Shown here piece after piece: positions 1 to 64,000 of a DNA stretch of 64,000 nt. The notes below the pieces were generated by a model. It saw nothing but the letters and a program-made list of their open reading frames with translations, made no database searches and had not been told where the DNA came from. Each line of letters starts with the position of its first letter. Positions within the stretch are counted from its first letter, which is position 1. The DNA comes from Prolixibacteraceae bacterium (GTDB taxonomy: Bacteria > Bacteroidota > Bacteroidia > Bacteroidales > Prolixibacteraceae), in the NCBI GenBank assembly GCA_019856515.1, contig CP082230.1, positions 3,038,001 to 3,102,000 of the forward strand, written 5' to 3'. Both the position numbers and the translations under genes were made by a program.

Positions 1-676
1 CCTAAAAGTCTATGACAATGATTTTACTGCGATTATTGGACCGAATGGGGGAGGTAAAACTACGTTGATAAAAACAATTGTAGGGCTCATTACACCGACA
101 AAAGGAGAGATTAGATGGAATACCCAAATGGACAGTAATATCTTTGGGTATTTACCTCAAATTAATCAAATCGATCGCTCATTTCCCATCTCTGTTCTTG
201 ATGTGGTATTATCTGGTAAATTGACCTCACAAAGATTATTTAAAAGCATAACGAAAGAGATTAAATTAGAAGCCATGACCCTTTTAGAGGAGATGGGGGT
301 CGCTCCATTTGCACAACAAAGTATTGGAAACCTATCTGGAGGTCAACTACAGCGAGTTTTTCTTTGTAGATCACTCATTAACCACCCACAACTACTTATT
401 CTAGATGAGCCTAATACTTATGTCGATACCATATTTGAACAAGAGTTATATGAAAAGCTTAGTCAGTTAAACAAAAAGATGGCCATACTTATGGTTTCAC
501 ATGACATTGGCACCGTAACGAGATATGTGAAGAAAGTAGCCTGTGTCAATAAAACACTACATTTTCATGGTATAGAAAAACAAGAAGGGTATGAAAAATG
601 TCCTGCATCATTCCTTTATCATAGCAACACTCCATTAACTCTACTCAAAGACCATAACGACACCCCTACATCATGA
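1..676 (+). CDS. Metal (Zn/Mn-type) ABC transporter ATP-binding protein, 5' partial
   Basis: The reading frame is open from base 2 through the left edge, so the first strand of the ATPase lies outside the window. The Walker A motif GPNGGGKTT is encoded at about 38-64, so a TTG at 65 is internal and not the start. Further on are the signature LSGGQLQR, the Walker B LLILDEPN and the switch histidine in MVSHD. The size and the overlap with an ABC-3 family permease point to the zinc/manganese/iron uptake family (ZnuC/MntB-like). It would energise metal import at the inner membrane. The last codon overlaps the start of the permease by four bases (ATGA), so the two are translationally coupled. The metal is not decidable from sequence; the binding protein is not in the window. 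Confidence 0.9.
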   Translation, partial: LKVYDNDFTAIIGPNGGGKTTLIKTIVGLITPTKGEIRWNTQMDSNIFGYLPQINQIDRSFPISVLDVVLSGKLTSQRLFKSITKEIKLEAMTLLEEMGVAPFAQQSIGNLSGGQLQRVFLCRSLINHPQLLILDEPNTYVDTIFEQELYEKLSQLNKKMAILMVSHDIGTVTRYVKKVACVNKTLHFHGIEKQEGYEKCPASFLYHSNTPLTLLKDHNDTPTS

Positions 677-1488
677 TAGATCTTTTTTCATATGATTTTT
701 TCCAAAATGCCTTAATCGCCGCAATTTTTGCTTCAATATCTTGTGGTATTGTTGGCTCCTATATTGTGGCCAAAAGAATGGTTTTTATTAGTGGTGGAAT
801 AACCCATGCCTCCTTTGGTGGAGTAGGACTTGGATATCTTATGGGATTCAATCCATTATATGGAGCAGGAGTATTTGCAATGCTATCAGCTTGTATTGTT
901 GAATATATAAGATCAAAATCACACATAAGAGAAGATTCTGCAATTGGAATGATCTGGGCTGCAGGAATGGCCATAGGTATTCTACTCGTATCCCTAACTC
1001 CTGGATACGCACCCGATTTAATGAGTTACCTTTTCGGTGACATCCTTACGGTCACGATGACGGATATCTACTGGATGGCAGGAGTAACGCTCTTAATGAT
1101 CACATTCTTTACTTTTTTTCATCGAGTAATTACCGCTATAGCCTTTGATGAGTCGTATGCTAAAACATTGAGATTACCAGTAAAATGGATCAACTACACT
1201 ATTGCCATTATTATGGCTTTAACCATTGTTGTCAATATCCGAATATCTGGGATTATTTTAGTTATCTCATTAATGACAATTCCACAAGCAACTGCTCAGA
1301 AGTTTACGCATCAATTAGGATATATGATGATCCACTCTATATGGATTGGCTTCTTAGGTATATTTAGTGGGCTATATATGTCTTATCTATTAGACATTCC
1401 TTCTGGCTCATCTATTATCATTAGTGAAATTGTTATCTTCATCTTGGTTCAAGCATTTTATTATCTAAAGAGTAGGGTAAGATCTTAA
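673..1488 (+). CDS. Metal ABC transporter permease (ABC-3 family)
   Basis: A 271-residue polytopic inner-membrane protein with about seven to eight hydrophobic segments, the usual length for ZnuB/MntC-type permeases. The conserved early stretch ISGGITHASFGG matches the family pattern around the second helix. It starts in the ATGA overlap with the ATPase gene upstream, so it belongs to the same operon. It would form the channel through which a divalent metal is imported. Zinc and manganese are both possible. A strong hairpin follows directly, so this appears to be the last gene of its operon. Confidence 0.9.
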   Translation: MIDLFSYDFFQNALIAAIFASISCGIVGSYIVAKRMVFISGGITHASFGGVGLGYLMGFNPLYGAGVFAMLSACIVEYIRSKSHIREDSAIGMIWAAGMAIGILLVSLTPGYAPDLMSYLFGDILTVTMTDIYWMAGVTLLMITFFTFFHRVITAIAFDESYAKTLRLPVKWINYTIAIIMALTIVVNIRISGIILVISLMTIPQATAQKFTHQLGYMMIHSIWIGFLGIFSGLYMSYLLDIPSGSSIIISEIVIFILVQAFYYLKSRVRS

Positions 1489-1498
1489 TTATTAACAA

Positions 1499-1540
1499 AA
1501 AAGAGAAGAGATTGTCTGTCTCAAAAAACTCTTCTCTTTT
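1499..1540. terminator. Bidirectional intrinsic terminator
   Basis: A perfect 12-bp stem (AAAAGAGAAGAG with CTCTTCTCTTTT) around an 18-base loop, A-rich on the left and T-rich on the right. It sits between the convergent permease and lipoprotein genes and can serve both. Confidence 0.85.
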
Positions 1541-1563
1541 AATCATAGAAACTATATTATAAA

Positions 1564-2586
1564 TTAGCTCGCACTAGGATTTAACCATGAACCTTCGTTG
1601 TCTTTTGAAGCATCAATGTAGAAATTTACATCTGCTCCATTCGATGTTCCATAAACTAATAGTTTATATTCATCTGCCGATTCATGTTCAATACGACTAA
1701 TCGTTAAACTACGCCCTTTAAAAGTGTACTCTGTCCTATTAAACATTGCCGAAAACAAATCACGTACATTCTTATTATTTATAGAAGAAACATCAAATGA
1801 CTGATCTGTAATTTCAACATTACACTCCTCATTTTTAGCTCCTGGGTAAATATTGTAAGTCAACAATTGATATTTCTTCACATCAGCTGTTACTCTTATT
1901 GTATTGAATAAAGAATAATTACCAAACTTTGGAAAATCTTCTTTTCGTTTACTAAAAAACATAAATGTATCCACTAATTCTGATGCCGTCACTTCAATAG
2001 CATTACTTGAAGAACTAGAAGTCGAATATTTGATTGTAATCTGCCCCACTCCAGAAATATTACCTTCTACTTTTAGGGTTTTTACAAAGGCCTTGTCTAA
2101 TGTTACCAAAAGAATATCCATCACACTCTGCAAAGATTTTGTGTCGAAATAAAGAATCATACTCCCATCTTTCAACCTTACTTTGAAATCTGTGTCATTG
2201 ATCTTCAATGATCCATTCACATTGTATGATACATCATATGATTCGTTAAGCACAGTACGTTTAGATGATGTTTTTTGTACATTAAACTTACCGTCTTTGA
2301 TCTCATAGTTCACTGTTTTATCCTCAACGGTGAAGTTATCCTTATAGCAATCTTTTTCTCCTACTTTTTTATCCCCTTGGTAATAGGTAATTTTACAAGA
2401 CGTACTTTCACCATTACTACCTTTGATTTCTTCTGCATCTTTTGGAACCACATATGTCTTATCTAACTGTGTTTCCAATTGTGTTTCCAATACTGACTTT
2501 GGCGTTTCGCTATTGCTATCCTTACAACTTGTAAATACTCCTAATGTAATTACCGATATTAGAGTTAAATTCTTAATTAAGTTCAT
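1564..2586 (-). CDS. Hypothetical lipoprotein
   Basis: A 340-residue protein that I do not recognise. It begins with a lipoprotein signal ending in the lipobox FTSC (Cys21), so it should be lipid-anchored in the cell envelope. The rest is polar and rich in alternating beta-type segments, with a Ser-rich stretch near residue 190, and has no other transmembrane segment. It is transcribed alone, convergent with the metal transporter and divergent from the sigma factor gene 250 bases away. Function unknown. Confidence 0.75.
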   Translation of the reverse strand: MNLIKNLTLISVITLGVFTSCKDSNSETPKSVLETQLETQLDKTYVVPKDAEEIKGSNGESTSCKITYYQGDKKVGEKDCYKDNFTVEDKTVNYEIKDGKFNVQKTSSKRTVLNESYDVSYNVNGSLKINDTDFKVRLKDGSMILYFDTKSLQSVMDILLVTLDKAFVKTLKVEGNISGVGQITIKYSTSSSSSNAIEVTASELVDTFMFFSKRKEDFPKFGNYSLFNTIRVTADVKKYQLLTYNIYPGAKNEECNVEITDQSFDVSSINNKNVRDLFSAMFNRTEYTFKGRSLTISRIEHESADEYKLLVYGTSNGADVNFYIDASKDNEGSWLNPSAS

Positions 2587-2837
2587 AATTGATATTTTAT
2601 TATTTTTAATGTTTTTCTACTCCTAAAGAGTATAACTTATTGAATTCGTTGCCTCTTATCTTAAACAAAAAACACTGCCAGACAATAATACCCTATAATT
2701 CAAGACCTTAAACGATGAGAAAAATTCAACATTATCGATTCATATTATTTCATTTAAAAAAAGTAGTTTTTCAAGCAACGTTTTGAACAAATCGTAGTCA
2801 TATATTAAAACATACTGTTTTTACCTATTTCACATTA

Positions 2838-3383
2838 ATGGAGATTAAAAGATTGATTAATAAATGTCTTGGTAATGACCAACGTGCATTTAGTAAGTTA
2901 TACAAAAATTATTCACCAACATTTGCTGGTATTTGTCGGCGTTATGCTTCTTCAGAAGATGAAGCAAATGACATTTTACAGGAAGCATTTATCAAGATAT
3001 TTCAGAATCTAGATAAGTTGAAGGATCAATCTCTATTTGAGGCATGGGGCAAAAGAATTGTAATTAATACAGCACTAAATACGATAAAAAAAAGACAACT
3101 TAATATATCAATAGATGAAAAAGAGATTGATATATCAATAGAAGAAGAAGCCGAATCAAACCATATTCTAGAACACCTAGACATTAGTGATATTATATCA
3201 TTAATGAATGAACTCCCTGAAGGGTATAAAACTATTATCAACCTTTATGCAATGGAATCATATTCTCACAAGGAGATCGGAGAGATGCTAGATATTAAAG
3301 AAGCAACTTCTAGATCACAATACCATAAAGCAAAAAAAGCTTTTCAAAAGATTATAATACAAAACGTCACAGAGAATAAGTAA
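2838..3383 (+). CDS. RNA polymerase sigma factor, ECF (sigma-70 group 4)
   Basis: At 181 residues this has the two-domain ECF layout. Region 2 occupies about residues 15-80, with the core-binding and -10-recognition segment around ASSEDEANDILQEAF. Region 4 occupies about 115-175, with a helix-turn-helix around SHKEIGEMLDIKEATSRSQ. It should direct core RNA polymerase to a small regulon, probably including its own operon. The stop overlaps the start of the next gene by one base (TAATG). That gene encodes a protein with a short N-terminal soluble part and one membrane helix, as expected for a partner that controls the sigma factor. Confidence 0.92.
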   Translation: MEIKRLINKCLGNDQRAFSKLYKNYSPTFAGICRRYASSEDEANDILQEAFIKIFQNLDKLKDQSLFEAWGKRIVINTALNTIKKRQLNISIDEKEIDISIEEEAESNHILEHLDISDIISLMNELPEGYKTIINLYAMESYSHKEIGEMLDIKEATSRSQYHKAKKAFQKIIIQNVTENK

Positions 3384-4654
3384 TGGCAGAATTAAACTTC
3401 GAAAATCTTCTACGAGCAAAAGCAAAAGGCTTTAATGCTCCTGTTTCTAGTACGGTTACTAAAAGTATTATGAAACAGACTACGGGTAGCGTAAAAAGTG
3501 CGTTATCTACAAAGACTCTGTCATCTACAATTAAAAAAGGATTGGTTAAGATCGGAACACTTGGCACCAAAAATATTATTGTTGGTGCAGCTATCTCTAC
3601 AGGAACGACAGCTGTGGTTGCAACAAGTAGTTACCTTGCCTCAACATCACACCAAAGTGAAGTCCTCAATAATATCGACCGCCACATAATACAGGACTCC
3701 ATTGTCAATAAAGTCTCTCTAATGGAAGAGATACATTTAGATACTAACACATCAACAATCGCCCCACAACAGAAAGCAGGTATTCAACAACACACTCAAA
3801 AAACTAAATTAGACAATAAGGTTATTCATTTTCTTGATGCTGTACAATTACAAAAATCTGAAATAAAGGATAGTGTTCAATCCAAAGATACTTATTCAAC
3901 AAATAATTTCTCAGAATACCCAAGTCATACCGAAGTGCTCACCACCAAAGAACTACCGAATACTATTTCACATCGAGATATTGAACTCACCTCATCTTCA
4001 CCTAAAGATGCAATATGTTTTGATCTACCCAGTTCATCTCAAACGAATACTCAAACAGAGACGTTAGACGAACAAAAACATAGAAATAAAAAGATAAAAG
4101 TACGACTCTCCACCTCTTATGGTATTTCAAAACTACTTATTAGTGGGGATAAATCAGATAAAACCACCTCCAATCCTTGGGGGCACAACTATGATTTAAC
4201 TGTAGATATTGGTTATAAACTATCAAAAAAGATTGATTTTATTTCCTCATTTAAATACCAAAACCTTACACTTAATAGTAACCTCGGAAGCTATGAAACA
4301 AAAGAAGAATACATTAATCGTGATATTACCATGCTACATGGAAGAGTAGGAATCAACTATTTAATTATACAATCTCCCAAGTGGTACATCGACATCCATG
4401 GAAACATCGGATTGGGTTACAAGTTAAAGCATGATACAAAAATGAGCCTTAGATATCTTGATGAACCTATAACATTAGATCATACAAAAGAGCAACCATG
4501 GTCCCCATCTATGTCTTTGGGGTCAACGTTCTTCTATAATGTTAATAAAACCATCACAATGGGATTATCATTAAATGGTGAGTATGAACAGATTCTAGAA
4601 CAGTATCATGTGATAAATATAAATTCAGCACTATCTGTCTGCTTTAAGTTTTAA
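3383..4654 (+). CDS. Membrane-anchored beta-barrel-like protein coupled to ECF sigma; candidate anti-sigma
   Basis: The protein has 423 residues. An N-terminal region of about 65 residues rich in Lys, Ser and Thr precedes one hydrophobic helix (about residues 68-92, IIVGAAISTGTTAVV). A low-complexity polar linker runs to about residue 230. The C-terminal 190 residues have the alternating pattern and closing aromatic residue (KF at the end) of an outer-membrane beta-barrel. Translation is coupled to the sigma factor gene through TAATG. Bacteroidota genomes often pair an ECF gene with such a helix-plus-barrel protein; I infer a cytoplasmic sigma-binding part tied to an envelope sensor. No recognisable anti-sigma domain is visible. 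Confidence 0.65.
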   Translation: MAELNFENLLRAKAKGFNAPVSSTVTKSIMKQTTGSVKSALSTKTLSSTIKKGLVKIGTLGTKNIIVGAAISTGTTAVVATSSYLASTSHQSEVLNNIDRHIIQDSIVNKVSLMEEIHLDTNTSTIAPQQKAGIQQHTQKTKLDNKVIHFLDAVQLQKSEIKDSVQSKDTYSTNNFSEYPSHTEVLTTKELPNTISHRDIELTSSSPKDAICFDLPSSSQTNTQTETLDEQKHRNKKIKVRLSTSYGISKLLISGDKSDKTTSNPWGHNYDLTVDIGYKLSKKIDFISSFKYQNLTLNSNLGSYETKEEYINRDITMLHGRVGINYLIIQSPKWYIDIHGNIGLGYKLKHDTKMSLRYLDEPITLDHTKEQPWSPSMSLGSTFFYNVNKTITMGLSLNGEYEQILEQYHVININSALSVCFKF

Positions 4655-4693
4655 AAATAATCAATCTTCAATGCCTAGTAAACAGGCTGGTTG

Positions 4694-4728
4694 GGCCTAT
4701 GCCACAAATGTGGTATGGGCCTTTTTTT
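4694..4728 (+). terminator. Intrinsic terminator of the sigma/barrel operon
   Basis: A 13-bp stem (GGCCTATGCCACA with TGTGGTATGGGCC, two G-U pairs) on a two-base loop, followed by seven T. Confidence 0.9.
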
Positions 4729-4862
4729 ATCTATTCAATCTTTCATTCACGATACACAAACAACATATGAAAGATTGATATAACTGTAGTGATTAGGACC
4801 ATAGATCTATTTCAGCAAGAATCGGATTGTAAAAGTGAACTTCACAAGTTAATATTGTCACG

Positions 4863-5597
4863 ATGAAAAAGATTACTAAAGTGAATAATATTAAAAGTTT
4901 AGACCCTCAAGATTGGGATAAAACCAGAGAAATAGGATATCAGATGATCGATGATATGATCGAATATCTACAAGATATACCTACCACTCCGTCATGGAAT
5001 AAAATACCAGATGATGTAAAAACTCATTTAGAAGAAGATATACCCAAAGACCCTACACCCCTAGAAGAGGTCTACGATGAATTTAAACATTACATACTTC
5101 CTTACCCTAAAGGGAATATATATCCACTGTTCTGGCACTATAACAGGAGCTTTCGCAGAAATGTTAGCCGCAACGATGAATCCCAATGTAACTATTGGGG
5201 AACACGCTGCTATGTACATTGACAAGCAAGTAGTAAAGTGGTGTAAACAGAGGCTTCAAGAGTTCTTCTCAACGGAGGTTCCATGGCTAATATTACAGGA
5301 CTAACTGTTGCTAGAAATTCGTTCTCTAATTCAGTAAGAGATAATGGTCTATTAGGAGAAAATGACAAATTAGTTCTATATTGCTCTGAAGAAACACATA
5401 GTTGTATTACAAAAGCTGCTGAAATCATTATCACTCTTCAGGAAAAAGGTATTGCATCACCATCCTCGACAATTCTTGATGGGAACTACTGTATCAAAGC
5501 TTGCATTGTGAATCATAAAACAATACCCAGTGATCTAGAAGAGTTTATCTCATCATTGATTAGAATTGGCAATAAGTTATGCTTTAACGACAAATAA
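4863..5597 (+). pseudogene. Remnant of a group II PLP-dependent (aromatic amino acid) decarboxylase
   Basis: Three reading-frame pieces together resemble the aromatic-L-amino-acid decarboxylase family. The N-terminal piece (from 4863) carries the YPKGNIYPLFW block. After a frameshift near 5130 follows AEMLAATMNPNVTIGEHAA. After a second shift near 5275 comes MANITGLTVARN, then LYCSEETHSC. The last piece then jumps to the family's extreme C-terminus (GIASPSSTILDGNY and VNHKTIPSDLEEF). About 250-270 residues that should hold the cofactor lysine motif (DxHKW) are absent. The product cannot be an active decarboxylase. It is a decaying gene with at least two frameshifts and one internal deletion. 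Confidence 0.85.
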
Positions 5598-5610
5598 CAG
5601 ATGAATAAAG

Positions 5611-6465
5611 ATGGATCTAAAATCAAATAAATATCATTTCGATAAAATAGCTGATACCTTAGCCTTTATTGATAAAAACTTCAAAGAACAACCTTCGTTA
5701 GATATTATTGCGGAGCATATAAACATGAGCCCATTCCACTTTCAACGACTTTTTAAAGATTGGGTCGGTATAAGTCCTAAGAAATACCTTAAGTTCATCA
5801 GCTTAGAGTATGCAAAAAATCTAATCAAGCAAAATAACTTAAGCCTCTTTGACACCGCTTACGAAACGGGGCTCTCAAGTACGAGTAGACTTCACGATCT
5901 ATTTATATCAATCGAAGGAATGACCCCTGGTGAGTATAAAAACAATGGAGCAAACCTCTCAATAAAATATAGCTTATCTGAAACGCCATTTGGAAATATA
6001 TTTATCGCTTCTACCAATAAAGGTGTTTGTAATTTGTCTTTTGTAGATGAAATAGACACAGGATTAGAGGCCTTAAAGAAAAGGTTCCCAAATGCTTCTT
6101 ATCTTCATCAATTAGATCCACTACAATTAGATGCACTACAGATATTCCAAAGTAATTGGAGTCGAATAAGAGAAATTAAACTTCACTTAAAAGGAACTGA
6201 TTTTCAATTAAAAGTATGGGAAGCATTGTTGACCATCCCTTATGGTGCACTCTTGACCTATGGAGGTATTGCAGAGGCAATAAACCTACCCAAGGCTTCT
6301 AGAGCAGTAGGTACTGCTATTGGAAATAATCCGATTGCCTACCTGATTCCGTGTCATAGAGTTATTCAGAAATCTGGACAAATTGGGGGCTACCATTGGG
6401 ACCCAATTAGAAAGAAGGCCATTATTGGTTGGGAGGCGTCAAAAATAGTCTCTGATATAGAGTAA
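5611..6465 (+). CDS. Bifunctional AraC-type regulator / methylated-DNA-[protein]-cysteine S-methyltransferase
   Basis: A 284-residue Ada-like protein. Residues about 10-110 form an AraC-type double helix-turn-helix (MSPFHFQRLFKDWVGISP). Residues about 125-280 form the alkyltransferase domain, with the methyl-acceptor Cys in IPCHRVI and the upstream helix LPKASRAVGTAIGNN. It would remove O6-alkyl groups from guanine in DNA and regulate repair genes. The N-terminal zinc domain of E. coli Ada, which takes methyl groups from phosphotriesters, is missing; this is normal for the 280-residue subfamily. It begins 14 bases after the decarboxylase remnant. Confidence 0.93.
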   Translation: MDLKSNKYHFDKIADTLAFIDKNFKEQPSLDIIAEHINMSPFHFQRLFKDWVGISPKKYLKFISLEYAKNLIKQNNLSLFDTAYETGLSSTSRLHDLFISIEGMTPGEYKNNGANLSIKYSLSETPFGNIFIASTNKGVCNLSFVDEIDTGLEALKKRFPNASYLHQLDPLQLDALQIFQSNWSRIREIKLHLKGTDFQLKVWEALLTIPYGALLTYGGIAEAINLPKASRAVGTAIGNNPIAYLIPCHRVIQKSGQIGGYHWDPIRKKAIIGWEASKIVSDIE

Positions 6466-6568
6466 CAGTTCAATCTGAAGACCTAACATACAATCTATTT
6501 TGACACAAGAAGGTCTATTGGAATAAATCATCATACTTTTTAGGTGTAATGATTCAAAATGTAAAGAC

Positions 6569-6602
6569 AAAAAAAACGAACTGTGAAACCACAATTCGTT
6601 TT
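6569..6602 (-). terminator. Terminator of the tRNA array
   Basis: Read on the minus strand, an interrupted stem (AAAACGAA.TGTG with CACA.TTCGTTTT) leads into a run of eight T, directly after the last tRNA copy. Confidence 0.85.
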
Positions 6603-6609
6603 AAATAAG

Positions 6610-6682
<73 letters not shown>

Positions 6683-6738
6683 ATATATTATTTGCTACTC
6701 TGAAGTGCTCCGACCTTGAACATCTTCATTTCTCTAAG

Positions 6739-6811
<73 letters not shown>

Positions 6812-6867
6812 ATATATTGTTTGCTACTCTGAAGTGCTCCGACTTTGAACATCTTCATTTCTCTAAG

Positions 6868-6940
<73 letters not shown>

Positions 6941-6996
6941 ATATATTGTTTGCTACTTTGAAGTGCTCCGACGTTGAACATCTTCATTTCTCTAAG

Positions 6997-7069
<73 letters not shown>

Positions 7070-7081
7070 ATATTGCGGTTG

Positions 7082-7112
7082 CAAATATAGGGCTTTTATG
7101 TAATTCCCCAAA
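7082..7112 (-). promoter_or_regulatory. Bacteroidota-type promoter of the tRNA-fMet array
   Basis: On the minus strand TTTG (7109-7112) is followed after 19 bases by TATATTTG (7082-7089), an exact match to the TTTG/TAnnTTTG consensus. It lies a few bases upstream of the first tRNA. Confidence 0.85.
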
Positions 7113-7206
7113 CACATCTACTCTTTTTTTCATTTCTTCGTCATATTCGCAACATCTTTTGACACGATTCCTATCAACTAAACAACTATAAACGACGAAA
7201 TTCTAT

Positions 7207-7214
7207 TACCTTTG
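7207..7214 (+). promoter_or_regulatory. Candidate -7 box ahead of the LytM-like gene
   Basis: TACCTTTG matches TAnnTTTG and lies 24 bases before the ATG at 7238. No convincing -33 TTTG is found at the expected distance. Confidence 0.5.
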
Positions 7215-7237
7215 CAGTATAACGATAGTTTGAATTT

Positions 7238-8116
7238 ATGAACGATACAAACAATAAAGCACCAAAAAAATTCAGAGACAAGCTAAAAGATCACTATAGG
7301 GTTGTAGTATATCATGACATTACTTATCATGCTGTTAGGCAATTACGTTTTAGCCTTCGTCGATTTTATCTATTAGTTATCCTTTTAATCATCTTTATAG
7401 CCTCTGCTTCGATTGCACTTATTGCATTCACTCCTATCAGAGAGTTTATTCCAGGATTCCCATCAGACGATTTAAGAAATGAAATTATAGAGAATACGTT
7501 GGCTGTAGACTCTCTTGAGCATGAAATTGCTATTCGAGACAAATATTTCCGTGATTTTAGACGTATGCTTGCAGGTGATGATCCCGTGGAGGTCGTTCAG
7601 AATAACAAATTAGACACTGTAGTAAAGATCGACAGTATAAAATTTAAGAAATTCAACCATGACTCTATCTTTAATGAGAAGATCAAAGAAGATAAAGAGA
7701 ATCTTTCTTTTAAAGATGGAAATAATAGCCATATGGTACTAGGTAGTGTACTACTGTTTTCTCCTCTTAAAGGAAAAATAACATCTACATATGACATACA
7801 GAAACATCAATATGGTGTTCAGCTGACTGCACCTAAAGGATCAACTATTTTTTCTACTTTAGATGGTACTGTGGTCTTTTCTGGTTATACAGTTGACGAC
7901 AAATATGTCATTCAAATCCAACATGACAATAACATTATTTCAGTTTATCGACACAATGAAGAGCTACTCAAGAAAGTAGGAGATAAGGTGAGAGCAGGGG
8001 AAGCCATTGCCATTATTGGAAATAGAAAACGTAAGAAAGAGTTACCTTTCTTATCATTCGAACTATGGTATAAAGGCGTAGCTGTAGATCCTCAACTATA
8101 CATCCATTTCGAATAA
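7238..8116 (+). CDS. M23/LytM-like envelope protein, probably non-catalytic
   Basis: A 292-residue protein with a cytoplasmic N-terminus, one membrane helix (about residues 43-67), a charged coiled-coil-like stretch (75-170) and a C-terminal LytM (peptidase M23) fold (about 185-290). Active M23 enzymes have an HxxxD pair and a final HxH. Here the first motif is HQYGV and the last is FLSFELW, so the Asp and the catalytic HxH histidines are gone while the fold residues remain (GTVVFSGY, IQIQHDN, VGDKVRAGEAIAIIGN). It is more likely a LytM regulator or scaffold of peptidoglycan hydrolysis than a hydrolase. It precedes dxr and rseP in the same direction with 10 and 3 base gaps, suggesting one operon. 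Confidence 0.85.
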   Translation: MNDTNNKAPKKFRDKLKDHYRVVVYHDITYHAVRQLRFSLRRFYLLVILLIIFIASASIALIAFTPIREFIPGFPSDDLRNEIIENTLAVDSLEHEIAIRDKYFRDFRRMLAGDDPVEVVQNNKLDTVVKIDSIKFKKFNHDSIFNEKIKEDKENLSFKDGNNSHMVLGSVLLFSPLKGKITSTYDIQKHQYGVQLTAPKGSTIFSTLDGTVVFSGYTVDDKYVIQIQHDNNIISVYRHNEELLKKVGDKVRAGEAIAIIGNRKRKKELPFLSFELWYKGVAVDPQLYIHFE

Positions 8117-8126
8117 CCATTGAACA

Positions 8127-9317
8127 TTGAAGAATAAAATTAACAACGTGACAACAATAAAAAAAATAGCCATATTAGGATCTACTGGGTCCATCGGTAC
8201 ACAGACACTAGAAGTTGTAGATCACCATCCCGATAAATTCTCCGTTGAAGTAATCACAGCAAACAATAGCGCAAAAGAGTTAATTGCTCAAGCAATCAAA
8301 TATAAGCCCAATTGTGTTGTAATAGCCAATGAAGAAAAATATAAAGAAGTTGACGATGCTCTATTCAGCCACGATATAAAAGTATACGCTGGATCTGATG
8401 CATTAGAACAGGTTGTTCAAATGGACTCCATTGATATTGTGGTGACAGCCATGGTAGGATATGCTGGACTTATTCCAACGATCCGTGCCATTGAAGCAAA
8501 TAAACCCATTGCTTTGGCCAATAAAGAGACATTAGTAGTTGCAGGAGATCTAATTAACGAGAAGGTGAAACAACATCAAGTTGCCATCCTTCCTGTTGAC
8601 TCAGAACACTCAGCCATATTTCAATGTCTAACGGGAGAACATCTAAATCCTATTGAACAGATATATCTTACTTGTTCAGGAGGTCCTTTCTTAGGAAAAA
8701 CAAGAGATGAGCTGAAACATGTTACAGCAAAAGATGCATTAAAACATCCCAATTGGGATATGGGAGCAAAGATATCGATCGATTCGGCTACCATGATGAA
8801 CAAAGGTTTTGAAGTCATTGAAGCCAAATGGCTATTTGACTTAACTCCAGACCAAATAAAAGTCATCGTGCACCCTCAAAGTATCGTACACTCACTTGTT
8901 CAGTTCGAAGACGGATCAATGAAAGCACAAATGGGTTTACCAGATATGAAACTTCCAATTCAATATGCTTTAACATATCCAGAGAGATATAAGACCTCTT
9001 TCGAACGTTTCAATTTCATGGACTATCCGAATTTAACATTTTCGGCTCCTGATATGGAAACATTTTCCAACCTACGTCTAGCATATCAAGCAATGGATGA
9101 AGGAGGGAATAAAGCCTGTGCATTGAATGCTGCCAACGAGATTGTAGTAAAAGCATTCTTAAACAATGAGATCTCATTCTTAGGTATGCCTAAAGTCAAT
9201 GAGCTTGTGATGGAAAAAATTTCTTATATTGCCAAACCCACTCTTGATGATTATATTGAAACAGATAAAGTCGCAAGAGAGATGGCAATTGAGTTAATAA
9301 AAAAAAGAACAATATAA
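8127..9317 (+). CDS. dxr: 1-deoxy-D-xylulose 5-phosphate reductoisomerase
   Basis: Second step of the MEP isoprenoid pathway: NADPH-dependent conversion of DXP to 2-C-methyl-erythritol 4-phosphate in the cytoplasm. Diagnostic motifs are the nucleotide loop GSTGSIGTQTLEVV near the N-terminus, LANKETLVVAG, the metal site VDSEHSAIFQ, SGGPF, IDSATMMNKGFEVIEAKWLF and HPQSIVHSLVQFEDG. The length, about 390 residues, is normal. The TTG at 8127 is the first possible start; the GTG at 8148 would give the more usual short lead before IAILGSTG and is equally plausible. It is packed between the LytM-like gene and rseP. Confidence 0.96.
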   Translation: MKNKINNVTTIKKIAILGSTGSIGTQTLEVVDHHPDKFSVEVITANNSAKELIAQAIKYKPNCVVIANEEKYKEVDDALFSHDIKVYAGSDALEQVVQMDSIDIVVTAMVGYAGLIPTIRAIEANKPIALANKETLVVAGDLINEKVKQHQVAILPVDSEHSAIFQCLTGEHLNPIEQIYLTCSGGPFLGKTRDELKHVTAKDALKHPNWDMGAKISIDSATMMNKGFEVIEAKWLFDLTPDQIKVIVHPQSIVHSLVQFEDGSMKAQMGLPDMKLPIQYALTYPERYKTSFERFNFMDYPNLTFSAPDMETFSNLRLAYQAMDEGGNKACALNAANEIVVKAFLNNEISFLGMPKVNELVMEKISYIAKPTLDDYIETDKVAREMAIELIKKRTI

Positions 9318-9320
9318 CAC

Positions 9321-10643
9321 ATGGAAATATTTGTAAGAGTTGCACAACTCCTTCTTAGTTTATCACTATTGGTAATTATCCACGAGTTTGGACACTTTAT
9401 GTTTGCAAAATTATTCAAATGTAGGGTAGAAAAATTCTATCTTTTCTTTGATCCGTACTTCTCTATCTTCAAAAAGAAAATTGGAGAGACAGAGTATGGT
9501 ATTGGATGGCTTCCTCTTGGAGGGTATGTTAAGATCTCCGGGATGATCGATGAGTCGATGGACAAAGAGCAGATGAAGCAAGAGCCTCAGCCGTGGGAAT
9601 TTAGATCTAAGCCGGCATGGCAACGTCTTCTTGTCATGATTGGTGGTGTTCTTAACAACGTAATACTTGCTTGTGTCATATACACTGCAATGAGTTATGT
9701 ATGGGGTGAAAGCTATCTTCCTAACGACAACGTTAAATATGGAGTCCAAACAACAGAGATCTCTAAAGAAGTTGGTATCCATGATGGCGATAAAATTATC
9801 TCTATTGATGGAACAAAAATTGATCGATTTTCTCAAATTAATCAATTCATACTTCTTGAAGATGCACAAAAGCTGACCGTTAAAAGAGATGGTGAACTAG
9901 TAACACTAGACATTCCATCTAATACCATTGCAAAACTTATCTCTTCTAAAACTTCATTTGTATATCCAAGAAGACCATTTGATGGAACTATTGATGCTTT
10001 TGCAAAAAACTCGGCAGCTCGTAATGCTGGACTAGATTTGGAAGACAAAATCATCTCGGTTGACAATAATAGATTTCAATATATTGATCAAGTACAATCC
10101 TATTTTAAAGAGAATGCTGGTAAAGATGTAGTGGTTGAATTTAACCATGACGGGCAAGAGAAAGAGTCAATGCTAAAGGTTAATGACAAAGGATTTATTG
10201 GAGTACAGTTTAGCAGCTACGATTTCGAATTAGCAACCATTCATTATAGTTTCTTTGAGTCTATTCCAAGAGGAATGGAGAGAGGTAAAAATTCTATTGT
10301 CAACTACTTAAAACAGCTGAAGTTGATGGGCAACCCTGACACAGGAGCCTACAAAAGTGTTGGTGGTTTTATTTCAATTGGTAAGATATTCCCTACATAC
10401 TGGGATTGGTATAGCTTCTGGAATATGACAGCACTTCTATCCATCATACTTGCTGTAATGAACATACTACCTATTCCTGCGTTAGATGGAGGACACGTAC
10501 TGTTCCTTCTTTTTGAGATCATTACAAGAAGGAAGCCAAACGAAAAGTTCCTTGAGTATGCACAAACAGCTGGAATGTTTATTCTACTAGCACTGCTACT
10601 TTATGCGAATGGAAATGACATCATTAAGTTGATATTTAATTAA
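9321..10643 (+). CDS. rseP: Site-2 intramembrane metalloprotease RseP
   Basis: A 440-residue inner-membrane zinc protease. The zinc-binding HEFGH lies in the first helix (about residues 20-25), and the second metal motif PALDGGHVLF is near residue 385 with the last helices. Two PDZ-type domains lie between (about 125-290; e.g. DKIISIDG and DKIISVDNN). It performs regulated intramembrane proteolysis, typically of anti-sigma factors or remnant signal peptides. It follows dxr by three bases, an arrangement common in Bacteroidota. Its substrate here cannot be named, although an ECF/anti-sigma-like pair lies at 2.8-4.7 kb. Confidence 0.96.
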   Translation: MEIFVRVAQLLLSLSLLVIIHEFGHFMFAKLFKCRVEKFYLFFDPYFSIFKKKIGETEYGIGWLPLGGYVKISGMIDESMDKEQMKQEPQPWEFRSKPAWQRLLVMIGGVLNNVILACVIYTAMSYVWGESYLPNDNVKYGVQTTEISKEVGIHDGDKIISIDGTKIDRFSQINQFILLEDAQKLTVKRDGELVTLDIPSNTIAKLISSKTSFVYPRRPFDGTIDAFAKNSAARNAGLDLEDKIISVDNNRFQYIDQVQSYFKENAGKDVVVEFNHDGQEKESMLKVNDKGFIGVQFSSYDFELATIHYSFFESIPRGMERGKNSIVNYLKQLKLMGNPDTGAYKSVGGFISIGKIFPTYWDWYSFWNMTALLSIILAVMNILPIPALDGGHVLFLLFEIITRRKPNEKFLEYAQTAGMFILLALLLYANGNDIIKLIFN

Positions 10644-10675
10644 AAACATTATCTCACACTAAATATACTAGCATT

Positions 10676-10864
10676 ATGAATCACGGTGTAATATTAGGCA
10701 TGTTTGGAGGTCAGGAGATCTTCATCATAGCACTTGTTATATTAGTTCTCTTTGGTGGAAAAAAGATTCCAGAACTAATGAGAGGCGTTGGCAAAGGGTT
10801 GAAAGAGTTTAAAAATGAGACCAAGGAAGACGATGCTGAAAAGAAAGAAGACGAGAAGAAATAA
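10676..10864 (+). CDS. tatA: Sec-independent translocase subunit TatA/E
   Basis: A 62-residue protein with one N-terminal membrane helix (EIFIIALVILVLFGG), the hinge FGGKKIPELMRGVGKGLKEFK forming the amphipathic helix, and a charged C-terminal tail. This is the standard TatA layout. It oligomerises to form the pore of the twin-arginine pathway. TatC is not in the window. An internal ATG at 10700 would remove only the first eight residues. A terminator follows. Confidence 0.93.
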   Translation: MNHGVILGMFGGQEIFIIALVILVLFGGKKIPELMRGVGKGLKEFKNETKEDDAEKKEDEKK

Positions 10865-10898
10865 TTCATAGGGGAAACCCAACGATGTAAAAAAAAGC

Positions 10899-10924
10899 GA
10901 TCCTTTATAGGGTCCTTTTTTTTT
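10899..10924 (+). terminator. Intrinsic terminator after tatA
   Basis: Six-pair stem GATCCT/AGGGTC (one G-U) with a four-base loop, followed by C and nine T. Confidence 0.85.
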
Positions 10925-10981
10925 GCTATATTTAGAGGAGTAGATCAAATATTAGAGTTTTACCATCATACCCTTATTGAT

Positions 10982-12055
10982 ATGAAAAAGAATAGAATAT
11001 TTCAATTTTTAACTGTCATCACACTGATCATTGGATTAAGTTCCTGCGGCGGCGGAAGTAAGAAACTGATGAAGAAAGCGACTGGTAAGCCAGGTAGCCT
11101 AGTTGTAGTTGTTCCTGATAATATATGGAATGGACCAGCAGGAACAAGCATTCGTGAATTTCTTGCTCAACCTGTACCTAGCCTTCCACAAGACGAACCA
11201 GTGTTGGATGTGATCAATATCCCAAATCAAGGTTTTACTGACATATTCCGTACCACTAGAAATATTCTACTCGTAAAAGTGGACGATCGTCTAGAGAAAA
11301 ATCAAATCTCTTTTGCGAAAGATGTATGGTCCACTCCACAGACGGTAATTCACCTAAAGGCAAAATCAGAGAAGGAGCTTATCGATCTTTTCACCAAAAA
11401 CCAAAGAAAGATTCTAAGCTATTATCTTCGTGCCGAATATGGTATACTGATGGACACCTACAGCAAAGAGACTTTCCGAAACAAACCAGTAGGAAAATAC
11501 CTATTAAAGAAATATAACATCAACATGAACTTCCCTAAAGGGTTCCAGATAGCAAAAGATGTTCCAAACTTTAGTTGGATTAGATACGAATCAAGAGAAA
11601 CAAGTCAAGGTGTATTTGTATGGAGTACTCCATATACAGACGAAAGCCAGTTTAAAGTGGAGAACCTTGTTGCCATGCGTGATTCTATACTTAAAGCTAA
11701 TGTTGAAGGACCTGCTCCACACTCTTTTATGACAACTGAAAAAAGAATCGAGACCCTAAGTCGTGTATTCAAATTAAATGGAAATTACGCCAAAGAGTTG
11801 AGAGGACTTTGGAAAGTAGAAGGAGACTTTATGGGAGGACCATGGGTTAGTATCTCTGTATTAGACGTCATTAAAAAACGTATTATAACAGTCGATGGAT
11901 ATCTCTATTCTCCAAAGATGGATAAGAGAAACCTTCTTCGTCAAGTAGAAGCTATTCTTAGGTCCGTAAGTTTCCCATACCAAAAGAAATTAGATATGGC
12001 TAACAATAAAATCGATCAAATGAATGTAGATATTACTGTGAAGCCAACAAAATAA
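10982..12055 (+). CDS. DUF4837 family lipoprotein
   Basis: A 357-residue protein with a lipoprotein signal ending in the lipobox LSSC (Cys22), so it should be envelope-anchored. The sequence after the signal (PGSLVVVVPDNIWNG, then the FRTTRNILLVKV block and the central WIRYESRETSQG) fits the Bacteroidota-restricted family of unknown function DUF4837. It is the only gene between two terminators, so it is probably transcribed on its own. Function unknown. Confidence 0.85.
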   Translation: MKKNRIFQFLTVITLIIGLSSCGGGSKKLMKKATGKPGSLVVVVPDNIWNGPAGTSIREFLAQPVPSLPQDEPVLDVINIPNQGFTDIFRTTRNILLVKVDDRLEKNQISFAKDVWSTPQTVIHLKAKSEKELIDLFTKNQRKILSYYLRAEYGILMDTYSKETFRNKPVGKYLLKKYNINMNFPKGFQIAKDVPNFSWIRYESRETSQGVFVWSTPYTDESQFKVENLVAMRDSILKANVEGPAPHSFMTTEKRIETLSRVFKLNGNYAKELRGLWKVEGDFMGGPWVSISVLDVIKKRIITVDGYLYSPKMDKRNLLRQVEAILRSVSFPYQKKLDMANNKIDQMNVDITVKPTK

Positions 12056-12074
12056 TATCACCTTAATGGTTGTA

Positions 12075-12140
12075 TTCATAAAAGAATCCCATCCCCATAT
12101 ATCTTGTACTCAAGTATAGGGAATGGGACTCTTTTATGAA
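12075..12140. terminator. Bidirectional terminator between the DUF4837 gene and dps
   Basis: A long inverted repeat (TTCATAAAAGA.TCCCAT.CCC on the left, its complement ending in CTTTTATGAA on the right) with a loop of about 25 bases, placed between convergent genes. Confidence 0.75.
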
Positions 12141-12171
12141 TTATATTTATCCTTGATGAATATCAGTCTTA

Positions 12172-12636
12172 TTACCCTAAGAAAGCAGTATACATCCAAA
12201 CCAACTTCTCTTGCTCTCTAATATAATCACTCATCAACGCATTCGTACCTTCATCACCATATTCATCGCTCAATGTAAGAATAGCTCGTTGCTTTCTAAT
12301 CAATGTTTCAAAACCATCTAATACTGACTCTACCGTTGATTTAGCATCGTCTAACCCTACAGCTTCTTTAATCTCTGAATCTTGTATATAGGCAGAAAAT
12401 GAATGCAATGGAGATGCTCCTAACGTCAAGACCCTCTCTGCGATTTCATCTACCTTCACGATAGTATCATTATACAACTCTTCAAACTTCACGTGTAGTT
12501 CAAAGAACTTTTCTCCTTTAATATTCCAATGAAAACCTCTTAGGTTCATATAAAAAACCTGATAGTTTGCTAAAAGATCATTCAATTGCTTTGCCAAGAC
12601 TTGTGCTTCTGCTTCTACTAATCCAATACGATTCAT
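12172..12636 (-). CDS. dps: Dps-family DNA protection ferritin
   Basis: A 154-residue four-helix Dps protein. Ferroxidase residues are visible in LRGFHWNIKG and in HVKFEELYNDTIVKVDEIAER, and the C-terminal helix is complete. Dps dodecamers oxidise and store iron using peroxide and shield DNA during stress. The frame stays open ten codons further upstream, to 12666, but that stretch overlaps the -7 promoter box, so the ATG at 12636 (MNRIGLVEAE) is the better start. Confidence 0.95.
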   Translation of the reverse strand: MNRIGLVEAEAQVLAKQLNDLLANYQVFYMNLRGFHWNIKGEKFFELHVKFEELYNDTIVKVDEIAERVLTLGASPLHSFSAYIQDSEIKEAVGLDDAKSTVESVLDGFETLIRKQRAILTLSDEYGDEGTNALMSDYIREQEKLVWMYTAFLG

Positions 12637-12663
12637 AACGTTCTTTTTTATTATTTTCTGATA

Positions 12664-12695
12664 CAAACATAAACACTAATTACCTGACAATCAAA
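12664..12695 (-). promoter_or_regulatory. Bacteroidota-type promoter of dps
   Basis: On the minus strand TTTG (12692-12695), 20 bases, then TATGTTTG (12664-12671). It matches the consensus and places transcription start near 12657, just upstream of the ATG at 12636. Confidence 0.8.
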
Positions 12696-13018
12696 TCAAT
12701 AATAACTATGTCATCATAAATAAAACTTATATACCTAAGACAAGGACTGTTCGTAAAAAGAAAACAAGCCTACCTCATCTCATTCTAAAAATCATAGTTT
12801 GCCTCTGCTTTTCATATTAAAAGAGAAGCTGCCAGACTATATCCTAAAGAGGTATCATTCTATAGCCTAGGCTTTTAAGCCTAGTGGAGTAGATTATATA
12901 GTGTCGTAATTATTAAAGTGTCATCAGAAATAATCCATTTACATCATTAAAAGAGATCTCCACGACCGATATTAACAGGTCGAATTATTCAATATCACGC
13001 ATCTGTTTTTGCTGCAAC
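12696..13018. other. Intergenic, no gene; one perfect palindrome
   Basis: No credible coding frame. The only clear structure is CTAGGCTTttAAGCCTAG at 12867-12884, an 18-base perfect hairpin with no T-run. Confidence 0.6.
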
Positions 13019-13163
13019 AATGCACTGAAGGCGCTACAGTTAATAGCCCAGTGCGAAGCGCTGGGTATAGACACCCCTCCAAGAATAAGGGCTGTAAGTC
13101 CGATCCATGGAATTGGAATTGCTACATTTGACCAGCTATAAAGCTTAGCACTTTCAGTGCATT
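13019..13163. repeat. Small MITE-like or palindromic intergenic element
   Basis: A 145-base segment bounded by 17-base inverted repeats, AATGCACTGAAGGCGCT (13019-13035) and AGCACTTTCAGTGCATT (13147-13163), matching at 15 of 17 positions. An inner CCCAG/CTGGG hairpin lies near 13048-13064. A copy of one end (CACTGAAAGTGCTACAG) occurs again near 23370, so it is a dispersed sequence. The short frames crossing it are not genes. Confidence 0.55.
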
Positions 13164-13215
13164 GGTATTGCAAAGGGAAATGAATTATTTTATGAACAAG
13201 CCATGATTGATATCA

Positions 13216-13956
13216 TTACCTACTCTTCCACAAGTCATATGTTACAGAGAATTGTATTCCTCCATTCTTCATCCAATTATCATGTTCTTCTGTAGTATTC
13301 TTGTTCACATCATTCAATCCATACGTAGTTCTTAGATCAATCCCTAAAGGCAAATTCCGAACCTTATAATGCACACCTAACGATATAGAGTAATCCATCT
13401 GTTTAAAGTCCACCTTTTCATACTTATCGTATATCAGGTTATCAATAACGACATTCGGAGCAAGATTCTCTCCCTGTTCATCCATAACGACCAGCTCTCC
13501 TTCCCAATCATGGTTACTACTCAGCAAGAGTCCAAAACGGAACCCACCAAATACTTTCCATGGAGAATCTCCAAAGTGATAACAGAAAAGTATAGGCAAT
13601 GCCAAATAGTTATTTTTAAAAGAGGATTCACCCGTTAAAGTATAATCATATGAAATTGGGGTATCCATAGATGAATCTTCATATGTTCCACTCATATCTG
13701 TAGCACCAAAACTACCTGTTTGGACAAAATAGAGCTCAGTTTGAAGACTAAACTTTTCACTCAATGCATAGTTCATATAAAGTCCCTCAACAAGCCCATT
13801 TCTCATTCTTCCATCAGGACTTCCAGACACATAGTAGAAACTCTCATTCACTCCGACACGTAGCCCTAAAGTTATCTTACCTCTCTCCATATTATCCTGA
13901 GCAGAAGCAATAAAACTTGAACATATACAGACACATATTAAGATCACATTTCTCAT
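13216..13956 (-). CDS. Outer-membrane beta-barrel protein, porin/PorT-like
   Basis: A 246-residue secreted protein with a clean signal peptide ending ASAQ, followed by alternating polar and aromatic beta strands (GKITLGLRVGVNES, FSLQTELYFVQTGS, WKVFGGFRFGLLLS) and a final hydrophobic strand (FSVTYDLW). This is typical of the small Bacteroidota outer-membrane beta-barrel families. The frame is open 26 codons further upstream, but only the ATG at 13956 gives a correct signal peptide. No neighbour indicates a role. Confidence 0.8.
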   Translation of the reverse strand: MRNVILICVCICSSFIASAQDNMERGKITLGLRVGVNESFYYVSGSPDGRMRNGLVEGLYMNYALSEKFSLQTELYFVQTGSFGATDMSGTYEDSSMDTPISYDYTLTGESSFKNNYLALPILFCYHFGDSPWKVFGGFRFGLLLSSNHDWEGELVVMDEQGENLAPNVVIDNLIYDKYEKVDFKQMDYSISLGVHYKVRNLPLGIDLRTTYGLNDVNKNTTEEHDNWMKNGGIQFSVTYDLWKSR

Positions 13957-14293
13957 AGTAATAAATCTTAGATAACCGATTAAATATCTTGAATCAATCA
14001 GTATAATGAAACTTTGGCTTACAGTAAAACACACTGCAAAACCATAATGTTCACATCATTACATATGAATTATCTACGAATCATCAACAAGGAGTAAAAT
14101 AGCAATTGAATTATGAAATAAGCTATAAGGCCATGTAAATATATCTTGTTAAACAAGGCACAAAGATGAGGAAATAACTTCCCCGATGAGAATATTTCTT
14201 AACGAAGGATAAACCATATAGAATATGAGAATATAGCTTATCTACATATGCAGTTGGAGTTATACGAACCTAAGTTTGTATAATCTAAGATAG
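13957..14293. other. Intergenic, nothing recognised
   Basis: About 340 bases of AT-rich sequence upstream of the barrel gene and downstream of mqnC. I see no frame or structure apart from the mqnC hairpin at its end. Confidence 0.5.
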
Positions 14294-14327
14294 CCATCGA
14301 GACACAACTTCTGTAATATCTCGATGG
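14294..14327 (-). terminator. Hairpin after mqnC
   Basis: Nine-base stem CCATCGAGA/TCTCGATGG just beyond the mqnC stop. The following T-run is weak, so termination is likely but not certain. Confidence 0.6.
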
Positions 14328-14333
14328 TTTGTT

Positions 14334-15446
14334 TTATGATAGGTTAACCACCCCTTCGGGCATATCTTGATATTCATACGCTTGGTTACGCAATTGAGGC
14401 ATAAACCCAGCTTCAACAATGGCCTTTTGGATACCTTCGGCATCCATCTGATAATTGGCACCAGCAGAAGAGACCACATTCTCTTCAATCATTATGGAAC
14501 CCATATCATTCGCCCCTGCATAAAGCGTAGCTTGTGCTGTTGCTTTTCCTACAGTCAACCATGAAGCTTGAATATTAGGCACATTATTCAACAAAATACG
14601 ACTCATCGCAATCAAACGAACGTAGCTTGCTGGAGTAATTGGCTTGCAATCAAACTCCTCGGCTAACTTAGTTCCTTCCGTATAGACCGTCCATGGAATA
14701 AAAGCCGTAAAACCATCACTTCCTTCAGGCCTTGATGCTTGAACCTCTCTTAATTTCAAAAGATGCTCAACCCGCTCCTGTAGTGTTTCGATATGGCCAA
14801 ACATCATCGTAGCTGAGGTTACCATATTCAATTTATGGGCTTCCCTCATTACATCTAACCACTGATCTGTTGTAGCCTTACCTGGAGATAATTTCTTTCG
14901 AACCCTATCAGATAAGATCTCCGCACCTGCACCAGGAAGGCTATCCAGTCCTGCCTTCATTAAACGAACCAAAGTATCGCGATAGGATAGACGACTCTTA
15001 CGTGCAATATGGTGTATCTCTGGAGGACCTAATGAGTGAAGTTTTACCTCAGGATATCTCGATTTTAATGATGAGTATAACTCCTCATAGAACTCAATCC
15101 CATACTTTGGATGCATACCTCCTTGAAGCAGGAGTTGATTACCACCCCTCTTTAACATCTCCTCTATTTTCTCCACATACTCATCAATAGTTGTAGTGAA
15201 AGTATCCTCATCTTTAAGCTTACGATGAAAATTACAGAAGGAGCAGTTAGAGACACATACATTCGTAATGTTAACATTACGATCTATAATCCATGTAACC
15301 TTATTATCGTCACGATATCTCTTACGAATCTCATTAGCGACATAACTCAACTCACTCAATGGACTCTCTTCATAAAGAAACAGACCTTCCTCCACGGTAA
15401 GTGGCTGAAGTGCTATCGCTTTATTATATATTGCTATTCTATCCAT
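14334..15446 (-). CDS. mqnC: Cyclic dehypoxanthinyl futalosine synthase (radical SAM)
   Basis: A 370-residue radical SAM enzyme with the CxxxCxxC cluster motif in CVSNCSFCNF (about residues 64-73). Further MqnC markers are GGNQLLLQGGMHP, LGPPEIHHIARKS, DSLPGAGAEILSDRVRKK, SATMMFGHIET and GANDMGSIMIEENVVS. It cyclises dehypoxanthinyl futalosine in the futalosine route to menaquinone. MqnE is related, but the LQGG and PPEIHH motifs fit MqnC. The gene stands alone; other mqn genes are not in the window. It shows that this organism uses the futalosine rather than the MenFDHCEB route. Confidence 0.93.
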   Translation of the reverse strand: MDRIAIYNKAIALQPLTVEEGLFLYEESPLSELSYVANEIRKRYRDDNKVTWIIDRNVNITNVCVSNCSFCNFHRKLKDEDTFTTTIDEYVEKIEEMLKRGGNQLLLQGGMHPKYGIEFYEELYSSLKSRYPEVKLHSLGPPEIHHIARKSRLSYRDTLVRLMKAGLDSLPGAGAEILSDRVRKKLSPGKATTDQWLDVMREAHKLNMVTSATMMFGHIETLQERVEHLLKLREVQASRPEGSDGFTAFIPWTVYTEGTKLAEEFDCKPITPASYVRLIAMSRILLNNVPNIQASWLTVGKATAQATLYAGANDMGSIMIEENVVSSAGANYQMDAEGIQKAIVEAGFMPQLRNQAYEYQDMPEGVVNLS

Positions 15447-15867
15447 ATGCTTACAAACCTATTTATTTTTCAAGAACTCGTACTCGGGTTAATACCAACC
15501 CTATTTTTAAATAGGGTTGAATTCCCATTGAATTATACTTCTCAAATGTACATATTTGAAATATCAGATAAAATAAAAGAGTGTAAAATCTTCTATTTTA
15601 AAATCTTAACAACATCTTCATAAAACATGCTAGATGTCCTAGTGTTTCCTACCACAACAAATAGCAATTCAAAATAAATTCACCATCAACAATTACAATA
15701 CACAACATTAATTAACAATAATGTAACGATGCAACACAAATATATTGCAACTCATATTATTATGTTTATACACAAATCACTTTCAATAGAGATAAATTTA
15801 AGAAATGAGATTCTTTATTATAGATCAATATCTAACGTAAATCAGAATATCCTTTCAATTCCTATAC
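15447..15867. other. Intergenic between divergent genes; one perfect palindrome
   Basis: About 420 AT-rich bases between mqnC (leftward) and the small envelope-protein cluster (rightward). It contains the 22-base perfect hairpin AACCCTATTTttAAATAGGGTT at 15497-15518, about 50 bases upstream of the mqnC start. I see no convincing gene. Confidence 0.6.
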
Positions 15868-16452
15868 ATGAAACAACTATTCACTATTATTTGTATCTCC
15901 CTTGCTTTCTCTCTGTCTGCAAAAGATACACAAGCATCAAAGGGAACCTCAAGTTTTTATAAAGTAAACTTTGTAGAAGATCCTTATTTCGGTCTAGAAT
16001 ACAAACTGGGTACCAAAGGTGCTCTAGATATAACTGCTGGGTTTAACATCAATGTGTTTTACCGTACCCTTATTCCTGAATTACGAATAGGGTATCGATA
16101 CTATCACAGCATTCTACGAAGAGAACGCATGAATAAAAGAACCAAGTTTAACTGTGCCGATTTCTTTCTTGCAGACATCTGTTTTGCTTCAAAACCTTTA
16201 ATCCCCGAACATCTATATTTTATTCCCAAAGAGATAAGCAAACCTTATATGCAAGATCCTTTTGGCTTGTCATGGACATTACAATATGGAACAAGAACGT
16301 TCTTTAACCCACTACTCTATTTAGAATTACGATTAGGCGTACAACAACGCTGGTTCTATACAAGTGAACAACCTCCTAGCCCAGAAGAGATAACTTGCAA
16401 ACTAGACATCGCTTTCGGTATCATCATTCCCTTCAAATCTAAAAAGCCATAA
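15868..16452 (+). CDS. Small secreted envelope protein, paralogue A1
   Basis: A 194-residue protein I do not recognise. It has an N-terminal signal peptide (MKQLFTIICISLAFSLSA), then beta-strand-like segments ending in FGIIIPFKSKKP. It is clearly homologous over its whole length to the product at 17369-17953: shared blocks are IPELxIGYRYY, SILRRER, DPFGLSWTLQYGTR and QxRWFY. The pattern suggests a small outer-membrane barrel. It opens a five-gene same-strand cluster, with three bases to the next gene. Confidence 0.7.
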   Translation: MKQLFTIICISLAFSLSAKDTQASKGTSSFYKVNFVEDPYFGLEYKLGTKGALDITAGFNINVFYRTLIPELRIGYRYYHSILRRERMNKRTKFNCADFFLADICFASKPLIPEHLYFIPKEISKPYMQDPFGLSWTLQYGTRTFFNPLLYLELRLGVQQRWFYTSEQPPSPEEITCKLDIAFGIIIPFKSKKP

Positions 16453-16455
16453 TAT

Positions 16456-16878
16456 ATGAAATCAAAAATAATACTTACTGTCCTGTTCGTAATTACACTT
16501 TTCTCTTGTGCCCAATGGGATAATGATATCGCGCCATATATTGAAGGCGAACACAACCCTGAACTTATTGGCAAATGGGTCAGTTATGAATACCGAAATG
16601 ATCCAACCATTGGGAGCTATGTTATATACACTTCCGAAGGAATGTATTATCTCTATTACGACCATAAACTTTTACACAGAAGATTTTGGAAAACAGAAGG
16701 CAACAAGATTTCTATATTAAATAATAGAGGTCGTAAAATCATAAATAACAATGGCCCCACTAAAAGAGAAATATACTACCACATACAGAAGGATACACTT
16801 TACCCCTTCATCTATTACAAAGAGACCTTCGAAGAGCTAAAGGAAACCTTTGGTTGCTATGTCAAAGTAAAAGAATAA
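16456..16878 (+). CDS. Small lipoprotein, paralogue B1
   Basis: A 140-residue lipoprotein (lipobox LFSC, Cys18) of unknown function. It is paralogous to the next gene: both share CAxWDNxIxPYxEGEH, LIGKW, a central FW.x(K/S)xG block, RGR, and a closing xVxVKE-like tail. The early LIGKW and regular beta pattern are reminiscent of small lipocalin-like folds, but this is only a suggestion. Confidence 0.7.
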   Translation: MKSKIILTVLFVITLFSCAQWDNDIAPYIEGEHNPELIGKWVSYEYRNDPTIGSYVIYTSEGMYYLYYDHKLLHRRFWKTEGNKISILNNRGRKIINNNGPTKREIYYHIQKDTLYPFIYYKETFEELKETFGCYVKVKE

Positions 16879-16885
16879 TGTAAAA

Positions 16886-17305
16886 ATGAAAAATACAACC
16901 ATCATCATATTATTGATACTATTCTGTTCCTGTGCATCATGGGATAACAGAATCATCCCATACGCAGAAGGAGAGCATGATCCTGCGTTAATTGGTAAAT
17001 GGATACCATATTCTTATGCTCATAAAAATAATAAGAAAGCATATGTAACTGTAGAGTACTTAGAAGATGGAGTCTGTTTTCAATATTCAAACAAGACGAT
17101 TAGAGAATTCTGGAGATCTAAAGGAAATACCATCATCTCTGTTCCTGATAGAGGTAGACGATGGGTCAATACTGATAATACGCCATTTGAAATGACCGAA
17201 GTGTACTTAATTGTGAAAGATACCCTTTATTACTCATATGATGAAGAGATATCTCTCGAAGCATTACGAAATGGCAATAACAAGTTGGTTAGATATAAAG
17301 AATAG
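16886..17305 (+). CDS. Small lipoprotein, paralogue B2
   Basis: A 139-residue lipoprotein (signal ending LFCSC) and tandem paralogue of the gene seven bases upstream, with the same order of motifs (WDNRIIPYAEGEHD, LIGKW, REFWRSKGN, DRGRRW). Divergence is substantial, so the duplication is old. It is probably lipid-anchored and co-transcribed with its neighbours. Function unknown. Confidence 0.7.
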   Translation: MKNTTIIILLILFCSCASWDNRIIPYAEGEHDPALIGKWIPYSYAHKNNKKAYVTVEYLEDGVCFQYSNKTIREFWRSKGNTIISVPDRGRRWVNTDNTPFEMTEVYLIVKDTLYYSYDEEISLEALRNGNNKLVRYKE

Positions 17306-17368
17306 TCCAAACCATTTCAACATGACCACAAAATATATCATGTCATTCTTCACCATGTAAGACCAGCT

Positions 17369-17953
17369 ATGAAACAACTAATTATCATCATTATGATCTT
17401 CTTGGCTTTGAACCTATCAGCCCAAGAAAAAGAAACACCCCAAGGAACAACAAGTTATTATAAGATAAATGTTCTAGCTGATCCATCTATTGGTTTAGAA
17501 CACAAGGTTGGAAAAAAAGGAACATTAGACTTAAATGCTGGGCTCAACTTTAATATCTTATACAAAACCATTATTCCAGAACTGCATATAGGCTATCGAT
17601 ATTATTTTGGCATCCTAAGACGAGAGCGCTTTAAAATACCAACAGACTACAACGCCTCTGATTTCTTTCTTGTGGACCTTTGTGTGGCATACAAAAACAT
17701 ATCGAATAAAAAGGTGTATTTCCTTCCTAAAGACCCCTCTAAAGCGTCCATGGCAAACCCATATGGTCTATCATGGACATTTCAATATGGAACACGATTT
17801 ATCGTTAACCAATTTTATATTGAAGCAAGAGCAGGCATACAAGGACGCTGGTTCTATGCCAACCACCATACACTTTATAGAGAAGGGATTACATTAAAAA
17901 TAGACCTCGCAATGGGACTTATGATTCCATATCAATCAAAAAAACAACATTAA
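17369..17953 (+). CDS. Small secreted envelope protein, paralogue A2
   Basis: A 194-residue protein with signal peptide (ending LSAQ), exactly the same length as A1 and homologous throughout (GLEHKVGKKGTLD, IIPELHIGYRYYFG, PYGLSWTFQYGTR, QGRWFY). The order A1-B1-B2-A2 suggests that A and B act as pairs at the envelope. A gap of 63 bases separates it from B2. Confidence 0.7.
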   Translation: MKQLIIIIMIFLALNLSAQEKETPQGTTSYYKINVLADPSIGLEHKVGKKGTLDLNAGLNFNILYKTIIPELHIGYRYYFGILRRERFKIPTDYNASDFFLVDLCVAYKNISNKKVYFLPKDPSKASMANPYGLSWTFQYGTRFIVNQFYIEARAGIQGRWFYANHHTLYREGITLKIDLAMGLMIPYQSKKQH

Positions 17954-17971
17954 ACCAAACCAATCAAATCG

Positions 17972-18529
17972 ATGAAATCACTTATCACCATACTACTCCT
18001 ATCCTTATGTTTTACAGCTTTCCCAAAACGAAAAGTTACGACACACACATCACTAAATATTGAGTGGATCAAACAGAAGAAGAAAAAGGTCAAGGTTCGA
18101 TACAATCAATTAAAGATCAAAATACCAACCCATCTTATCATAAATAGATCGGAAATGGATACTATCGCTCTAAAAGAGTACTGCGTGCAATATCTTCACG
18201 GAACGGAAGATGCTAGAAGGTACAAAAACGGTAAATTTGTCCCATTTGTAGTTGGCTTTTCAACACCAATTATCGGTATTGCAAGTCCAATGATTTCAAG
18301 TCTTGTATTAACCTCAACGGTATATGGAGGGTCTCTTCTTATCTATAATCCCAAACCAGAAAAAAACAGACGATTAATGAATGGCTCCAAAAATATTGAT
18401 CAAATCTCAAACAGTGCATATCGAGAAGGATACCGTAAAAGCGTGCGCAGAACTAAGTTAAATGCACAACTTGCAGGAATAGCATCTTCCACTGCCGCAT
18501 TAATCACATTCGTTTCCGTAGTCTATTAA
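17972..18529 (+). CDS. Hypothetical membrane/envelope protein
   Basis: A 185-residue protein with a signal peptide (cleavage near residue 18), a basic stretch (KQKKKKVKV), a central hydrophobic hairpin (about residues 90-120, VGFSTPIIGIASPMISS) and a C-terminal hydrophobic helix. A block around EYCVQYLHGTEDARRYKNGK and the AYREGYRK block look like a recurrent Bacteroidota family of unknown function. It starts 18 bases after A2 and is probably the last gene of that operon. Confidence 0.65.
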   Translation: MKSLITILLLSLCFTAFPKRKVTTHTSLNIEWIKQKKKKVKVRYNQLKIKIPTHLIINRSEMDTIALKEYCVQYLHGTEDARRYKNGKFVPFVVGFSTPIIGIASPMISSLVLTSTVYGGSLLIYNPKPEKNRRLMNGSKNIDQISNSAYREGYRKSVRRTKLNAQLAGIASSTAALITFVSVVY

Positions 18530-18581
18530 TACCAATTGTATGAACACCCACAGTAGATCATAACAACCAAATAATGTACAA

Positions 18582-19118
18582 CTAGCATTTTATGTCTGAA
18601 CACCTTTGGGTCTCTTTAAGTATTAAAATATTATACAATCCTAACAACACAATAGATCCCCCTAAATAAAATAGTGGCCAAACAGGATTCGTTCTTAGAA
18701 ATAACTCAGAAAACATCGCTCCGATCATTGATAAAATTACACCAACAGACGAGACATATCCTAGATTTATTGACATCTTATTATTTAAACTTCTAAAAAA
18801 TGACAATACAGTCACCAACAGACAACTGATGCAGACAACCAACATAGTAGAACCGATACCGAACCTAAAAAGATCAGGATCAATATGTAATGGTTTTGCC
18901 ATGTCCTCAAACCCTTTTACTGCTGAAGGAAAACCTAACAATTTTGAGATACTAAACCTTAAAAATATCAGCCCTATAAAAAGATTACTTATAGTATAAA
19001 CAATACGCCTCATTCCATAATATTTTAAATAATTAAACATCCAATTAACAACAACACAATGCACACTCCAAAGTGATTTTTTAAACAACATCTCACATAT
19101 GTAAATAATACCAATCAC
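18582..19118 (-). CDS. DoxX-like small integral membrane protein
   Basis: The frame encodes up to 178 residues with four hydrophobic helices. The first (about residues 42-58, ISNLFIGLIFLRFSISKLLGF) has the family pattern of DoxX/MauE-like proteins, whose substrates are mostly unknown. A start at 19013 (MRRIVYT) would give a 143-residue protein with the normal DoxX N-terminus and is at least as likely as the distal start at 19118. Convergent with the preceding cluster; transcribed alone. Confidence 0.65.
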   Translation of the reverse strand: MIGIIYICEMLFKKSLWSVHCVVVNWMFNYLKYYGMRRIVYTISNLFIGLIFLRFSISKLLGFPSAVKGFEDMAKPLHIDPDLFRFGIGSTMLVVCISCLLVTVLSFFRSLNNKMSINLGYVSSVGVILSMIGAMFSELFLRTNPVWPLFYLGGSIVLLGLYNILILKETQRCSDIKC

Positions 19119-19450
19119 ATATTTAAATGACCTAGACCCTCATGTTCTATCTTGTTTATTTCGTTGCAAAATATCTCTGTATAAAAAACGATACTGCCAT
19201 TTATGCCTTGTATAAAAAAAATATTCACAAGTTTTTATTGCTCATTTCAGAATCTAAAAGGTGTAAAACAGAACTCAAGAGTATGACGTGATATAGTTAA
19301 CATGAACGCAGTAACATTGTTCCTCTGTTTAGCTTTTTTTTGTGAATGTTATTTTTGTAAAACAAGATTCATCTTTAATTTACACTACCTACATGACCTT
19401 TTCTATATCAAATCACCTATACCTGAGAACTACTTGCTAGGGGGTTGATA
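19119..19450. other. Intergenic, nothing recognised
   Basis: AT-rich, no credible frame on either strand. It leads into the 11-bp-phased inverted repeat. Confidence 0.5.
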
Positions 19451-19583
19451 GGTACCTCCTCCTACCTTTGTCCATGGTTCAGCCATGGTTCGTCCATGGT
19501 TTGTCCATCGATTTCGGGGGTCTCGATGGCTGAATCATGGCTATACCATGGACGAATCTTGGACAAAGGTGGGAGATGGTACG
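19451..19583. repeat. 11-bp-phased inverted repeat, element 1
   Basis: Two 61-base arms (19451-19511 and 19523-19583) around an 11-base loop, complementary at about 45 of 61 positions. Each arm is built from degenerate 11-base units: on the left TACCTTTGTCC, ATGGTTCAGCC, ATGGTTCGTCC, ATGGTTTGTCC; on the right GGCTGAATCAT, GGCTATACCAT, GGACGAATCTT, GGACAAAGGTG. An 80-codon frame starting at 19445 crosses it but has no family resemblance and is dismissed. Confidence 0.85.
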
Positions 19584-20442
19584 AAGGAAAGTGGGAGAAG
19601 ACACCTAGGAAGTATGGTGTGGAGATCTGTAAAAACGATCTATATTACTCTGTAGCCCTTTTAATATGTATAATACTATTCAAATGATCAAATAAGCTAT
19701 AACGTGATTTTTCACTGGCATCCTAAAAGTATGATCTATATAAAGATAAAGAATTGTACTCTCAAATCAAATTCATATCAAGATTTCGTCATCTATCTAT
19801 CTAAAAAAACAACGGGTTATTATTACCGAACACCACAAAGTAGCTTTAAGTAATGCTGTGGTGTAGGAGTTTAATGCAGACCAATCATTATGTGGACATA
19901 GAACAGGTGACATAGATTGTAGCAGTTTGTGCCAATGCATTTACATTGTCTTGAGAATTGATTTGTTGACACATATATATCTTACTGCTACAACCAACTA
20001 CAATGCTTCCACTTTCTCTGAAAAGGATATCTAGCTTAGTGCAAGGTTCAGGGATGAAGCGTTTATATCTCCTTCACATGCCTATGAATTGCCACAAACT
20101 AAGCATTATTGGATATAAAATGTAAAGAGTAAGTCACATTTGATGATTGAATGGGTGCATAATATTGTATAGTTTACTTGTCAAATTAATGCATTTAACA
20201 TATTTTCGAGATATAATCTATTTTAGATATTATAAGACTGTAGTATCAATAGAATGATGGAGCTACTTCTGTTATAAACATACTTCTATATTAATTCTTT
20301 AAAGGTAGCTATAGGGAGTAGTCATGTTAGGTATTTGTAATCTATATGATAGACATGTATTTTATATTCTCACCCTAGTATGCTCTAAATACATCATTAT
20401 ATTCGAGTGGTCGATTTAAACCTAATTGTGTAATAAACACCT
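19584..20442. other. Long intergenic stretch, possible gene debris
   Basis: About 860 bases without a supported gene. On the minus strand, 19888-19974 reads as a 28-residue frame ending with QDNVNALAQTATIY, slightly reminiscent of the C-terminus of small Bacteroidota NVEALA proteins, but there is no signal sequence. Treated as debris. Confidence 0.4.
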
Positions 20443-21606
20443 ATGAATAAACAAGAGAAAACAGATAGACGACGAAAAGGTTTATATTATGCATTGCCTA
20501 TCATCCAAGAACAACCCGACTTCTTTGATTATCGTTGGAAAATTAATGTGAAGCAGGCAGATGAAGAGAAATTGGTTCTACGATATACTGGATTTGAATT
20601 TTGGGTTGGGCTGGGGATTGTTGCGTTGATATGTTTTGGAGCTTTCACCCAGATATTTATCGAAGATGGTTTTTTCGTTGATATTTTTGTGAAGAAGGAT
20701 TTTACGGGAGCATATTTCTTTATATTATATTTCATGTTTTTTGCTTTATCAGTACCTGTATTTTTACACTGCTTTACTCCCCGGAAGTATTGGGTTTTTA
20801 ATCGTAAGACAAAGATGGTGACTGTTCCTGGTAAATTTTTTGTAAAAGGTTATGATATTCCATTTGATCAGATTCGTATAGAGTATAGGAGCTCAGGAAG
20901 TGGAAGTACCGGTTCTTCACAGACCTACCCCGTTGTAATGATTCCAGATGAGGGGGGTATTTGGAGTTTTTTTAAATCTAATTGGGTCTTCTTAGAGAAA
21001 GCAGGTCCCGGCTATAATAATCGTGCCTGGAGTTTCTATACATGGTATATGGACAGGAATAGGCCTTTGCCCCCAGGCAAGACGTTTGACCCGATTCGAG
21101 AGCGAGAGTTTTTGTTGCGCAAAGAGCGAGGCTTTCCCTATCCTGAATATTTTAGTTTTATTCCTACCCCCGAAGCGAATCCAACCTTTCAAGCCGAACG
21201 CGATAAGGTATGGACCGATGCGATGTTGGGAGGTGATATTTATAAGTATGGTAAGGTCGATTTAAATGACGACATCTATCCAGAAGGATCATTTCTTGTT
21301 CGTGATAGGCTCTCTGATTTCATATATGATCCTACCGAAGAAGAGAAGAAAAGTTGTTGGCACTATGACGTGTTTGAATATCAAGATAACTTTCGTTTGG
21401 CTCCAGAAGTTAATTATGTTCGTTACATATTTGAAAATGGGGAGGTTGGGTACTCTAAAGTAATATTATCAGAAGTTGTAGCCCCCCCTACAAGTATGAA
21501 CTATAAAACGGAATATATCTATAGTCCATTTATTGAGACCAAAGATTATTATCAAGAGATTTGGGATCGACAAAAGTCTAGCTTTTTTGACGATTGTGGA
21601 CGATAA
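20443..21606 (+). CDS. Hypothetical two-helix membrane protein, intact copy
   Basis: A 387-residue protein I do not recognise. A cytoplasmic lead of about 50 residues is followed by two membrane helices (about 52-72, FWVGLGIVALICFGAF; 86-108, YFFILYFMFFALSVPVF). A compact region (YWVFNRKTKMVTVPG) follows, then a large hydrophilic C-terminal part with the Pro-rich block NRPLPPGKTFDPIRERE and the closing WDRQKSSFF. A second copy follows at 22018 and a C-terminal scrap at 23387. Tandem copies of one membrane protein with no companion recall immunity-gene cassettes, but no toxin is visible and the role is unknown. Confidence 0.75.
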   Translation: MNKQEKTDRRRKGLYYALPIIQEQPDFFDYRWKINVKQADEEKLVLRYTGFEFWVGLGIVALICFGAFTQIFIEDGFFVDIFVKKDFTGAYFFILYFMFFALSVPVFLHCFTPRKYWVFNRKTKMVTVPGKFFVKGYDIPFDQIRIEYRSSGSGSTGSSQTYPVVMIPDEGGIWSFFKSNWVFLEKAGPGYNNRAWSFYTWYMDRNRPLPPGKTFDPIREREFLLRKERGFPYPEYFSFIPTPEANPTFQAERDKVWTDAMLGGDIYKYGKVDLNDDIYPEGSFLVRDRLSDFIYDPTEEEKKSCWHYDVFEYQDNFRLAPEVNYVRYIFENGEVGYSKVILSEVVAPPTSMNYKTEYIYSPFIETKDYYQEIWDRQKSSFFDDCGR

Positions 21607-22017
21607 CATTTCATCTAGAATACCCCCCAATTAAAATTACAGGAGGAAGCACTTCAACGGCACTAAGGATTGAAGCACAAGTGATGGGACAACCGCTGGG
21701 CACGCTGAACTCCAGCTCGGCATCGTGCATCAGTAGAGCGACAACTTAGCATTGCATCATGGTGGTTGCTTGGTAGAGACACGATGCTCGTGTCTAATGT
21801 GTTCTGGAAATGATAGCACACAGATGAAACAGATTAGACCGATGAAACAGATCTTTTATTGTTTGTTGGGCTGCAGGGGGAAATAAACCACTAAGGCGCA
21901 AAGACACGAAGGGTTGAATCTCAGGTTATTTAGAGAACGCTATTGGTTATCGTGTATTAAATCCACCCTTTAAGATATAAGGTTGGATAATATTAAGTAC
22001 AACAAAAGAATTCACCT
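21607..22017. other. Spacer between the duplicated genes
   Basis: About 410 bases with no gene. The first 60 resemble the sequence following the second copy (GAGGAAGCAC... ACGGCA...GGATTGAA), so the duplicated unit extends beyond the coding part. It also holds the dispersed motif at 21887-21911. Confidence 0.6.
21887..21911. repeat. Dispersed 25-base repeat, copy 1
   Basis: Begins ACCACTAAGGCGCAAAG and ends ACACGAAG. It matches 23323-23347 at 24 of 25 positions. Confidence 0.7.
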
Positions 22018-23204
22018 ATGGATAACAATAAAAAAGAGAAAACAGATAGACGACGAAGAAAAGGTTTATATTATGAATTGCCTATCATCCGAGAACAACC
22101 CGACTTCTTTGATTATCGTTGGAAAATTAATGTAAAGCAGGCCGATGAAGAGAAATTGGTTCTACGATATACTGGGTTTGAATTTTGGTTTGGGCTTGGG
22201 ATTGTTGCGTTGATATGTTTTGGAGCTTTCACCCAGATATTTATCGAAGATGGTTTTTTCGTTGATATTTTTGTGAAGAAGGATTTTACGGGAGCATATT
22301 TCTTTATATTATATTTCATGTTTTTTGCTTTATCAGTACCTGTATTTCTCCACTGCTTTACTCCTCGGAAGTATTGGGTTTTTAATCGTAAGACAAAGAT
22401 GGTGACAGTTCCCGGTAAATTTTTTGTAAAAGGTTATGATATTCCATTTGATCAGATTCGTATAGAGTATAGGACCTCAGGAAGTGGAAGTACCGGTTCT
22501 ACACAGACCTACCCCGTTGTAATGATCCCAGATGAGGGGGGGGTATTTGGAGTTTTTTTAAATCTAATTGGGTCTTCTTAGAGAAAGCAGGTCCCGGCTA
22601 TAACAATCGTGCCTGGAGTTTCTATACATGGTATATGGACAGAAATAGGCCACTGCCCCCAGGCAAGACGTTTGACCCGATTCGAGAACGAGAATTTTTG
22701 TCACGCAAAGAGCGAGGCTTTCCCTATCCTGAATATTTTAGTTTTATTCCTACCCCAGAAGCGAATTCAACCTTTCAAGCCGAACGCGATAAGGTGTGGA
22801 CCGATGCGATGTTGGGAGGCGATGTTTATAAGTATGGTAAGGTCGATTTAAATGACGACATCTATCCAGAAGGATCATTTCTTGTTCGTGATAGGCTCTC
22901 TGATTTCATATATGATCCTACCGAAGAAGAGAAGAAAACTTGTTGGCACTATGACGTGTTTGAATATCAAGATAACTTTCGTTTGGCTCCAGAAGTTAAT
23001 TATGTTCGTTACATATTTGAAAATGGGGAGGTTGGGTATGCAATAATATTATCATCAAAAGTATTAACTCCACCTACAAGCATGAACTATAAAACGGAAT
23101 ATATCTATAGAAGGTATATTGAGACCGAGGAGTATTATCAAGAGATTTGGGATCGACAAAAGTCTAGCTTTTTTGAAGATTGTGGACGACAACACTTCTT
23201 CTAG
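22018..23204 (+). pseudogene. Second copy of the two-helix membrane protein, frameshifted at a G tract
   Basis: Nearly identical to the gene at 20443-21606 in its first 180 codons and again from 22635 onward. The codon run for DEGG carries eight G here (about 22516-22523) against six G in the intact copy (from 20952), a +2 shift that leads to a stop at 22581. Restoring the frame would give about 394 residues. The downstream part remains well conserved, so inactivation is recent or reversible. Homopolymer slippage could switch this gene on and off. Confidence 0.85.
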
Positions 23205-23322
23205 AACACCACCTAAGTTAAATTGCATGAGGAAGCACCGTAACGGCATTGTGGATTGAACCGCAGGGAATTTAGCCACGGATTCGACGGATCATACGGA
23301 TTTCCACAGATTTTTAAATAGA

Positions 23323-23347
23323 ACCACTAAGACGCAAAGACACGAAG
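23323..23347. repeat. Dispersed 25-base repeat, copy 2
   Basis: ACCACTAAGACGCAAAG... matching 21887-21911 with one substitution. It is preceded by a further decayed repeat-like segment (AGCCACGGATTCGACGG). Confidence 0.7.
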
Positions 23348-23386
23348 TATTTTGTATACTGCCACATTCACTGAAAGTGCTACAGA

Positions 23387-23494
23387 TATATCTATAGTAG
23401 ATATATTGAGACCAAGGAGTATTATCAAGATATTTGGGATCGACAAAAGTCTAGCTTTTTTGAAGATTGTGGACGACAACATTTTATCAAATAA
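23387..23494 (+). pseudogene. C-terminal scrap of a third copy of the membrane protein
   Basis: Thirty-five codons plus stop encoding YIYSRYIETKEYYQDIWD, then RQKSSFFEDCGRQHF, i.e. only the last part of the family. It is preceded by the dispersed-repeat end CACTGAAAGTGCTACAG instead of the rest of a gene. It shows that a third copy once existed or that only the tail was duplicated. Confidence 0.85.
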
Positions 23495-23588
23495 GGAAAG
23501 CTTATAAAGATAATGATTTGTTGAAAAGATATTTTCATTCATCTTGTAAACAATAAGGTCGCTAAATTGATTGTGACAACAATTATCA

Positions 23589-23842
23589 TCATAGCAACTC
23601 TTTTCTCAACTTCATATTATAGGATACCCCCATGATCGTTCGAATAAATACTCCAAAAAAGAGAACTAGGATAAGGACAAGCCAAGGAAAGTCATTTAGG
23701 ATCTGACCAATGGAAAGACTTATCATACACAGGAACAGAAACGCAATGCTAACTAATATTGAACAAAAACCAATATAGATACTCTTCTCTGCAAACCTGA
23801 GATATTCTATTGTTAGTCTATTACCCTCAATAGATATTATTA
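23589..23842 (-). pseudogene. 3' part of a membrane-protein gene split by the IS element
   Basis: Reads on the minus strand from the IS boundary: ISIEGNRLTIEYLRFAEKS, then two hydrophobic helices (IGFCSILVSIAFLFLC and WLVLILVLFFGVFI) and a stop at 23589. It is exactly in frame with the 5' part at 25427-25939 if the IS and one copy of the five-base duplication are removed. It has no start of its own. Confidence 0.85.
23838..23842. repeat. Target-site duplication, left (TATTA)
   Basis: TATTA directly abuts the left inverted repeat and is repeated at 25427-25431 beside the right one. Confidence 0.85.
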
Positions 23843-25426
23843 ACTGATGTTTCCCATGTCTTTATTCAGGTTCATAAACCATTGATTCAATGAGCCTAAA
23901 GAATTTATTATTTTCGGGTTTATTTTTAAGTACACTGATTATCAATTCATTAAAATCACTATCGATGATTTCTGCGAGAGTTCTCATCAATTCGAGGATA
24001 AAACCCCAAATTCGTTGTACTATTACAAGTTCCATTCCTTGATCTTTTACATGAGCAAAGATTCCACCTAGCGTCTCATATGCCTCGAACCTTTTTGCTA
24101 AACTAAAAACGTTAAACTCAATAATAGCTACAGATAGATCTGCTATTTGAGCATCAAAATCACTCGATTGAGATTTTCCTAAACCAAAATAGTTCTTTGA
24201 TTCCTTAAAAAAGACCTCAATACTCCATCTAATACTATATATCTGATAAGCTTTCTCTATGCTCAGCTTTGTATTTGAAGATACCAATAAATGCCATTTC
24301 CCTCGCTTACTGTTCTTGCAAAAGAATAGTTTTACATCTGTACCTTTATATTTCACTGTGACTTCTGCACAATATAGACTAAGTGACTTTACCCATTTTA
24401 CTCTCTTTCGCTGTTTAAGTAAGAGAGCAAGTTCTTTGGTGCTATATTCTTTGTCTTTGAAAGAATATTTAGCACTAGACATCTTAGCCATTGCAACAAG
24501 ATGCATACCATTAGAGATCACAGTTTTTAATATTGAATCACAGAAGAACCAACTGTCCATAAGTATGTAGTCTACTGTAATTCCTTGTTTAATAGCATTT
24601 ACCATCATCTCTTTTGCCATCGTTATTTTATCAATAACGAGTTCTTTCTCTCGGTTAAACCCATTACTCTTTGTTGATCGTTTCTTTGAGAACTGTTTTT
24701 TACGTTGTTTGGCAGTGAGTCCAAATGGAGTCTTTTTATTCTTCCCTCTTTCTTTATGTAGAGAGAAGTCCAATGTAAAATAGCTTTTGCCATCCCATAA
24801 ACCTAGAAATAATCCTTTAAAACCAAATATATAACGATGGGTTACATGCGACCATATTTTACTAACATGTTCAGTTTTGTAGGTAGACTTCTCAAAATCA
24901 GTATCGTCAATAATTAAGCATCTTTCTGCTTGATTACAGTCATCAGAGTGAGAGTTTTTGGCTATTTGACCAAAGAGTTTATTATTACATGATGAAACTA
25001 TAGTACGCCAATCTATCTGGCTGTTATTTTTAAATCGATAGAATGTATTCTTTTGTGCTTCTAACATCTCTGATAGATAATGCTTACTGTAGCTATAAAT
25101 ATTAGGGATAGAGAAAATTGGGAAAAGTAGTAAGCCTAATAGTATGTCACCTTTGAAGTAAGTAGACTGAGGCAACTCTTTATTTCCTAATTTCAGTTGT
25201 CTTAAGTTGAGTAACTTGTAAAGGCTAATAATTCGATTAATTCCTTTTTCACTTGAACTGAAAAAACTCTGTGTCTCTGAAAAAACTTTTGTACTTTTAT
25301 TCTGAAGCATGATTTATTTGGTTATTGGAACAACATTAATTTACTGATAATTAATGAATTATCAAAATAAACATGCTTCTTTTTATGCTGTAAATCAAGA
25401 TGTTAGCCTACATGGGAAACATCAGT
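23843..25426 (-). mobile_element. IS4-like insertion sequence, complete
   Basis: A 1584-bp element with perfect 17-base terminal inverted repeats (ACTGATGTTTCCCATGT at 23843-23859 and its complement at 25410-25426), one transposase gene filling it, and a five-base TATTA duplication outside both ends. All parts look intact. Confidence 0.93.
23862..25310 (-). CDS. IS4-family (DDE) transposase
   Basis: A 482-residue transposase. DDE residues are visible in LIIDDTDFEKS (about residue 137), YILMDSWFF (about 256) and the C-terminal signature YSIRWSIEVFFKESKNYFGLG, the Y-x2-R-x3-E-x6-K motif of IS4-type enzymes (about 369-388). It catalyses cut-and-paste movement of the surrounding element. It is full length with no frameshift, so it may be active. 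It begins 116 bases inside the right end. Confidence 0.93.
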   Translation of the reverse strand: MLQNKSTKVFSETQSFFSSSEKGINRIISLYKLLNLRQLKLGNKELPQSTYFKGDILLGLLLFPIFSIPNIYSYSKHYLSEMLEAQKNTFYRFKNNSQIDWRTIVSSCNNKLFGQIAKNSHSDDCNQAERCLIIDDTDFEKSTYKTEHVSKIWSHVTHRYIFGFKGLFLGLWDGKSYFTLDFSLHKERGKNKKTPFGLTAKQRKKQFSKKRSTKSNGFNREKELVIDKITMAKEMMVNAIKQGITVDYILMDSWFFCDSILKTVISNGMHLVAMAKMSSAKYSFKDKEYSTKELALLLKQRKRVKWVKSLSLYCAEVTVKYKGTDVKLFFCKNSKRGKWHLLVSSNTKLSIEKAYQIYSIRWSIEVFFKESKNYFGLGKSQSSDFDAQIADLSVAIIEFNVFSLAKRFEAYETLGGIFAHVKDQGMELVIVQRIWGFILELMRTLAEIIDSDFNELIISVLKNKPENNKFFRLIESMVYEPE

Positions 25427-25431
25427 TATTA
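25427..25431. repeat. Target-site duplication, right (TATTA)
   Basis: Matches the TATTA at 23838-23842 on the other side of the IS. Confidence 0.85.
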
Positions 25432-25939
25432 AATGATCAGAGCCCAACATAGGAGTCTCATCAAAGAGGCGCACAGACTCATAGTTTATACATTTTGACT
25501 CCCCCACAGAGGGCAACCTAAATTTCTTTAAGGGAAGGATGAAACTCACTTTATTACCATCAATTCTATAGACTAAGGATTTTGATTTACTTACTCCTTC
25601 CATCTCTGCAGAAAGTATACCACTACCTCTTTTCACGAAAAGGTTCTCTAGTGAGATCAACCTATAGTCTTTGTAATTACACCAAATGGCAAGACTAACA
25701 AATGCCAACATCAAAGAGAAAAAGAAGAAGACCATTCCTATAAGAATTTCCCCATCTGCCCAAGTAACCAACATCAAGGTGAAAACAGTAACAAAGCAAC
25801 CAATAAAGAAGATTCCAATTTCAATGCTGGTATATTTATTTCGTTTCACCCTCCATTTAATTAGTTCTAACTCGATATCATTTAGGCTTCTACAATTATC
25901 TGTTATTGGATTTTTGTATTGAGTAGAGTTTATTTGCAT
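25427..25939 (-). pseudogene. 5' part of the membrane-protein gene split by the IS element
   Basis: Encodes about 170 residues: a polar lead, two hydrophobic helices (about 45-65 and 68-90), then a soluble part with RIDGNKVSFILPLKKF. The frame runs a few codons into the IS (TDVSHVG, stop at 25403). Rejoined with 23589-23837 it gives a 253-residue protein with two helix pairs flanking a soluble domain. I do not recognise the family. The truncated product may still be made, but half the membrane part is lost. Confidence 0.85.
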
Positions 25940-26025
25940 TAAAGGTATTGTTCATTTCGGGTTATAGAGATCTTAATACTTACTGAATATAGTAAAAGCA
26001 GATGAATTTGATAACAATTCTTTTG

Positions 26026-26033
26026 TAAATTTG
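26026..26033 (+). promoter_or_regulatory. Candidate -7 box upstream of pepA
   Basis: TAAATTTG fits TAnnTTTG, 66 bases before the ATG. A TTTG upstream (26007-26010) is only 15 bases away, closer than usual, so this is tentative. Confidence 0.4.
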
Positions 26034-26099
26034 TTACTACTAAGTTGGCATGCCATTTAAAAGGAATACCAGCATGACAATGGTTAAACAAGAGAAGTT

Positions 26100-27530
26100 A
26101 TGAAAAATATATTATTGGTTGCAGCAAGTGACCTTTCAAAAGATCAGGTAGTTCTTTTCCCAAAGGAACAACCTGAAGTGCTTTCTCAATTGGATGAGAA
26201 TCAAATCAATTATATTAAGAATCAATTAGATAAAGAGCAGACAATCATAGGGATGCCATCATGCGATAGTTCATTTCAGTGGATGGTAGCGGTGGAGAAG
26301 AGCGATGACTGTATTAAGATGGCGGAAGCGCTACGTCAGTTAGGCGCAAAGGTTGTTGCTTTGATAAAAGGGCAGCGTATCGCTTCTATTGGAGTTAAAA
26401 ACCAAACGGAGATGGATCGTATTGCCCTTCCTTTTGTAGAGGGTATGGTGTTAGCGGACTATAAGTTTGAGAAGTATTTCACCAAGAAAGAGGAGTATCC
26501 ACTATGCTCTATTGAGATAGATGATCGTATTTCAGAAGAGGCCCTGTTAGAGCTTACATCTGTGTTGAAAGCTACAATTAAGGCAAGAGACTTAGTGAAT
26601 GAACCACAGTCATTTTTGACAGCAACGCAGTTGTCTGAGGAGATGATTGAGATGGGAGAGGAAGCAAATATCTCGGTAACCGTCTTAGGAAAGAAGAAGA
26701 TCGAAGAGCTCGGCATGGGAGGCCTCCTTGGGGTAAACAAAGGGAGTGTTGCCCCTCCAACTTTCACCATTATGGAGTACAAGCCTAAGGGAGCGGTGAA
26801 TAGCGAACCGATAGTATTTGTCGGGAAAGGGGTCGTCTATGACACCGGAGGTTTAAGTCTAAAACCAACCGCAGCGAGCATGGACTATATGAAATCAGAT
26901 ATGGGTGGTGCAGCAGCTGTATCTTGTGCGACATATGCTATTGCATTGGCTAAGTTACCTTACCATGTGATCACACTTGTTCCTGCGACGGACAATAGAC
27001 CATCTGGGGATGCTTATGCACCTGGAGATGTTCTAAAAATGTATAACGGCAAGACTGTAGAGGTATTAAATACGGATGCTGAAGGCAGACTAATTCTTGC
27101 CGATGCATTAAGTTATGCAGATAGATATAAGCCAGAGGTGGTGATGGATGTCGCTACATTAACAGGAGCAGCAGCTATTGCTATTGGTACAGAAGGTGCT
27201 GTAATAATGGGGAATGCTAAGGAGACATATTTCGAAGAGATTGACAAAGCAGGTTTTGAAACCCATGAGCGAAGTGTTCGTTTCCCTTTCTGGGATGAAT
27301 ATAGTAAGATGCTTGAGAGTGACATTGCCGATTTAAAAAACTTAGGAGGACGAGAAGCCGGAGCAATTACAGCAGGTAAATTCTTGGAGAATTTCACCGA
27401 AAGTCCTTATATCCATCTAGATATTGCAGGTCCTGCCTTCCTTCATAGTGAGAAGGGATATATCAAAAAAGGAGGTAGTGGCTATGGTGTACGTCTTCTT
27501 TTTGAATGGATCAAAACAAGAGCCAAATAA
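26100..27530 (+). CDS. pepA: Leucyl aminopeptidase (peptidase M17)
   Basis: A 476-residue cytosolic aminopeptidase. The C-terminal catalytic domain (about 165-476) has the metal and lysine motif VGKGVVYDTGGLSLKP, the SDMGGAAAV block and the M17 signature NTDAEGRLILADAL. The N-terminal macro-like domain is present but divergent. It releases N-terminal residues from peptides using two divalent metal ions and usually works as a hexamer. It is transcribed in the same direction as pdxA, 177 bases downstream, which may or may not share its transcript. Confidence 0.94.
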   Translation: MKNILLVAASDLSKDQVVLFPKEQPEVLSQLDENQINYIKNQLDKEQTIIGMPSCDSSFQWMVAVEKSDDCIKMAEALRQLGAKVVALIKGQRIASIGVKNQTEMDRIALPFVEGMVLADYKFEKYFTKKEEYPLCSIEIDDRISEEALLELTSVLKATIKARDLVNEPQSFLTATQLSEEMIEMGEEANISVTVLGKKKIEELGMGGLLGVNKGSVAPPTFTIMEYKPKGAVNSEPIVFVGKGVVYDTGGLSLKPTAASMDYMKSDMGGAAAVSCATYAIALAKLPYHVITLVPATDNRPSGDAYAPGDVLKMYNGKTVEVLNTDAEGRLILADALSYADRYKPEVVMDVATLTGAAAIAIGTEGAVIMGNAKETYFEEIDKAGFETHERSVRFPFWDEYSKMLESDIADLKNLGGREAGAITAGKFLENFTESPYIHLDIAGPAFLHSEKGYIKKGGSGYGVRLLFEWIKTRAK

Positions 27531-27707
27531 TAAGATAAAGCACAAAAGATGACAAAGGGAGTGAAGAAGAACTGAAAAATTGATTAAATTTGATTCATTA
27601 AACAAAGAACAATAAGTCATGACTTTATGTCTTTGGCTAGATTCCCCAACGAAGGAATCTACCTGCCATGGTCATTTTCGAAGGAGGCTTAACAATCATA
27701 TATCATT

Positions 27708-28784
27708 ATGAACTTTCAAAAAATCAAAATAGGAATCACTCAGGGCGATATCAATGGTGTCGGATATGAGGTGATCATTAAGTCTCTATCGGACGATCGT
27801 ATTTTCGAATCTTGCACTCCCATTGTTTATGGTTCACCCAAGGTAGCAGCTTACCATAAAAAAGCCATTGATCATACTAAGGTCTCTTTTAACCAGATTG
27901 TAGATGCTTCGGAATCCGAAGAGGGAAAAGCTAATATTTTGAATTGTATCTCTGAAAACACTCGTGTGGAGTTGGGGAAATCAACAACAATTGCTGGTGA
28001 ATCTTCGTATATGGCGTTGGAGAAAGCGTGTGCAGATCTGAAAGAGGGTAAGATTGATGTACTGATAACGGCTCCTATCTGCAAGGACAATATCCAATCG
28101 GAAGATTTTAACTTTCCTGGACACACGGAGTTCTTATCAGAGCAGTTCGAATCGAAAGATCACCTAATGCTTATGGTCAGTGAACAGATGAAGATTGGAG
28201 TAGTTGCAGGTCATGTGCCTATTTCTCAGGTTTCGGAATTTATCACAGAAGAGCTGCTACTAAGTAAGATTCGTGTGATGCATCAAACCATGATGCAAGA
28301 CTTTGGTATTGATGGCCCAAGGATTGCCGTGATGGGATTAAATCCACATGCAGGAGATAATGGGCTTTTAGGGAAAGAAGAGGAAGAGATTATCACACCG
28401 GCATTGAAAAAAGCACAGGAAGAGGGCATTATGGCTATGGGACCATATCCAGCAGATGGATTCTTTGGAAATGGGACTTATCGTAATTTTGATGTTATTC
28501 TTGCGATGTATCACGACCAAGGATTGGTTCCGTTTAAGGCACTAGCATTTGATGATGGGGTAAACTTCACTGCAGGACTACCTATTATTAGAACGTCTCC
28601 AGGACACGGAACGGCTTTTGATATTGCAGGTAAAGGCAAAGCATCAGAGAACTCTTTCCGTAAAGCAATGTATCTTGCCATCGACCTTTACCGTAATCGT
28701 GAGATCTACAATGAAGTGTCGAATGACCCGTTACAGAAATATGATTTAGAAGATCGCCAGTCGATGGGAGACCGATCAATTTAA
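27708..28784 (+). CDS. pdxA: 4-hydroxythreonine-4-phosphate dehydrogenase
   Basis: A 358-residue enzyme of the DXP-dependent vitamin B6 pathway, oxidising 4-phosphohydroxy-L-threonine. Motifs: GITQGDINGVGYEVI at the N-terminus, LITAPICKDNI, FPGHTEFLSE, VAGHVPISQV, GLNPHAGDNGLLG, AMYHDQGLVPFK and RTSPGHGTAFDIAGK, covering the metal-binding histidines. Full length compared with the family. A terminator follows before ruvA. Confidence 0.96.
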   Translation: MNFQKIKIGITQGDINGVGYEVIIKSLSDDRIFESCTPIVYGSPKVAAYHKKAIDHTKVSFNQIVDASESEEGKANILNCISENTRVELGKSTTIAGESSYMALEKACADLKEGKIDVLITAPICKDNIQSEDFNFPGHTEFLSEQFESKDHLMLMVSEQMKIGVVAGHVPISQVSEFITEELLLSKIRVMHQTMMQDFGIDGPRIAVMGLNPHAGDNGLLGKEEEEIITPALKKAQEEGIMAMGPYPADGFFGNGTYRNFDVILAMYHDQGLVPFKALAFDDGVNFTAGLPIIRTSPGHGTAFDIAGKGKASENSFRKAMYLAIDLYRNREIYNEVSNDPLQKYDLEDRQSMGDRSI

Positions 28785-28856
28785 GACAGATAGAAGGTCG
28801 CTAGGGGACATAGATGATTATGTACCATATGCATCTCCATTTGATATAGAATTAGC

Positions 28857-28890
28857 AAAGAGGCACTCCATACAGAGGGCCTCTTTTTTT
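28857..28890 (+). terminator. Intrinsic terminator after pdxA
   Basis: Stem AAAGAGGC/GCCTCTTT with a 14-base loop, followed by further T. It covers an in-frame TTG at 28889, which rules that codon out as the ruvA start. Confidence 0.8.
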
Positions 28891-28912
28891 GAACAACAGA
28901 AAAGATCAAACT

Positions 28913-29494
28913 ATGTACGAATACATTAAAGGAAACTTGACTGAGGTGACGCCAACCTATGCCATTGTAGAGACAGGAGGTATCGGCTATCAAGTGTTTA
29001 TTTCTCTGACCAGTTATCAAAAGGTACAGTCGCAACCACAAGCAACGCTATGGACACATTTTGTGGTGAGAGAAGATGCCCAATCGCTATATGGTTTTTC
29101 AGATAGAGAGGAGAGAGCTCTATTTCGTCATTTAATCTCGGTCAATGGTGTTGGAGCAAACACCGCGATGGTGATGTTATCTTCTTACCCAACGCAAGAA
29201 TTATTGCAAGCAATTCAAACCGATAATGTTAATGTGTTGAAAAGCATAAAAGGGATTGGAGCTAAAACGGCACAGCGTATTCTGATCGATTTGAAAGACA
29301 AAGTGGGTAAAATTGAGGGTGAAGGTCAGATTGTAGCCTCTCAGAACAATACGAATAAAAATGAAGCGTTATCTGCTATGGTAATGTTAGGATTTAACAA
29401 GAAAGCAGCAGAGAAGGTTATTGATAAGATTTTGAAAGATAATCCAGCAATGGAAGTGGAGCCGATTATCAAACTTGCACTGAAAAGCTTGTAG
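28913..29494 (+). CDS. ruvA: Holliday junction branch migration protein RuvA
   Basis: A 193-residue protein starting MYEYIKGNLTEV. It has an N-terminal OB fold (about 1-62), two helix-hairpin-helix motifs (LISVNGVGANTAM and SIKGIGAKTAQRI, about 75-130), and a flexible link to the C-terminal RuvB-binding domain (NEALSAMVMLGFNKKAAEKVI). RuvA tetramers bind four-way junctions and load RuvB. The ATG at 28913 is preferred to the TTG at 28889, which lies inside the terminator T-run. sprA follows by 46 bases, a linkage conserved in many Bacteroidota. Confidence 0.96.
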   Translation: MYEYIKGNLTEVTPTYAIVETGGIGYQVFISLTSYQKVQSQPQATLWTHFVVREDAQSLYGFSDREERALFRHLISVNGVGANTAMVMLSSYPTQELLQAIQTDNVNVLKSIKGIGAKTAQRILIDLKDKVGKIEGEGQIVASQNNTNKNEALSAMVMLGFNKKAAEKVIDKILKDNPAMEVEPIIKLALKSL

Positions 29495-29540
29495 TCCTAA
29501 CACCATATAGTGTGTAACCATTCAAGCCCAAGGAAACAGG

Positions 29541-32500
29541 TTGAGACAATTAGGTAAAATATGGATCCCCATTTGCATGATTCTATGCTTGGGGATCGCA
29601 ATCAATAAAACGAACGTAGCATTTGGACGCCATCACACGTCTACTCATTTTGAACGTTTCAACGATGCAGCCTCGAGTTCTGTCGTTGAAGCTATGGTGG
29701 CACCATATGAAGCAGCCCCAGACTCTACGGAGCTCACCCTCCCGCTTCCTGATAACATGAAGACGGAGGAGCATTATGACCCTACGACCAATCAATTTGT
29801 GATTGAGCACAAGGTGGGGGATCTCTATTATCAACCCACAAGAGCATTCAGTCTAGATGACTATGTGAACTACGATTTTGATCGTGCCATTCAACAGTAT
29901 TGGCAGGAGAAGACCTCTAAAACGATGGAGGAGAAGAAGAAGTCACTTATTCCATCGATAAGTATTGGAGGAGAAGCTTTCACTAAGATCTTTGGTAACA
30001 ATACCATCTCAATTAAACCACAAGGGTATATAGAGCTCTCTTTTGGAACTAAGACCAATAGGATTGATAATCCAGCACTATCAGAAAGATTACGAAAAAC
30101 CACCACCTTTGATTTTGATGAGAAGATCAATCTTAGTGTGAAAGGATCTATTGGGAATAGACTTTCAATGGGGGTTAACTACAATACAGAGGCGACATTT
30201 GATTTTGAGAATCGTATGAATCTTAATTTCAAAGGAGAGGAAGATGATATCGTGAAGAATATTGAAGCGGGTAATGTGTCCATGTCGTCAGATAACTCAC
30301 TGATCAAAGGAGGGGTAAACCTTTTTGGTGTGAAGACAGATCTACAGTTCGGTAAATTAAGTGTTTCGACAGTTCTTTCTCAACAGAAGGGAGAGAGTAA
30401 GGTGATCAACACAGAAGGGGGGGCGACAAAAACTGATTTTAATATTCAGGTGTTGGACTATGAAGCCAATAAACACTTCTTCTTGGGGCAGGTCTTCTAT
30501 GACCAGTATGATCAGTCATTATCAAAAATGCCTATCATCTCTTCGAGTATCAATATCACCAAACTAGAGGTGTGGATTACGAACAAGACAGGAAACTATA
30601 CCCAGTCTCGTAATATTGTTGCTTTTACTGATTTGGGTGAACGTGGTCGCAACAAACAGAATAATACGACTCTTACTACAGATGCAGCCGGACTTCCTTA
30701 TCCAGACAATACTTATCCATGGAATGGTAGCAACAATCTATACGATAAGATGAACAATGACTACAATGCCATTCGTGACATTGCACAGGTGACAAGCACA
30801 TTAGGCCCTCTCAAACAGAGTGATGGATTTCTTCCAGCACAAGACTACGAGAAGGTGGAGAATGCACGCATGCTTACCTCCTCTGAATATACTTTCAATC
30901 AGAAACTCGGATATATTTCATTAAACAGGTCTCTTAGCCCTGATGAAGTGCTTGCAGTATCCTTTGAGTACACCATTAATGGAAAGACTCTTAGGGTAGG
31001 AGATTTCTCTACTGGGGGTGTAGAGGCACCACAGACTCTATTTGTTAAACTATTGAAAGGGACCAATGTCAACCCTAAGTTTAACTTATGGAAGTTAATG
31101 ATGAAGAACATCTATGATTTAAATGCCTATCAAGTGAATAAAGATGGCTTTAGATTGGATGTAGTCTATCAAGATAGTAAAACAGGTTCTAACTTAAACT
31201 ATCTACCTGACGGACCTTTAAAAGAGAAGATACTGATCCAAGTGATGAACTTGGACAACGTCAATATGCAAGGGGATCAGCAGTCAGATGGACTTTTTGA
31301 CTTTATCCCAGGTTATACGATTGATTCGGAACGTGGAAAGATCATCTTCCCATCAGTTGAACCTTTCGGTGACTACTTGGAGAAGAAACTTGCAGGCGAT
31401 CAAAGTGCAATCAATAAGTATGTCTACCATGCTCTTTATGATAACACGAAGACGATTGCAGAGCAGCAAGCCGAAAAGAATAAGTTTGCATTTATGGGTA
31501 GTTACCAAGGTAGTTCCAATTCGGATATTCCACTGAATACAATCAATTTAACGCCAGGGTCTGTAAAAGTTACTGCTGGGGGACGTACACTGGTTGAGAA
31601 TGTAGATTATGTGGTCGATTATACCTTGGGGCGCGTAAGAATATTAAACCAAGCATTGATTGAATCTGGACAAGCCATCTCGATATCTACAGAGAGTGAG
31701 CAGATGTTTAGCATGCAACGCAAGACTTTGATTGGTACACAGCTGAACTATCAGTTTACAGATAATTTCAACCTAGGTACAACAGTGATGTATCTTCAAG
31801 AGAAGCCTCTGACTAGTAAGGTAAACTACGGTCAAGAACCGATATCTAACTTGATGTTAGGATTCAATGGAGCATACAAAACAGAGTCGCAATTTCTTAC
31901 CTCGTTGGTGGATAAGATACCACTTATCGATACCAAAGAGGTGTCTAACATCTCCGTTGAAGGGGAGTTCGCTAAACTATACCCAGGTACATCGAATGCT
32001 ATTGGTGAGTCTGGGGCTGCATATTTAGATGATTTCGAAGGGACACAAACAAGTATCTCATTAAAGACACAATATACATGGAAATTGGCCAGTGTACCAC
32101 AGGGGAAGAATGATATCCCTGAAGGAGAGAAGACCAATGATCTGACCTCTGGATATAACAGAGCACTTCTGTCATGGTATGTGATTGATCCACTAATGCA
32201 GAGGGATACACCGAATACACCATCCAATATCAAGGGAAATGATGAAGAGCAGTCGAAGAATAGTACTCGTGAGGTCTATCAAGATGAGATCTTTCCAAAC
32301 ACCAATAATGCTGTAGGACAACCCACCAATATACCAACGTTTGACTTGGCTTTCTATCCAAATGAGAGAGGTCAGTACAACTTTGACACTGCACCAACGT
32401 CCAATTCATCTGGGGTTAATGCAGATGGAACATTGAAAAGTCCAGAGAGTCGCTGGGGAGCGATAATGCGTAAGATTGAGACTCCTGATTTTGAGAATGC

Positions 32501-35500
32501 AAATATTGAATATATCGAGTTTTGGGTGATGGACCCTTATGCAGAACTTACTGACGCGGAGAAGTTGAATTCAGGAGGAGATCTATATTTCCATTTGGGT
32601 AATATCTCCGAGGATATTCTACGTGACTCACGTAAATCATTCGAGAATGGTTTACCTATCGATGGCAATTATGATGCGATTACAGATAATACCACATGGG
32701 GTAGGGTTTCAAGAAACCAACCCACAGTAAATGCTTTTGATAATAACCCATCTTCTAGACAGTATCAAGATATTGGTTTAGACGGTTTGGCCGATGAAGA
32801 GGAGCGTAACTTCTATAATAACTATATTACAGAAGTGAGCAAGATCGTCACAGGAGCAAGCCTAGAGAAGATCCAAAATGACCCTTCGGGAGATAACTAC
32901 CATTACTTTAGAGGAAGTGATTACGACCAACAGCAGTTGGGTATCCTAGAGCGTTACAAGTACTATAATGGAGTGGATGGTAACTCACCAACAGATGCAC
33001 AGTCGCCTGAGTCCTATAATACCTCTTCTACCTCTTTACCTGATGGGGAAGATATCAACCAAGATAATACCTTGTCAGAAAACGAGAGTTATTTTGAGTA
33101 TAAGATCAGTATGCGACCTAATGACTTCCAAGTTGGTTCTAATTTCATTACGGACAAACGAATAGCAAAAGTTAAATTAAAGAACTCGGAAGTGCGAGAG
33201 GTGGAGTGGTATCAGTTTAAGATCCCAGTGACCAAGAGTAGTAAAACAATCGGTTCTATCTCTGACTATCGTTCTATTCGCTTCATTCGTATGATGATGA
33301 AAGATTGGCAGATTCCTGTGGTCCTTCGATTTGCAACTCTTAATTTAGTGCGAGCAGATTGGAGAAAATATACGGTGAACTTGGAAGATCCGACACAAGT
33401 AAATAATGAGAATACCGAATTTGAAGTTTCTGCAGTAAACATTGAAGAGAACTACGAGAAACAACCTGTAAATTATGTATTGCCTCCAGGTATTGACCGT
33501 GTTATTGATCCAGCCAATCCTCAGCTAAGAGAGCTTAATGAGCAATCTCTACTTCTAAAAGTAGAAGACTTAGAGGATGGTGATGCAAGAGCATCGTATA
33601 AAAATATCACCACCGATATGAGGATGTATAAGCGTCTGAAGGTGGAAGTGCATGCCGAACAGTTAGAAGATATGCAGACCCAAGATAATGAGGTAAGGGC
33701 ATTCATTCGCATTGGTTCGGATTATCAGGATAACTTCTATGAATATGAGGTTCCATTGAAGATGACACCTCCAGGGCATTATAATAATCAATTAGATCGT
33801 GATAGACAAACAGTTTGGCCAGAGCAGAACCGTATGGACATTCTTTTGAAAGACCTTACTGATCTTAAGCTCTCTCGAAATAAAGAGATGCGAAAAGAGG
33901 GTAGTGTAATTGAAATGACCGATGTCTTTGAATCACAAATTAGTTATAATGGACATCCTCGTATTATCCGGATTAAGGGTAACCCGAACTTAGGCGATGT
34001 CCGCATTGTGATGCTTGGGGTAAGAAATCCTAAGTCGAACGATGGATCCATGGAGTCGGTAGAGGTTTGGTATGATGAGCTACGTTTAACGGATGTAGAT
34101 AACGAAGGAGGATGGGCAGCTTCTACAAGAATTCGAGGTAATCTGGCAGATCTAGCGACCTTCTCTTTTGCGGGAAGCCATATGTCATCAGGTTTTGGTG
34201 GTATAGAACAGAGTTCGGTTCAAAGAAGCATGGATGACAATAGTGTGTATGACTTTAGTTCTACTGTCTCATTCGGTAAATTCTTCCCTAAGAAATGGGG
34301 GGTAAAAATACCGATGTACTATGGTATATCACAAAATGTAAAGACTCCGAAGTACAATCCTCTGAATCCTGATATAAAGATGACAGATGCTTTAGATGCT
34401 TTAGAGACACAATCATTAAGAGATGAATTAAATGCACAGGTACAAGATAAGACTGTAAAGAAGAGTATCAACTTCTCAGACGTTCGTATAGAGCCTCAGA
34501 AGAAGTCGAAGAAGCGTCATTTCTATGATGTCTCGAACTTCTCATTCACATTATCTCATAATACGACGACCCATAAGGATATCAACACGCAGCAGAATGA
34601 CGAGAAAGAGTCGAAATTCTTATTCAGCTATAACTATACGAAACGGCCTAAACCAGTAGAGCCATTCCGTAATGTTAAAGCACTACGTAGTCCTATGTTC
34701 CGACTTATCAGAGACTTCAACTTCTATCTGTCACCTTCGCAGTTGTCGTTCCGTTCAGATATGCAGAGCTATTATAGTGCTATGCAGTATCGTAACTTAT
34801 CACAACCAGACTTTAAGTTACCGACATCATATGTCCAAGACTTTAATTGGTATCGCTATTACAATTTCCGATATGACTTGACTAAATCGATCAAATTAGA
34901 CTTTGCGGCACAAAACAGATCACGTATTGATGTGCCATTATATATGGAAGAGGAAGATAGGATACGTAAAGAAGATGATCCTTATCAAGCATATAAGCAG
35001 TCTATCTTAGACAGCTTACACACAGGAGGTCGTAACACTGCGTACAACCAAACGATTAATGCGAGTTACACCTTACCTATTAATAAGATCCCTCTATTAA
35101 ATTGGACTTCATCGACATTAAGGTACCAAGGAAGATACGATTGGAAAGCGGATCCTATCATCAAAGATTCAGAAGTCAATTTAGGAAATACAATAGGTAA
35201 TGGTTACTCTATTCAAGGAACTGCAGGCCTGAACTTTGTGAGCCTTTATAACAAGGTTCCTTACTTGAAGAAGGTGAATAGGAAATTTGCAAGAAGTAGT
35301 AGCAGTCGTTCAAGAGGACGAGTAAAAACGAAAAATGTAACTTACCAAGATACGATCAATCTGAAAGGAAAGAAGAAGAATGTGATCAAGCATAAGTTGA
35401 ATAGTAAGACTCTTCAAATCTCCTTTAAAGATCAGAATGGGAAAACAATTAGGGCAAAAACGAAGTTTATAGATAACAACAAGATCGCAATCTATCCTTC

Positions 35501-36947
35501 TAGGTCATATAAAAAGGCAACGGTAGATATCTCAGGAACAGTTGAGATTGAAGACAAAAGTAATAATCCGACCGTAGTCGATGGTTTTACGAGACTGTTG
35601 ATGTCGGTAAGAAACTTCAATGCGACATATACAGATACCAGGGGAACAACCATGTCAGGATTCCTACCAACACCAAAGTGGTTTGGTAACAGTACTACTG
35701 GAGGAGCAGCCCCGGGATGGGACTTTGTCTTTGGATGGCAAGATCCCGATTTTGCTACAAAAGCGATAGATAGTGGATGGATTACGACCGATTCATTGCT
35801 CAATCAACCAGTGCTCCGAACATCTAATACAACCCTAAATTTACGTGCTAATATCGAACCTATAAAAGGGCTTAAAATTAGTCTTACGGGAAATAGAACG
35901 ATGAGTAGTAATGAGAGTGAATATTATAACTATAACCATTCGGAGCAGAGTTGGAATATGACCCCAGCGAACTATATGGAAAATGGTAGTTTCTCGATGA
36001 GTATCATCTCAATTGGTAGTGCTTTTGAAAGCACTTCAGGGCAAGGTATTCCTGAAAGTAAGGCTTATGATCAATTTATGAGTAATAGGGCTATAATACA
36101 ACAGAGAATGGTGGAGGAGAAGAATCCATCCCAACCTGAACGATTTGGGGAGAACCAACAAGAGGTTCTGATTCCTGCATTTATTGCGGCGTATACAGGA
36201 CAAGACGCAGCATCTGTCGAACTCTCTCCATTCCCATCAGCTCAATATATTCGTCCCAATTGGAGGGTCGAATACAATGGTTTGACTGATCAGATTAAAG
36301 GGATTAAATCAGTGGTCAGAACAGTGAATATTTCACACTCTTATCGTTCGACTTATAGTGTGGGTTCATATATTACCAATAGTAATTTCTCGGATACACA
36401 ATATACGCTACTAGAAGCTCAATTAGCACAACAGAACTATATCCCAGTGTATGATATCTCTACCGTTAATATTAAAGAGTCTTTCAGTCCTCTTATTAAT
36501 GTGGATGTGATGTGGAAAAACAATATCTCATCACGATTTGAGATTCGTAAAACAAGATCATTGACCCTAAGCACTTCGAACAATCAACTGACCGAGGTAC
36601 ATAGTAATGAATATAGTGTTGGATTAGGTTATCGCATCGAGAACCTACAGATCTTCTATAATAAAAACAGTGGTCAGAAGGCCATATCTAATGACCTTAA
36701 CATGCGTTTTGACATGGGGGTTAGAGAGAATAAAACGATAATACGTAAGCTTGCGGAGCTAGACAATCAGCTTACTGCAGGGCAGAAAGCATTGACCTTA
36801 AAAGTTACGGCTGACTATACCTTGAGTAGACAGCTCACATTGCGTATGTATTATGATCGAATTGTAAATACTCCTTATGTTTCGATATCATATCCGACTG
36901 CAAACACCAATTTTGGTTTTAGTATTCGTTTCAATCTACAACAGTAA
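29541..36947 (+). CDS. sprA: Type IX secretion outer-membrane translocon SprA (Sov)
   Basis: A giant protein of 2468 residues, the expected size for SprA/Sov, the beta-barrel channel through which T9SS cargo crosses the outer membrane. It opens with a signal-type hydrophobic segment (about residues 7-27). Long beta-rich tracts follow, with recurring SprA blocks such as LGTTVMYLQE, SGAAYLDDFEGTQTSI and VEVWYDELRLTDVDNEGGWA. The C-terminus ends on a barrel strand (FGFSIRFNLQQ). The start is a TTG at 29541; the next in-frame ATG would cut into the signal. Location right after ruvA supports the identification. gldN and gldM lie 25 kb away. Confidence 0.96.
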   Translation: MRQLGKIWIPICMILCLGIAINKTNVAFGRHHTSTHFERFNDAASSSVVEAMVAPYEAAPDSTELTLPLPDNMKTEEHYDPTTNQFVIEHKVGDLYYQPTRAFSLDDYVNYDFDRAIQQYWQEKTSKTMEEKKKSLIPSISIGGEAFTKIFGNNTISIKPQGYIELSFGTKTNRIDNPALSERLRKTTTFDFDEKINLSVKGSIGNRLSMGVNYNTEATFDFENRMNLNFKGEEDDIVKNIEAGNVSMSSDNSLIKGGVNLFGVKTDLQFGKLSVSTVLSQQKGESKVINTEGGATKTDFNIQVLDYEANKHFFLGQVFYDQYDQSLSKMPIISSSINITKLEVWITNKTGNYTQSRNIVAFTDLGERGRNKQNNTTLTTDAAGLPYPDNTYPWNGSNNLYDKMNNDYNAIRDIAQVTSTLGPLKQSDGFLPAQDYEKVENARMLTSSEYTFNQKLGYISLNRSLSPDEVLAVSFEYTINGKTLRVGDFSTGGVEAPQTLFVKLLKGTNVNPKFNLWKLMMKNIYDLNAYQVNKDGFRLDVVYQDSKTGSNLNYLPDGPLKEKILIQVMNLDNVNMQGDQQSDGLFDFIPGYTIDSERGKIIFPSVEPFGDYLEKKLAGDQSAINKYVYHALYDNTKTIAEQQAEKNKFAFMGSYQGSSNSDIPLNTINLTPGSVKVTAGGRTLVENVDYVVDYTLGRVRILNQALIESGQAISISTESEQMFSMQRKTLIGTQLNYQFTDNFNLGTTVMYLQEKPLTSKVNYGQEPISNLMLGFNGAYKTESQFLTSLVDKIPLIDTKEVSNISVEGEFAKLYPGTSNAIGESGAAYLDDFEGTQTSISLKTQYTWKLASVPQGKNDIPEGEKTNDLTSGYNRALLSWYVIDPLMQRDTPNTPSNIKGNDEEQSKNSTREVYQDEIFPNTNNAVGQPTNIPTFDLAFYPNERGQYNFDTAPTSNSSGVNADGTLKSPESRWGAIMRKIETPDFENANIEYIEFWVMDPYAELTDAEKLNSGGDLYFHLGNISEDILRDSRKSFENGLPIDGNYDAITDNTTWGRVSRNQPTVNAFDNNPSSRQYQDIGLDGLADEEERNFYNNYITEVSKIVTGASLEKIQNDPSGDNYHYFRGSDYDQQQLGILERYKYYNGVDGNSPTDAQSPESYNTSSTSLPDGEDINQDNTLSENESYFEYKISMRPNDFQVGSNFITDKRIAKVKLKNSEVREVEWYQFKIPVTKSSKTIGSISDYRSIRFIRMMMKDWQIPVVLRFATLNLVRADWRKYTVNLEDPTQVNNENTEFEVSAVNIEENYEKQPVNYVLPPGIDRVIDPANPQLRELNEQSLLLKVEDLEDGDARASYKNITTDMRMYKRLKVEVHAEQLEDMQTQDNEVRAFIRIGSDYQDNFYEYEVPLKMTPPGHYNNQLDRDRQTVWPEQNRMDILLKDLTDLKLSRNKEMRKEGSVIEMTDVFESQISYNGHPRIIRIKGNPNLGDVRIVMLGVRNPKSNDGSMESVEVWYDELRLTDVDNEGGWAASTRIRGNLADLATFSFAGSHMSSGFGGIEQSSVQRSMDDNSVYDFSSTVSFGKFFPKKWGVKIPMYYGISQNVKTPKYNPLNPDIKMTDALDALETQSLRDELNAQVQDKTVKKSINFSDVRIEPQKKSKKRHFYDVSNFSFTLSHNTTTHKDINTQQNDEKESKFLFSYNYTKRPKPVEPFRNVKALRSPMFRLIRDFNFYLSPSQLSFRSDMQSYYSAMQYRNLSQPDFKLPTSYVQDFNWYRYYNFRYDLTKSIKLDFAAQNRSRIDVPLYMEEEDRIRKEDDPYQAYKQSILDSLHTGGRNTAYNQTINASYTLPINKIPLLNWTSSTLRYQGRYDWKADPIIKDSEVNLGNTIGNGYSIQGTAGLNFVSLYNKVPYLKKVNRKFARSSSSRSRGRVKTKNVTYQDTINLKGKKKNVIKHKLNSKTLQISFKDQNGKTIRAKTKFIDNNKIAIYPSRSYKKATVDISGTVEIEDKSNNPTVVDGFTRLLMSVRNFNATYTDTRGTTMSGFLPTPKWFGNSTTGGAAPGWDFVFGWQDPDFATKAIDSGWITTDSLLNQPVLRTSNTTLNLRANIEPIKGLKISLTGNRTMSSNESEYYNYNHSEQSWNMTPANYMENGSFSMSIISIGSAFESTSGQGIPESKAYDQFMSNRAIIQQRMVEEKNPSQPERFGENQQEVLIPAFIAAYTGQDAASVELSPFPSAQYIRPNWRVEYNGLTDQIKGIKSVVRTVNISHSYRSTYSVGSYITNSNFSDTQYTLLEAQLAQQNYIPVYDISTVNIKESFSPLINVDVMWKNNISSRFEIRKTRSLTLSTSNNQLTEVHSNEYSVGLGYRIENLQIFYNKNSGQKAISNDLNMRFDMGVRENKTIIRKLAELDNQLTAGQKALTLKVTADYTLSRQLTLRMYYDRIVNTPYVSISYPTANTNFGFSIRFNLQQ

Positions 36948-36971
36948 AACATAAATAGGTATACAAACTTA

Positions 36972-37010
36972 GACCTAGTTCCCTTTATTTTGGGAGCTAG
37001 GTCTTTATTT
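36972..37010 (+). terminator. Terminator after sprA
   Basis: Stem GACCTAG.TCCC with GGGA.CTAGGTC around TTTATTTT, followed by a short T-rich run. Confidence 0.8.
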
Positions 37011-37159
37011 TGGGACTTATAATCACATTAATGGAATCATAATATTATCTAATACTCTAATTTTCATCTGCTTTATAAAACAATATGTTTATTTTTATGG
37101 TGCCGTTTTTAGAATGGTAAGTTCGGAAAACTTCAATTGACACAACTAATAGAACTAAA

Positions 37160-38398
37160 ATGAGCAAAGACACAAACCTGACATCTAAGAGAAGATGGAT
37201 TGCCTTAGGTATAGTAGCAACACTTATCATTGGATACTTTGTATTTCGAAAAGGAGATGAGAAAAATACGATACTCACGGCGAAAGCCATTCAGCAAGAC
37301 CTAGTTATTACAGTGGAGACAACAGGAGAGCTGGATGCACTAAATTCTGTAAAGATAAAAGGGCCTGATGGCATGCGAAAAGCACGTATATGGCAAGCAA
37401 AGATTAATCGACTTATTGAAGAGGGTACCACAGTGAAAAAAGGGGATTTCGTTGCTGAAATAGATAAATCATCTCTTAGTGATCAAATAAAAAATGCAAC
37501 AGATGATGTTACACTAGCTGAATCGAATATGATTCAACAGAAGTTGGATACGACACTTACCCTTCGCCAGTCACGAGACAATATCTTAAACTTAAAATAT
37601 CAAGTTGAAGAGTCAATCATCAAACTAGAACAGTCTGCATTTGAACCACCTGCAACAATCAAACAAGCGAAGATGAATGTAGAGAAGAATAGGCGTTCAT
37701 TAAAGCAAGCTAAAATGAATTATCGCATTAAGTGTGATCAGATGGAAGCTAAGATGAAACAGATTAGCACTAAATTCTCAAAGAAAAGACGTCAACTAGA
37801 TTTCTTATTAAAACTTGAAAAGGAGTTTGTAATCTTTGCACCTGAAGACGGTATGGTAGTTTATCACAAAGATGAGTGGTCGGGACAGAAAGTCAAAGAG
37901 GGGTCCAATATTCATGGTTTCAACCCTGTTGTTGCAACGCTTCCTGACCTGAGTAAGATGGTTTCGAAAACATTTATCAATGAGGTGGATATTCGTCGCA
38001 TTAAATTAAAACAAAAAGTAGAAATTGGATTGGATGCATTTCCTGAAAAAAGGTACAGTGGTGTGGTAACTAAGGTAGCAAATGTAGGAGAGCAGAAACC
38101 AAACTCTGATGCAAAAGTCTTTGAGGTCGAAATTACGATCAATGAATCAGATCCTATTTTTAGACCATCGATGACCACTTCGAATCGTATTATAACAAAG
38201 ATTGTAGAGGATCAAAAACTCATTCCTATAGAGGCTCTATATACAGATAATGACTCTATCTTTTATATCTATAAGAAACAGGGCTTCGGTTTCAAAAAGA
38301 CAGTGGTAACTGTAGGAGATCAAAATGATCATGATGTAGCAATTCTTACAGGAATAGAGAATAACGATGTGGTATCTCTGAATCGCATTGAAGAATAG
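37160..38398 (+). CDS. Efflux periplasmic adaptor (HlyD/MacA type)
   Basis: A 412-residue membrane-fusion protein. One N-terminal membrane anchor (about 13-30, WIALGIVATLIIGYFVF) is followed by the first half of the biotinyl-lipoyl-like domain (VETTGELDALNSVKIKG). A long charged coiled-coil hairpin runs from about 110 to 225, and the return half includes PEDGMVVYHKDEW, with a beta-barrel and membrane-proximal domain after it. It would link the MacB-type permease downstream to the TolC-type channel. First of four tightly packed genes (11-base gap to the next). Confidence 0.9.
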   Translation: MSKDTNLTSKRRWIALGIVATLIIGYFVFRKGDEKNTILTAKAIQQDLVITVETTGELDALNSVKIKGPDGMRKARIWQAKINRLIEEGTTVKKGDFVAEIDKSSLSDQIKNATDDVTLAESNMIQQKLDTTLTLRQSRDNILNLKYQVEESIIKLEQSAFEPPATIKQAKMNVEKNRRSLKQAKMNYRIKCDQMEAKMKQISTKFSKKRRQLDFLLKLEKEFVIFAPEDGMVVYHKDEWSGQKVKEGSNIHGFNPVVATLPDLSKMVSKTFINEVDIRRIKLKQKVEIGLDAFPEKRYSGVVTKVANVGEQKPNSDAKVFEVEITINESDPIFRPSMTTSNRIITKIVEDQKLIPIEALYTDNDSIFYIYKKQGFGFKKTVVTVGDQNDHDVAILTGIENNDVVSLNRIEE

Positions 38399-38409
38399 GA
38401 CATCAAGCT

Positions 38410-39750
38410 ATGGATCGTTTTATATTCAATTTTCAAATCGCCTTAGAGGCGATTCGATCAAATAAGCTACGCTCTTTTCTAACTGCTCTAGGGATTATAT
38501 TTGGGGTAAGTGCTGTTATCTCGATGATGGCTATTGGTGCTGGAGCACAGCAAGAGATTTTAGACCAGATGAAGCTTGTAGGGGTGAATAATATTATCAT
38601 AACACCCATCAAGAAACAGTCAGATGAGAAGATAGAAGAGGAGGCAACGGGACATAAAGAACGTTTTTCTCCTGGTCTTAATATGCAAGATTTAAAGAAC
38701 ATCTCATATACCCTACAGAATATTGAAGAGATGAGTGGGGAGGTTATTCTAAACAGTTATATGATTCATGATGGTCGACGTAAATCCATCAAAATTCTTG
38801 GAGTAAATAGTGGCTACTTTAAGATGTTTAATTACAACTTTTTAGCAGGTGCTACATTTGCGCAAAGTCAATCGAACCACGGATTACCAGTATGTATCAT
38901 TGGAGAACAGGCTGTCAAGAGATTCTTTAATAACCAAATACCCATTGGAAGAAGAATTAAATGTGGACAACAGTGGCTTACAATTATCGGCGTATTAAAA
39001 GATAGAGGTGTTGTTACAACGGACTCTAAAGAGTTAGGTATTCGAAACACCAATCTAGATGTCTATATACCACTTCAAACCATGTTGCTTCGTTATAAGA
39101 ATAGAGGTATGATCACCAAGCAAGCCATCTTGATGGCCAATAGTGGTAATGATGATGATAAAGATAATGCTTCAGCCTCTAGTAAGAAGAAATCAACAAC
39201 TCACCAGTTAGATAAGATCGTCATTCAAGTGAAAGAGACAGAGGAGTTAGGGAATACGGCTGAAATTATTCATCGCCTACTAAAGCGCAGGCATAATGAT
39301 AATATTGATTTTGAGATCACAGTTCCAGAACTACTTCTCAAGCAACAACAGAAGACCAAAGAGATCTTTAATATGGTTTTAGGAGCCATTGCGGGAATAT
39401 CACTGTTGGTTGGAGGTATAGGTATTATGAATATCATGTTGGCCTCTGTCATGGAACGTATCAAAGAGATTGGACTTAGAATTGCTCTTGGAGCACAGAA
39501 GAGTGATATTATACAACAGTTTCTTTGTGAGTCAATGCTTATTAGTCTGGTTGGTGGAATTATAGGGATCATTCTTGGAGTACTATTATCCGTAATCATC
39601 TCTAAAGTAGCAGAGATCGCTACAATAATCTCTTTTATCTCCATTATTACCTCTTTTGGTGTATCCACTATTATTGGAATTGTCTTTGGGATTACTCCTG
39701 CTAGAAAGGCCGCCAATCAAAATCCTATAACCTCATTACGTCATGAATAG
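38410..39750 (+). CDS. MacB-type ABC transporter permease (FtsX domain, no ATPase domain)
   Basis: A 446-residue permease. The first helix (about 19-43, LRSFLTALGIIFGVSAVISM) precedes a large periplasmic domain (about 50-310). The FtsX-like domain with three helices follows (GGIGIMNIMLASVMERIKEIGLR), ending [17 protein letters not shown], the typical MacB/LolCE tail. E. coli MacB carries the ATPase on the same chain; here it is a separate gene at 41221. Likely substrates of such systems are peptides, lipids or antibiotics; which one is unknown. It overlaps the next gene by eight bases. Confidence 0.92.
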   Translation: MDRFIFNFQIALEAIRSNKLRSFLTALGIIFGVSAVISMMAIGAGAQQEILDQMKLVGVNNIIITPIKKQSDEKIEEEATGHKERFSPGLNMQDLKNISYTLQNIEEMSGEVILNSYMIHDGRRKSIKILGVNSGYFKMFNYNFLAGATFAQSQSNHGLPVCIIGEQAVKRFFNNQIPIGRRIKCGQQWLTIIGVLKDRGVVTTDSKELGIRNTNLDVYIPLQTMLLRYKNRGMITKQAILMANSGNDDDKDNASASSKKKSTTHQLDKIVIQVKETEELGNTAEIIHRLLKRRHNDNIDFEITVPELLLKQQQKTKEIFNMVLGAIAGISLLVGGIGIMNIMLASVMERIKEIGLRIALGAQKSDIIQQFLCESMLISLVGGIIGIILGVLLSVIISKVAEIATIISFISIITSFGVSTIIGIVFGITPARKAANQNPITSLRHE

Positions 39751-41224
39751 ATTACCTTTATATTGTATATGTCTATGCTGTCTTCTTATGGCAAATTTCA
39801 GCTATGGACAGTTAACAAAACTGACCTTAGAAGAGGTCATTGCACTAGCAAAAGAGAAGTCACTGAATGCACAAATTGCAGTAAATAAAAAGGATAACAA
39901 ATATTGGGAGTATCGTAATTATCTTGCTACAACCTTACCAAATCTAAGCCTTTCAGGAAACCTTCCGAACTATAAGAGTGGTATTAGTCCGGTTAATCAA
40001 GATGATGGTTCAACGGCATTTCGTAAAAACAGCCAAGCATCGTCAGATCTTAGAGTTAGCTTGTCTCAGAATATACCATGGACGGGTACAAAGATATCCT
40101 TAAATAGTGAACTTAGTCGTATTGATATCCTAGAAGGAAAAGATACAGGCGTATCTTACTCGACCACTCCTCTTTATGTAACTGTAGAGCAGCCTGTCTT
40201 TGCATTTAATAAATTTAAATGGGACAGGAAGATTGCACCACTACTCTATGAAGAGTCGAAGAAAGAGTTTCAAGAAGAGTTTGAGAACATTAGCTATAGA
40301 GCAACACAAAACTTCTTTCAGCTTCTTCTTGCCCAAGTAGATGTAGCCATTGCACAGAAGAATCAAGCGAATAATGACACCATCTATAATATAGGAAAGG
40401 GAAGATACAATTTAGGTAAGATTGCAGAGAATGAACTGTTGCAACTACAACTTAACACCCTATCCTCTAGCCGAGATGTATCCACAGCAAAGATTGCATT
40501 AGAGAGTGCTAGATTGAATCTAAACACTTTTATAGGTAGACCTAAAGGAGAGGATTTCCAACTTATCAGCCCAGATCAACTACCTATATTTAAGATCGAT
40601 CCTCAACTAGCTTTAGAAGAGGCAAAAAAGAATCGTAAACAGTATTTGGCATTTAAGCGTAGACGAATTGAAGCAAAGAGAGAAGTGGCTCGTGCAAAAG
40701 GAAATTCTTCCCTTAATGTAAATGTTATTGGTAGTTACGGGGTTTCACAATATGCAGATGATATACACCTCGCCTACAAAGATTTTAATGAGCAACAACG
40801 TTTACGAATTGGTTTCAATATTCCATTGGTAGATTGGAAACAACGTAAATCTAAATTACTGATGGCCGAGGCGAGTCAAAAACTTACGGAGAATACGATC
40901 ACACAGGAGTCTCAACTATTTGAACAAGAAATCATTGTTCTAGCACAGAAGATTCCAATTATATATGATCGTGTTAAATCGACAGAGCTGGCCAATAAGA
41001 TTGCTCAGAAACAGTACGAAATCTCAAGACAGCGATATATGGTAGCCAATATAAGCATTACAGACTTGAACCTCTCATTAAAAGGGAAGGATAGTGCTAG
41101 TAGCTCATATCTAAGAGCATTACGAGAGTTCTGGACTTCGTACTATCAATTAAGAATGTTAACGATGTATGATTTTGAGAATCAGCATCCTATTATTAAT
41201 GTTCCAGAAGAGGAAAAACCATGA
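39743..41224 (+). CDS. TolC-family outer-membrane efflux channel
   Basis: A 493-residue protein with a signal peptide (cleavage after FSYGQ, about residue 23) and the two helical outer-membrane-efflux-protein repeats (about 35-240 and 270-475), rich in long amphipathic helices such as [15 protein letters not shown]. It would form the trimeric exit duct for the adaptor and permease encoded upstream. It overlaps the permease gene by eight bases and the ATPase gene by four, so all four components are produced together. Confidence 0.92.
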
Positions 41225-41916
41225 AGACGATTATAGAAATAAAAGACCTTATCAAGGACTATCATATGGGTAGCTCTAATGTAAGAGCACTAGACCATGT
41301 CTCTCTTAGTATATCAGAAGGAGAGTATGTTAGCTTTATGGGACCATCTGGATCAGGTAAAACGACCTTAATGAATATCATTGGCTGCCTAGACCTTCCT
41401 ACAGATGGAAGTTATCATCTTAATGGTAAAAGTATTTTTAATATCGAAGCGGACGAAATGGCCGCCATTCGTAATAATGAAATAGGGTTTGTATTCCAAT
41501 CCTTCAATCTACTTCCAAGAAGTAGTGCCCTTGAAAATGTTGCATTACCTCTTGTGTATGCAGGAGTTGCAAAAGAGGCACGACTTGAAAAAGCCTACCA
41601 ATCACTTGAAAGGGTTGGACTTGGCAATCGTGTGGACCACAAACCTTCTGAGTTATCTGGAGGTCAACAACAGAGGGTGGCTATAGCCAGAGCACTTGTC
41701 AATAACCCTTCGCTGATCTTAGCAGATGAACCAACAGGAGCACTCGATACCAAAACATCTTATGAGATTATGGATCTTTTCGAGGAACTCCATCTTAAAG
41801 GTCATAGTATTGTAATGGTGACCCATGAGGAGGAGATTGCAGAATATGCGAAAAGAGTTATTCGTATGAGAGATGGATATATAGAGAAAGATACCCTTAA
41901 TAATCAACAAGAGTGA
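41221..41916 (+). CDS. ABC transporter ATP-binding protein (MacB/LolD type)
   Basis: A 231-residue ATPase. Walker A is GPSGSGKTT (about residues 41-49), followed by the Q-loop [11 protein letters not shown], the signature LSGGQQQR and the Walker B with D-loop [12 protein letters not shown]. The switch histidine is in MVTHE. The full set of motifs matches the MacB/LolD/FtsE group that drives MacB-type permeases. It starts in the ATGA overlap with the channel gene and completes the four-gene export system. Confidence 0.94.
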
Positions 41917-41945
41917 TGATCGGTACACATTCGTCTTACTTCCTG

Positions 41946-41986
41946 AAAAAGAGCCTGCTTTATTTTCGTATTGTTAGGCTCTTTTT
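41946..41986 (+). terminator. Terminator of the efflux operon
   Basis: Perfect 11-bp stem AAAAAGAGCCT/AGGCTCTTTTT with a 19-base loop, 30 bases after the ATPase stop. Confidence 0.85.
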
Positions 41987-42250
41987 GGGATGCTCTATAC
42001 AACTGAATTATACGAGGATTAACGGTACCACACAGACACAAGTGTTGTTTGAGAAGAGAACAAAAAGTATGCACCAAACAGTAACCATACAAGACTTCTC
42101 TTTATCAACAGATCATTCTTTCTCTCTCTTTTACAAAAAATACTAATCGGATTAATAAATGTAATACCCCGATAATAAATAACCGTTTTTCGAAATGATG
42201 ATCAAAAATAATTATAATGAAAATATCCTTGATACATATGGATATAGAAA
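41987..42250. other. Intergenic between convergent genes, nothing recognised
   Basis: About 260 AT-rich bases; the frames present are short and without resemblance to proteins. Confidence 0.5.
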
Positions 42251-42274
42251 TGGGTGTATGTCTCCATACACCCA
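42251..42274 (-). terminator. Hairpin downstream of kbl
   Basis: Perfect 10-bp stem TGGGTGTATG/CATACACCCA with a four-base loop, 25 bases after the kbl stop. The T-run on the minus strand is short (TTTCTAT). Confidence 0.65.
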
Positions 42275-42299
42275 CCTCACATATATAAATATAGTAGAC

Positions 42300-43490
42300 C
42301 TAAGAAATTACCTTTAGCTCTTTGCCTACTTTAATAAATGCTTGAATTGCTTTATCTAGATGCTCTCTTGTATGTGCAGCCGAAAGTTGAACCCTAATAC
42401 GTGCTTGGTCTTTTGGAACAACTGGATAATAAAAACCTGTTACATAGATACCTTCATCAGATAACATAGAAGCAAAGTCTTGAGATAGTTTTGCATCATA
42501 AAGCATCACTGCACAAATAGCAGATGAAGTCGGTTTGGTATCGAAACCAGCATCTCCCATTTGAGAGACAAAATACTTTGTATTTTCATGTAAACGATCT
42601 TGTAGTTCGTTGTTATCACTAATTAGATCAAACATACGAATCCCTGCTGCTGCAATCGAAGGAGGAATAGAGTTCGAGAACAGATAAGGACGTGATCGCT
42701 GTCTTAGCATTTCAATCACCTCTTTCTTTCCAGTCGTGAATCCACCAATAGCTCCACCAAAAGCTTTTCCTAGAGTTCCTGTGATAATATCTACCTTACC
42801 ACGACAATCATATAGTTCTGTTACACCACGACCTGTTTCACCAACAACTCCTGCAGAGTGACACTCATCCACCATCACCATAGCATCATATTTCTCCGCT
42901 AGACGAATAATTTCATCCATTGGTGCCACATTTCCGTCCATTGAGAATACACCATCCGTAACAATAATTCTAAAACGTTGCTCTTGTGCTTTAATCAACT
43001 GTTGCTCAAGATCAGCCATATCAGCATTCTTATAACGGTATCTTTGTGCCTTACACAAACGCACTCCATCAATAATAGAAGCATGGTTTAATGAATCTGA
43101 GATGATCGCATCTTCAGCAGTAAAAAGTGGTTCAAAAACACCCCCATTAGCATCAAAACATGCTGCATATAGGATAGTATCTTCCGTACCGAAGAACTCC
43201 GCAACTTTCTGCTCTAGCTCTTTATGCACATCTTGTGTTCCACAAATAAAACGTACCGATGACATACCAAAACCTCTTGCATCAAGACTCTCTTTAGCAG
43301 CCTTAATAAGTTCAGGATGATCAGACAGTCCTAAATAGTTATTGGCACAGAAGTTCAATACGTCCTGTCCGTTATCTAATGCAATCTCTGCATTTTGTGG
43401 TGTTACAATAATACGTTCGCTTTTAAACAAGCCTGCATCTTTAATTTCAGCTAGCTCGTTTTGAAGATGTTCTTTAATTTTACCGTACAT
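42300..43490 (-). CDS. kbl: Glycine C-acetyltransferase (2-amino-3-ketobutyrate CoA ligase)
   Basis: A 396-residue PLP enzyme of the alpha-oxoamine synthase family. Markers: FCANNYLGLSDHPE, the cofactor-contacting VDECHSAGVVGETGRG, and the Schiff-base lysine in TGTLGKAFGGAIGGF (about residue 244). It cleaves 2-amino-3-oxobutyrate with CoA to glycine and acetyl-CoA in threonine breakdown. AONS and serine palmitoyltransferase relatives share the fold, but the overall motifs and length fit Kbl best. The frame extends 15 codons upstream, but MYGKIKEHL at 43490 is the normal family start. A threonine dehydrogenase gene is not adjacent. Confidence 0.92.
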   Translation of the reverse strand: MYGKIKEHLQNELAEIKDAGLFKSERIIVTPQNAEIALDNGQDVLNFCANNYLGLSDHPELIKAAKESLDARGFGMSSVRFICGTQDVHKELEQKVAEFFGTEDTILYAACFDANGGVFEPLFTAEDAIISDSLNHASIIDGVRLCKAQRYRYKNADMADLEQQLIKAQEQRFRIIVTDGVFSMDGNVAPMDEIIRLAEKYDAMVMVDECHSAGVVGETGRGVTELYDCRGKVDIITGTLGKAFGGAIGGFTTGKKEVIEMLRQRSRPYLFSNSIPPSIAAAGIRMFDLISDNNELQDRLHENTKYFVSQMGDAGFDTKPTSSAICAVMLYDAKLSQDFASMLSDEGIYVTGFYYPVVPKDQARIRVQLSAAHTREHLDKAIQAFIKVGKELKVIS

Positions 43491-43718
43491 AACTATATAA
43501 TGATTACTGATTGAAATGATTTTCATTAATCTCAAAATAGAAGAGTCGCTTCTTCTATTTTCTTATACAAAGTAATAAAATCTTTTAATCTATCACACCC
43601 TTATAAAGACAGTTTTTATCTCATGATGGTGATGAAAAAAATCACTCTTTTACACCATTAAGTATTGCTTTTTTATTCATGATCGCTTAATACCCTACGT
43701 CACATTCATTCAATTTCC

Positions 43719-43726
43719 TATCTTTG
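43719..43726 (+). promoter_or_regulatory. Candidate -7 box of gltX
   Basis: TATCTTTG fits TAnnTTTG, 34 bases before the ATG. No clear -33 partner. Confidence 0.5.
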
Positions 43727-43760
43727 TACTATTAAAAAAATTAGCAAAGTACTTTTAGTC

Positions 43761-45290
43761 ATGAGTGAAAGAAAAGTAAGAGTTCGTTTTGCACCGAGTC
43801 CCACAGGACCTCTTCACATAGGAGGAGTGCGAACTGCATTATTTAACTACCTATTCGCAAAGAAAAATGGTGGTGACTTCCTTCTTCGTATCGAAGATAC
43901 GGATCAAACAAGATACGTGCCAGGAGCTGAAGCCTATATCATTGAAAGCTTAAAATGGAGTGGTATGGATATTGACGAAGGTCCAGAAAACCCTGGAACA
44001 TGTGGTCCATATCGACAGAGTGAGAGAAAAGAGATCTATCACGAATATGCTTTACAACTTGTACAGAGTGGGGATGCATATTATGCTTTCGATACTCCTG
44101 AGGAGTTAGATGCAGTTCGAACAGCGCACGAAGAGAAGAAAGAGACTTTCACTTACAATGCAGCGACTCGTATGTCTATGAGGAATTCTCTTTCTATGGA
44201 TGCAGCAGAAGTAGAGAAGCTTCTTGCAGAGGGTGTTCCTGCAGTTATTCGTTTTAAGATGCCAACAGATCAAGAAGTTTCTGACACAGATCTTATTCGT
44301 GGTAAGGTAAAGTTCCAAGCATCACTTCTTGACGACAAAGTACTATATAAAGCGGATGGTATGCCAACGTACCACCTTGCAAATGTGGTTGATGACTACC
44401 TAATGAATATCTCTCATGTTATTCGTGGTGAAGAGTGGTTACCATCTCTTCCTCTGCATATTCTATTATATGAGAAGTTAGGATGGACATCCCAGCGTCC
44501 ACAATTTGCACACCTTCCACTGATCCTTAAACCAGTAGGTAAAGGAAAGTTGAGCAAGCGTGATGGGGATAAACTTGGATTTCCTGTTTTCCCATTAGAG
44601 TGGAAAGATCCTCAATCAGGGGATATCTCTCGTGGATACCGTGAAGATGGATATCTACCAGAAGCTTTTGTTAACATGCTAGCACTTCTAGGATGGAATC
44701 CTGGAACAGAACAAGAGATCTTCACCATGGATGAACTTTGTGAAGTTTTCTCACTAGAGCGTGTTACGAAATCAGGTGCTCGTTTCGATCCAGAGAAGAC
44801 AAAATGGTTCAACCATCAATATGTTTCAACTCTTGACAACTCAAAATTAGTGGAGCTATTTATGCCAACACTACTAGCTGAAGGTGTTGATGTCTCAGGA
44901 CTTGACCTAGAGAGAGTTGTAGGTATGGTTAAAGAGCGAGTTAACTTTGTCAACGAGCTATGGGAACAAACATCATTCTTCTTTGTAGACCCAATATCTT
45001 ATGACCCCAAAGTGGTTAAGAAGAGATGGAAAGAGGCTGTTCCAGGTTATGTTACAGAGATTAAAGAGGTCGTTGCAGCTGTAGATAATTGGAATGCTGC
45101 AGACATCAAATCAGCAGTATCTGATCTTGTTAATAGTAAAGAGTGGGGGTTCGGGTTGATCATGAATGCACTTCGTCTTGCGATTGTAGGTGGAGGTTTT
45201 GGTCCTGACCTATTTGATATATGTGAAATCATTGGCAAAGAAGCGACATTACGTCGTCTTGATAATGCGATACAGAATATCCAGCGTTAA
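43761..45290 (+). CDS. gltX: Glutamate--tRNA ligase
   Basis: A 509-residue class I aminoacyl-tRNA synthetase. The HIGH motif is in SPTGPLHIGGVRTALFN (residues about 12-28), the substrate loop in RIEDTDQTR, and the KMSKS equivalent in GKLSKRDGDKLG (about 255). The C-terminal anticodon-binding cage has normal length. It charges tRNA-Glu in the cytoplasm. Whether it also charges tRNA-Gln depends on genes outside the window. A stand-alone transcription unit with a -7 box upstream and a hairpin downstream. Confidence 0.96.
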   Translation: MSERKVRVRFAPSPTGPLHIGGVRTALFNYLFAKKNGGDFLLRIEDTDQTRYVPGAEAYIIESLKWSGMDIDEGPENPGTCGPYRQSERKEIYHEYALQLVQSGDAYYAFDTPEELDAVRTAHEEKKETFTYNAATRMSMRNSLSMDAAEVEKLLAEGVPAVIRFKMPTDQEVSDTDLIRGKVKFQASLLDDKVLYKADGMPTYHLANVVDDYLMNISHVIRGEEWLPSLPLHILLYEKLGWTSQRPQFAHLPLILKPVGKGKLSKRDGDKLGFPVFPLEWKDPQSGDISRGYREDGYLPEAFVNMLALLGWNPGTEQEIFTMDELCEVFSLERVTKSGARFDPEKTKWFNHQYVSTLDNSKLVELFMPTLLAEGVDVSGLDLERVVGMVKERVNFVNELWEQTSFFFVDPISYDPKVVKKRWKEAVPGYVTEIKEVVAAVDNWNAADIKSAVSDLVNSKEWGFGLIMNALRLAIVGGGFGPDLFDICEIIGKEATLRRLDNAIQNIQR

Positions 45291-45311
45291 GCCCTTATTT
45301 CACTAAATATA

Positions 45312-45347
45312 AACAATGCATCATTCATATCTGGATGATGCATTGTT
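45312..45347 (+). terminator. Hairpin after gltX
   Basis: Perfect 13-bp stem AACAATGCATCAT/ATGATGCATTGTT with a 10-base loop; the trailing T content is modest. Confidence 0.7.
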
Positions 45348-45642
45348 CGTTATAAGTGATCTTTGATATCATTTTTCTCCAGTTCATCCTAACACGTCTG
45401 TTTTTATTCGTTCCACCCTATTCTCCGTTCCCAATTTCAGATCATAGACGTAAGGTATTATACATCGGTATGTATAATTTCGGCTATTAAGACATATCGG
45501 GATAGATAATGGACATTTTTATTAATTCTCAGAATTAATGATTCTTATCTTTATAAGACAAACGAGATATTAAGTTATTACACTTTTCATCCTATCTCTA
45601 AAATCGTACTTTATTAGGTTGAATTACTTATAAAACAGAAAA
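45348..45642. other. Intergenic, nothing recognised
   Basis: About 295 AT-rich bases between gltX and the sulfatase; no gene or clear promoter. Confidence 0.5.
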
Positions 45643-47508
45643 ATGAATAAAATCACACTACTTCTCTTATGCATCATTTTACATGGTTGTAAGCAGAGAA
45701 CTACAAACGATCGTCCCAACATTGTATGGATTGTTTCTGAAGATAATTCTGCACACTTTATGAACTTATATGCCTCTAACGGGGTAGCCACCCCAAATAT
45801 TGAAAAGCTGGCCAATAAGGGGATATTATTTGAGAATGCATATAGTATGGCACCAGTATGTTCTGCTGCAAGAAGTGCCATCATATCGGGATGTAACAAT
45901 GTTAGAACAGGTACACAGTTCCATCGTGCATCGCAGGATGTCCCTCTTCCTCATGGTGTAGAATTCTACTCTAAGTTACTTCAAGATGCTGGTTACTATA
46001 CAGCAAACAATAGCAAAGAGGATTACAACTACAAGACTACAGACAAAGGTTGGAATGAATCCTCTCGAAAAGCAAGCTATCGAAATCGTAAAGAGGGACA
46101 ACCATTTTTTCAAGTATGGAACTTCGGGACCACACATGAAAGTTGTTTACATTTTGACCCTAAAGAGGTGACAACAAAACCAACAAACATTAACCCCGAC
46201 ACCATTACTGTGTTCCCATATCATCCAAACACCAAATTGTTCAGGTACACTTACGCAAGATATTATGATCAAATACAGAAGATGGATAAGCAAGTAGGTG
46301 AGAAGGTAAAACAGTTAAAAGAAGATGGTTTACTTTCCAATACCATTATCTTCTATTATGGAGATAACGGGGGAATACTACCGAGAAGTAAAGGATATGC
46401 TTATGATAATGGAACCAAGGTCCCTATGGTTGTATACCTTCCGAAGAAGTACCAACATCTATTTCCAACCGAGCTACCTAATCGAAGTAAAGCGATGGTT
46501 AACTTCACCGATTTGGCTCCAACATTATTATCTATCACTGGCTGTAAAATACCAAACGAACTCGACGGGAAACCATTCTTAGGCAAGAGTGTAACAAAAG
46601 AAGATCTTAACAGTAGAGATGAAGTATTTTCATTTGCCGATCGTTTTGATGAAAAAAGTGATATGGTTCGAACCATTCGCATAGGCAACTACGAGTACAT
46701 CAGAAGTTATCAACCTTTTTATATCGATGGACAGTACAATATGTACAGATATAAACAAGCGACATATAGAGAGTGGTATAACCTCTACAGAGATGGAGAA
46801 TTAACAGCACAGCAGAGTGCCTTCTTTAAAGATCGTCCTGCAGAGATGCTCTTTGACCTATCGAAAGATCCACACGAAATTAAGAATCTAAGTAGTGACC
46901 CACATTACCGTGATATCTTAAGTAAGATGAGATCTAAAATGATACAGAAAGAGCAAGATTTAAATGACCTAAGCTTCTTCCCAGAGTCTTACCTACAAAA
47001 AGTGGCATTCTCTGATCCTTCTAGTTTTGGAATAAAGCATAAAAAAGAGATCAACGAGTTAATGGACATCGCAAACCTTGAACTGCTTTCTTTTGATGAA
47101 GCGAAGGAATCTATCGTAGCCAACTTAAATGCGTCGAATCCATGGAAGAGATATTGGGCATTAATCGTATGTTCAAGTTTTGGCAGACAAGCAGAAGAAC
47201 TACTTCCTGTTATCCAAACCATCGCATCTCAGGATGATGAGAGGCTAGTTAGAGTAAGAGCCATTGAATACCTTGGACTTTTGGGAGACAAGAAGGTCAT
47301 TAAGGATATAACAGATGAGGTGAATCAGTCTAAAAACGTGATGGAGATCGTAGAGATACTTAATAGTGCCTCCATGATAAAGATGCACCAACCGAACTTT
47401 AATTTTCACATTAACCCTAATCTTATCTCCCCAGATTGGGATAAAAAAGAGACTGTATGGGTCAAGAATCTAGTCTCATACCTAAATGGTGAAGGTCTGA
47501 TTATATAA
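45643..47508 (+). CDS. Sulfatase lipoprotein (heparan N-sulfatase-like) with C-terminal repeats
   Basis: A 621-residue protein with a lipoprotein signal (lipobox LHGC, Cys16). The type I sulfatase domain (about 25-430) has metal residues in IVSEDNSAHF, the modified-cysteine motif PVCSAARSAIISG (CxAxR, about residue 73, a target for anaerobic sulfatase-maturating enzyme), and the YGDNGG metal site (about 240). The last 130 residues have a HEAT-like helical pattern (VRVRAIEYLGLLGDKK). It resembles N-sulfoglucosamine sulfohydrolase-type sulfatases, so a role in degrading sulfated glycans is inferred. No glycosidase or SusCD pair is next to it. Confidence 0.88.
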   Translation: MNKITLLLLCIILHGCKQRTTNDRPNIVWIVSEDNSAHFMNLYASNGVATPNIEKLANKGILFENAYSMAPVCSAARSAIISGCNNVRTGTQFHRASQDVPLPHGVEFYSKLLQDAGYYTANNSKEDYNYKTTDKGWNESSRKASYRNRKEGQPFFQVWNFGTTHESCLHFDPKEVTTKPTNINPDTITVFPYHPNTKLFRYTYARYYDQIQKMDKQVGEKVKQLKEDGLLSNTIIFYYGDNGGILPRSKGYAYDNGTKVPMVVYLPKKYQHLFPTELPNRSKAMVNFTDLAPTLLSITGCKIPNELDGKPFLGKSVTKEDLNSRDEVFSFADRFDEKSDMVRTIRIGNYEYIRSYQPFYIDGQYNMYRYKQATYREWYNLYRDGELTAQQSAFFKDRPAEMLFDLSKDPHEIKNLSSDPHYRDILSKMRSKMIQKEQDLNDLSFFPESYLQKVAFSDPSSFGIKHKKEINELMDIANLELLSFDEAKESIVANLNASNPWKRYWALIVCSSFGRQAEELLPVIQTIASQDDERLVRVRAIEYLGLLGDKKVIKDITDEVNQSKNVMEIVEILNSASMIKMHQPNFNFHINPNLISPDWDKKETVWVKNLVSYLNGEGLII

Positions 47509-47525
47509 AAACATGCAACATTAAG

Positions 47526-47562
47526 AATACTCTTCTACTCTATTTTGCAGTAGTAGAGTATT
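47526..47562 (+). terminator. Hairpin after the sulfatase gene
   Basis: Fourteen-base arms AATACTCTTCTACT and AGTAGTAGAGTATT with one mismatch and a nine-base loop. No long T-run, so termination is probable only. The 290 bases from here to the next gene hold nothing I recognise. Confidence 0.55.
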
Positions 47563-47851
47563 CTATCACAACGACCCAAAGCACTCTAATATGTTAATCA
47601 GAAACCTTATGTCAATATTAAACACCAAGCACTCTTTAAAGAACCCTAAAATTAACATTAAGCATTGACAAACAAGAATCATAGTTTTTGATAACAATTC
47701 ATTATCAAATGGTTCAATCCATTTTTTTAATGAATAAATCTAACATAACATTTGTATTGTATGTATTAAAGTATTTTTTTTGTAAATTATAGCTCTGAAA
47801 CGATTATCGTAACAAAACAGGGTATCAATTACATAAAAATCTTATACGAGT

Positions 47852-49447
47852 ATGAGACTGCTTCTTTTTTGCCTATTAATATCATGTTTGTTCTTTTCAT
47901 GTCAAAAGAATGAACTAAACTATATCCCAGATGTTATTTCTCCACCGGAGAATATAAAACTAAATCAGGGTTTTGTAGAGCAACGCATGAATTTAGAAGG
48001 GATCTTTTCCGATCAAGATGGGGAACCACTGCAAATATCTGCATTATCAAATGCAATAGAAGTAGTAGCAACTCGAATTGAAGGAAAAGAGTTAATCATT
48101 AGTGAAAAAGGGAATGGTACAACTAAGATTACACTACGTGCAACAGACAATATGGGGGACTATACGGAGACCAAATTTGGGGTAGAAGTCAAACCTCCTT
48201 ATCTTCGTTTTGCCGTGATTTCTGACCCTCATTTTATGGATCCGTCACTACTAGGTCAAGTGGGAACTGCTCTTATCAATGAAAAGAACAAAAACCCATT
48301 GATGTTTGAACAGAGCCATGTCATTGTTCCACAAACTATCGAAATGATTGCTAGCAATTTTCATCCTAAAGTTCTTATCATAAATGGCGATCTTACAAAA
48401 GATGGCTCATTGGCTTCTCATCAAGCAATGGTAGGAATTCTTGATAAAGCACAAAAACTTGACATGCAGGTTTATGTAGTTCCAGGCTGTCGTGATATTA
48501 ACAACTATAATGCATCTAGATATAGTGGATCAAACAAAGTTTCCGTTCCGAACATCACGCAAGAGAAATATAAAACCCTTTACCATAATTTTGGATACAA
48601 TGATGACAAGATCACTTTCAGTCAAGACTTAAGCTCTCTAAGCTACGCCTGCGAGCCTCAAAAGGGAGTATATATGATCATGATCGATTCCAACAGTTTC
48701 GAGGGGAACAATGCATCAAACCCATATAATGAGAAGAGTCGTATCAAGCCAGAGACGCTTAAATGGATAGAGAGTATTGTTTCTCAGGCTAAAGATGAGA
48801 GAAAAACAGTCATTACATTTATGCATGGAGCTTTAGCAGAGAGTTTTACTGGAGAAGCAACACATTTCACCAACAACCTCATTGATGATGCTGATAACAT
48901 TGCGAATACCTTAGCAAATTTAGGAATAAAAGTAATATTTACTGGACACAATCACATTCAAGATATTAGTGAACACACTTCTCCTGAAGGAAATAGGATA
49001 ACTCAAATCAGCACAGGAGCCTTATTAGCATATCCGAATCCTTTTAGAATTATTACACTTAAAACAGATCAAAATCTTTCGATCAAGACACACAATTTCA
49101 GTGACTTCTATCAAGGTAGTCAAGGTGCCTTATTCTTAGAAAGAGCAAAAGATGATTTTAAGAAACACTATTCAGTATATATCAATAATATTCTAAGTAA
49201 GAATTATGGGGTTACGGGTTCTCTATTAACAATTGGAACAAATGCCGCAACCGAGGTTGGTGTAATGCATGCCTACGGGGATGAAAAGAAAAGTGAGCTT
49301 GATGAGAATAGTCAAATCGGTATCATCATGTTACAAGATGGAAAAGGAAAAATTCATGATGCAGGTGTCATGTTAAATAATATGGCAAATGACCTATTTC
49401 CTCGAAGCGATGTCGAATATTCTGTTCCCAAGCTTGGAGTATGGTAA
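47852..49447 (+). CDS. Calcineurin-like metallophosphoesterase-fold lipoprotein with altered active site
   Basis: A 531-residue lipoprotein (lipobox FFSC, Cys17). An N-terminal beta domain (about 25-120) precedes a metallophosphoesterase domain. Motif I is SDPHF (about 128), motif II is INGDLTKDG, and later motifs are FMHGAL and FTGHNHIQDIS. Motif III, normally PGNHD, reads PGCRD here, so the metal-binding Asn is Cys and the catalytic His is Arg. The fold is clear but phosphatase activity is doubtful. The last 110 residues form an extra domain of unknown role. Confidence 0.85.
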   Translation: MRLLLFCLLISCLFFSCQKNELNYIPDVISPPENIKLNQGFVEQRMNLEGIFSDQDGEPLQISALSNAIEVVATRIEGKELIISEKGNGTTKITLRATDNMGDYTETKFGVEVKPPYLRFAVISDPHFMDPSLLGQVGTALINEKNKNPLMFEQSHVIVPQTIEMIASNFHPKVLIINGDLTKDGSLASHQAMVGILDKAQKLDMQVYVVPGCRDINNYNASRYSGSNKVSVPNITQEKYKTLYHNFGYNDDKITFSQDLSSLSYACEPQKGVYMIMIDSNSFEGNNASNPYNEKSRIKPETLKWIESIVSQAKDERKTVITFMHGALAESFTGEATHFTNNLIDDADNIANTLANLGIKVIFTGHNHIQDISEHTSPEGNRITQISTGALLAYPNPFRIITLKTDQNLSIKTHNFSDFYQGSQGALFLERAKDDFKKHYSVYINNILSKNYGVTGSLLTIGTNAATEVGVMHAYGDEKKSELDENSQIGIIMLQDGKGKIHDAGVMLNNMANDLFPRSDVEYSVPKLGVW

Positions 49448-49509
49448 GAATAGGTAACAAAAAATACACATTCAGTTAACATTAGTTTTATATTATAATA
49501 ACATTTTTA

Positions 49510-49635
49510 TATATTTGCACAATATCCTTAAAGAAGCACTAGTTAATAGATCATTTCTATTAATTCTTGTAGGATAGATGATTAGGCAAATTTTGGTTTT
49601 TACCCCATCATAATCTATTTATGATGGGGTTTTTT
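49510..49635 (+). ncRNA. Candidate small non-coding transcription unit
   Basis: A TATATTTG box (49510-49517) is followed about 85 bases later by a strong intrinsic terminator (49603-49635) with no coding frame between. The -33 element is not clear. The predicted RNA would be about 110 bases. No known family recognised. Confidence 0.4.
49603..49635 (+). terminator. Strong intrinsic terminator
   Basis: Perfect 11-bp stem CCCCATCATAA/TTATGATGGGG with loop TCTAT, followed by six T. It ends either a read-through from the phosphoesterase-like gene 155 bases upstream or the small RNA proposed at 49510. Confidence 0.9.
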
Positions 49636-49730
49636 GTATCCAATAAATCGTGAAGTATGATATCGGTTGTGGGTATATTCAACATATCTTATGGATGTCT
49701 GTAGAGTATGTATCAAGATAAAACAGACAT

Positions 49731-49763
49731 TTTGTTTATTTTGTTAAATTATAACTATATTTG
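49731..49763 (+). promoter_or_regulatory. Orphan Bacteroidota-type promoter
   Basis: TTTG (49731-49734), 21 bases, TATATTTG (49756-49763): a full consensus match reading toward a gene-free stretch. The next gene downstream is on the opposite strand. Confidence 0.6.
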
Positions 49764-49896
49764 ATATAGAGATATAATAAAGTTGTATGATTAATATTTT
49801 CTAATAGCCATTTTCTCAACAGTCATATTTAAAGAAAATACAAGAATTAATCTGTTCTTATTTACATCAAACAACCAACTATCTATATCGGGGATC

Positions 49897-49953
49897 GTGA
49901 CGTTTACCTCTTCTCTTGTAAGACGATTATTAAGAGAAGAGGTTATTCGTCAC
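49897..49953. other. Long two-part hairpin in intergenic DNA
   Basis: GTGACG/CGTCAC outer stem and perfect 11-bp inner stem CCTCTTCTCTT/AAGAGAAGAGG, separated by small internal loops. No T-run on either side. It lies downstream of the orphan promoter and just beyond the end of the TonB-C lipoprotein gene. Confidence 0.7.
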
Positions 49954-50008
49954 TCTGTGTAAAAAACGATAGATATTACTAATTACGCAATATCTAAGCT
50001 TAATCTAA

Positions 50009-50356
50009 TCAATTTAAATTGAATGAAATAGGGATAGTCATTCCTGTTTTCATATTATCTGGAAGATTTTCAAAATGAAGTAATTGCACTACTCTTTTTG
50101 CCTCTTCATCAACATCACTTCGGATTCCTCTCATAACTTCCACATCGTTAGTATAACCATCATCATCTACTTTAAATGAGATAAATACTTTTCCTTGAAT
50201 AGAGTCTTCTAAAGCGGTAGATGGATATTTAATATTCGACCCGACTTCAATGAAAAGAGCATCTAATGATTTCACCTCTATCGTCTCTGATTTAGTACAG
50301 GCAATCGATAAAAGAATCGTTAGAGTAAATACTAGATATTGTAAGGGATTTTTCAT
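50009..50356 (-). CDS. Lipoprotein with TonB C-terminal-like domain
   Basis: A 115-residue protein. The lipobox SIAC (Cys20) indicates a lipid anchor. Residues about 35-115 match the TonB C-terminal fold (IKYPSTALEDSIQGKVFISFKV, NDVEVMRGI, VQLLHFENLP). Classic TonB has a membrane helix and a Pro-rich spacer; both are missing, so this cannot transduce energy like TonB. Similar stand-alone domains occur in Bacteroidota; their role is unknown. Transcribed alone. Confidence 0.8.
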   Translation of the reverse strand: MKNPLQYLVFTLTILLSIACTKSETIEVKSLDALFIEVGSNIKYPSTALEDSIQGKVFISFKVDDDGYTNDVEVMRGIRSDVDEEAKRVVQLLHFENLPDNMKTGMTIPISFNLN

Positions 50357-50641
50357 CTTTAATACTATTTAGTATAACAATAAAATTAACATCTGTTAAT
50401 GTACATTTTTTTCACAACCAATCATAGTAAACATAAATAAAGATGTGACAAATTTAAGATTCATAATACATAAAATTACAGATCGCAATTATGGGGCGTA
50501 CACTAAACTGAATATTCAATCAGACATAGAGTGTAAATATTCAGATCAAGACCGATAAAACAAGAACGCCAACCGCACTGTTATAATTCTATACCGTCCG
50601 CAACTAGAGTAAATACTTAATAAATTTTAGATACCATAAGT
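50357..50641. other. Intergenic, nothing recognised
   Basis: AT-rich, about 285 bases, leading into the large inverted repeat. Confidence 0.5.
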
Positions 50642-50849
50642 CTACTTCATAGGACTCTCCTCCGTGGCTCCTTCGACTCTCCTTCGACTATTGCTCATAT
50701 ATTGTTCACATATTAGTCACATATTCACCACACCTCCTTCACATATTTGTGAAGAAAGCATCACCAATATATCAACGATATATATCTACTATGTGAGCAA
50801 TAGTCGAAGGAGAGTCGAAGGAGCCACGGAGGAGAGTACTATGAAGTAG
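50642..50849. repeat. 11-bp-phased inverted repeat, element 2
   Basis: Two 59-base arms (50642-50700 and 50791-50849) complementary at 57 of 59 positions around a 90-base loop. From 50668 to the end the whole element reads as consecutive 11-base words: CTCCTTCGACT twice, ATTGCTCATAT, ATTGTTCACAT, ATTAGTCACAT, ATTCACCACAC, CTCCTTCACAT, ATTTGTGAAGA, and on the right ATAGTCGAAGG, AGAGTCGAAGG, AGCCACGGAGG. The 61-codon frame crossing it is not a gene. Confidence 0.9.
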
Positions 50850-50915
50850 TTACTTCGTTACTATCTGTCCAATACGATTATGAAATGATCTATTCTAGAA
50901 AATAGTCAATTGCAT

Positions 50916-51515
50916 TTACAGTTCAAATGATTTATTATTCACCCTTTGTTTACTCTTTTTCAACAGACTAACACTCATTCTAATACGAGCTCTAATGGCA
51001 GGAGAGTTCTCTTCACCCATTAGCCCCAACATCCACTCTAACTCTCCAGCTAATTCTGGAATATGAACAACACCTTGGGTAAATAACGTTAATGCATTGC
51101 ATCTTACTGCTACTGGTATAGATCTGTCAACACACAAAGAAGCACATCGGTCTAAAAAATAGGGCTCATGAATATAGACCATAGGGTTGACAAGAATGGC
51201 TCTTGTAACAGATCGAACGACACTCATATCATTACAATCTATAAAGATCGACAGAAGTTCTTTGTGGTATATTCGGGACCATATTGGGTTGGCAACGATC
51301 ATATGATCCATCATCCAATATAGCCGATGTTTATAGTAATTTTTTTCATCAGCACATCGGGTAATTAGGTGCTCGAAGTATCGTAGATTATTTAGTAATC
51401 GATCACACCAAAAGTCGATATCATCCTTCGATCCCATCATTGTATGTTCCCTGCTTAACCAATAGGCTTTGTTGTGTTGAAAACAAATATCCGATGTTAT
51501 CCTACTTATTCTCAT
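50916..51515 (-). CDS. Hypothetical helical protein (HEAT-like)
   Basis: A 199-residue protein without signal or membrane helix, almost entirely alpha-helical in appearance. The regular helix pairs with conserved-looking turns (SIPVAVRCNALTLFTQ, IPELAGELEWMLGL) and a basic C-terminus resemble HEAT-type repeat proteins. I do not recognise a family. A second ATG (MMGSKDD, residue 26) could also be the start. It faces away from the trp operon, leaving a shared 390-base upstream region. Confidence 0.65.
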   Translation of the reverse strand: MRISRITSDICFQHNKAYWLSREHTMMGSKDDIDFWCDRLLNNLRYFEHLITRCADEKNYYKHRLYWMMDHMIVANPIWSRIYHKELLSIFIDCNDMSVVRSVTRAILVNPMVYIHEPYFLDRCASLCVDRSIPVAVRCNALTLFTQGVVHIPELAGELEWMLGLMGEENSPAIRARIRMSVSLLKKSKQRVNNKSFEL

Positions 51516-51586
51516 TGTGTTAATTTATCACTATTCATATGTTTACAGAATATTAAAATACACAAAAATACACCACAACCTATCAA
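51516..51586. other. Upstream spacer of the trp operon
   Basis: Short AT-rich spacer between the divergent hypothetical gene and the trp promoter; no other feature seen. Confidence 0.4.
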
Positions 51587-51591
51587 TTTGC

Positions 51592-51622
51592 TTTGATTTA
51601 CCAAAAAAAATATATTCCTTTG
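51592..51622 (+). promoter_or_regulatory. Probable promoter of the trp operon
   Basis: TTTG (51592-51595), 19 bases, TTCCTTTG (51615-51622), one mismatch to TAnnTTTG. It would start the transcript near 51629, giving a leader of about 280 bases before trpE. Confidence 0.6.
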
Positions 51623-51672
51623 GAGAACAACAATGGGATAGATCCCGTTGATTTTATTATTTATTTTAATTG

Positions 51673-51736
51673 CAATATGGCTATGGTGGGGCGCTCTAAC
51701 GCAAGAGAATGTTCAAGCCATATTGATTTTTTTGAA
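51673..51736 (+). promoter_or_regulatory. Structured part of the trp leader RNA
   Basis: Ten-base arms CAATATGGCT (51673-51682) and AGCCATATTG enclose CTCT/AGAG and GC-rich sequence, then a run of seven T. GTTCAA just before the right arm could instead pair with TTGAAC after it. The two pairings compete, as in regulatory leaders. No known riboswitch class recognised. Confidence 0.45.
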
Positions 51737-51748
51737 CTAAAAGACTCA

Positions 51749-51817
51749 ATGATATATATTATTCAAAATACTTCTTGGCTATGGCTTATCTTATCGCAAA
51801 TACGTGACGAGATGTAG
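51749..51817 (+). CDS. trpL: Candidate trp leader peptide
   Basis: A 22-codon frame, MIYIIQNTSWLWLILSQ followed by IRDEM, with Trp codons at 51776 and 51782 and a stop 28 bases before an intrinsic terminator. The same frame is open further upstream (ATG at 51677 gives 47 codons), so the true start is uncertain. Position between the promoter and a terminator ahead of trpE, plus the W-L-W, fit a translation-sensing leader. Only two Trp codons are present, fewer than the run in some leaders. Confidence 0.5.
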   Translation: MIYIIQNTSWLWLILSQIRDEM

Positions 51818-51845
51818 CTTTATATACTTATACAAGATGTAAGAA

Positions 51846-51882
51846 AGCGTTTTATCGAATCACGATAAAACGCTTTTTTTTT
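51846..51882 (+). terminator. Intrinsic terminator ahead of trpE (probable attenuator)
   Basis: Perfect 12-bp stem AGCGTTTTATCG/CGATAAAACGCT with a five-base loop and eight T, ending 27 bases before the trpE ATG. No gene needs a terminator here except the leader, so it is best read as an attenuator. The stretch CGCAAATACGT after the Trp codons could partly pair with its left arm as an antiterminator. Confidence 0.85.
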
Positions 51883-51909
51883 GCCCAAAAATTAAAATCA
51901 TCATCACTT

Positions 51910-53316
51910 ATGAATAAAATATTAATCAAAACAAACACCAAACAGATCTTAGCAGATACCGTTACACCAGTAAGTATTTTCCTAAAGATCAGGGATATAT
52001 TTCCTAAAGCGATACTTTTGGAGAGTTCTGATTATCATGGTAACGAAGACAGTCACTCTTTCATCGCATTCAATCCATTGGCTTCATTTGTGGTGGATGA
52101 CAATACCATCACAGAGGACTATTTTGGAGAAAAAAGTATCTCTAAAGTAACGAAAGATATAAGCGTTGCCCAGAAATTGGAGTCTTTCTATAAGATGTTC
52201 GCTGTTGACCGCCGCAAAGAGGTGCCGATGAATGGTATTTTTGGGTATGTAGGATATGATGCAATCCCTTATTTTGAAGATATCCAATTTCATAGTACTA
52301 AGAATACATCGTATCACATTCCTGAGATACGTTATGATTTTTACCAAGTGATTATCGTTATTAATCATCATAAGAATACCATTCAAATTATAGAGAACTG
52401 CCGTGAATCAGAGGCCTCAAACATTAACTATTATGAGCAGTTAATATTGAAATCACCATTCTCTACTTTTCCTTTTTTAGCGTTAGAAGAGGAGAGGTCG
52501 AATATCGATAATGATACCTTCAAAGAGATGGTATCAAAAGCTAAAGCACATTGCTATCGTGGTGATGTGTTTCAGATGGTTTTATCGAGACAATTTCAAC
52601 AAAAATTCCAAGGTGATGAGTTCAATGTATATCGTGCATTACGAAGTGTAAATCCATCTCCATATCTATTCTATTTCGACTACGGGAGTTATAAGATATT
52701 TGGTTCATCACCAGAGGCTCAAATACAGATTAAAGGAAACAGCGCTTCCATACACCCTATTGCAGGAACGTTTAAACGTACAGGTAATGACTTAAGAGAT
52801 CAAGCATTAGCTAAGGAGCTTTCAGAAGATAAAAAAGAGAATGCAGAGCATGTTATGCTAGTTGACCTAGCCCGAAATGATCTTAGTATCCATGCGCATC
52901 ATGTGCATGTAGAGACTTTTAGAGAGGTTCAATATTACTCGCATGTTCTTCATATGGTATCGAAGGTTACTGGGACATTAAATGCAAATCAGAATCTATT
53001 TGATGTTTTTGGGAATACATTCCCTGCAGGAACACTCTCAGGAGCACCTAAGTATAAGGCCATGCAGCTCATAGACAAATATGAGAATCAAAGTAGAGGT
53101 TTCTATGGTGGTAGCATTGGCTTCTTATCTTTTCAAGGCGATTTTAATCATGCGATCATGATTCGATCTTTTTTAAGTAAGGACCAAACGCTTTATTATC
53201 AAGCTGGCGCAGGGATTGTCGCTAAATCATCGGAAGAGAGTGAGCTTCAAGAGGTAAACAACAAGTTAGCTGCATTAAAGAAAGCAATTGAAATCGCCCA
53301 AACTATTGAATCATGA
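51910..53316 (+). CDS. trpE: Anthranilate synthase component I
   Basis: A 468-residue chorismate-utilising enzyme. The N-terminal LLESS motif (about residue 37) marks the tryptophan feedback site. The catalytic C-terminal domain has HPIAGTFKRTG, the metal Glu in ENAEHVMLVDLARND, FPAGTLSGAPKYKAM and GAGIVAKSSEESE. With TrpG it converts chorismate and glutamine to anthranilate. Aminodeoxychorismate synthase is related, but the trp operon setting settles the role. First structural gene; overlaps trpG by four bases. Confidence 0.96.
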   Translation: MNKILIKTNTKQILADTVTPVSIFLKIRDIFPKAILLESSDYHGNEDSHSFIAFNPLASFVVDDNTITEDYFGEKSISKVTKDISVAQKLESFYKMFAVDRRKEVPMNGIFGYVGYDAIPYFEDIQFHSTKNTSYHIPEIRYDFYQVIIVINHHKNTIQIIENCRESEASNINYYEQLILKSPFSTFPFLALEEERSNIDNDTFKEMVSKAKAHCYRGDVFQMVLSRQFQQKFQGDEFNVYRALRSVNPSPYLFYFDYGSYKIFGSSPEAQIQIKGNSASIHPIAGTFKRTGNDLRDQALAKELSEDKKENAEHVMLVDLARNDLSIHAHHVHVETFREVQYYSHVLHMVSKVTGTLNANQNLFDVFGNTFPAGTLSGAPKYKAMQLIDKYENQSRGFYGGSIGFLSFQGDFNHAIMIRSFLSKDQTLYYQAGAGIVAKSSEESELQEVNNKLAALKKAIEIAQTIES

Positions 53317-53879
53317 AGATAGCAATCATAGATAATTACGACTCATTTACTTACAACTTAGTACATCTACTTAAACAGTTTGATGGGGTAGAAGTAGAGG
53401 TACTTCGTAACGATAAATATAAGATAGAAGAACTTGATGTTTTTGATAAAATACTTCTATCTCCTGGGCCAGGTATTCCTTCTGAAGCTGGTTTATTAAT
53501 GGAGACAATTGCAGCATATGCTGAATCGAAACCAATTCTTGGCATATGTCTTGGACATCAAGCTATTGGTGAACATTTTGGTGCTACATTGGAGAATCTG
53601 ACAGAGGTTTTCCATGGCATCCAAGATGAGATTCATGTAAACAATGATACAACTCTTTTTCAAGGACTGACACCAACCATCGACGTTGGACGTTACCACT
53701 CATGGGCCATCTCTAATAATGAATTGCCATCATGCATTGAAATTATCGCAAAGGACAATGCAGGACAGATAATGGCCATTCAACATAAGGAACTACCCAT
53801 CATGGGAATGCAGTTTCATCCTGAATCAGTGCTTACTCCGACTGGAGAGAAAATCATCAAACAATGGATAAATAACTAA
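53313..53879 (+). CDS. trpG: Anthranilate synthase component II (glutamine amidotransferase)
   Basis: A 188-residue class I amidotransferase. The oxyanion strand is SPGPGIPSEAG, the nucleophile Cys is in GICLGHQAIGEHFG (about residue 77), and the His-Glu pair is in MQFHPESVLTPTG. It supplies ammonia to TrpE. The start lies in the ATGA overlap with trpE, so the two subunits are translationally coupled. The equivalent PabA can be shared between pathways in some bacteria; that cannot be judged here. Confidence 0.96.
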   Translation: MKIAIIDNYDSFTYNLVHLLKQFDGVEVEVLRNDKYKIEELDVFDKILLSPGPGIPSEAGLLMETIAAYAESKPILGICLGHQAIGEHFGATLENLTEVFHGIQDEIHVNNDTTLFQGLTPTIDVGRYHSWAISNNELPSCIEIIAKDNAGQIMAIQHKELPIMGMQFHPESVLTPTGEKIIKQWINN

Positions 53880-53886
53880 GACTATC

Positions 53887-54876
53887 ATGAAAGAGATACT
53901 ATCATACTTATTCGGGTACCACCAATTATCATCTTCTCAAGCTGAGGAGATCTTGATGGAGATAGCAGAGGGCAGATTTAGTGAGTCCGAAATTGCTTCT
54001 TTTTTGACTGTCTTTAATATGAGACAGATATCTATTGACGAACTAGATGGCTTTCGAAATGCACTACTAAAACTTTGTATTCCTGTTGATCTTAGCAATT
54101 ACAATACGATTGACTTATGTGGAACAGGTGGTGATGGAAAAGACACTTTTAATATATCAACGTTAACTGCATTTGTTGTGGCTGGTGCTGGATATCACGT
54201 GGCCAAACATGGGAATTACGGAGCATCCTCTTCTTGTGGCTCATCAAATGTTATGGAATACCTCGGGTATAATTTTAAGAATAATGAGAGTGAAATCAAG
54301 AGTGAATTAGATAGATGTGGGATCACATTTCTACATGCACCTCTATTCAATCCTGCAATGAAACATGTAGCTCCAGTAAGGAAGGCATTGGGATTAAAAA
54401 CTTTCTTTAACATGCTAGGTCCATTGGTTAATCCGGCCCAACCCAAGAACCAGATGGTAGGAGTATTCAATTTAGAATTAGCACGAATGTACCAATACCT
54501 TTTTCAACGTAGTGATAAAAACTTCACAATTGTACATACATTGGAAGGGTATGACGAGATCTCACTTACAGGTCCTTTTAAACTAATCAGCAAAGATAAA
54601 GAAGAGATCATCGACCCATCAAGCTTAGGCTTTTCTCGAATCAATGCAGGAGATATTGCCTCTTCTGGTGATATTCAAGGTACAGCCAAGATATTCATGG
54701 ATGTACTATCTAATAGTGCTACAACGGCGCAAAAAGAGGTAGTGATCTGTAATGCCACTTTTGCAATTCAAACCATTAATCCTCGATCTTCATTTGAAGA
54801 GGCGGTAGCAGAAGCTAGAGAAAGTCTAGAAAGTGGAAAAGCACTTAGTGTATTTCAAAAACTAATCAACAAGTAA
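53887..54876 (+). CDS. trpD: Anthranilate phosphoribosyltransferase
   Basis: A 329-residue enzyme that transfers phosphoribose from PRPP to anthranilate. Markers: the glycine-rich PRPP loop CGTGGDGKDTFNIST (about residues 77-91), VAKHGNYGASSSCGSSNVME, and FFNMLGPLVNPAQPKNQ. The length is normal and it is not fused to TrpG as in enterobacteria. It lies seven bases after trpG and four before trpC. Confidence 0.96.
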   Translation: MKEILSYLFGYHQLSSSQAEEILMEIAEGRFSESEIASFLTVFNMRQISIDELDGFRNALLKLCIPVDLSNYNTIDLCGTGGDGKDTFNISTLTAFVVAGAGYHVAKHGNYGASSSCGSSNVMEYLGYNFKNNESEIKSELDRCGITFLHAPLFNPAMKHVAPVRKALGLKTFFNMLGPLVNPAQPKNQMVGVFNLELARMYQYLFQRSDKNFTIVHTLEGYDEISLTGPFKLISKDKEEIIDPSSLGFSRINAGDIASSGDIQGTAKIFMDVLSNSATTAQKEVVICNATFAIQTINPRSSFEEAVAEARESLESGKALSVFQKLINK

Positions 54877-54879
54877 CAA

Positions 54880-55662
54880 GTGATGCAAAACATATTAGAT
54901 AATATTGTCCGAAAGAAGATAGAGGAGGTGAGATCTCTATATATTCAACGTCCATGTTTTGATGAATCCATTCAGAATAGAACTTATACGCGTTCATTAG
55001 TCAGTAATATAAATCGTGCTAATAGCCCAGGCATCATTGCAGAATTTAAGCGACAATCACCAAGTAAAGGCATAATAAGCACAATAAAGCAACCTCTTGA
55101 GGTAGTCAAGCAGTATGAAAAAGCAGGGGCTGTTGCTGCATCCATACTGACCGATGAACTTTTCTTTGGTGGAACACTGAATGACATTATCTCTTTAAGA
55201 GACCAAGTCAACCTTCCAATTTTAAGAAAAGATTTTATCATTGATAAGATACAGATTGACCAAGCTGCAGCAGCAGGGGCAGATATTATTCTATTGATTG
55301 CATCAATTCTTACCAAAGAAGAGATATATGATTTCACTTCACATGCACATCAAATAGGGTTAGAGGTGCTTCTTGAAGTTCATGATGTAAAAGAGTTGGA
55401 AAAAGCTTGTACCGAAGTAGATCTTCTAGGTGTAAATAATAGGGATCTTAAAACCTTTGATATCGACTATGATCGCTCCATAAAACTACTTGATATGATA
55501 GATAACCACTTCATCTCTATCTCCGAAAGTGGTTTGAGTGATACGGCAGTAGTATCACACTTATATCAAAAAGGATTTAAAGGATTTTTGATGGGGGAGA
55601 ACTTTATGAAACATGCTGCTCCAGGAGTTGCATGTAAGACATTTATTGACCAGTTAAGATAG
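54880..55662 (+). CDS. trpC: Indole-3-glycerol-phosphate synthase
   Basis: A 260-residue TIM-barrel enzyme closing the indole ring from CdRP. Motifs: the catalytic lysine in IIAEFKRQSPSKG (about 48), LRKDFIIDKIQIDQA, GVNNRDLKTF and the phosphate site ISESGLS with GFLMGENFMK. The start appears to be ATG at 54883 or the in-frame codon at 54880; both give MQNILDNIV-type N-termini. Monofunctional, since trpF is separate. Confidence 0.96.
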   Translation: MMQNILDNIVRKKIEEVRSLYIQRPCFDESIQNRTYTRSLVSNINRANSPGIIAEFKRQSPSKGIISTIKQPLEVVKQYEKAGAVAASILTDELFFGGTLNDIISLRDQVNLPILRKDFIIDKIQIDQAAAAGADIILLIASILTKEEIYDFTSHAHQIGLEVLLEVHDVKELEKACTEVDLLGVNNRDLKTFDIDYDRSIKLLDMIDNHFISISESGLSDTAVVSHLYQKGFKGFLMGENFMKHAAPGVACKTFIDQLR

Positions 55663-55682
55663 ATAAGGAGGAGGAATACAAG

Positions 55683-56324
55683 ATGTTGATTAAAGTATGT
55701 GGCATGACCCAGAATAATAACATTAGTGATCTAACCCAAATAGACATTAACCTTTTAGGGCTAATACAATATAAGAGATCTCCTAGGTATGTTGACCTAA
55801 AAGATATTGATTGGGAACTACTCAAAGGTACAAAAATAAAGCCTGTTGCAGTCTTTGTCAATAACCCGATAGAAGAGATTAGAGAAGTACTTCTCAATAC
55901 TCCCATCACTACTATACAGCTCCATGGAAAGGAATCCCCTAGTATGTGTAAAGCACTACAAAATTTAGGTTATACTGTGATAAAAGCTCTTGGTGTAGAT
56001 AGTGAGTTTGAATGGTTAGAATGTGAAAAGTATATCGACAATATTGACTTTTTCCTTTTTGATACGAAGTCCATACAGCATGGTGGAACAGGTGTTAAAT
56101 TCAATTGGGATCTGCTTCATTCATATCCTTATTCAACTCCATTCTTTTTAAGTGGTGGTATCTCTAATGATGACTTATCAACATTGAAGAATAACATTCA
56201 TCCTTATATGATAGGAGTAGATGTTAATAGTCGATTTGAGGTATCCCCAGGCGTAAAAGAAATTAATGATATCAACACATTTGTTAATCACCTAAGAGAT
56301 CTAAACAACGTCAAGATGGTCTAA
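55683..56324 (+). CDS. trpF: Phosphoribosylanthranilate isomerase
   Basis: A 213-residue TIM-barrel enzyme. It starts LIKVCGMTQ with the catalytic Cys (about residue 7) and has the IQLHGKESP strand, the Asp-containing FFLFDTKS, the substrate loop GGTGVKFNWDLL and the phosphate site LSGGIS. The usual DLNSGVE block is DVNSRFE here. It catalyses the Amadori rearrangement between TrpD and TrpC steps. A start three bases after an AGGAGGAGG-like purine run is notable in a group that seldom uses such sites. Confidence 0.94.
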   Translation: MLIKVCGMTQNNNISDLTQIDINLLGLIQYKRSPRYVDLKDIDWELLKGTKIKPVAVFVNNPIEEIREVLLNTPITTIQLHGKESPSMCKALQNLGYTVIKALGVDSEFEWLECEKYIDNIDFFLFDTKSIQHGGTGVKFNWDLLHSYPYSTPFFLSGGISNDDLSTLKNNIHPYMIGVDVNSRFEVSPGVKEINDINTFVNHLRDLNNVKMV

Positions 56325-56566
56325 AGTTATTGACACAATTAACAAATAAGTGAGAAGCATTAAAAATAAATAGATTACAGAATAATATACCCTACATATC
56401 AACAGAGGTAAATGACATAAATGGAGTTATCAATATGTTGAAAAACATAAAAAAAGGAGGCGATATACCGTATGCTCATAACCTTATTACAACACAATTC
56501 ACAATGTTTATAACCATTAGGTAGACGGGTAAATTATTAAGATATACAAACACAACATTAGAAGAT
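56325..56566 (+). other. Unusually long gap inside the trp operon
   Basis: Genes elsewhere in this operon are separated by at most about 20 bases; here 242 bases lie between trpF and trpB. It holds a 30-codon frame from 56435 without resemblance to a protein, and no clear terminator or consensus promoter. Confidence 0.6.
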
Positions 56567-57754
56567 ATGTACACAGTAGACGACAACGGTTATTACGGTA
56601 AGTTCGGAGGAGCATTTATCCCTGAGATGATGCATAAAAATATTGAATTTTTAAAACTTAAATATCTTGAGATCATTGAAGCGCCAGAGTTTCAAGTCCA
56701 CTTCCAGAGCCTTCTTAGGGACTATGTAGGTCGACCATCACCACTATATTTTTCACAAGCACTTTCTGATCTATATGGAGGAAAAATATATCTTAAACGA
56801 GAAGATCTCAATCATACCGGATCGCATAAGATTAATAATACTATTGGACAGATTCTTTTAGCGAAGCACTTAGGTAAAAAAAGGATTATTGCAGAAACAG
56901 GAGCAGGTCAACACGGAGTAGCTACAGCAACAGTGTGTGCTAGAGCAGGCCTTGAATGTATCGTATATATGGGTGCAACAGACGTAGCAAGACAACAACC
57001 CAATGTAGAGAAGATGAAATTTCTTGGAGCAAAAGTCATACCTGTTACTTCTGGAAATAAGACACTGAAAGATGCCACAAACGAGGCAATCAGAGATTGG
57101 ATATCTAACCCAGAAAGTACCCATTATATTATTGGTTCAGTAGTCGGGCCACACCCTTACCCTGATATGGTATCAAAGTTTCAATCTGTTATCAGCGAAG
57201 AAATTCAGAAACAGCTGCTCGAAAAAACAGGGAAGGCAAACCCTTCAAAAGTGATTGCATGTGTTGGTGGGGGTAGTAATGCCGCAGGTGCATTTTACCA
57301 CTTTATGGATGAAAAAGAGGTAGAGTTAATTGCGGTAGAAGCAGCAGGAAAAGGAGTTGAAACAGGAGAATCTGCAGCTACAACAGCTCTTGGAAATCTA
57401 GGTGTTCTTCATGGTGCCATGACCCTTCTTATGCAGACTGAAGATGGGCAAATCATTGAACCATATTCTATTTCAGCTGGACTTGATTACCCTGGTATTG
57501 GACCTCTCCATGCACATCTATTTGATAGCAATAGGGCTACATTTGTTAATGTTACCGATGAAGAGGCACTAGATGCAGCACTTCAACTAACGAAGATCGA
57601 AGGGATTATACCAGCATTGGAATCTTCACATGCTCTAGCCGCATTAGAAAAGATAGAGATTGGTACAGATGAAGTCGTTGTTCTTAACCTTTCGGGAAGA
57701 GGGGATAAGGATATGGAAACCTATTTAAATTACTACAAACAAAAAGCACAATAA
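56567..57754 (+). CDS. trpB: Tryptophan synthase beta chain
   Basis: A 395-residue PLP enzyme joining indole and serine. N-terminal [15 protein letters not shown], the Schiff-base lysine in [13 protein letters not shown] (about residue 85), [15 protein letters not shown], and the phosphate loop [12 protein letters not shown] are present, as are [13 protein letters not shown] and the C-terminal [10 protein letters not shown]. It is of the TrpB1 class that pairs with TrpA. trpA follows by four bases. Confidence 0.97.
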
Positions 57755-57758
57755 CCAT

Positions 57759-58526
57759 ATGAATCGTATTTCAGAAGCCTTCAACAAAAAGAAGAAAAAT
57801 ATTCTATCTATATATTTTACCGCTGGATACAAAGGACTCAACAAGAGCATTGAGATCATAAAAAATCTCGAAGATAGTGGGGTAGATATCGTTGAATTAG
57901 GTATGCCATTCTCTGATCCAGTAGCAGATGGGCCTATAATTCAGAAAAGCAGTGAAACAGCTCTATCCCATGGAATGAGTGTAAAACAACTGTTTGAAGA
58001 ACTGAAGGATCTAAGAAAACAGGTCTCAATTCCGGTACTACTAATGGGATACCTTAACCCGATTATACAATATGGTGTAGAGGAGTTTTGCAAGAGATGT
58101 AGCGAAGTTGGAATTGATGGGGTGATTATCCCAGACCTTCCATTAGATGTGTATGAACGACATTATGAGTCTATTTTTGAGAACTATAGGATCACAAATA
58201 CTCTCTTGGTGACGCCACAAACGAATGATATAAGAATAAAACAGATAGACAAAAAAAGCAATGGGTTTATTTATGTGGTATCCTCAAATGGAACAACAGG
58301 GGATAATAAAGCGATACTTCACAACGATTATTTCGCCCATATTAAGTCATTACAACTAAAAACGCCGACACTTATAGGCTTTGGTATCAAAGATAATAAG
58401 AGCTTCCTTAATGCATGTGAATATGCCAATGGTGCAATCATCGGTAGTAGCTTTGTAAAGCATATCGAAAGTTCATGCTCTACGAAACACATTAAATCAT
58501 TTGTAGATGAAATAGTTAAATCTTAA
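57759..58526 (+). CDS. trpA: Tryptophan synthase alpha chain
   Basis: A 255-residue TIM-barrel enzyme that releases indole from indole-3-glycerol phosphate. The catalytic Glu is in VDIVELGMPFSDPVADG (about residue 47) and the Asp in GVIIPDLPLDVYE (about 124). The phosphate-binding GFGIKDN and GAIIGSSFV follow. The usual YLVSRAGVTG segment is YVVSSNGTTGDN here. Last gene of the trpEGDCFBA operon; the indole tunnels to TrpB. Confidence 0.96.
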   Translation: MNRISEAFNKKKKNILSIYFTAGYKGLNKSIEIIKNLEDSGVDIVELGMPFSDPVADGPIIQKSSETALSHGMSVKQLFEELKDLRKQVSIPVLLMGYLNPIIQYGVEEFCKRCSEVGIDGVIIPDLPLDVYERHYESIFENYRITNTLLVTPQTNDIRIKQIDKKSNGFIYVVSSNGTTGDNKAILHNDYFAHIKSLQLKTPTLIGFGIKDNKSFLNACEYANGAIIGSSFVKHIESSCSTKHIKSFVDEIVKS

Positions 58527-58584
58527 AGACATTATTTACAGAAAAAATAACATTACGGAAACAAATTATAAAGAAATATTACCC

Positions 58585-58592
58585 TAAATTTG
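58585..58592 (+). promoter_or_regulatory. Candidate -7 box of the 59-residue gene
   Basis: TAAATTTG fits TAnnTTTG, 33 bases before the ATG at 58625. No clear -33 partner. Confidence 0.5.
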
Positions 58593-58624
58593 CTCATATA
58601 TTAATTACAACAAGATCAATTGTT

Positions 58625-58804
58625 ATGCTTGACTATGCACGTGTTATTCTTCCCAAAGTAAGTTTTTCGGAAGAGTTATTCGAAAAGGAGTTATTAAAGT
58701 GTATTGAATGGGTCGGTCCCGACAACCTAAATGAACTATTACAATTCTGCCAAGATAATTTTGGCATCGAACATGGTAATATTATTAGAAGAGTTTTCAG
58801 CTAA
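58625..58804 (+). CDS. Small hypothetical protein (59 residues)
   Basis: An acidic, soluble, mostly helical 59-residue protein beginning MLDYARVILPKVSFSEELF and ending GNIIRRVFS. It has its own -7 box upstream and a perfect terminator seven bases after the stop, so it looks like a real single-gene unit. Features such as the LPKVSF motif and KELLKCIEWVG helix suggest a conserved small Bacteroidota protein, but I cannot assign a function. Confidence 0.7.
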   Translation: MLDYARVILPKVSFSEELFEKELLKCIEWVGPDNLNELLQFCQDNFGIEHGNIIRRVFS

Positions 58805-58810
58805 ATAATA

Positions 58811-58841
58811 AAAAAAGAGTCGACATTGTCGACTCTTTTTT
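58811..58841. terminator. Terminator after the 59-residue gene
   Basis: Perfect 14-bp stem AAAAAAGAGTCGAC/GTCGACTCTTTTTT with a three-base loop. It works in both directions, also serving the convergent mlaF-type gene. Confidence 0.92.
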
Positions 58842-58896
58842 GTTTCTAAGCTACAAGTAGGTTAAAGAGAGTAACTCTTCAAAAAAGGGTCGCTTT

Positions 58897-59655
58897 CTAT
58901 TTGGTCTCTATTGCTCTAACTTTCTTAAGAATATTAGATGCAAATACGAATCTATTTAAATCCTCATTATCGACATGAAGTATCTCATCTGAACTACCTT
59001 CCCATCCTTTCTCACCTTGATATAAGAACAGTATTTTTTCACCAATCTCCATCACTGAATTCATATCATGAGTGTTGATTACGGTCGTAATTTTAAGATC
59101 TCTTGTGATCCTCTGTATCAACTTGTCTATCACAATAGAAGTAACTGGATCTAATCCACTATTAGGCTCATCACAGAAAAGATATTTGGGTTCAAGAGAG
59201 ATCGCTCTTGCAATGGCAACACGCTTCTGCATTCCGCCACTAATCTCTGAAGGGAAAAGGTTATGTGCATTTTCCAATTCAACCATATCGATACATCGAT
59301 CTACGCGCATCTCTTTCTCTTTTTTGGTCATATTGGTAAACATATCCATTGGAAATCGAATATTGTCAGCAACAGTCATAGAGTCAAAAAGTGCACCGGC
59401 TTGAAAAACCATACCTATCTCTTGGCGAAGCTTCTGTCTCTCTTTAAACTTCATAGAGGACACCTCTTTGCCATCAAAAAGGATACTACCACTATCTACT
59501 TCATGTATCCCAACAATTGATTTTAGCATCACCGTCTTACCTGATCCACTCTGACCTATTATAAGGTTTGTTTGACCAGGCATGAAAACGGCATCAATAC
59601 CTTTTAAGACCTCTCGTCCTTGAAAAGACTTCTTAATATTTTTTACTTCTATCAT
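58897..59655 (-). CDS. mlaF: Lipid-transport ABC ATPase (MlaF type)
   Basis: A 252-residue ATPase. Walker A is IGQSGSGKTVM (about residue 33), the signature is ISGGMQKRVAIARA, the Walker B is YLFCDEPNSGLDP, and the switch histidine is in INTHDMNS. The EPNSGLDP and ISGGMQKR variants are typical of MlaF/TtgA-type ATPases that drive MlaE permeases. The frame is open 12 codons further up, but ATG at 59655 overlaps the permease stop (ATGA) and gives the normal MIEVKNIKKSF. It moves phospholipid across the inner membrane with MlaE and an MCE protein that is not encoded here. Confidence 0.93.
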   Translation of the reverse strand: MIEVKNIKKSFQGREVLKGIDAVFMPGQTNLIIGQSGSGKTVMLKSIVGIHEVDSGSILFDGKEVSSMKFKERQKLRQEIGMVFQAGALFDSMTVADNIRFPMDMFTNMTKKEKEMRVDRCIDMVELENAHNLFPSEISGGMQKRVAIARAISLEPKYLFCDEPNSGLDPVTSIVIDKLIQRITRDLKITTVINTHDMNSVMEIGEKILFLYQGEKGWEGSSDEILHVDNEDLNRFVFASNILKKVRAIETK

Positions 59656-60392
59656 TTGAAAAATAGTTGGGTAATAACTAAGTCCGCACAAAGAATTAGA
59701 ATACTAGATAACACAACAGAGTCAGTACTAGCCTTTCCAACTTCTAGCGCTCCACCTTTAACATTATATCCATAGTATGCAGGAATTGATGCAATAATAA
59801 ATCCAAAAACAAGAGACTTTATAAATGAAAAAGTCACATAAAAAGGATTAAAAGTGTGAACGAGTCCTTCTACGTAATCTCCCATAGACACAACACCTGT
59901 AACAGGACCAACAATAGCCCCTCCGACAATACCGGTAGCAACACTCAATATATACAATACCGGATTAAATACAATACAAGCTATGATTTTCGGAAGAATA
60001 AGATAGCTCGCAGAATTAACTCCCATGATATCCAGAGAGTCAATCTGTTCACTTACTCGCATACTCCCTATTTCGGTTGCAATATTAGAGCCCACTTTTC
60101 CCGCGAGTATTAATGCAAGAATAGTAGAGGAGAACTCTAAAATTAATGTATCTCTATTTCCTAAACCAATCAAATATTTGGGCATAAATGGATTGGTCAG
60201 GTTATAAGATACTTGAAGTGTCAAGATACCTCCCATAAAAATAGAAATGACCATTACAATCCTCATTGATCCAACACCAAGCTTATCAATCTCATTCAAA
60301 AGATGTTCCCAAAACACACTCATTTTTTGTGGTTTTTTAAACACCTTAGCCATCAATACGCAATAGTCTCCTATAGACTCAAATATCTTCAT
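59652..60392 (-). CDS. mlaE: Lipid-transport ABC permease (MlaE/YrbE type)
   Basis: A 246-residue inner-membrane protein with about five helices and the MlaE family blocks: GLGNRDTLILEFSST, EIGSMRVSEQIDSLDIMGVN (conserved coupling region), and ALEVGKASTDSVV near the end. It works with the ATPase whose gene overlaps its end by four bases. The system is proposed to maintain outer-membrane lipid asymmetry. The MlaD-like substrate-binding gene is absent from the operon. Confidence 0.93.
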   Translation of the reverse strand: MKIFESIGDYCVLMAKVFKKPQKMSVFWEHLLNEIDKLGVGSMRIVMVISIFMGGILTLQVSYNLTNPFMPKYLIGLGNRDTLILEFSSTILALILAGKVGSNIATEIGSMRVSEQIDSLDIMGVNSASYLILPKIIACIVFNPVLYILSVATGIVGGAIVGPVTGVVSMGDYVEGLVHTFNPFYVTFSFIKSLVFGFIIASIPAYYGYNVKGGALEVGKASTDSVVLSSILILCADLVITQLFFK

Positions 60393-60577
60393 TATGACTT
60401 ACTTTAATTATTTGATGATAAAAATACACAATAATAGTGCTCATACACAATTCTTTTAATTTTTCTCAAAATAGATGTAAAACTCGTTACTTAGATCAAA
60501 ACAAACTATCTTTAGAGATGTTTTGTTTAATGACAATGTTGAAATTAATGGATACGTTGAATTAAAATCACAAAAAA

Positions 60578-61678
60578 TTGGAAAGCAAAAACAATCACTG
60601 TGTAATACTTGCAGGAGGTACAGGGGCACGTCTGTGGCCAATCAGTACTAGTCAAAAACCGAAACAATTCTTAGATCTTTTAGGAACTGGAAAAACACTA
60701 ATACAACTTGCTTATCAAAGGGCTAGTAGAGTATTTCCGAAGGAGAACATTTGGATTGTTACATTAGACAAGTATAAAGAGCTTGTTAATAAACAACTTC
60801 CAGAAGTACATAGTACGAACCTTCTCTTAGAACCATTCCAAAGGAATACGGCATCGAGTATGGCATACGCATCTCATAAGATTCATCACACACAAGGAGA
60901 TGCAAACATCGTATTTACCCCATCTGATCATATGATCACAGATGAGTTTCTATTCAAACAGGAGATCGAAAATGCATTGGATTTTGTAAATCAAAATGAC
61001 GTTATTTTAACTATTGGGATCAAGCCAACAAGAATAGAGACCGAATATGGCTATGTACAAGTTGACGAAAAGATTAAATATAAAAATATCTCCAACCTGT
61101 ATCAAGTAAAAACTTTTACCGAGAAGCCCTCCCGAGATATGGCTAAGATATTCATTGAATCGGAGGAGTTCTATTGGAATAGCGGTATATATATCACTAC
61201 GACCAACTCTATTATTGAAGGTTTTGCGAAATACCTCTCAGATATTCACAACCTATTTTTGTCTGGAAGACACAACTTATCGACAGAAAATGAACCCTAT
61301 TTTATTCGAAAGGTTTATGCGGAGTGTCCCAATATTTCAATAGATTATGGTATAATGGAGAAAGCACAGAATGTATACACCCTTATATCTGAATTAGGTT
61401 GGTCTGATCTAGGATCTTGGAATTCATTCCAAGAGAATTTCTCAAAAGATGAAGATCATAATGTTAAAAATAGCGATCTTATCCTTACTTATCAGAGTGA
61501 GAACTCTATAATACAGCTCCCTAAAAATAGAAAGGCAATTATCCAAGGCTTAGATAATTTTATAGTTGTAGAGACAGATGATATTCTTCTCGTATGCAAA
61601 AAGGACCAAGAACATCTATTGAGACAGTTTAATACAGATATGAAACTTTTGGAAGAGCAGAAAGAAGTAGTACATTAA
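60578..61678 (+). CDS. manC: Mannose-1-phosphate guanylyltransferase
   Basis: A 366-residue nucleotidyltransferase making GDP-mannose. N-terminal pyrophosphorylase motif ILAGGTGARLWPISTSQKPKQFL (about residues 10-32 in total), VFTPSDHMI, the FTEKPS block and WNSGIYI all match. It is monofunctional: the isomerase domain of long ManC is absent. It starts with a TTG at 60578; upstream in-frame ATGs are blocked by stops. GDP-mannose feeds glycan and surface polysaccharide synthesis; no such genes are adjacent. Confidence 0.93.
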   Translation: MESKNNHCVILAGGTGARLWPISTSQKPKQFLDLLGTGKTLIQLAYQRASRVFPKENIWIVTLDKYKELVNKQLPEVHSTNLLLEPFQRNTASSMAYASHKIHHTQGDANIVFTPSDHMITDEFLFKQEIENALDFVNQNDVILTIGIKPTRIETEYGYVQVDEKIKYKNISNLYQVKTFTEKPSRDMAKIFIESEEFYWNSGIYITTTNSIIEGFAKYLSDIHNLFLSGRHNLSTENEPYFIRKVYAECPNISIDYGIMEKAQNVYTLISELGWSDLGSWNSFQENFSKDEDHNVKNSDLILTYQSENSIIQLPKNRKAIIQGLDNFIVVETDDILLVCKKDQEHLLRQFNTDMKLLEEQKEVVH

Positions 61679-61704
61679 ACAATTTGCTCATCATAAAAAA
61701 ATAA

Positions 61705-61741
61705 AACGGTTGTAACACTATAATACAGTGATACAACCGTT
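61705..61741. terminator. Bidirectional terminator between manC and gldN
   Basis: Stem AACGGTTGT..CACT with AGTG..ACAACCGTT around a seven-base loop, between convergent genes. Confidence 0.75.
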
Positions 61742-61779
61742 ATGTTTTTAGGACTTATGTATTTTATCGAAATATCTGC

Positions 61780-62583
61780 TTAATACTCCCATACATCTTG
61801 TTCCCAATTGAAAATCTCATTCTCAATTCTTTGAGCTTCTGCACTGGCATGTTTGCCTTTTGCATAAGATAAGATACGTCGATTGTTATACATATTCGAC
61901 TCTTGATAAATATACCCATCAAACTTACGATTAATGAATACATCATAAAAACTTAGGTTTCTTGCATCATTGAAAGGGTTAAATACCTCACATTGACTCA
62001 AGATATTCCTTGTATTTGGGAAATAAATCCAACAAACCTGTTTCTTATTGATAGGAGATTTTGGATCATTTGGATCTTTAGGATATATAAGAATTGGACA
62101 TAACCCTAAAATACGTACCTGCATATAAGATGCCTGCTTATCAAAAAACCAAACTTCTTTGATCATCAACTGCTTCACATCTCCAAGATTTACTTGATCT
62201 AATGTAAAAGGCTCTTGGAATGGTTCATCGGAATATGTCCAAAGTTTATCACCAACTTCATTCCAATCCATTGGAACATCAAATTCGTTTGTCTCATCTG
62301 GGCTATATGCTAAAAACTGACCTTTCTCAATTCCACTAAATAGAATTGTCATCAAATTCTTCTTCCCATTTACCTCCTTGGTTGGATAATAAAGGGGTTG
62401 GTTCATCTTCTCTCGAAGATCAATAATACGCCACAAAGTCTTTTTCCAAATAATATCTGCCTCTCTCACCTTCGGTAGAGGAGCAGGCTTTCTCTCTGAA
62501 GTGATATGCGGCACATACTGTGCATGAAGGAGCGTACTGCTGAGGCAAATTATTGCCATTATTAGGAATAGTACCTTTTTCAT
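61780..62583 (-). CDS. gldN: Gliding motility / T9SS protein GldN
   Basis: A 267-residue secreted protein with a signal peptide (MKKVLFLIMAIICLSSTLLHAQ). GldN markers include READIIWKKTLWRIIDLREK, NQPLYYP, and PKSPINKKQVCWIYFPN with YDVFINRKFDGYIYQESN. GldN (PorN) sits in the periplasm and forms the ring with GldK. The frame is open 23 codons upstream, but the ATG at 62583 gives the signal peptide. It follows gldM by 92 bases, the normal gldLMN order. Confidence 0.95.
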   Translation of the reverse strand: MKKVLFLIMAIICLSSTLLHAQYVPHITSERKPAPLPKVREADIIWKKTLWRIIDLREKMNQPLYYPTKEVNGKKNLMTILFSGIEKGQFLAYSPDETNEFDVPMDWNEVGDKLWTYSDEPFQEPFTLDQVNLGDVKQLMIKEVWFFDKQASYMQVRILGLCPILIYPKDPNDPKSPINKKQVCWIYFPNTRNILSQCEVFNPFNDARNLSFYDVFINRKFDGYIYQESNMYNNRRILSYAKGKHASAEAQRIENEIFNWEQDVWEY

Positions 62584-62675
62584 AATGCAAATTCTTTTGA
62601 TAAAACACGTCCTATTATTAGAAGAGAACCATAATAGTTCTCTTCTTCTCATATAATGAGTTAATTAAAATTCTC

Positions 62676-64000
62676 TTAGTTGATTCGTAAACTGATACTT
62701 GGAAGACGTCGATCTGTTCCATCATCACCATGGGCAATAATGTTTTCAATATAAACACGACTTCCTCTAGTAACTCCTTTAATCAGCTTAATTTGATCTG
62801 AGGTTAAACGGTCAGAATTAGATTTCTTCTCCACTACAAAACCTCGTTTTGAAGTAGAAACAACAAAAGTTTTTACCTTAAACTTCAAATCAAAATCGAA
62901 ATCCTTTAACACTGCTTCAACCTGCACACCTCTTTTGAACTTCCCTTTTAACACTGCACCATTAGATAATCCAAAAATCTCTGCAATTGGATCAGGCACA
63001 CGTTTCACTCGGAAATCCATTTTACCCATCAATTTCTTTCCAGAAGGTAAATTCGCATATACTGAAACGACAGCTTTTTTACCTGCTGTTGTTGGATACA
63101 CCTCATAACCACTCTTTGTTCGCTTAATTTTACCATTAGAAACCTGTGGTTCTAATTGACTTGGCAATACACCTGGAACAGAAATACTCACTGGGTTAGG
63201 TACCCCCTTGTAGAATACATTCATCTTCGTAGGAGATATCGTTAAAGTAGGGCGAGCCACTTGATATTCTCCTTTGAATGGAAAATTCTTATAACTGCCA
63301 TTAGGCATCTTAAAACGAATCTTTCCATTATATGAATAATCACCTGCTTTGGTTGCTGGAACTGAGAAAATTGCTTTACCATTACCATTAACCTTCAACT
63401 TCTTTCCATTAACTGTAATCGACGGATATGATGTAGTATCTACTGCTGCAAGGAAAATCTGAGACTGATAAGTTCCTCCCTCTAATACATAGGTAGAGTT
63501 AGGTATAACCTGAGATAACAATTTATTAACCTTAAACGACTTGGCATCGATCTGTTTAAACAGATAGTTAATCACATCCGCCTCTGCATTCCTTAAATCA
63601 GACTGCATTTTAGTCATCAATGTCACGACTGCAATCAAAGGATAGCCATCAAAACGAGATGATTCCCAAGTCTGAGGAAGTTCACCTTTTATTTTCTTAG
63701 GCTTGTCAGTACTTAAAGATTTATTCAAGGCACTAACCAAAGCAGTATCTTGCTTTACCATAGTTACCAAATTCTCACGGTAACCTTCGAGCATCTCTTT
63801 AAGGACCTTACCTTTTCCCTCATTCAGCATAACTTCTGCCGCAATATGGGTATCATCCTTTTTCTCAATATTATCAAAATCGGCCTTTGGCTTTTGATCA
63901 GCTTTACATACAATAAACTCTTTAAGGTCTTGAATATGTTTCACTAATCGATCTGTTTTATTTCGAACAGAATCTGCCTTTGTCTTATATTTCCCGACTT
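62676..64000 (-). CDS. gldM: Gliding motility / T9SS protein GldM, 5' partial
   Basis: The frame is open to the right edge, so the N-terminal membrane helix is outside the window. The visible 440 or so residues contain the helical first domain (RNAEADVINYLFKQID) and the chain of beta domains (PSITVNGKKLKVNGNGKAIF, NVFYKGVPNPVSISVPG, ISLRIN end) of GldM/PorM. This protein spans the periplasm as the T9SS motor shaft with GldL. Identity is supported by gldN directly downstream. The codon at 63944 is not the start. Confidence 0.94.
   Translation of the reverse strand, partial: VGKYKTKADSVRNKTDRLVKHIQDLKEFIVCKADQKPKADFDNIEKKDDTHIAAEVMLNEGKGKVLKEMLEGYRENLVTMVKQDTALVSALNKSLSTDKPKKIKGELPQTWESSRFDGYPLIAVVTLMTKMQSDLRNAEADVINYLFKQIDAKSFKVNKLLSQVIPNSTYVLEGGTYQSQIFLAAVDTTSYPSITVNGKKLKVNGNGKAIFSVPATKAGDYSYNGKIRFKMPNGSYKNFPFKGEYQVARPTLTISPTKMNVFYKGVPNPVSISVPGVLPSQLEPQVSNGKIKRTKSGYEVYPTTAGKKAVVSVYANLPSGKKLMGKMDFRVKRVPDPIAEIFGLSNGAVLKGKFKRGVQVEAVLKDFDFDLKFKVKTFVVSTSKRGFVVEKKSNSDRLTSDQIKLIKGVTRGSRVYIENIIAHGDDGTDRRLPSISLRIN

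Follow-up and report, generated by a model that had tools for sequence, protein, structure and literature searches.

What is the function of a long inverted repeat assembled from words of 11 bases and set between the genes of a bacterial chromosome? The repeat that raises this question, hereafter “type A”, lies in a window of 64 kb (the whole stretch of DNA that was analyzed), which occupies positions 3,038,001-3,102,000 of the single 5,187,288-base contig of what we call the own genome. In this report, we establish what the element is made of, where its relatives occur, how they change, and how they are distributed along the chromosome, and we then weigh the explanations that these properties allow.

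Two 11-periodic palindromes in one window

The inverted repeat is real. Recounting upheld the first-pass annotation, which had described arms of 59 bases matched at 57 positions around a 90-base loop: segments 50642-50700 and 50791-50849 pair at 57/59 positions, or at 58/60 if one base is added per arm, and the loop measures 88-90 bases. The 11-base words named there are also present, and 11 is the top lag, with a self-identity of 0.54, compared to 0.50 at lag 22, 0.42 at lag 33 and 0.14-0.38 at the remaining lags from 3 to 44. The palindrome score of 55 and the lag-11 count of 53 exceed the best values among 20 Markov copies of the window (13.5 and 41, respectively). As RNA, the element is predicted to fold with -125.9 kcal/mol (z -17.55; 0/200 shuffles were equally good), and the fold includes a 7-bp stem within the centre (Table 1). 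The genes flanking this copy are one for a TonB C-terminal protein and an ORF without a Pfam match.

Two inverted repeats in the window reach a palindrome score of 20, namely type A and an element at 19452-19582 (“type B”), and lag 11 is the top lag in both. The two had been suspected of forming a single class of intergenic elements, and we agree: both are 11-periodic palindromes with many copies. Elsewhere in the window, four tRNA genes lie in tandem units of 129 bases with 98% matches. Four tRNAs were the only matches at gathering score when Rfam models were compared with the 64-kb window, and no structured-RNA model matched the type A element.

Table 1. Features of the window (positions count from its first base)
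Feature	Position	Strand	Description
tRNA genes, tandem units	6606..7073	minus	four genes
Type B left arm	19452..19511	.	words TTTGTCCATGG and relatives, in 11-base steps
Type B centre	19512..19522	.	11 bases
Type B right arm	19523..19582	.	pairs with left arm
Type A left arm	50642..50701	.	11-base words: outer CTCCTTCGACT type, then inner ATTGNTCAYAT type
Type A centre between arms	50702..50789	.	inner words run on into centre
Predicted stem in type A centre	50737..50754		7 bp
Type A right arm	50790..50849	.	words ATAGTCGAAGG, AGAGTCGAAGG

Copies in the genome and in its relatives

Type A occupies at least 16 distinct places in the own genome, the window copy included (31 match rows), and type B at least 38 (74 match rows). 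These counts are lower bounds because 40 of 49 first-look candidates were scored in each search. A search of this genome and of relatives, which the first-pass annotation had proposed, yielded many more copies in both. Our all-lag scan took in 40% of the own genome, an unbroken 2,061,700 bases, at lags 5-24 in segments of 77 bases, with thresholds that, here as in the other analyses, were set after the data had been seen. At 43 or more matches, lag 11 gave 46 peaks and its harmonic 22 gave 29, and every other lag gave 0-5; with the threshold raised to 50, the respective numbers were 26, 19, and 0-1. Lag 11 alone, its harmonic apart, stands out in the 2.06 Mb scanned.

The scan also found two weaker types, C and D. 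Some copies of type C sit in a dispersed repeat of about 850 bp that carries two 11-periodic arrays; the repeat at 2271244-2272096 of the own genome (in L126) and its copies near 2507505 and 3272249 are 86-87% alike end to end, and their ends are fairly constant. Type D has GTTACCCTT-like words. Short palindromes resembling it, with GTTACCCTT words near an 11-base step, lie at 2314588-2314712, 2375028-2375169 and 3852091-3852261, and the last of these adjoins a gene whose counterpart in the related genome G003 has a neighbouring type B element. Within the class, the arms span up to 117 bp and the loops range from 0 to 88 bases.

Relatives were represented by one genome per species. Judged by a neighbouring trpE-like protein, the closest named relative is a metagenome-assembled genome of the Prolixibacteraceae (84%). 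Type A was detected in the own genome alone (1/41 genomes), and type B is present in 4/4 genomes compared within the genus, with at least 47 places in G003 and at least 10 in G001 (which is 77% complete). A genome of another genus, Mariniphaga (G058; its locus is 100% identical to the LH_M28 record over 156 bases), holds an analogue built on a different word, AACTCAATGTA, in at least 40 places; no copy with this word was found in G011, of the same genus as G058. In a sample of 120 genomes of the family, taken from a larger set, the AACTCAATGTA word matched three (G058 and, weakly and once each, two others), and type B matched six (the four of the genus and, again with one weak match each, two others). 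No lag-11 excess was present in 379 kb (20 stretches) from seven other family genomes. Given so few genomes with matches and no excess elsewhere, the class is patchy. Two side observations concern other taxa. An intergenic stretch of Bizionia echini (Flavobacteriaceae; L081:2821-2957) holds a direct 5 x 11 array of GTGGTTATAGT-type words and no palindrome, and G042, from a third genus, has short 11-periodic stretches near threshold with ATAGTTATCG- or CATGG-like words (L315:14164-14265 and L313:10070-10177).

Patterns of change among copies

The 334 pairs of copies that were compared differ by 76 indels of 1 base, 29 of 2 and 26 of 11, and no other length has more than 10 cases. Eleven is therefore the commonest length above 2, which accords with the proposal that the class evolves in 11-base steps. 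Near-identical copies at unrelated sites share their centres, with core identities of 96% and 94.7%, and diverge increasingly outward with no sharp ends (five distinct pairs). Sharp terminal inverted repeats with a target duplication, the mark of a MITE or transposon end pair, were not seen in these five pairs.

In a comparison of the flanks with orthologous loci, also recommended at the outset, two orthologous gene pairs (L243 and L242) have an element in G003 and none in the own genome. At L236 and L235, the element next to the gene is of type B in G003, and the same gene has type A or D beside it in the own genome. To judge from these alignments, sites are gained and lost between species. 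Conservation of position is weak: 16/39 flank orthologs, which are not independent, have an own element no more than 6 kb away, where 26% were expected to.

In type A, 24/49 arm pairs have changed on both sides, and the covariation of 0.219 exceeds that of shuffled arms (0.129; 0/500 shuffles reach it). A rung test, in which the centre was fixed from the inner arms and the pairing of outer rungs was scored in register or one word off, gave 0.80 for type A (14 elements) and 0.60 one word off either way. The values were 0.72 vs. 0.64 and 0.56 for own elements of mixed type (30), 0.73 vs. 0.66 and 0.55 for G058 (29 elements), and 0.74 vs. 0.76 and 0.57 for G003 (9 elements), i.e., without a rung preference in the last. 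The idea that arm complementarity is kept is thus upheld for type A by its paired changes, but the nine G003 elements pair in no rung-specific manner. Further, arms of at least 40 bp occur in only 6/30 elements of G002, yet the 11-base phase persists there, and 24/30 elements of G058 have no loop. Rung-by-rung complementarity with paired changes, as in type A, is not needed by a linear array. Hairpin-templated correction can give mirror-perfect arms; near-perfect arms may persist by this means and not by any need for a hairpin.

A shared 11-base lattice

Eight non-redundant arms (of 62 from 39 elements) could be fitted in phase to a single pattern, n-T-Y-C-R-n-n-n-n-T-n. The lattice score is 28.8, a value inflated by the common descent of some arms and by the inclusion of two arms from one element; 60 column-permuted sets averaged 15.2 and reached 18.3 at most. 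The Y-C-R step returns once per turn. The same step every 11 bases fits 30/30 G058 loci at five repeats, although any 11-base word, if repeated, could fairly easily give such a fit by chance. Pyrimidine-purine steps, with which the C-R of the lattice may be compared, are called extremely flexible in a gyrase preprint (PMC12393610).

The phase of Y-C-R to the left of the centre was compared with that to the right, and the difference was expressed modulo 11. It is 10 or 0 in type A (16/16) and 10 in type B (17/17 clear calls, of 19 elements). In the remaining own elements it is 9 or 0 (7 clear calls, of 13 scored of 16), with values of 1, 4, 4, 6, 7 and 9 in the six that gave no clear call. Among the relatives, clear calls gave 0 in G002 (17 elements, with 23 of 30 scored), 10 in G003 (21 of 30 elements) and in G058 (30/30), and 9-10 in G001 (5 of 6 elements); the sole G042 element gave no clear call. 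All clear calls therefore place the left-right phase between -2 and 0 modulo 11. The number of independent word families behind these calls is about four, for which we calculate a chance of about 0.05 that the values would agree to within three adjacent ones. The agreement suggests, short of proof, that a single helical lattice is read without a break across the centre of the duplex.

Spacing along the chromosome

A lag-score threshold of 44 leaves 39 own-genome elements, which are separated by a mean gap of 52.6 kb (CV 0.50; the shortest gap is 18.8 kb). Placing them at random in intergenic gaps 5000 times never gave an equally even set (0 and 2 of 5000 at two stricter cut-offs), and 1/38 gaps is shorter than 25 kb, where 15.1 were expected. 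A looser set of 47 elements, to which weak types C and D contribute, has 6/46 such gaps vs. 20.8 expected; the weak type C arrays ignore the distance, lying about 7, 14 and 16 kb from A elements. For types A and B in the whole genome, 54 places among the matches listed leave 0/54 gaps below 25 kb (12.2 expected; 0/10000 placements), and their CV of 0.74 was equalled in evenness by 105/10000 placements. Among the same matches, A-B pairs closer than 25 kb number 0 vs. 5.87 expected after random rotation (P=0.0019). Types A and B exclude each other.

In the own genome, evenness beyond this exclusion does not reach significance when the exclusion is taken as 20-27 kb (P 0.10-0.59); taken as 15 kb, it gives a P of 0.018. 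The single contig of G002, from the same genus, holds 38 copies among the matches listed, with a mean gap of 116 kb and a CV of 0.42 that 0/10000 uniform placements equalled; for these copies, 1/37 gaps is shorter than 25 kb (7.4 expected), and the arrangement is more even than a simple 24-kb exclusion predicts (P = 1e-4). The 25-kb minimum fails in G003 and G058, where 5/22 and 4/19 within-contig gaps, respectively, are shorter. An exclusion at a shorter distance remains, as gaps below 15 kb are missing from both: 0/22 in G003 vs. about 6-7 expected and 0/19 in G058 vs. about 5-7 expected, with contig extents assumed.

A regular grid of positions was rejected (best period 16 kb, P=0.61). A gap of about 46-52 kb may be preferred (13/38 in one 6-kb bin), with a P of 0.01-0.09 depending on the exclusion assumed. 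Similarity between copies does not fall significantly with chromosomal distance (type B, P=0.73, n=19; type A, P=0.16, n=11), and type A is weakly clustered on the chromosome (P=0.026). Over the scanned stretch, cumulative GC skew has its minimum near 3.24-3.28 Mb, the likely origin, which is surrounded by three inter-element gaps of more than 100 kb (region 3.09-3.47 Mb).

Placement relative to genes

For 49 elements with a lag score of at least 43 or a palindrome score of at least 18, placement was assessed with a simple ORF caller; 48 lie between ORFs of at least 90 codons. The neighbouring genes are tandem in 23 cases, divergent in 14 and convergent in 12 (253, 128 and 57, respectively, for background gaps of at least 250 bases). 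The elements are not tied to gene direction. Their orientation does not support an identity as intrinsic terminators, which would be expected downstream of genes and seldom in divergent gaps: the 14/49 between divergent genes are near the background share of 128/438. Nor do they have a common flanking gene family, as no Pfam family among the 25 of 130 listed occurs in more than 4 of 72 flanking proteins, a scan that omitted six ORFs split between sequence stretches.

Three 16S rRNA genes have a type B copy about 0.8 kb upstream, and a fourth, in tandem, has none directly upstream. The three copies share duplicated sequence and are therefore not independent. An ORF of 106 amino acids beside three elements was considered as a carried gene and set aside, for it looks low-complexity and lies within the segment shared upstream of the 16S rRNA genes.

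Discussion

We propose that these elements are chromosome-wide, helically phased sites that organize the chromosome by being wrapped on a candidate binding protein; we place the probability of this reading at roughly 0.45. A site would comprise about 130-300 bp, in which a weak recognition unit returns to the same face of the DNA with every helical turn (11 bp), and units to the left of the centre would mirror those to its right. The wrapping or coating protein would probably bind the whole array cooperatively. Such sites could act over tens of kilobases as anchors, as centres of loops or supercoil domains, or as segregation sites, and two of them would therefore rarely lie close together. Indels of 11 bases, the phase that continues across the centre and an exclusion of 15-25 kb together point to a DNA-wrapping or coating protein that acts on the surrounding chromosome. 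We infer that selection would bear on the spacing itself. None of the flanking genes or Y1 transposases that we looked at was identified as the source of the binding protein. Intrinsic curvature was rejected as an unusual feature, as the elements resemble other intergenic DNA in predicted curvature: 28.7 degrees/55 bp (32 elements) vs. 28.1 for 291 intergenic stretches and 24.2 for shuffled elements.

A related reading, which is possible but doubtful, is that a helical-lattice system, with one weak contact per 11-bp turn, mirrored, over 130-300 bp, defines the sites in place of any fixed sequence. On that account the words would drift freely, and the step, phase and minimum distance would be what is maintained from one end of the chromosome to the other.

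The main rival, which we think rather unlikely, treats the elements as selfish dispersed hairpins copied by an enzyme, with a spacing that reflects target immunity as in Mu or Tn7 and not a service to the cell. Copying of this kind would readily give cores that are 96% or 94.7% identical at unrelated sites, gene pairs such as L243 and L242 that lack the element in the own genome, and a patchy occurrence in the family, but it sits poorly with the outward fading of the copies, which show no sharp end or target duplication in five distinct pairs. The range of Mu immunity is similar to the 15-25 kb seen here (Mu cis-immunity is described in PMC7350765 as fading between 5 and 25 kb), yet A and B exclude each other despite their different inner words, and no gene family flanks the copies. 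The enzyme is a further difficulty. A RAYT/Y1 transposase is not supported as the driver, as PF01797 was not found in G003 (at least 47 copies) or in G001 (at least 10 places; 77% complete), although both have elements; the result for G003 by itself makes Y1 transposase an unlikely mover. PF01797 was likewise not found in G004; it occurs once each in G002 and G042, twice in the own genome, and 3-7 times in G058, G011, G009, G016, G023 and G005.

An improbable alternative is that the elements are otherwise neutral repeats, and that close copies have been purged since recombination between them deletes the intervening DNA. The long identical stretches common to copies would permit such recombination, and beyond about 25 kb the gaps of the own genome are as expected for elements placed at random. 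However, A-B pairs are also excluded, their inner words differing (some outer words are shared), the spacing in G002 is more even than an exclusion of 24 kb predicts (P=1e-4), and the 11-base step is left unexplained.

The least probable alternative is that the elements work as a long structured RNA or as a cruciform: the helix of A-form RNA likewise takes about 11 bp to complete a turn, and the fold energy, the covariation and the rung-specific pairing of type A speak for a paired structure, but only tRNAs match Rfam in the window, 24/30 elements of G058 lack a loop and 24/30 of G002 lack arms of 40 bp, placement relative to genes is inconsistent, RNA hardly explains the spacing, and both paralogous copies and fold-back repair can mimic covariation. 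Of the three functions that the first-pass annotation had offered, then, the protein-binding array is favoured, and RNA and cruciform have been weakened by the G002 arms and the G003 rungs.

If the wrapping-site reading is true, Bacteroidota gain visible candidates for nucleoid-organizing sites that are spaced, preserve phase and drift in sequence, and with them a case in which recognition of DNA by its helical phase, and not by its sequence, can be put to the test. Should the elements prove selfish, their exclusion distance would preserve in nature a trace of target immunity, in hairpins with no known transposase.

Comparison with known systems

Our searches of open-licence full-text papers, PMC12306157 on REP elements among them, turned up no description of these elements, and no matches were obtained in phages (type A query), plasmids (type B query) or viral contigs (one pattern each). 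Sites of the matS/MatP type are many and spread over the chromosome; they are short fixed motifs confined to one macrodomain, whereas here arrays of 130-300 bp extend over the whole chromosome. REP/BIME elements are, like those described here, dispersed intergenic palindromes in many copies. REPs are short and fixed in sequence; our elements have words that drift and arms that are long, and neither G003 nor G001 yielded a Y1 transposase.

ParR-parC centromeres resemble the elements in being arrays of short direct repeats, and R1 ParR needs at least two 11-bp repeats (PMC9426499). A plasmid has a single such centromere, near parMR; here there are dozens of mirrored arrays per chromosome, with no common flanking gene. 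Genes for parM or parR do not lie next to the elements as a rule, as no listed family has more than 4 members among the 72 flanking proteins (25/130 families listed).

The other closely comparable layout is that of strong gyrase sites, such as the Mu SGS and BIME-2. According to PMC6379681, these are long, degenerate duplex sites, with a centre and phased arms as here, that are bound by wrapping and in some cases lie within dispersed intergenic palindromes; the E. coli motif spans 130 bp, and its phased flanks are proposed to be recognized by the C-terminal domains of gyrase. The gyrase sites have a 10-bp G/C wave and flanks of 47 bp (PMC6379681), in contrast to the 11-bp word lattice and arms of up to 117 bp found here. 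The 11-bp G/C amplitude is 5.27 in G058, 2.69 in type B (with G/C peaks about every half turn, by eye), 0.94 in type A and 0.98 in G003. The weak wave in the latter two and the ordinary curvature may tell against a gyrase site. Dozens of long palindromes in 11-base steps, set tens of kilobases apart, suggest a collection of chromosome-organizing sites that is apparently undescribed.
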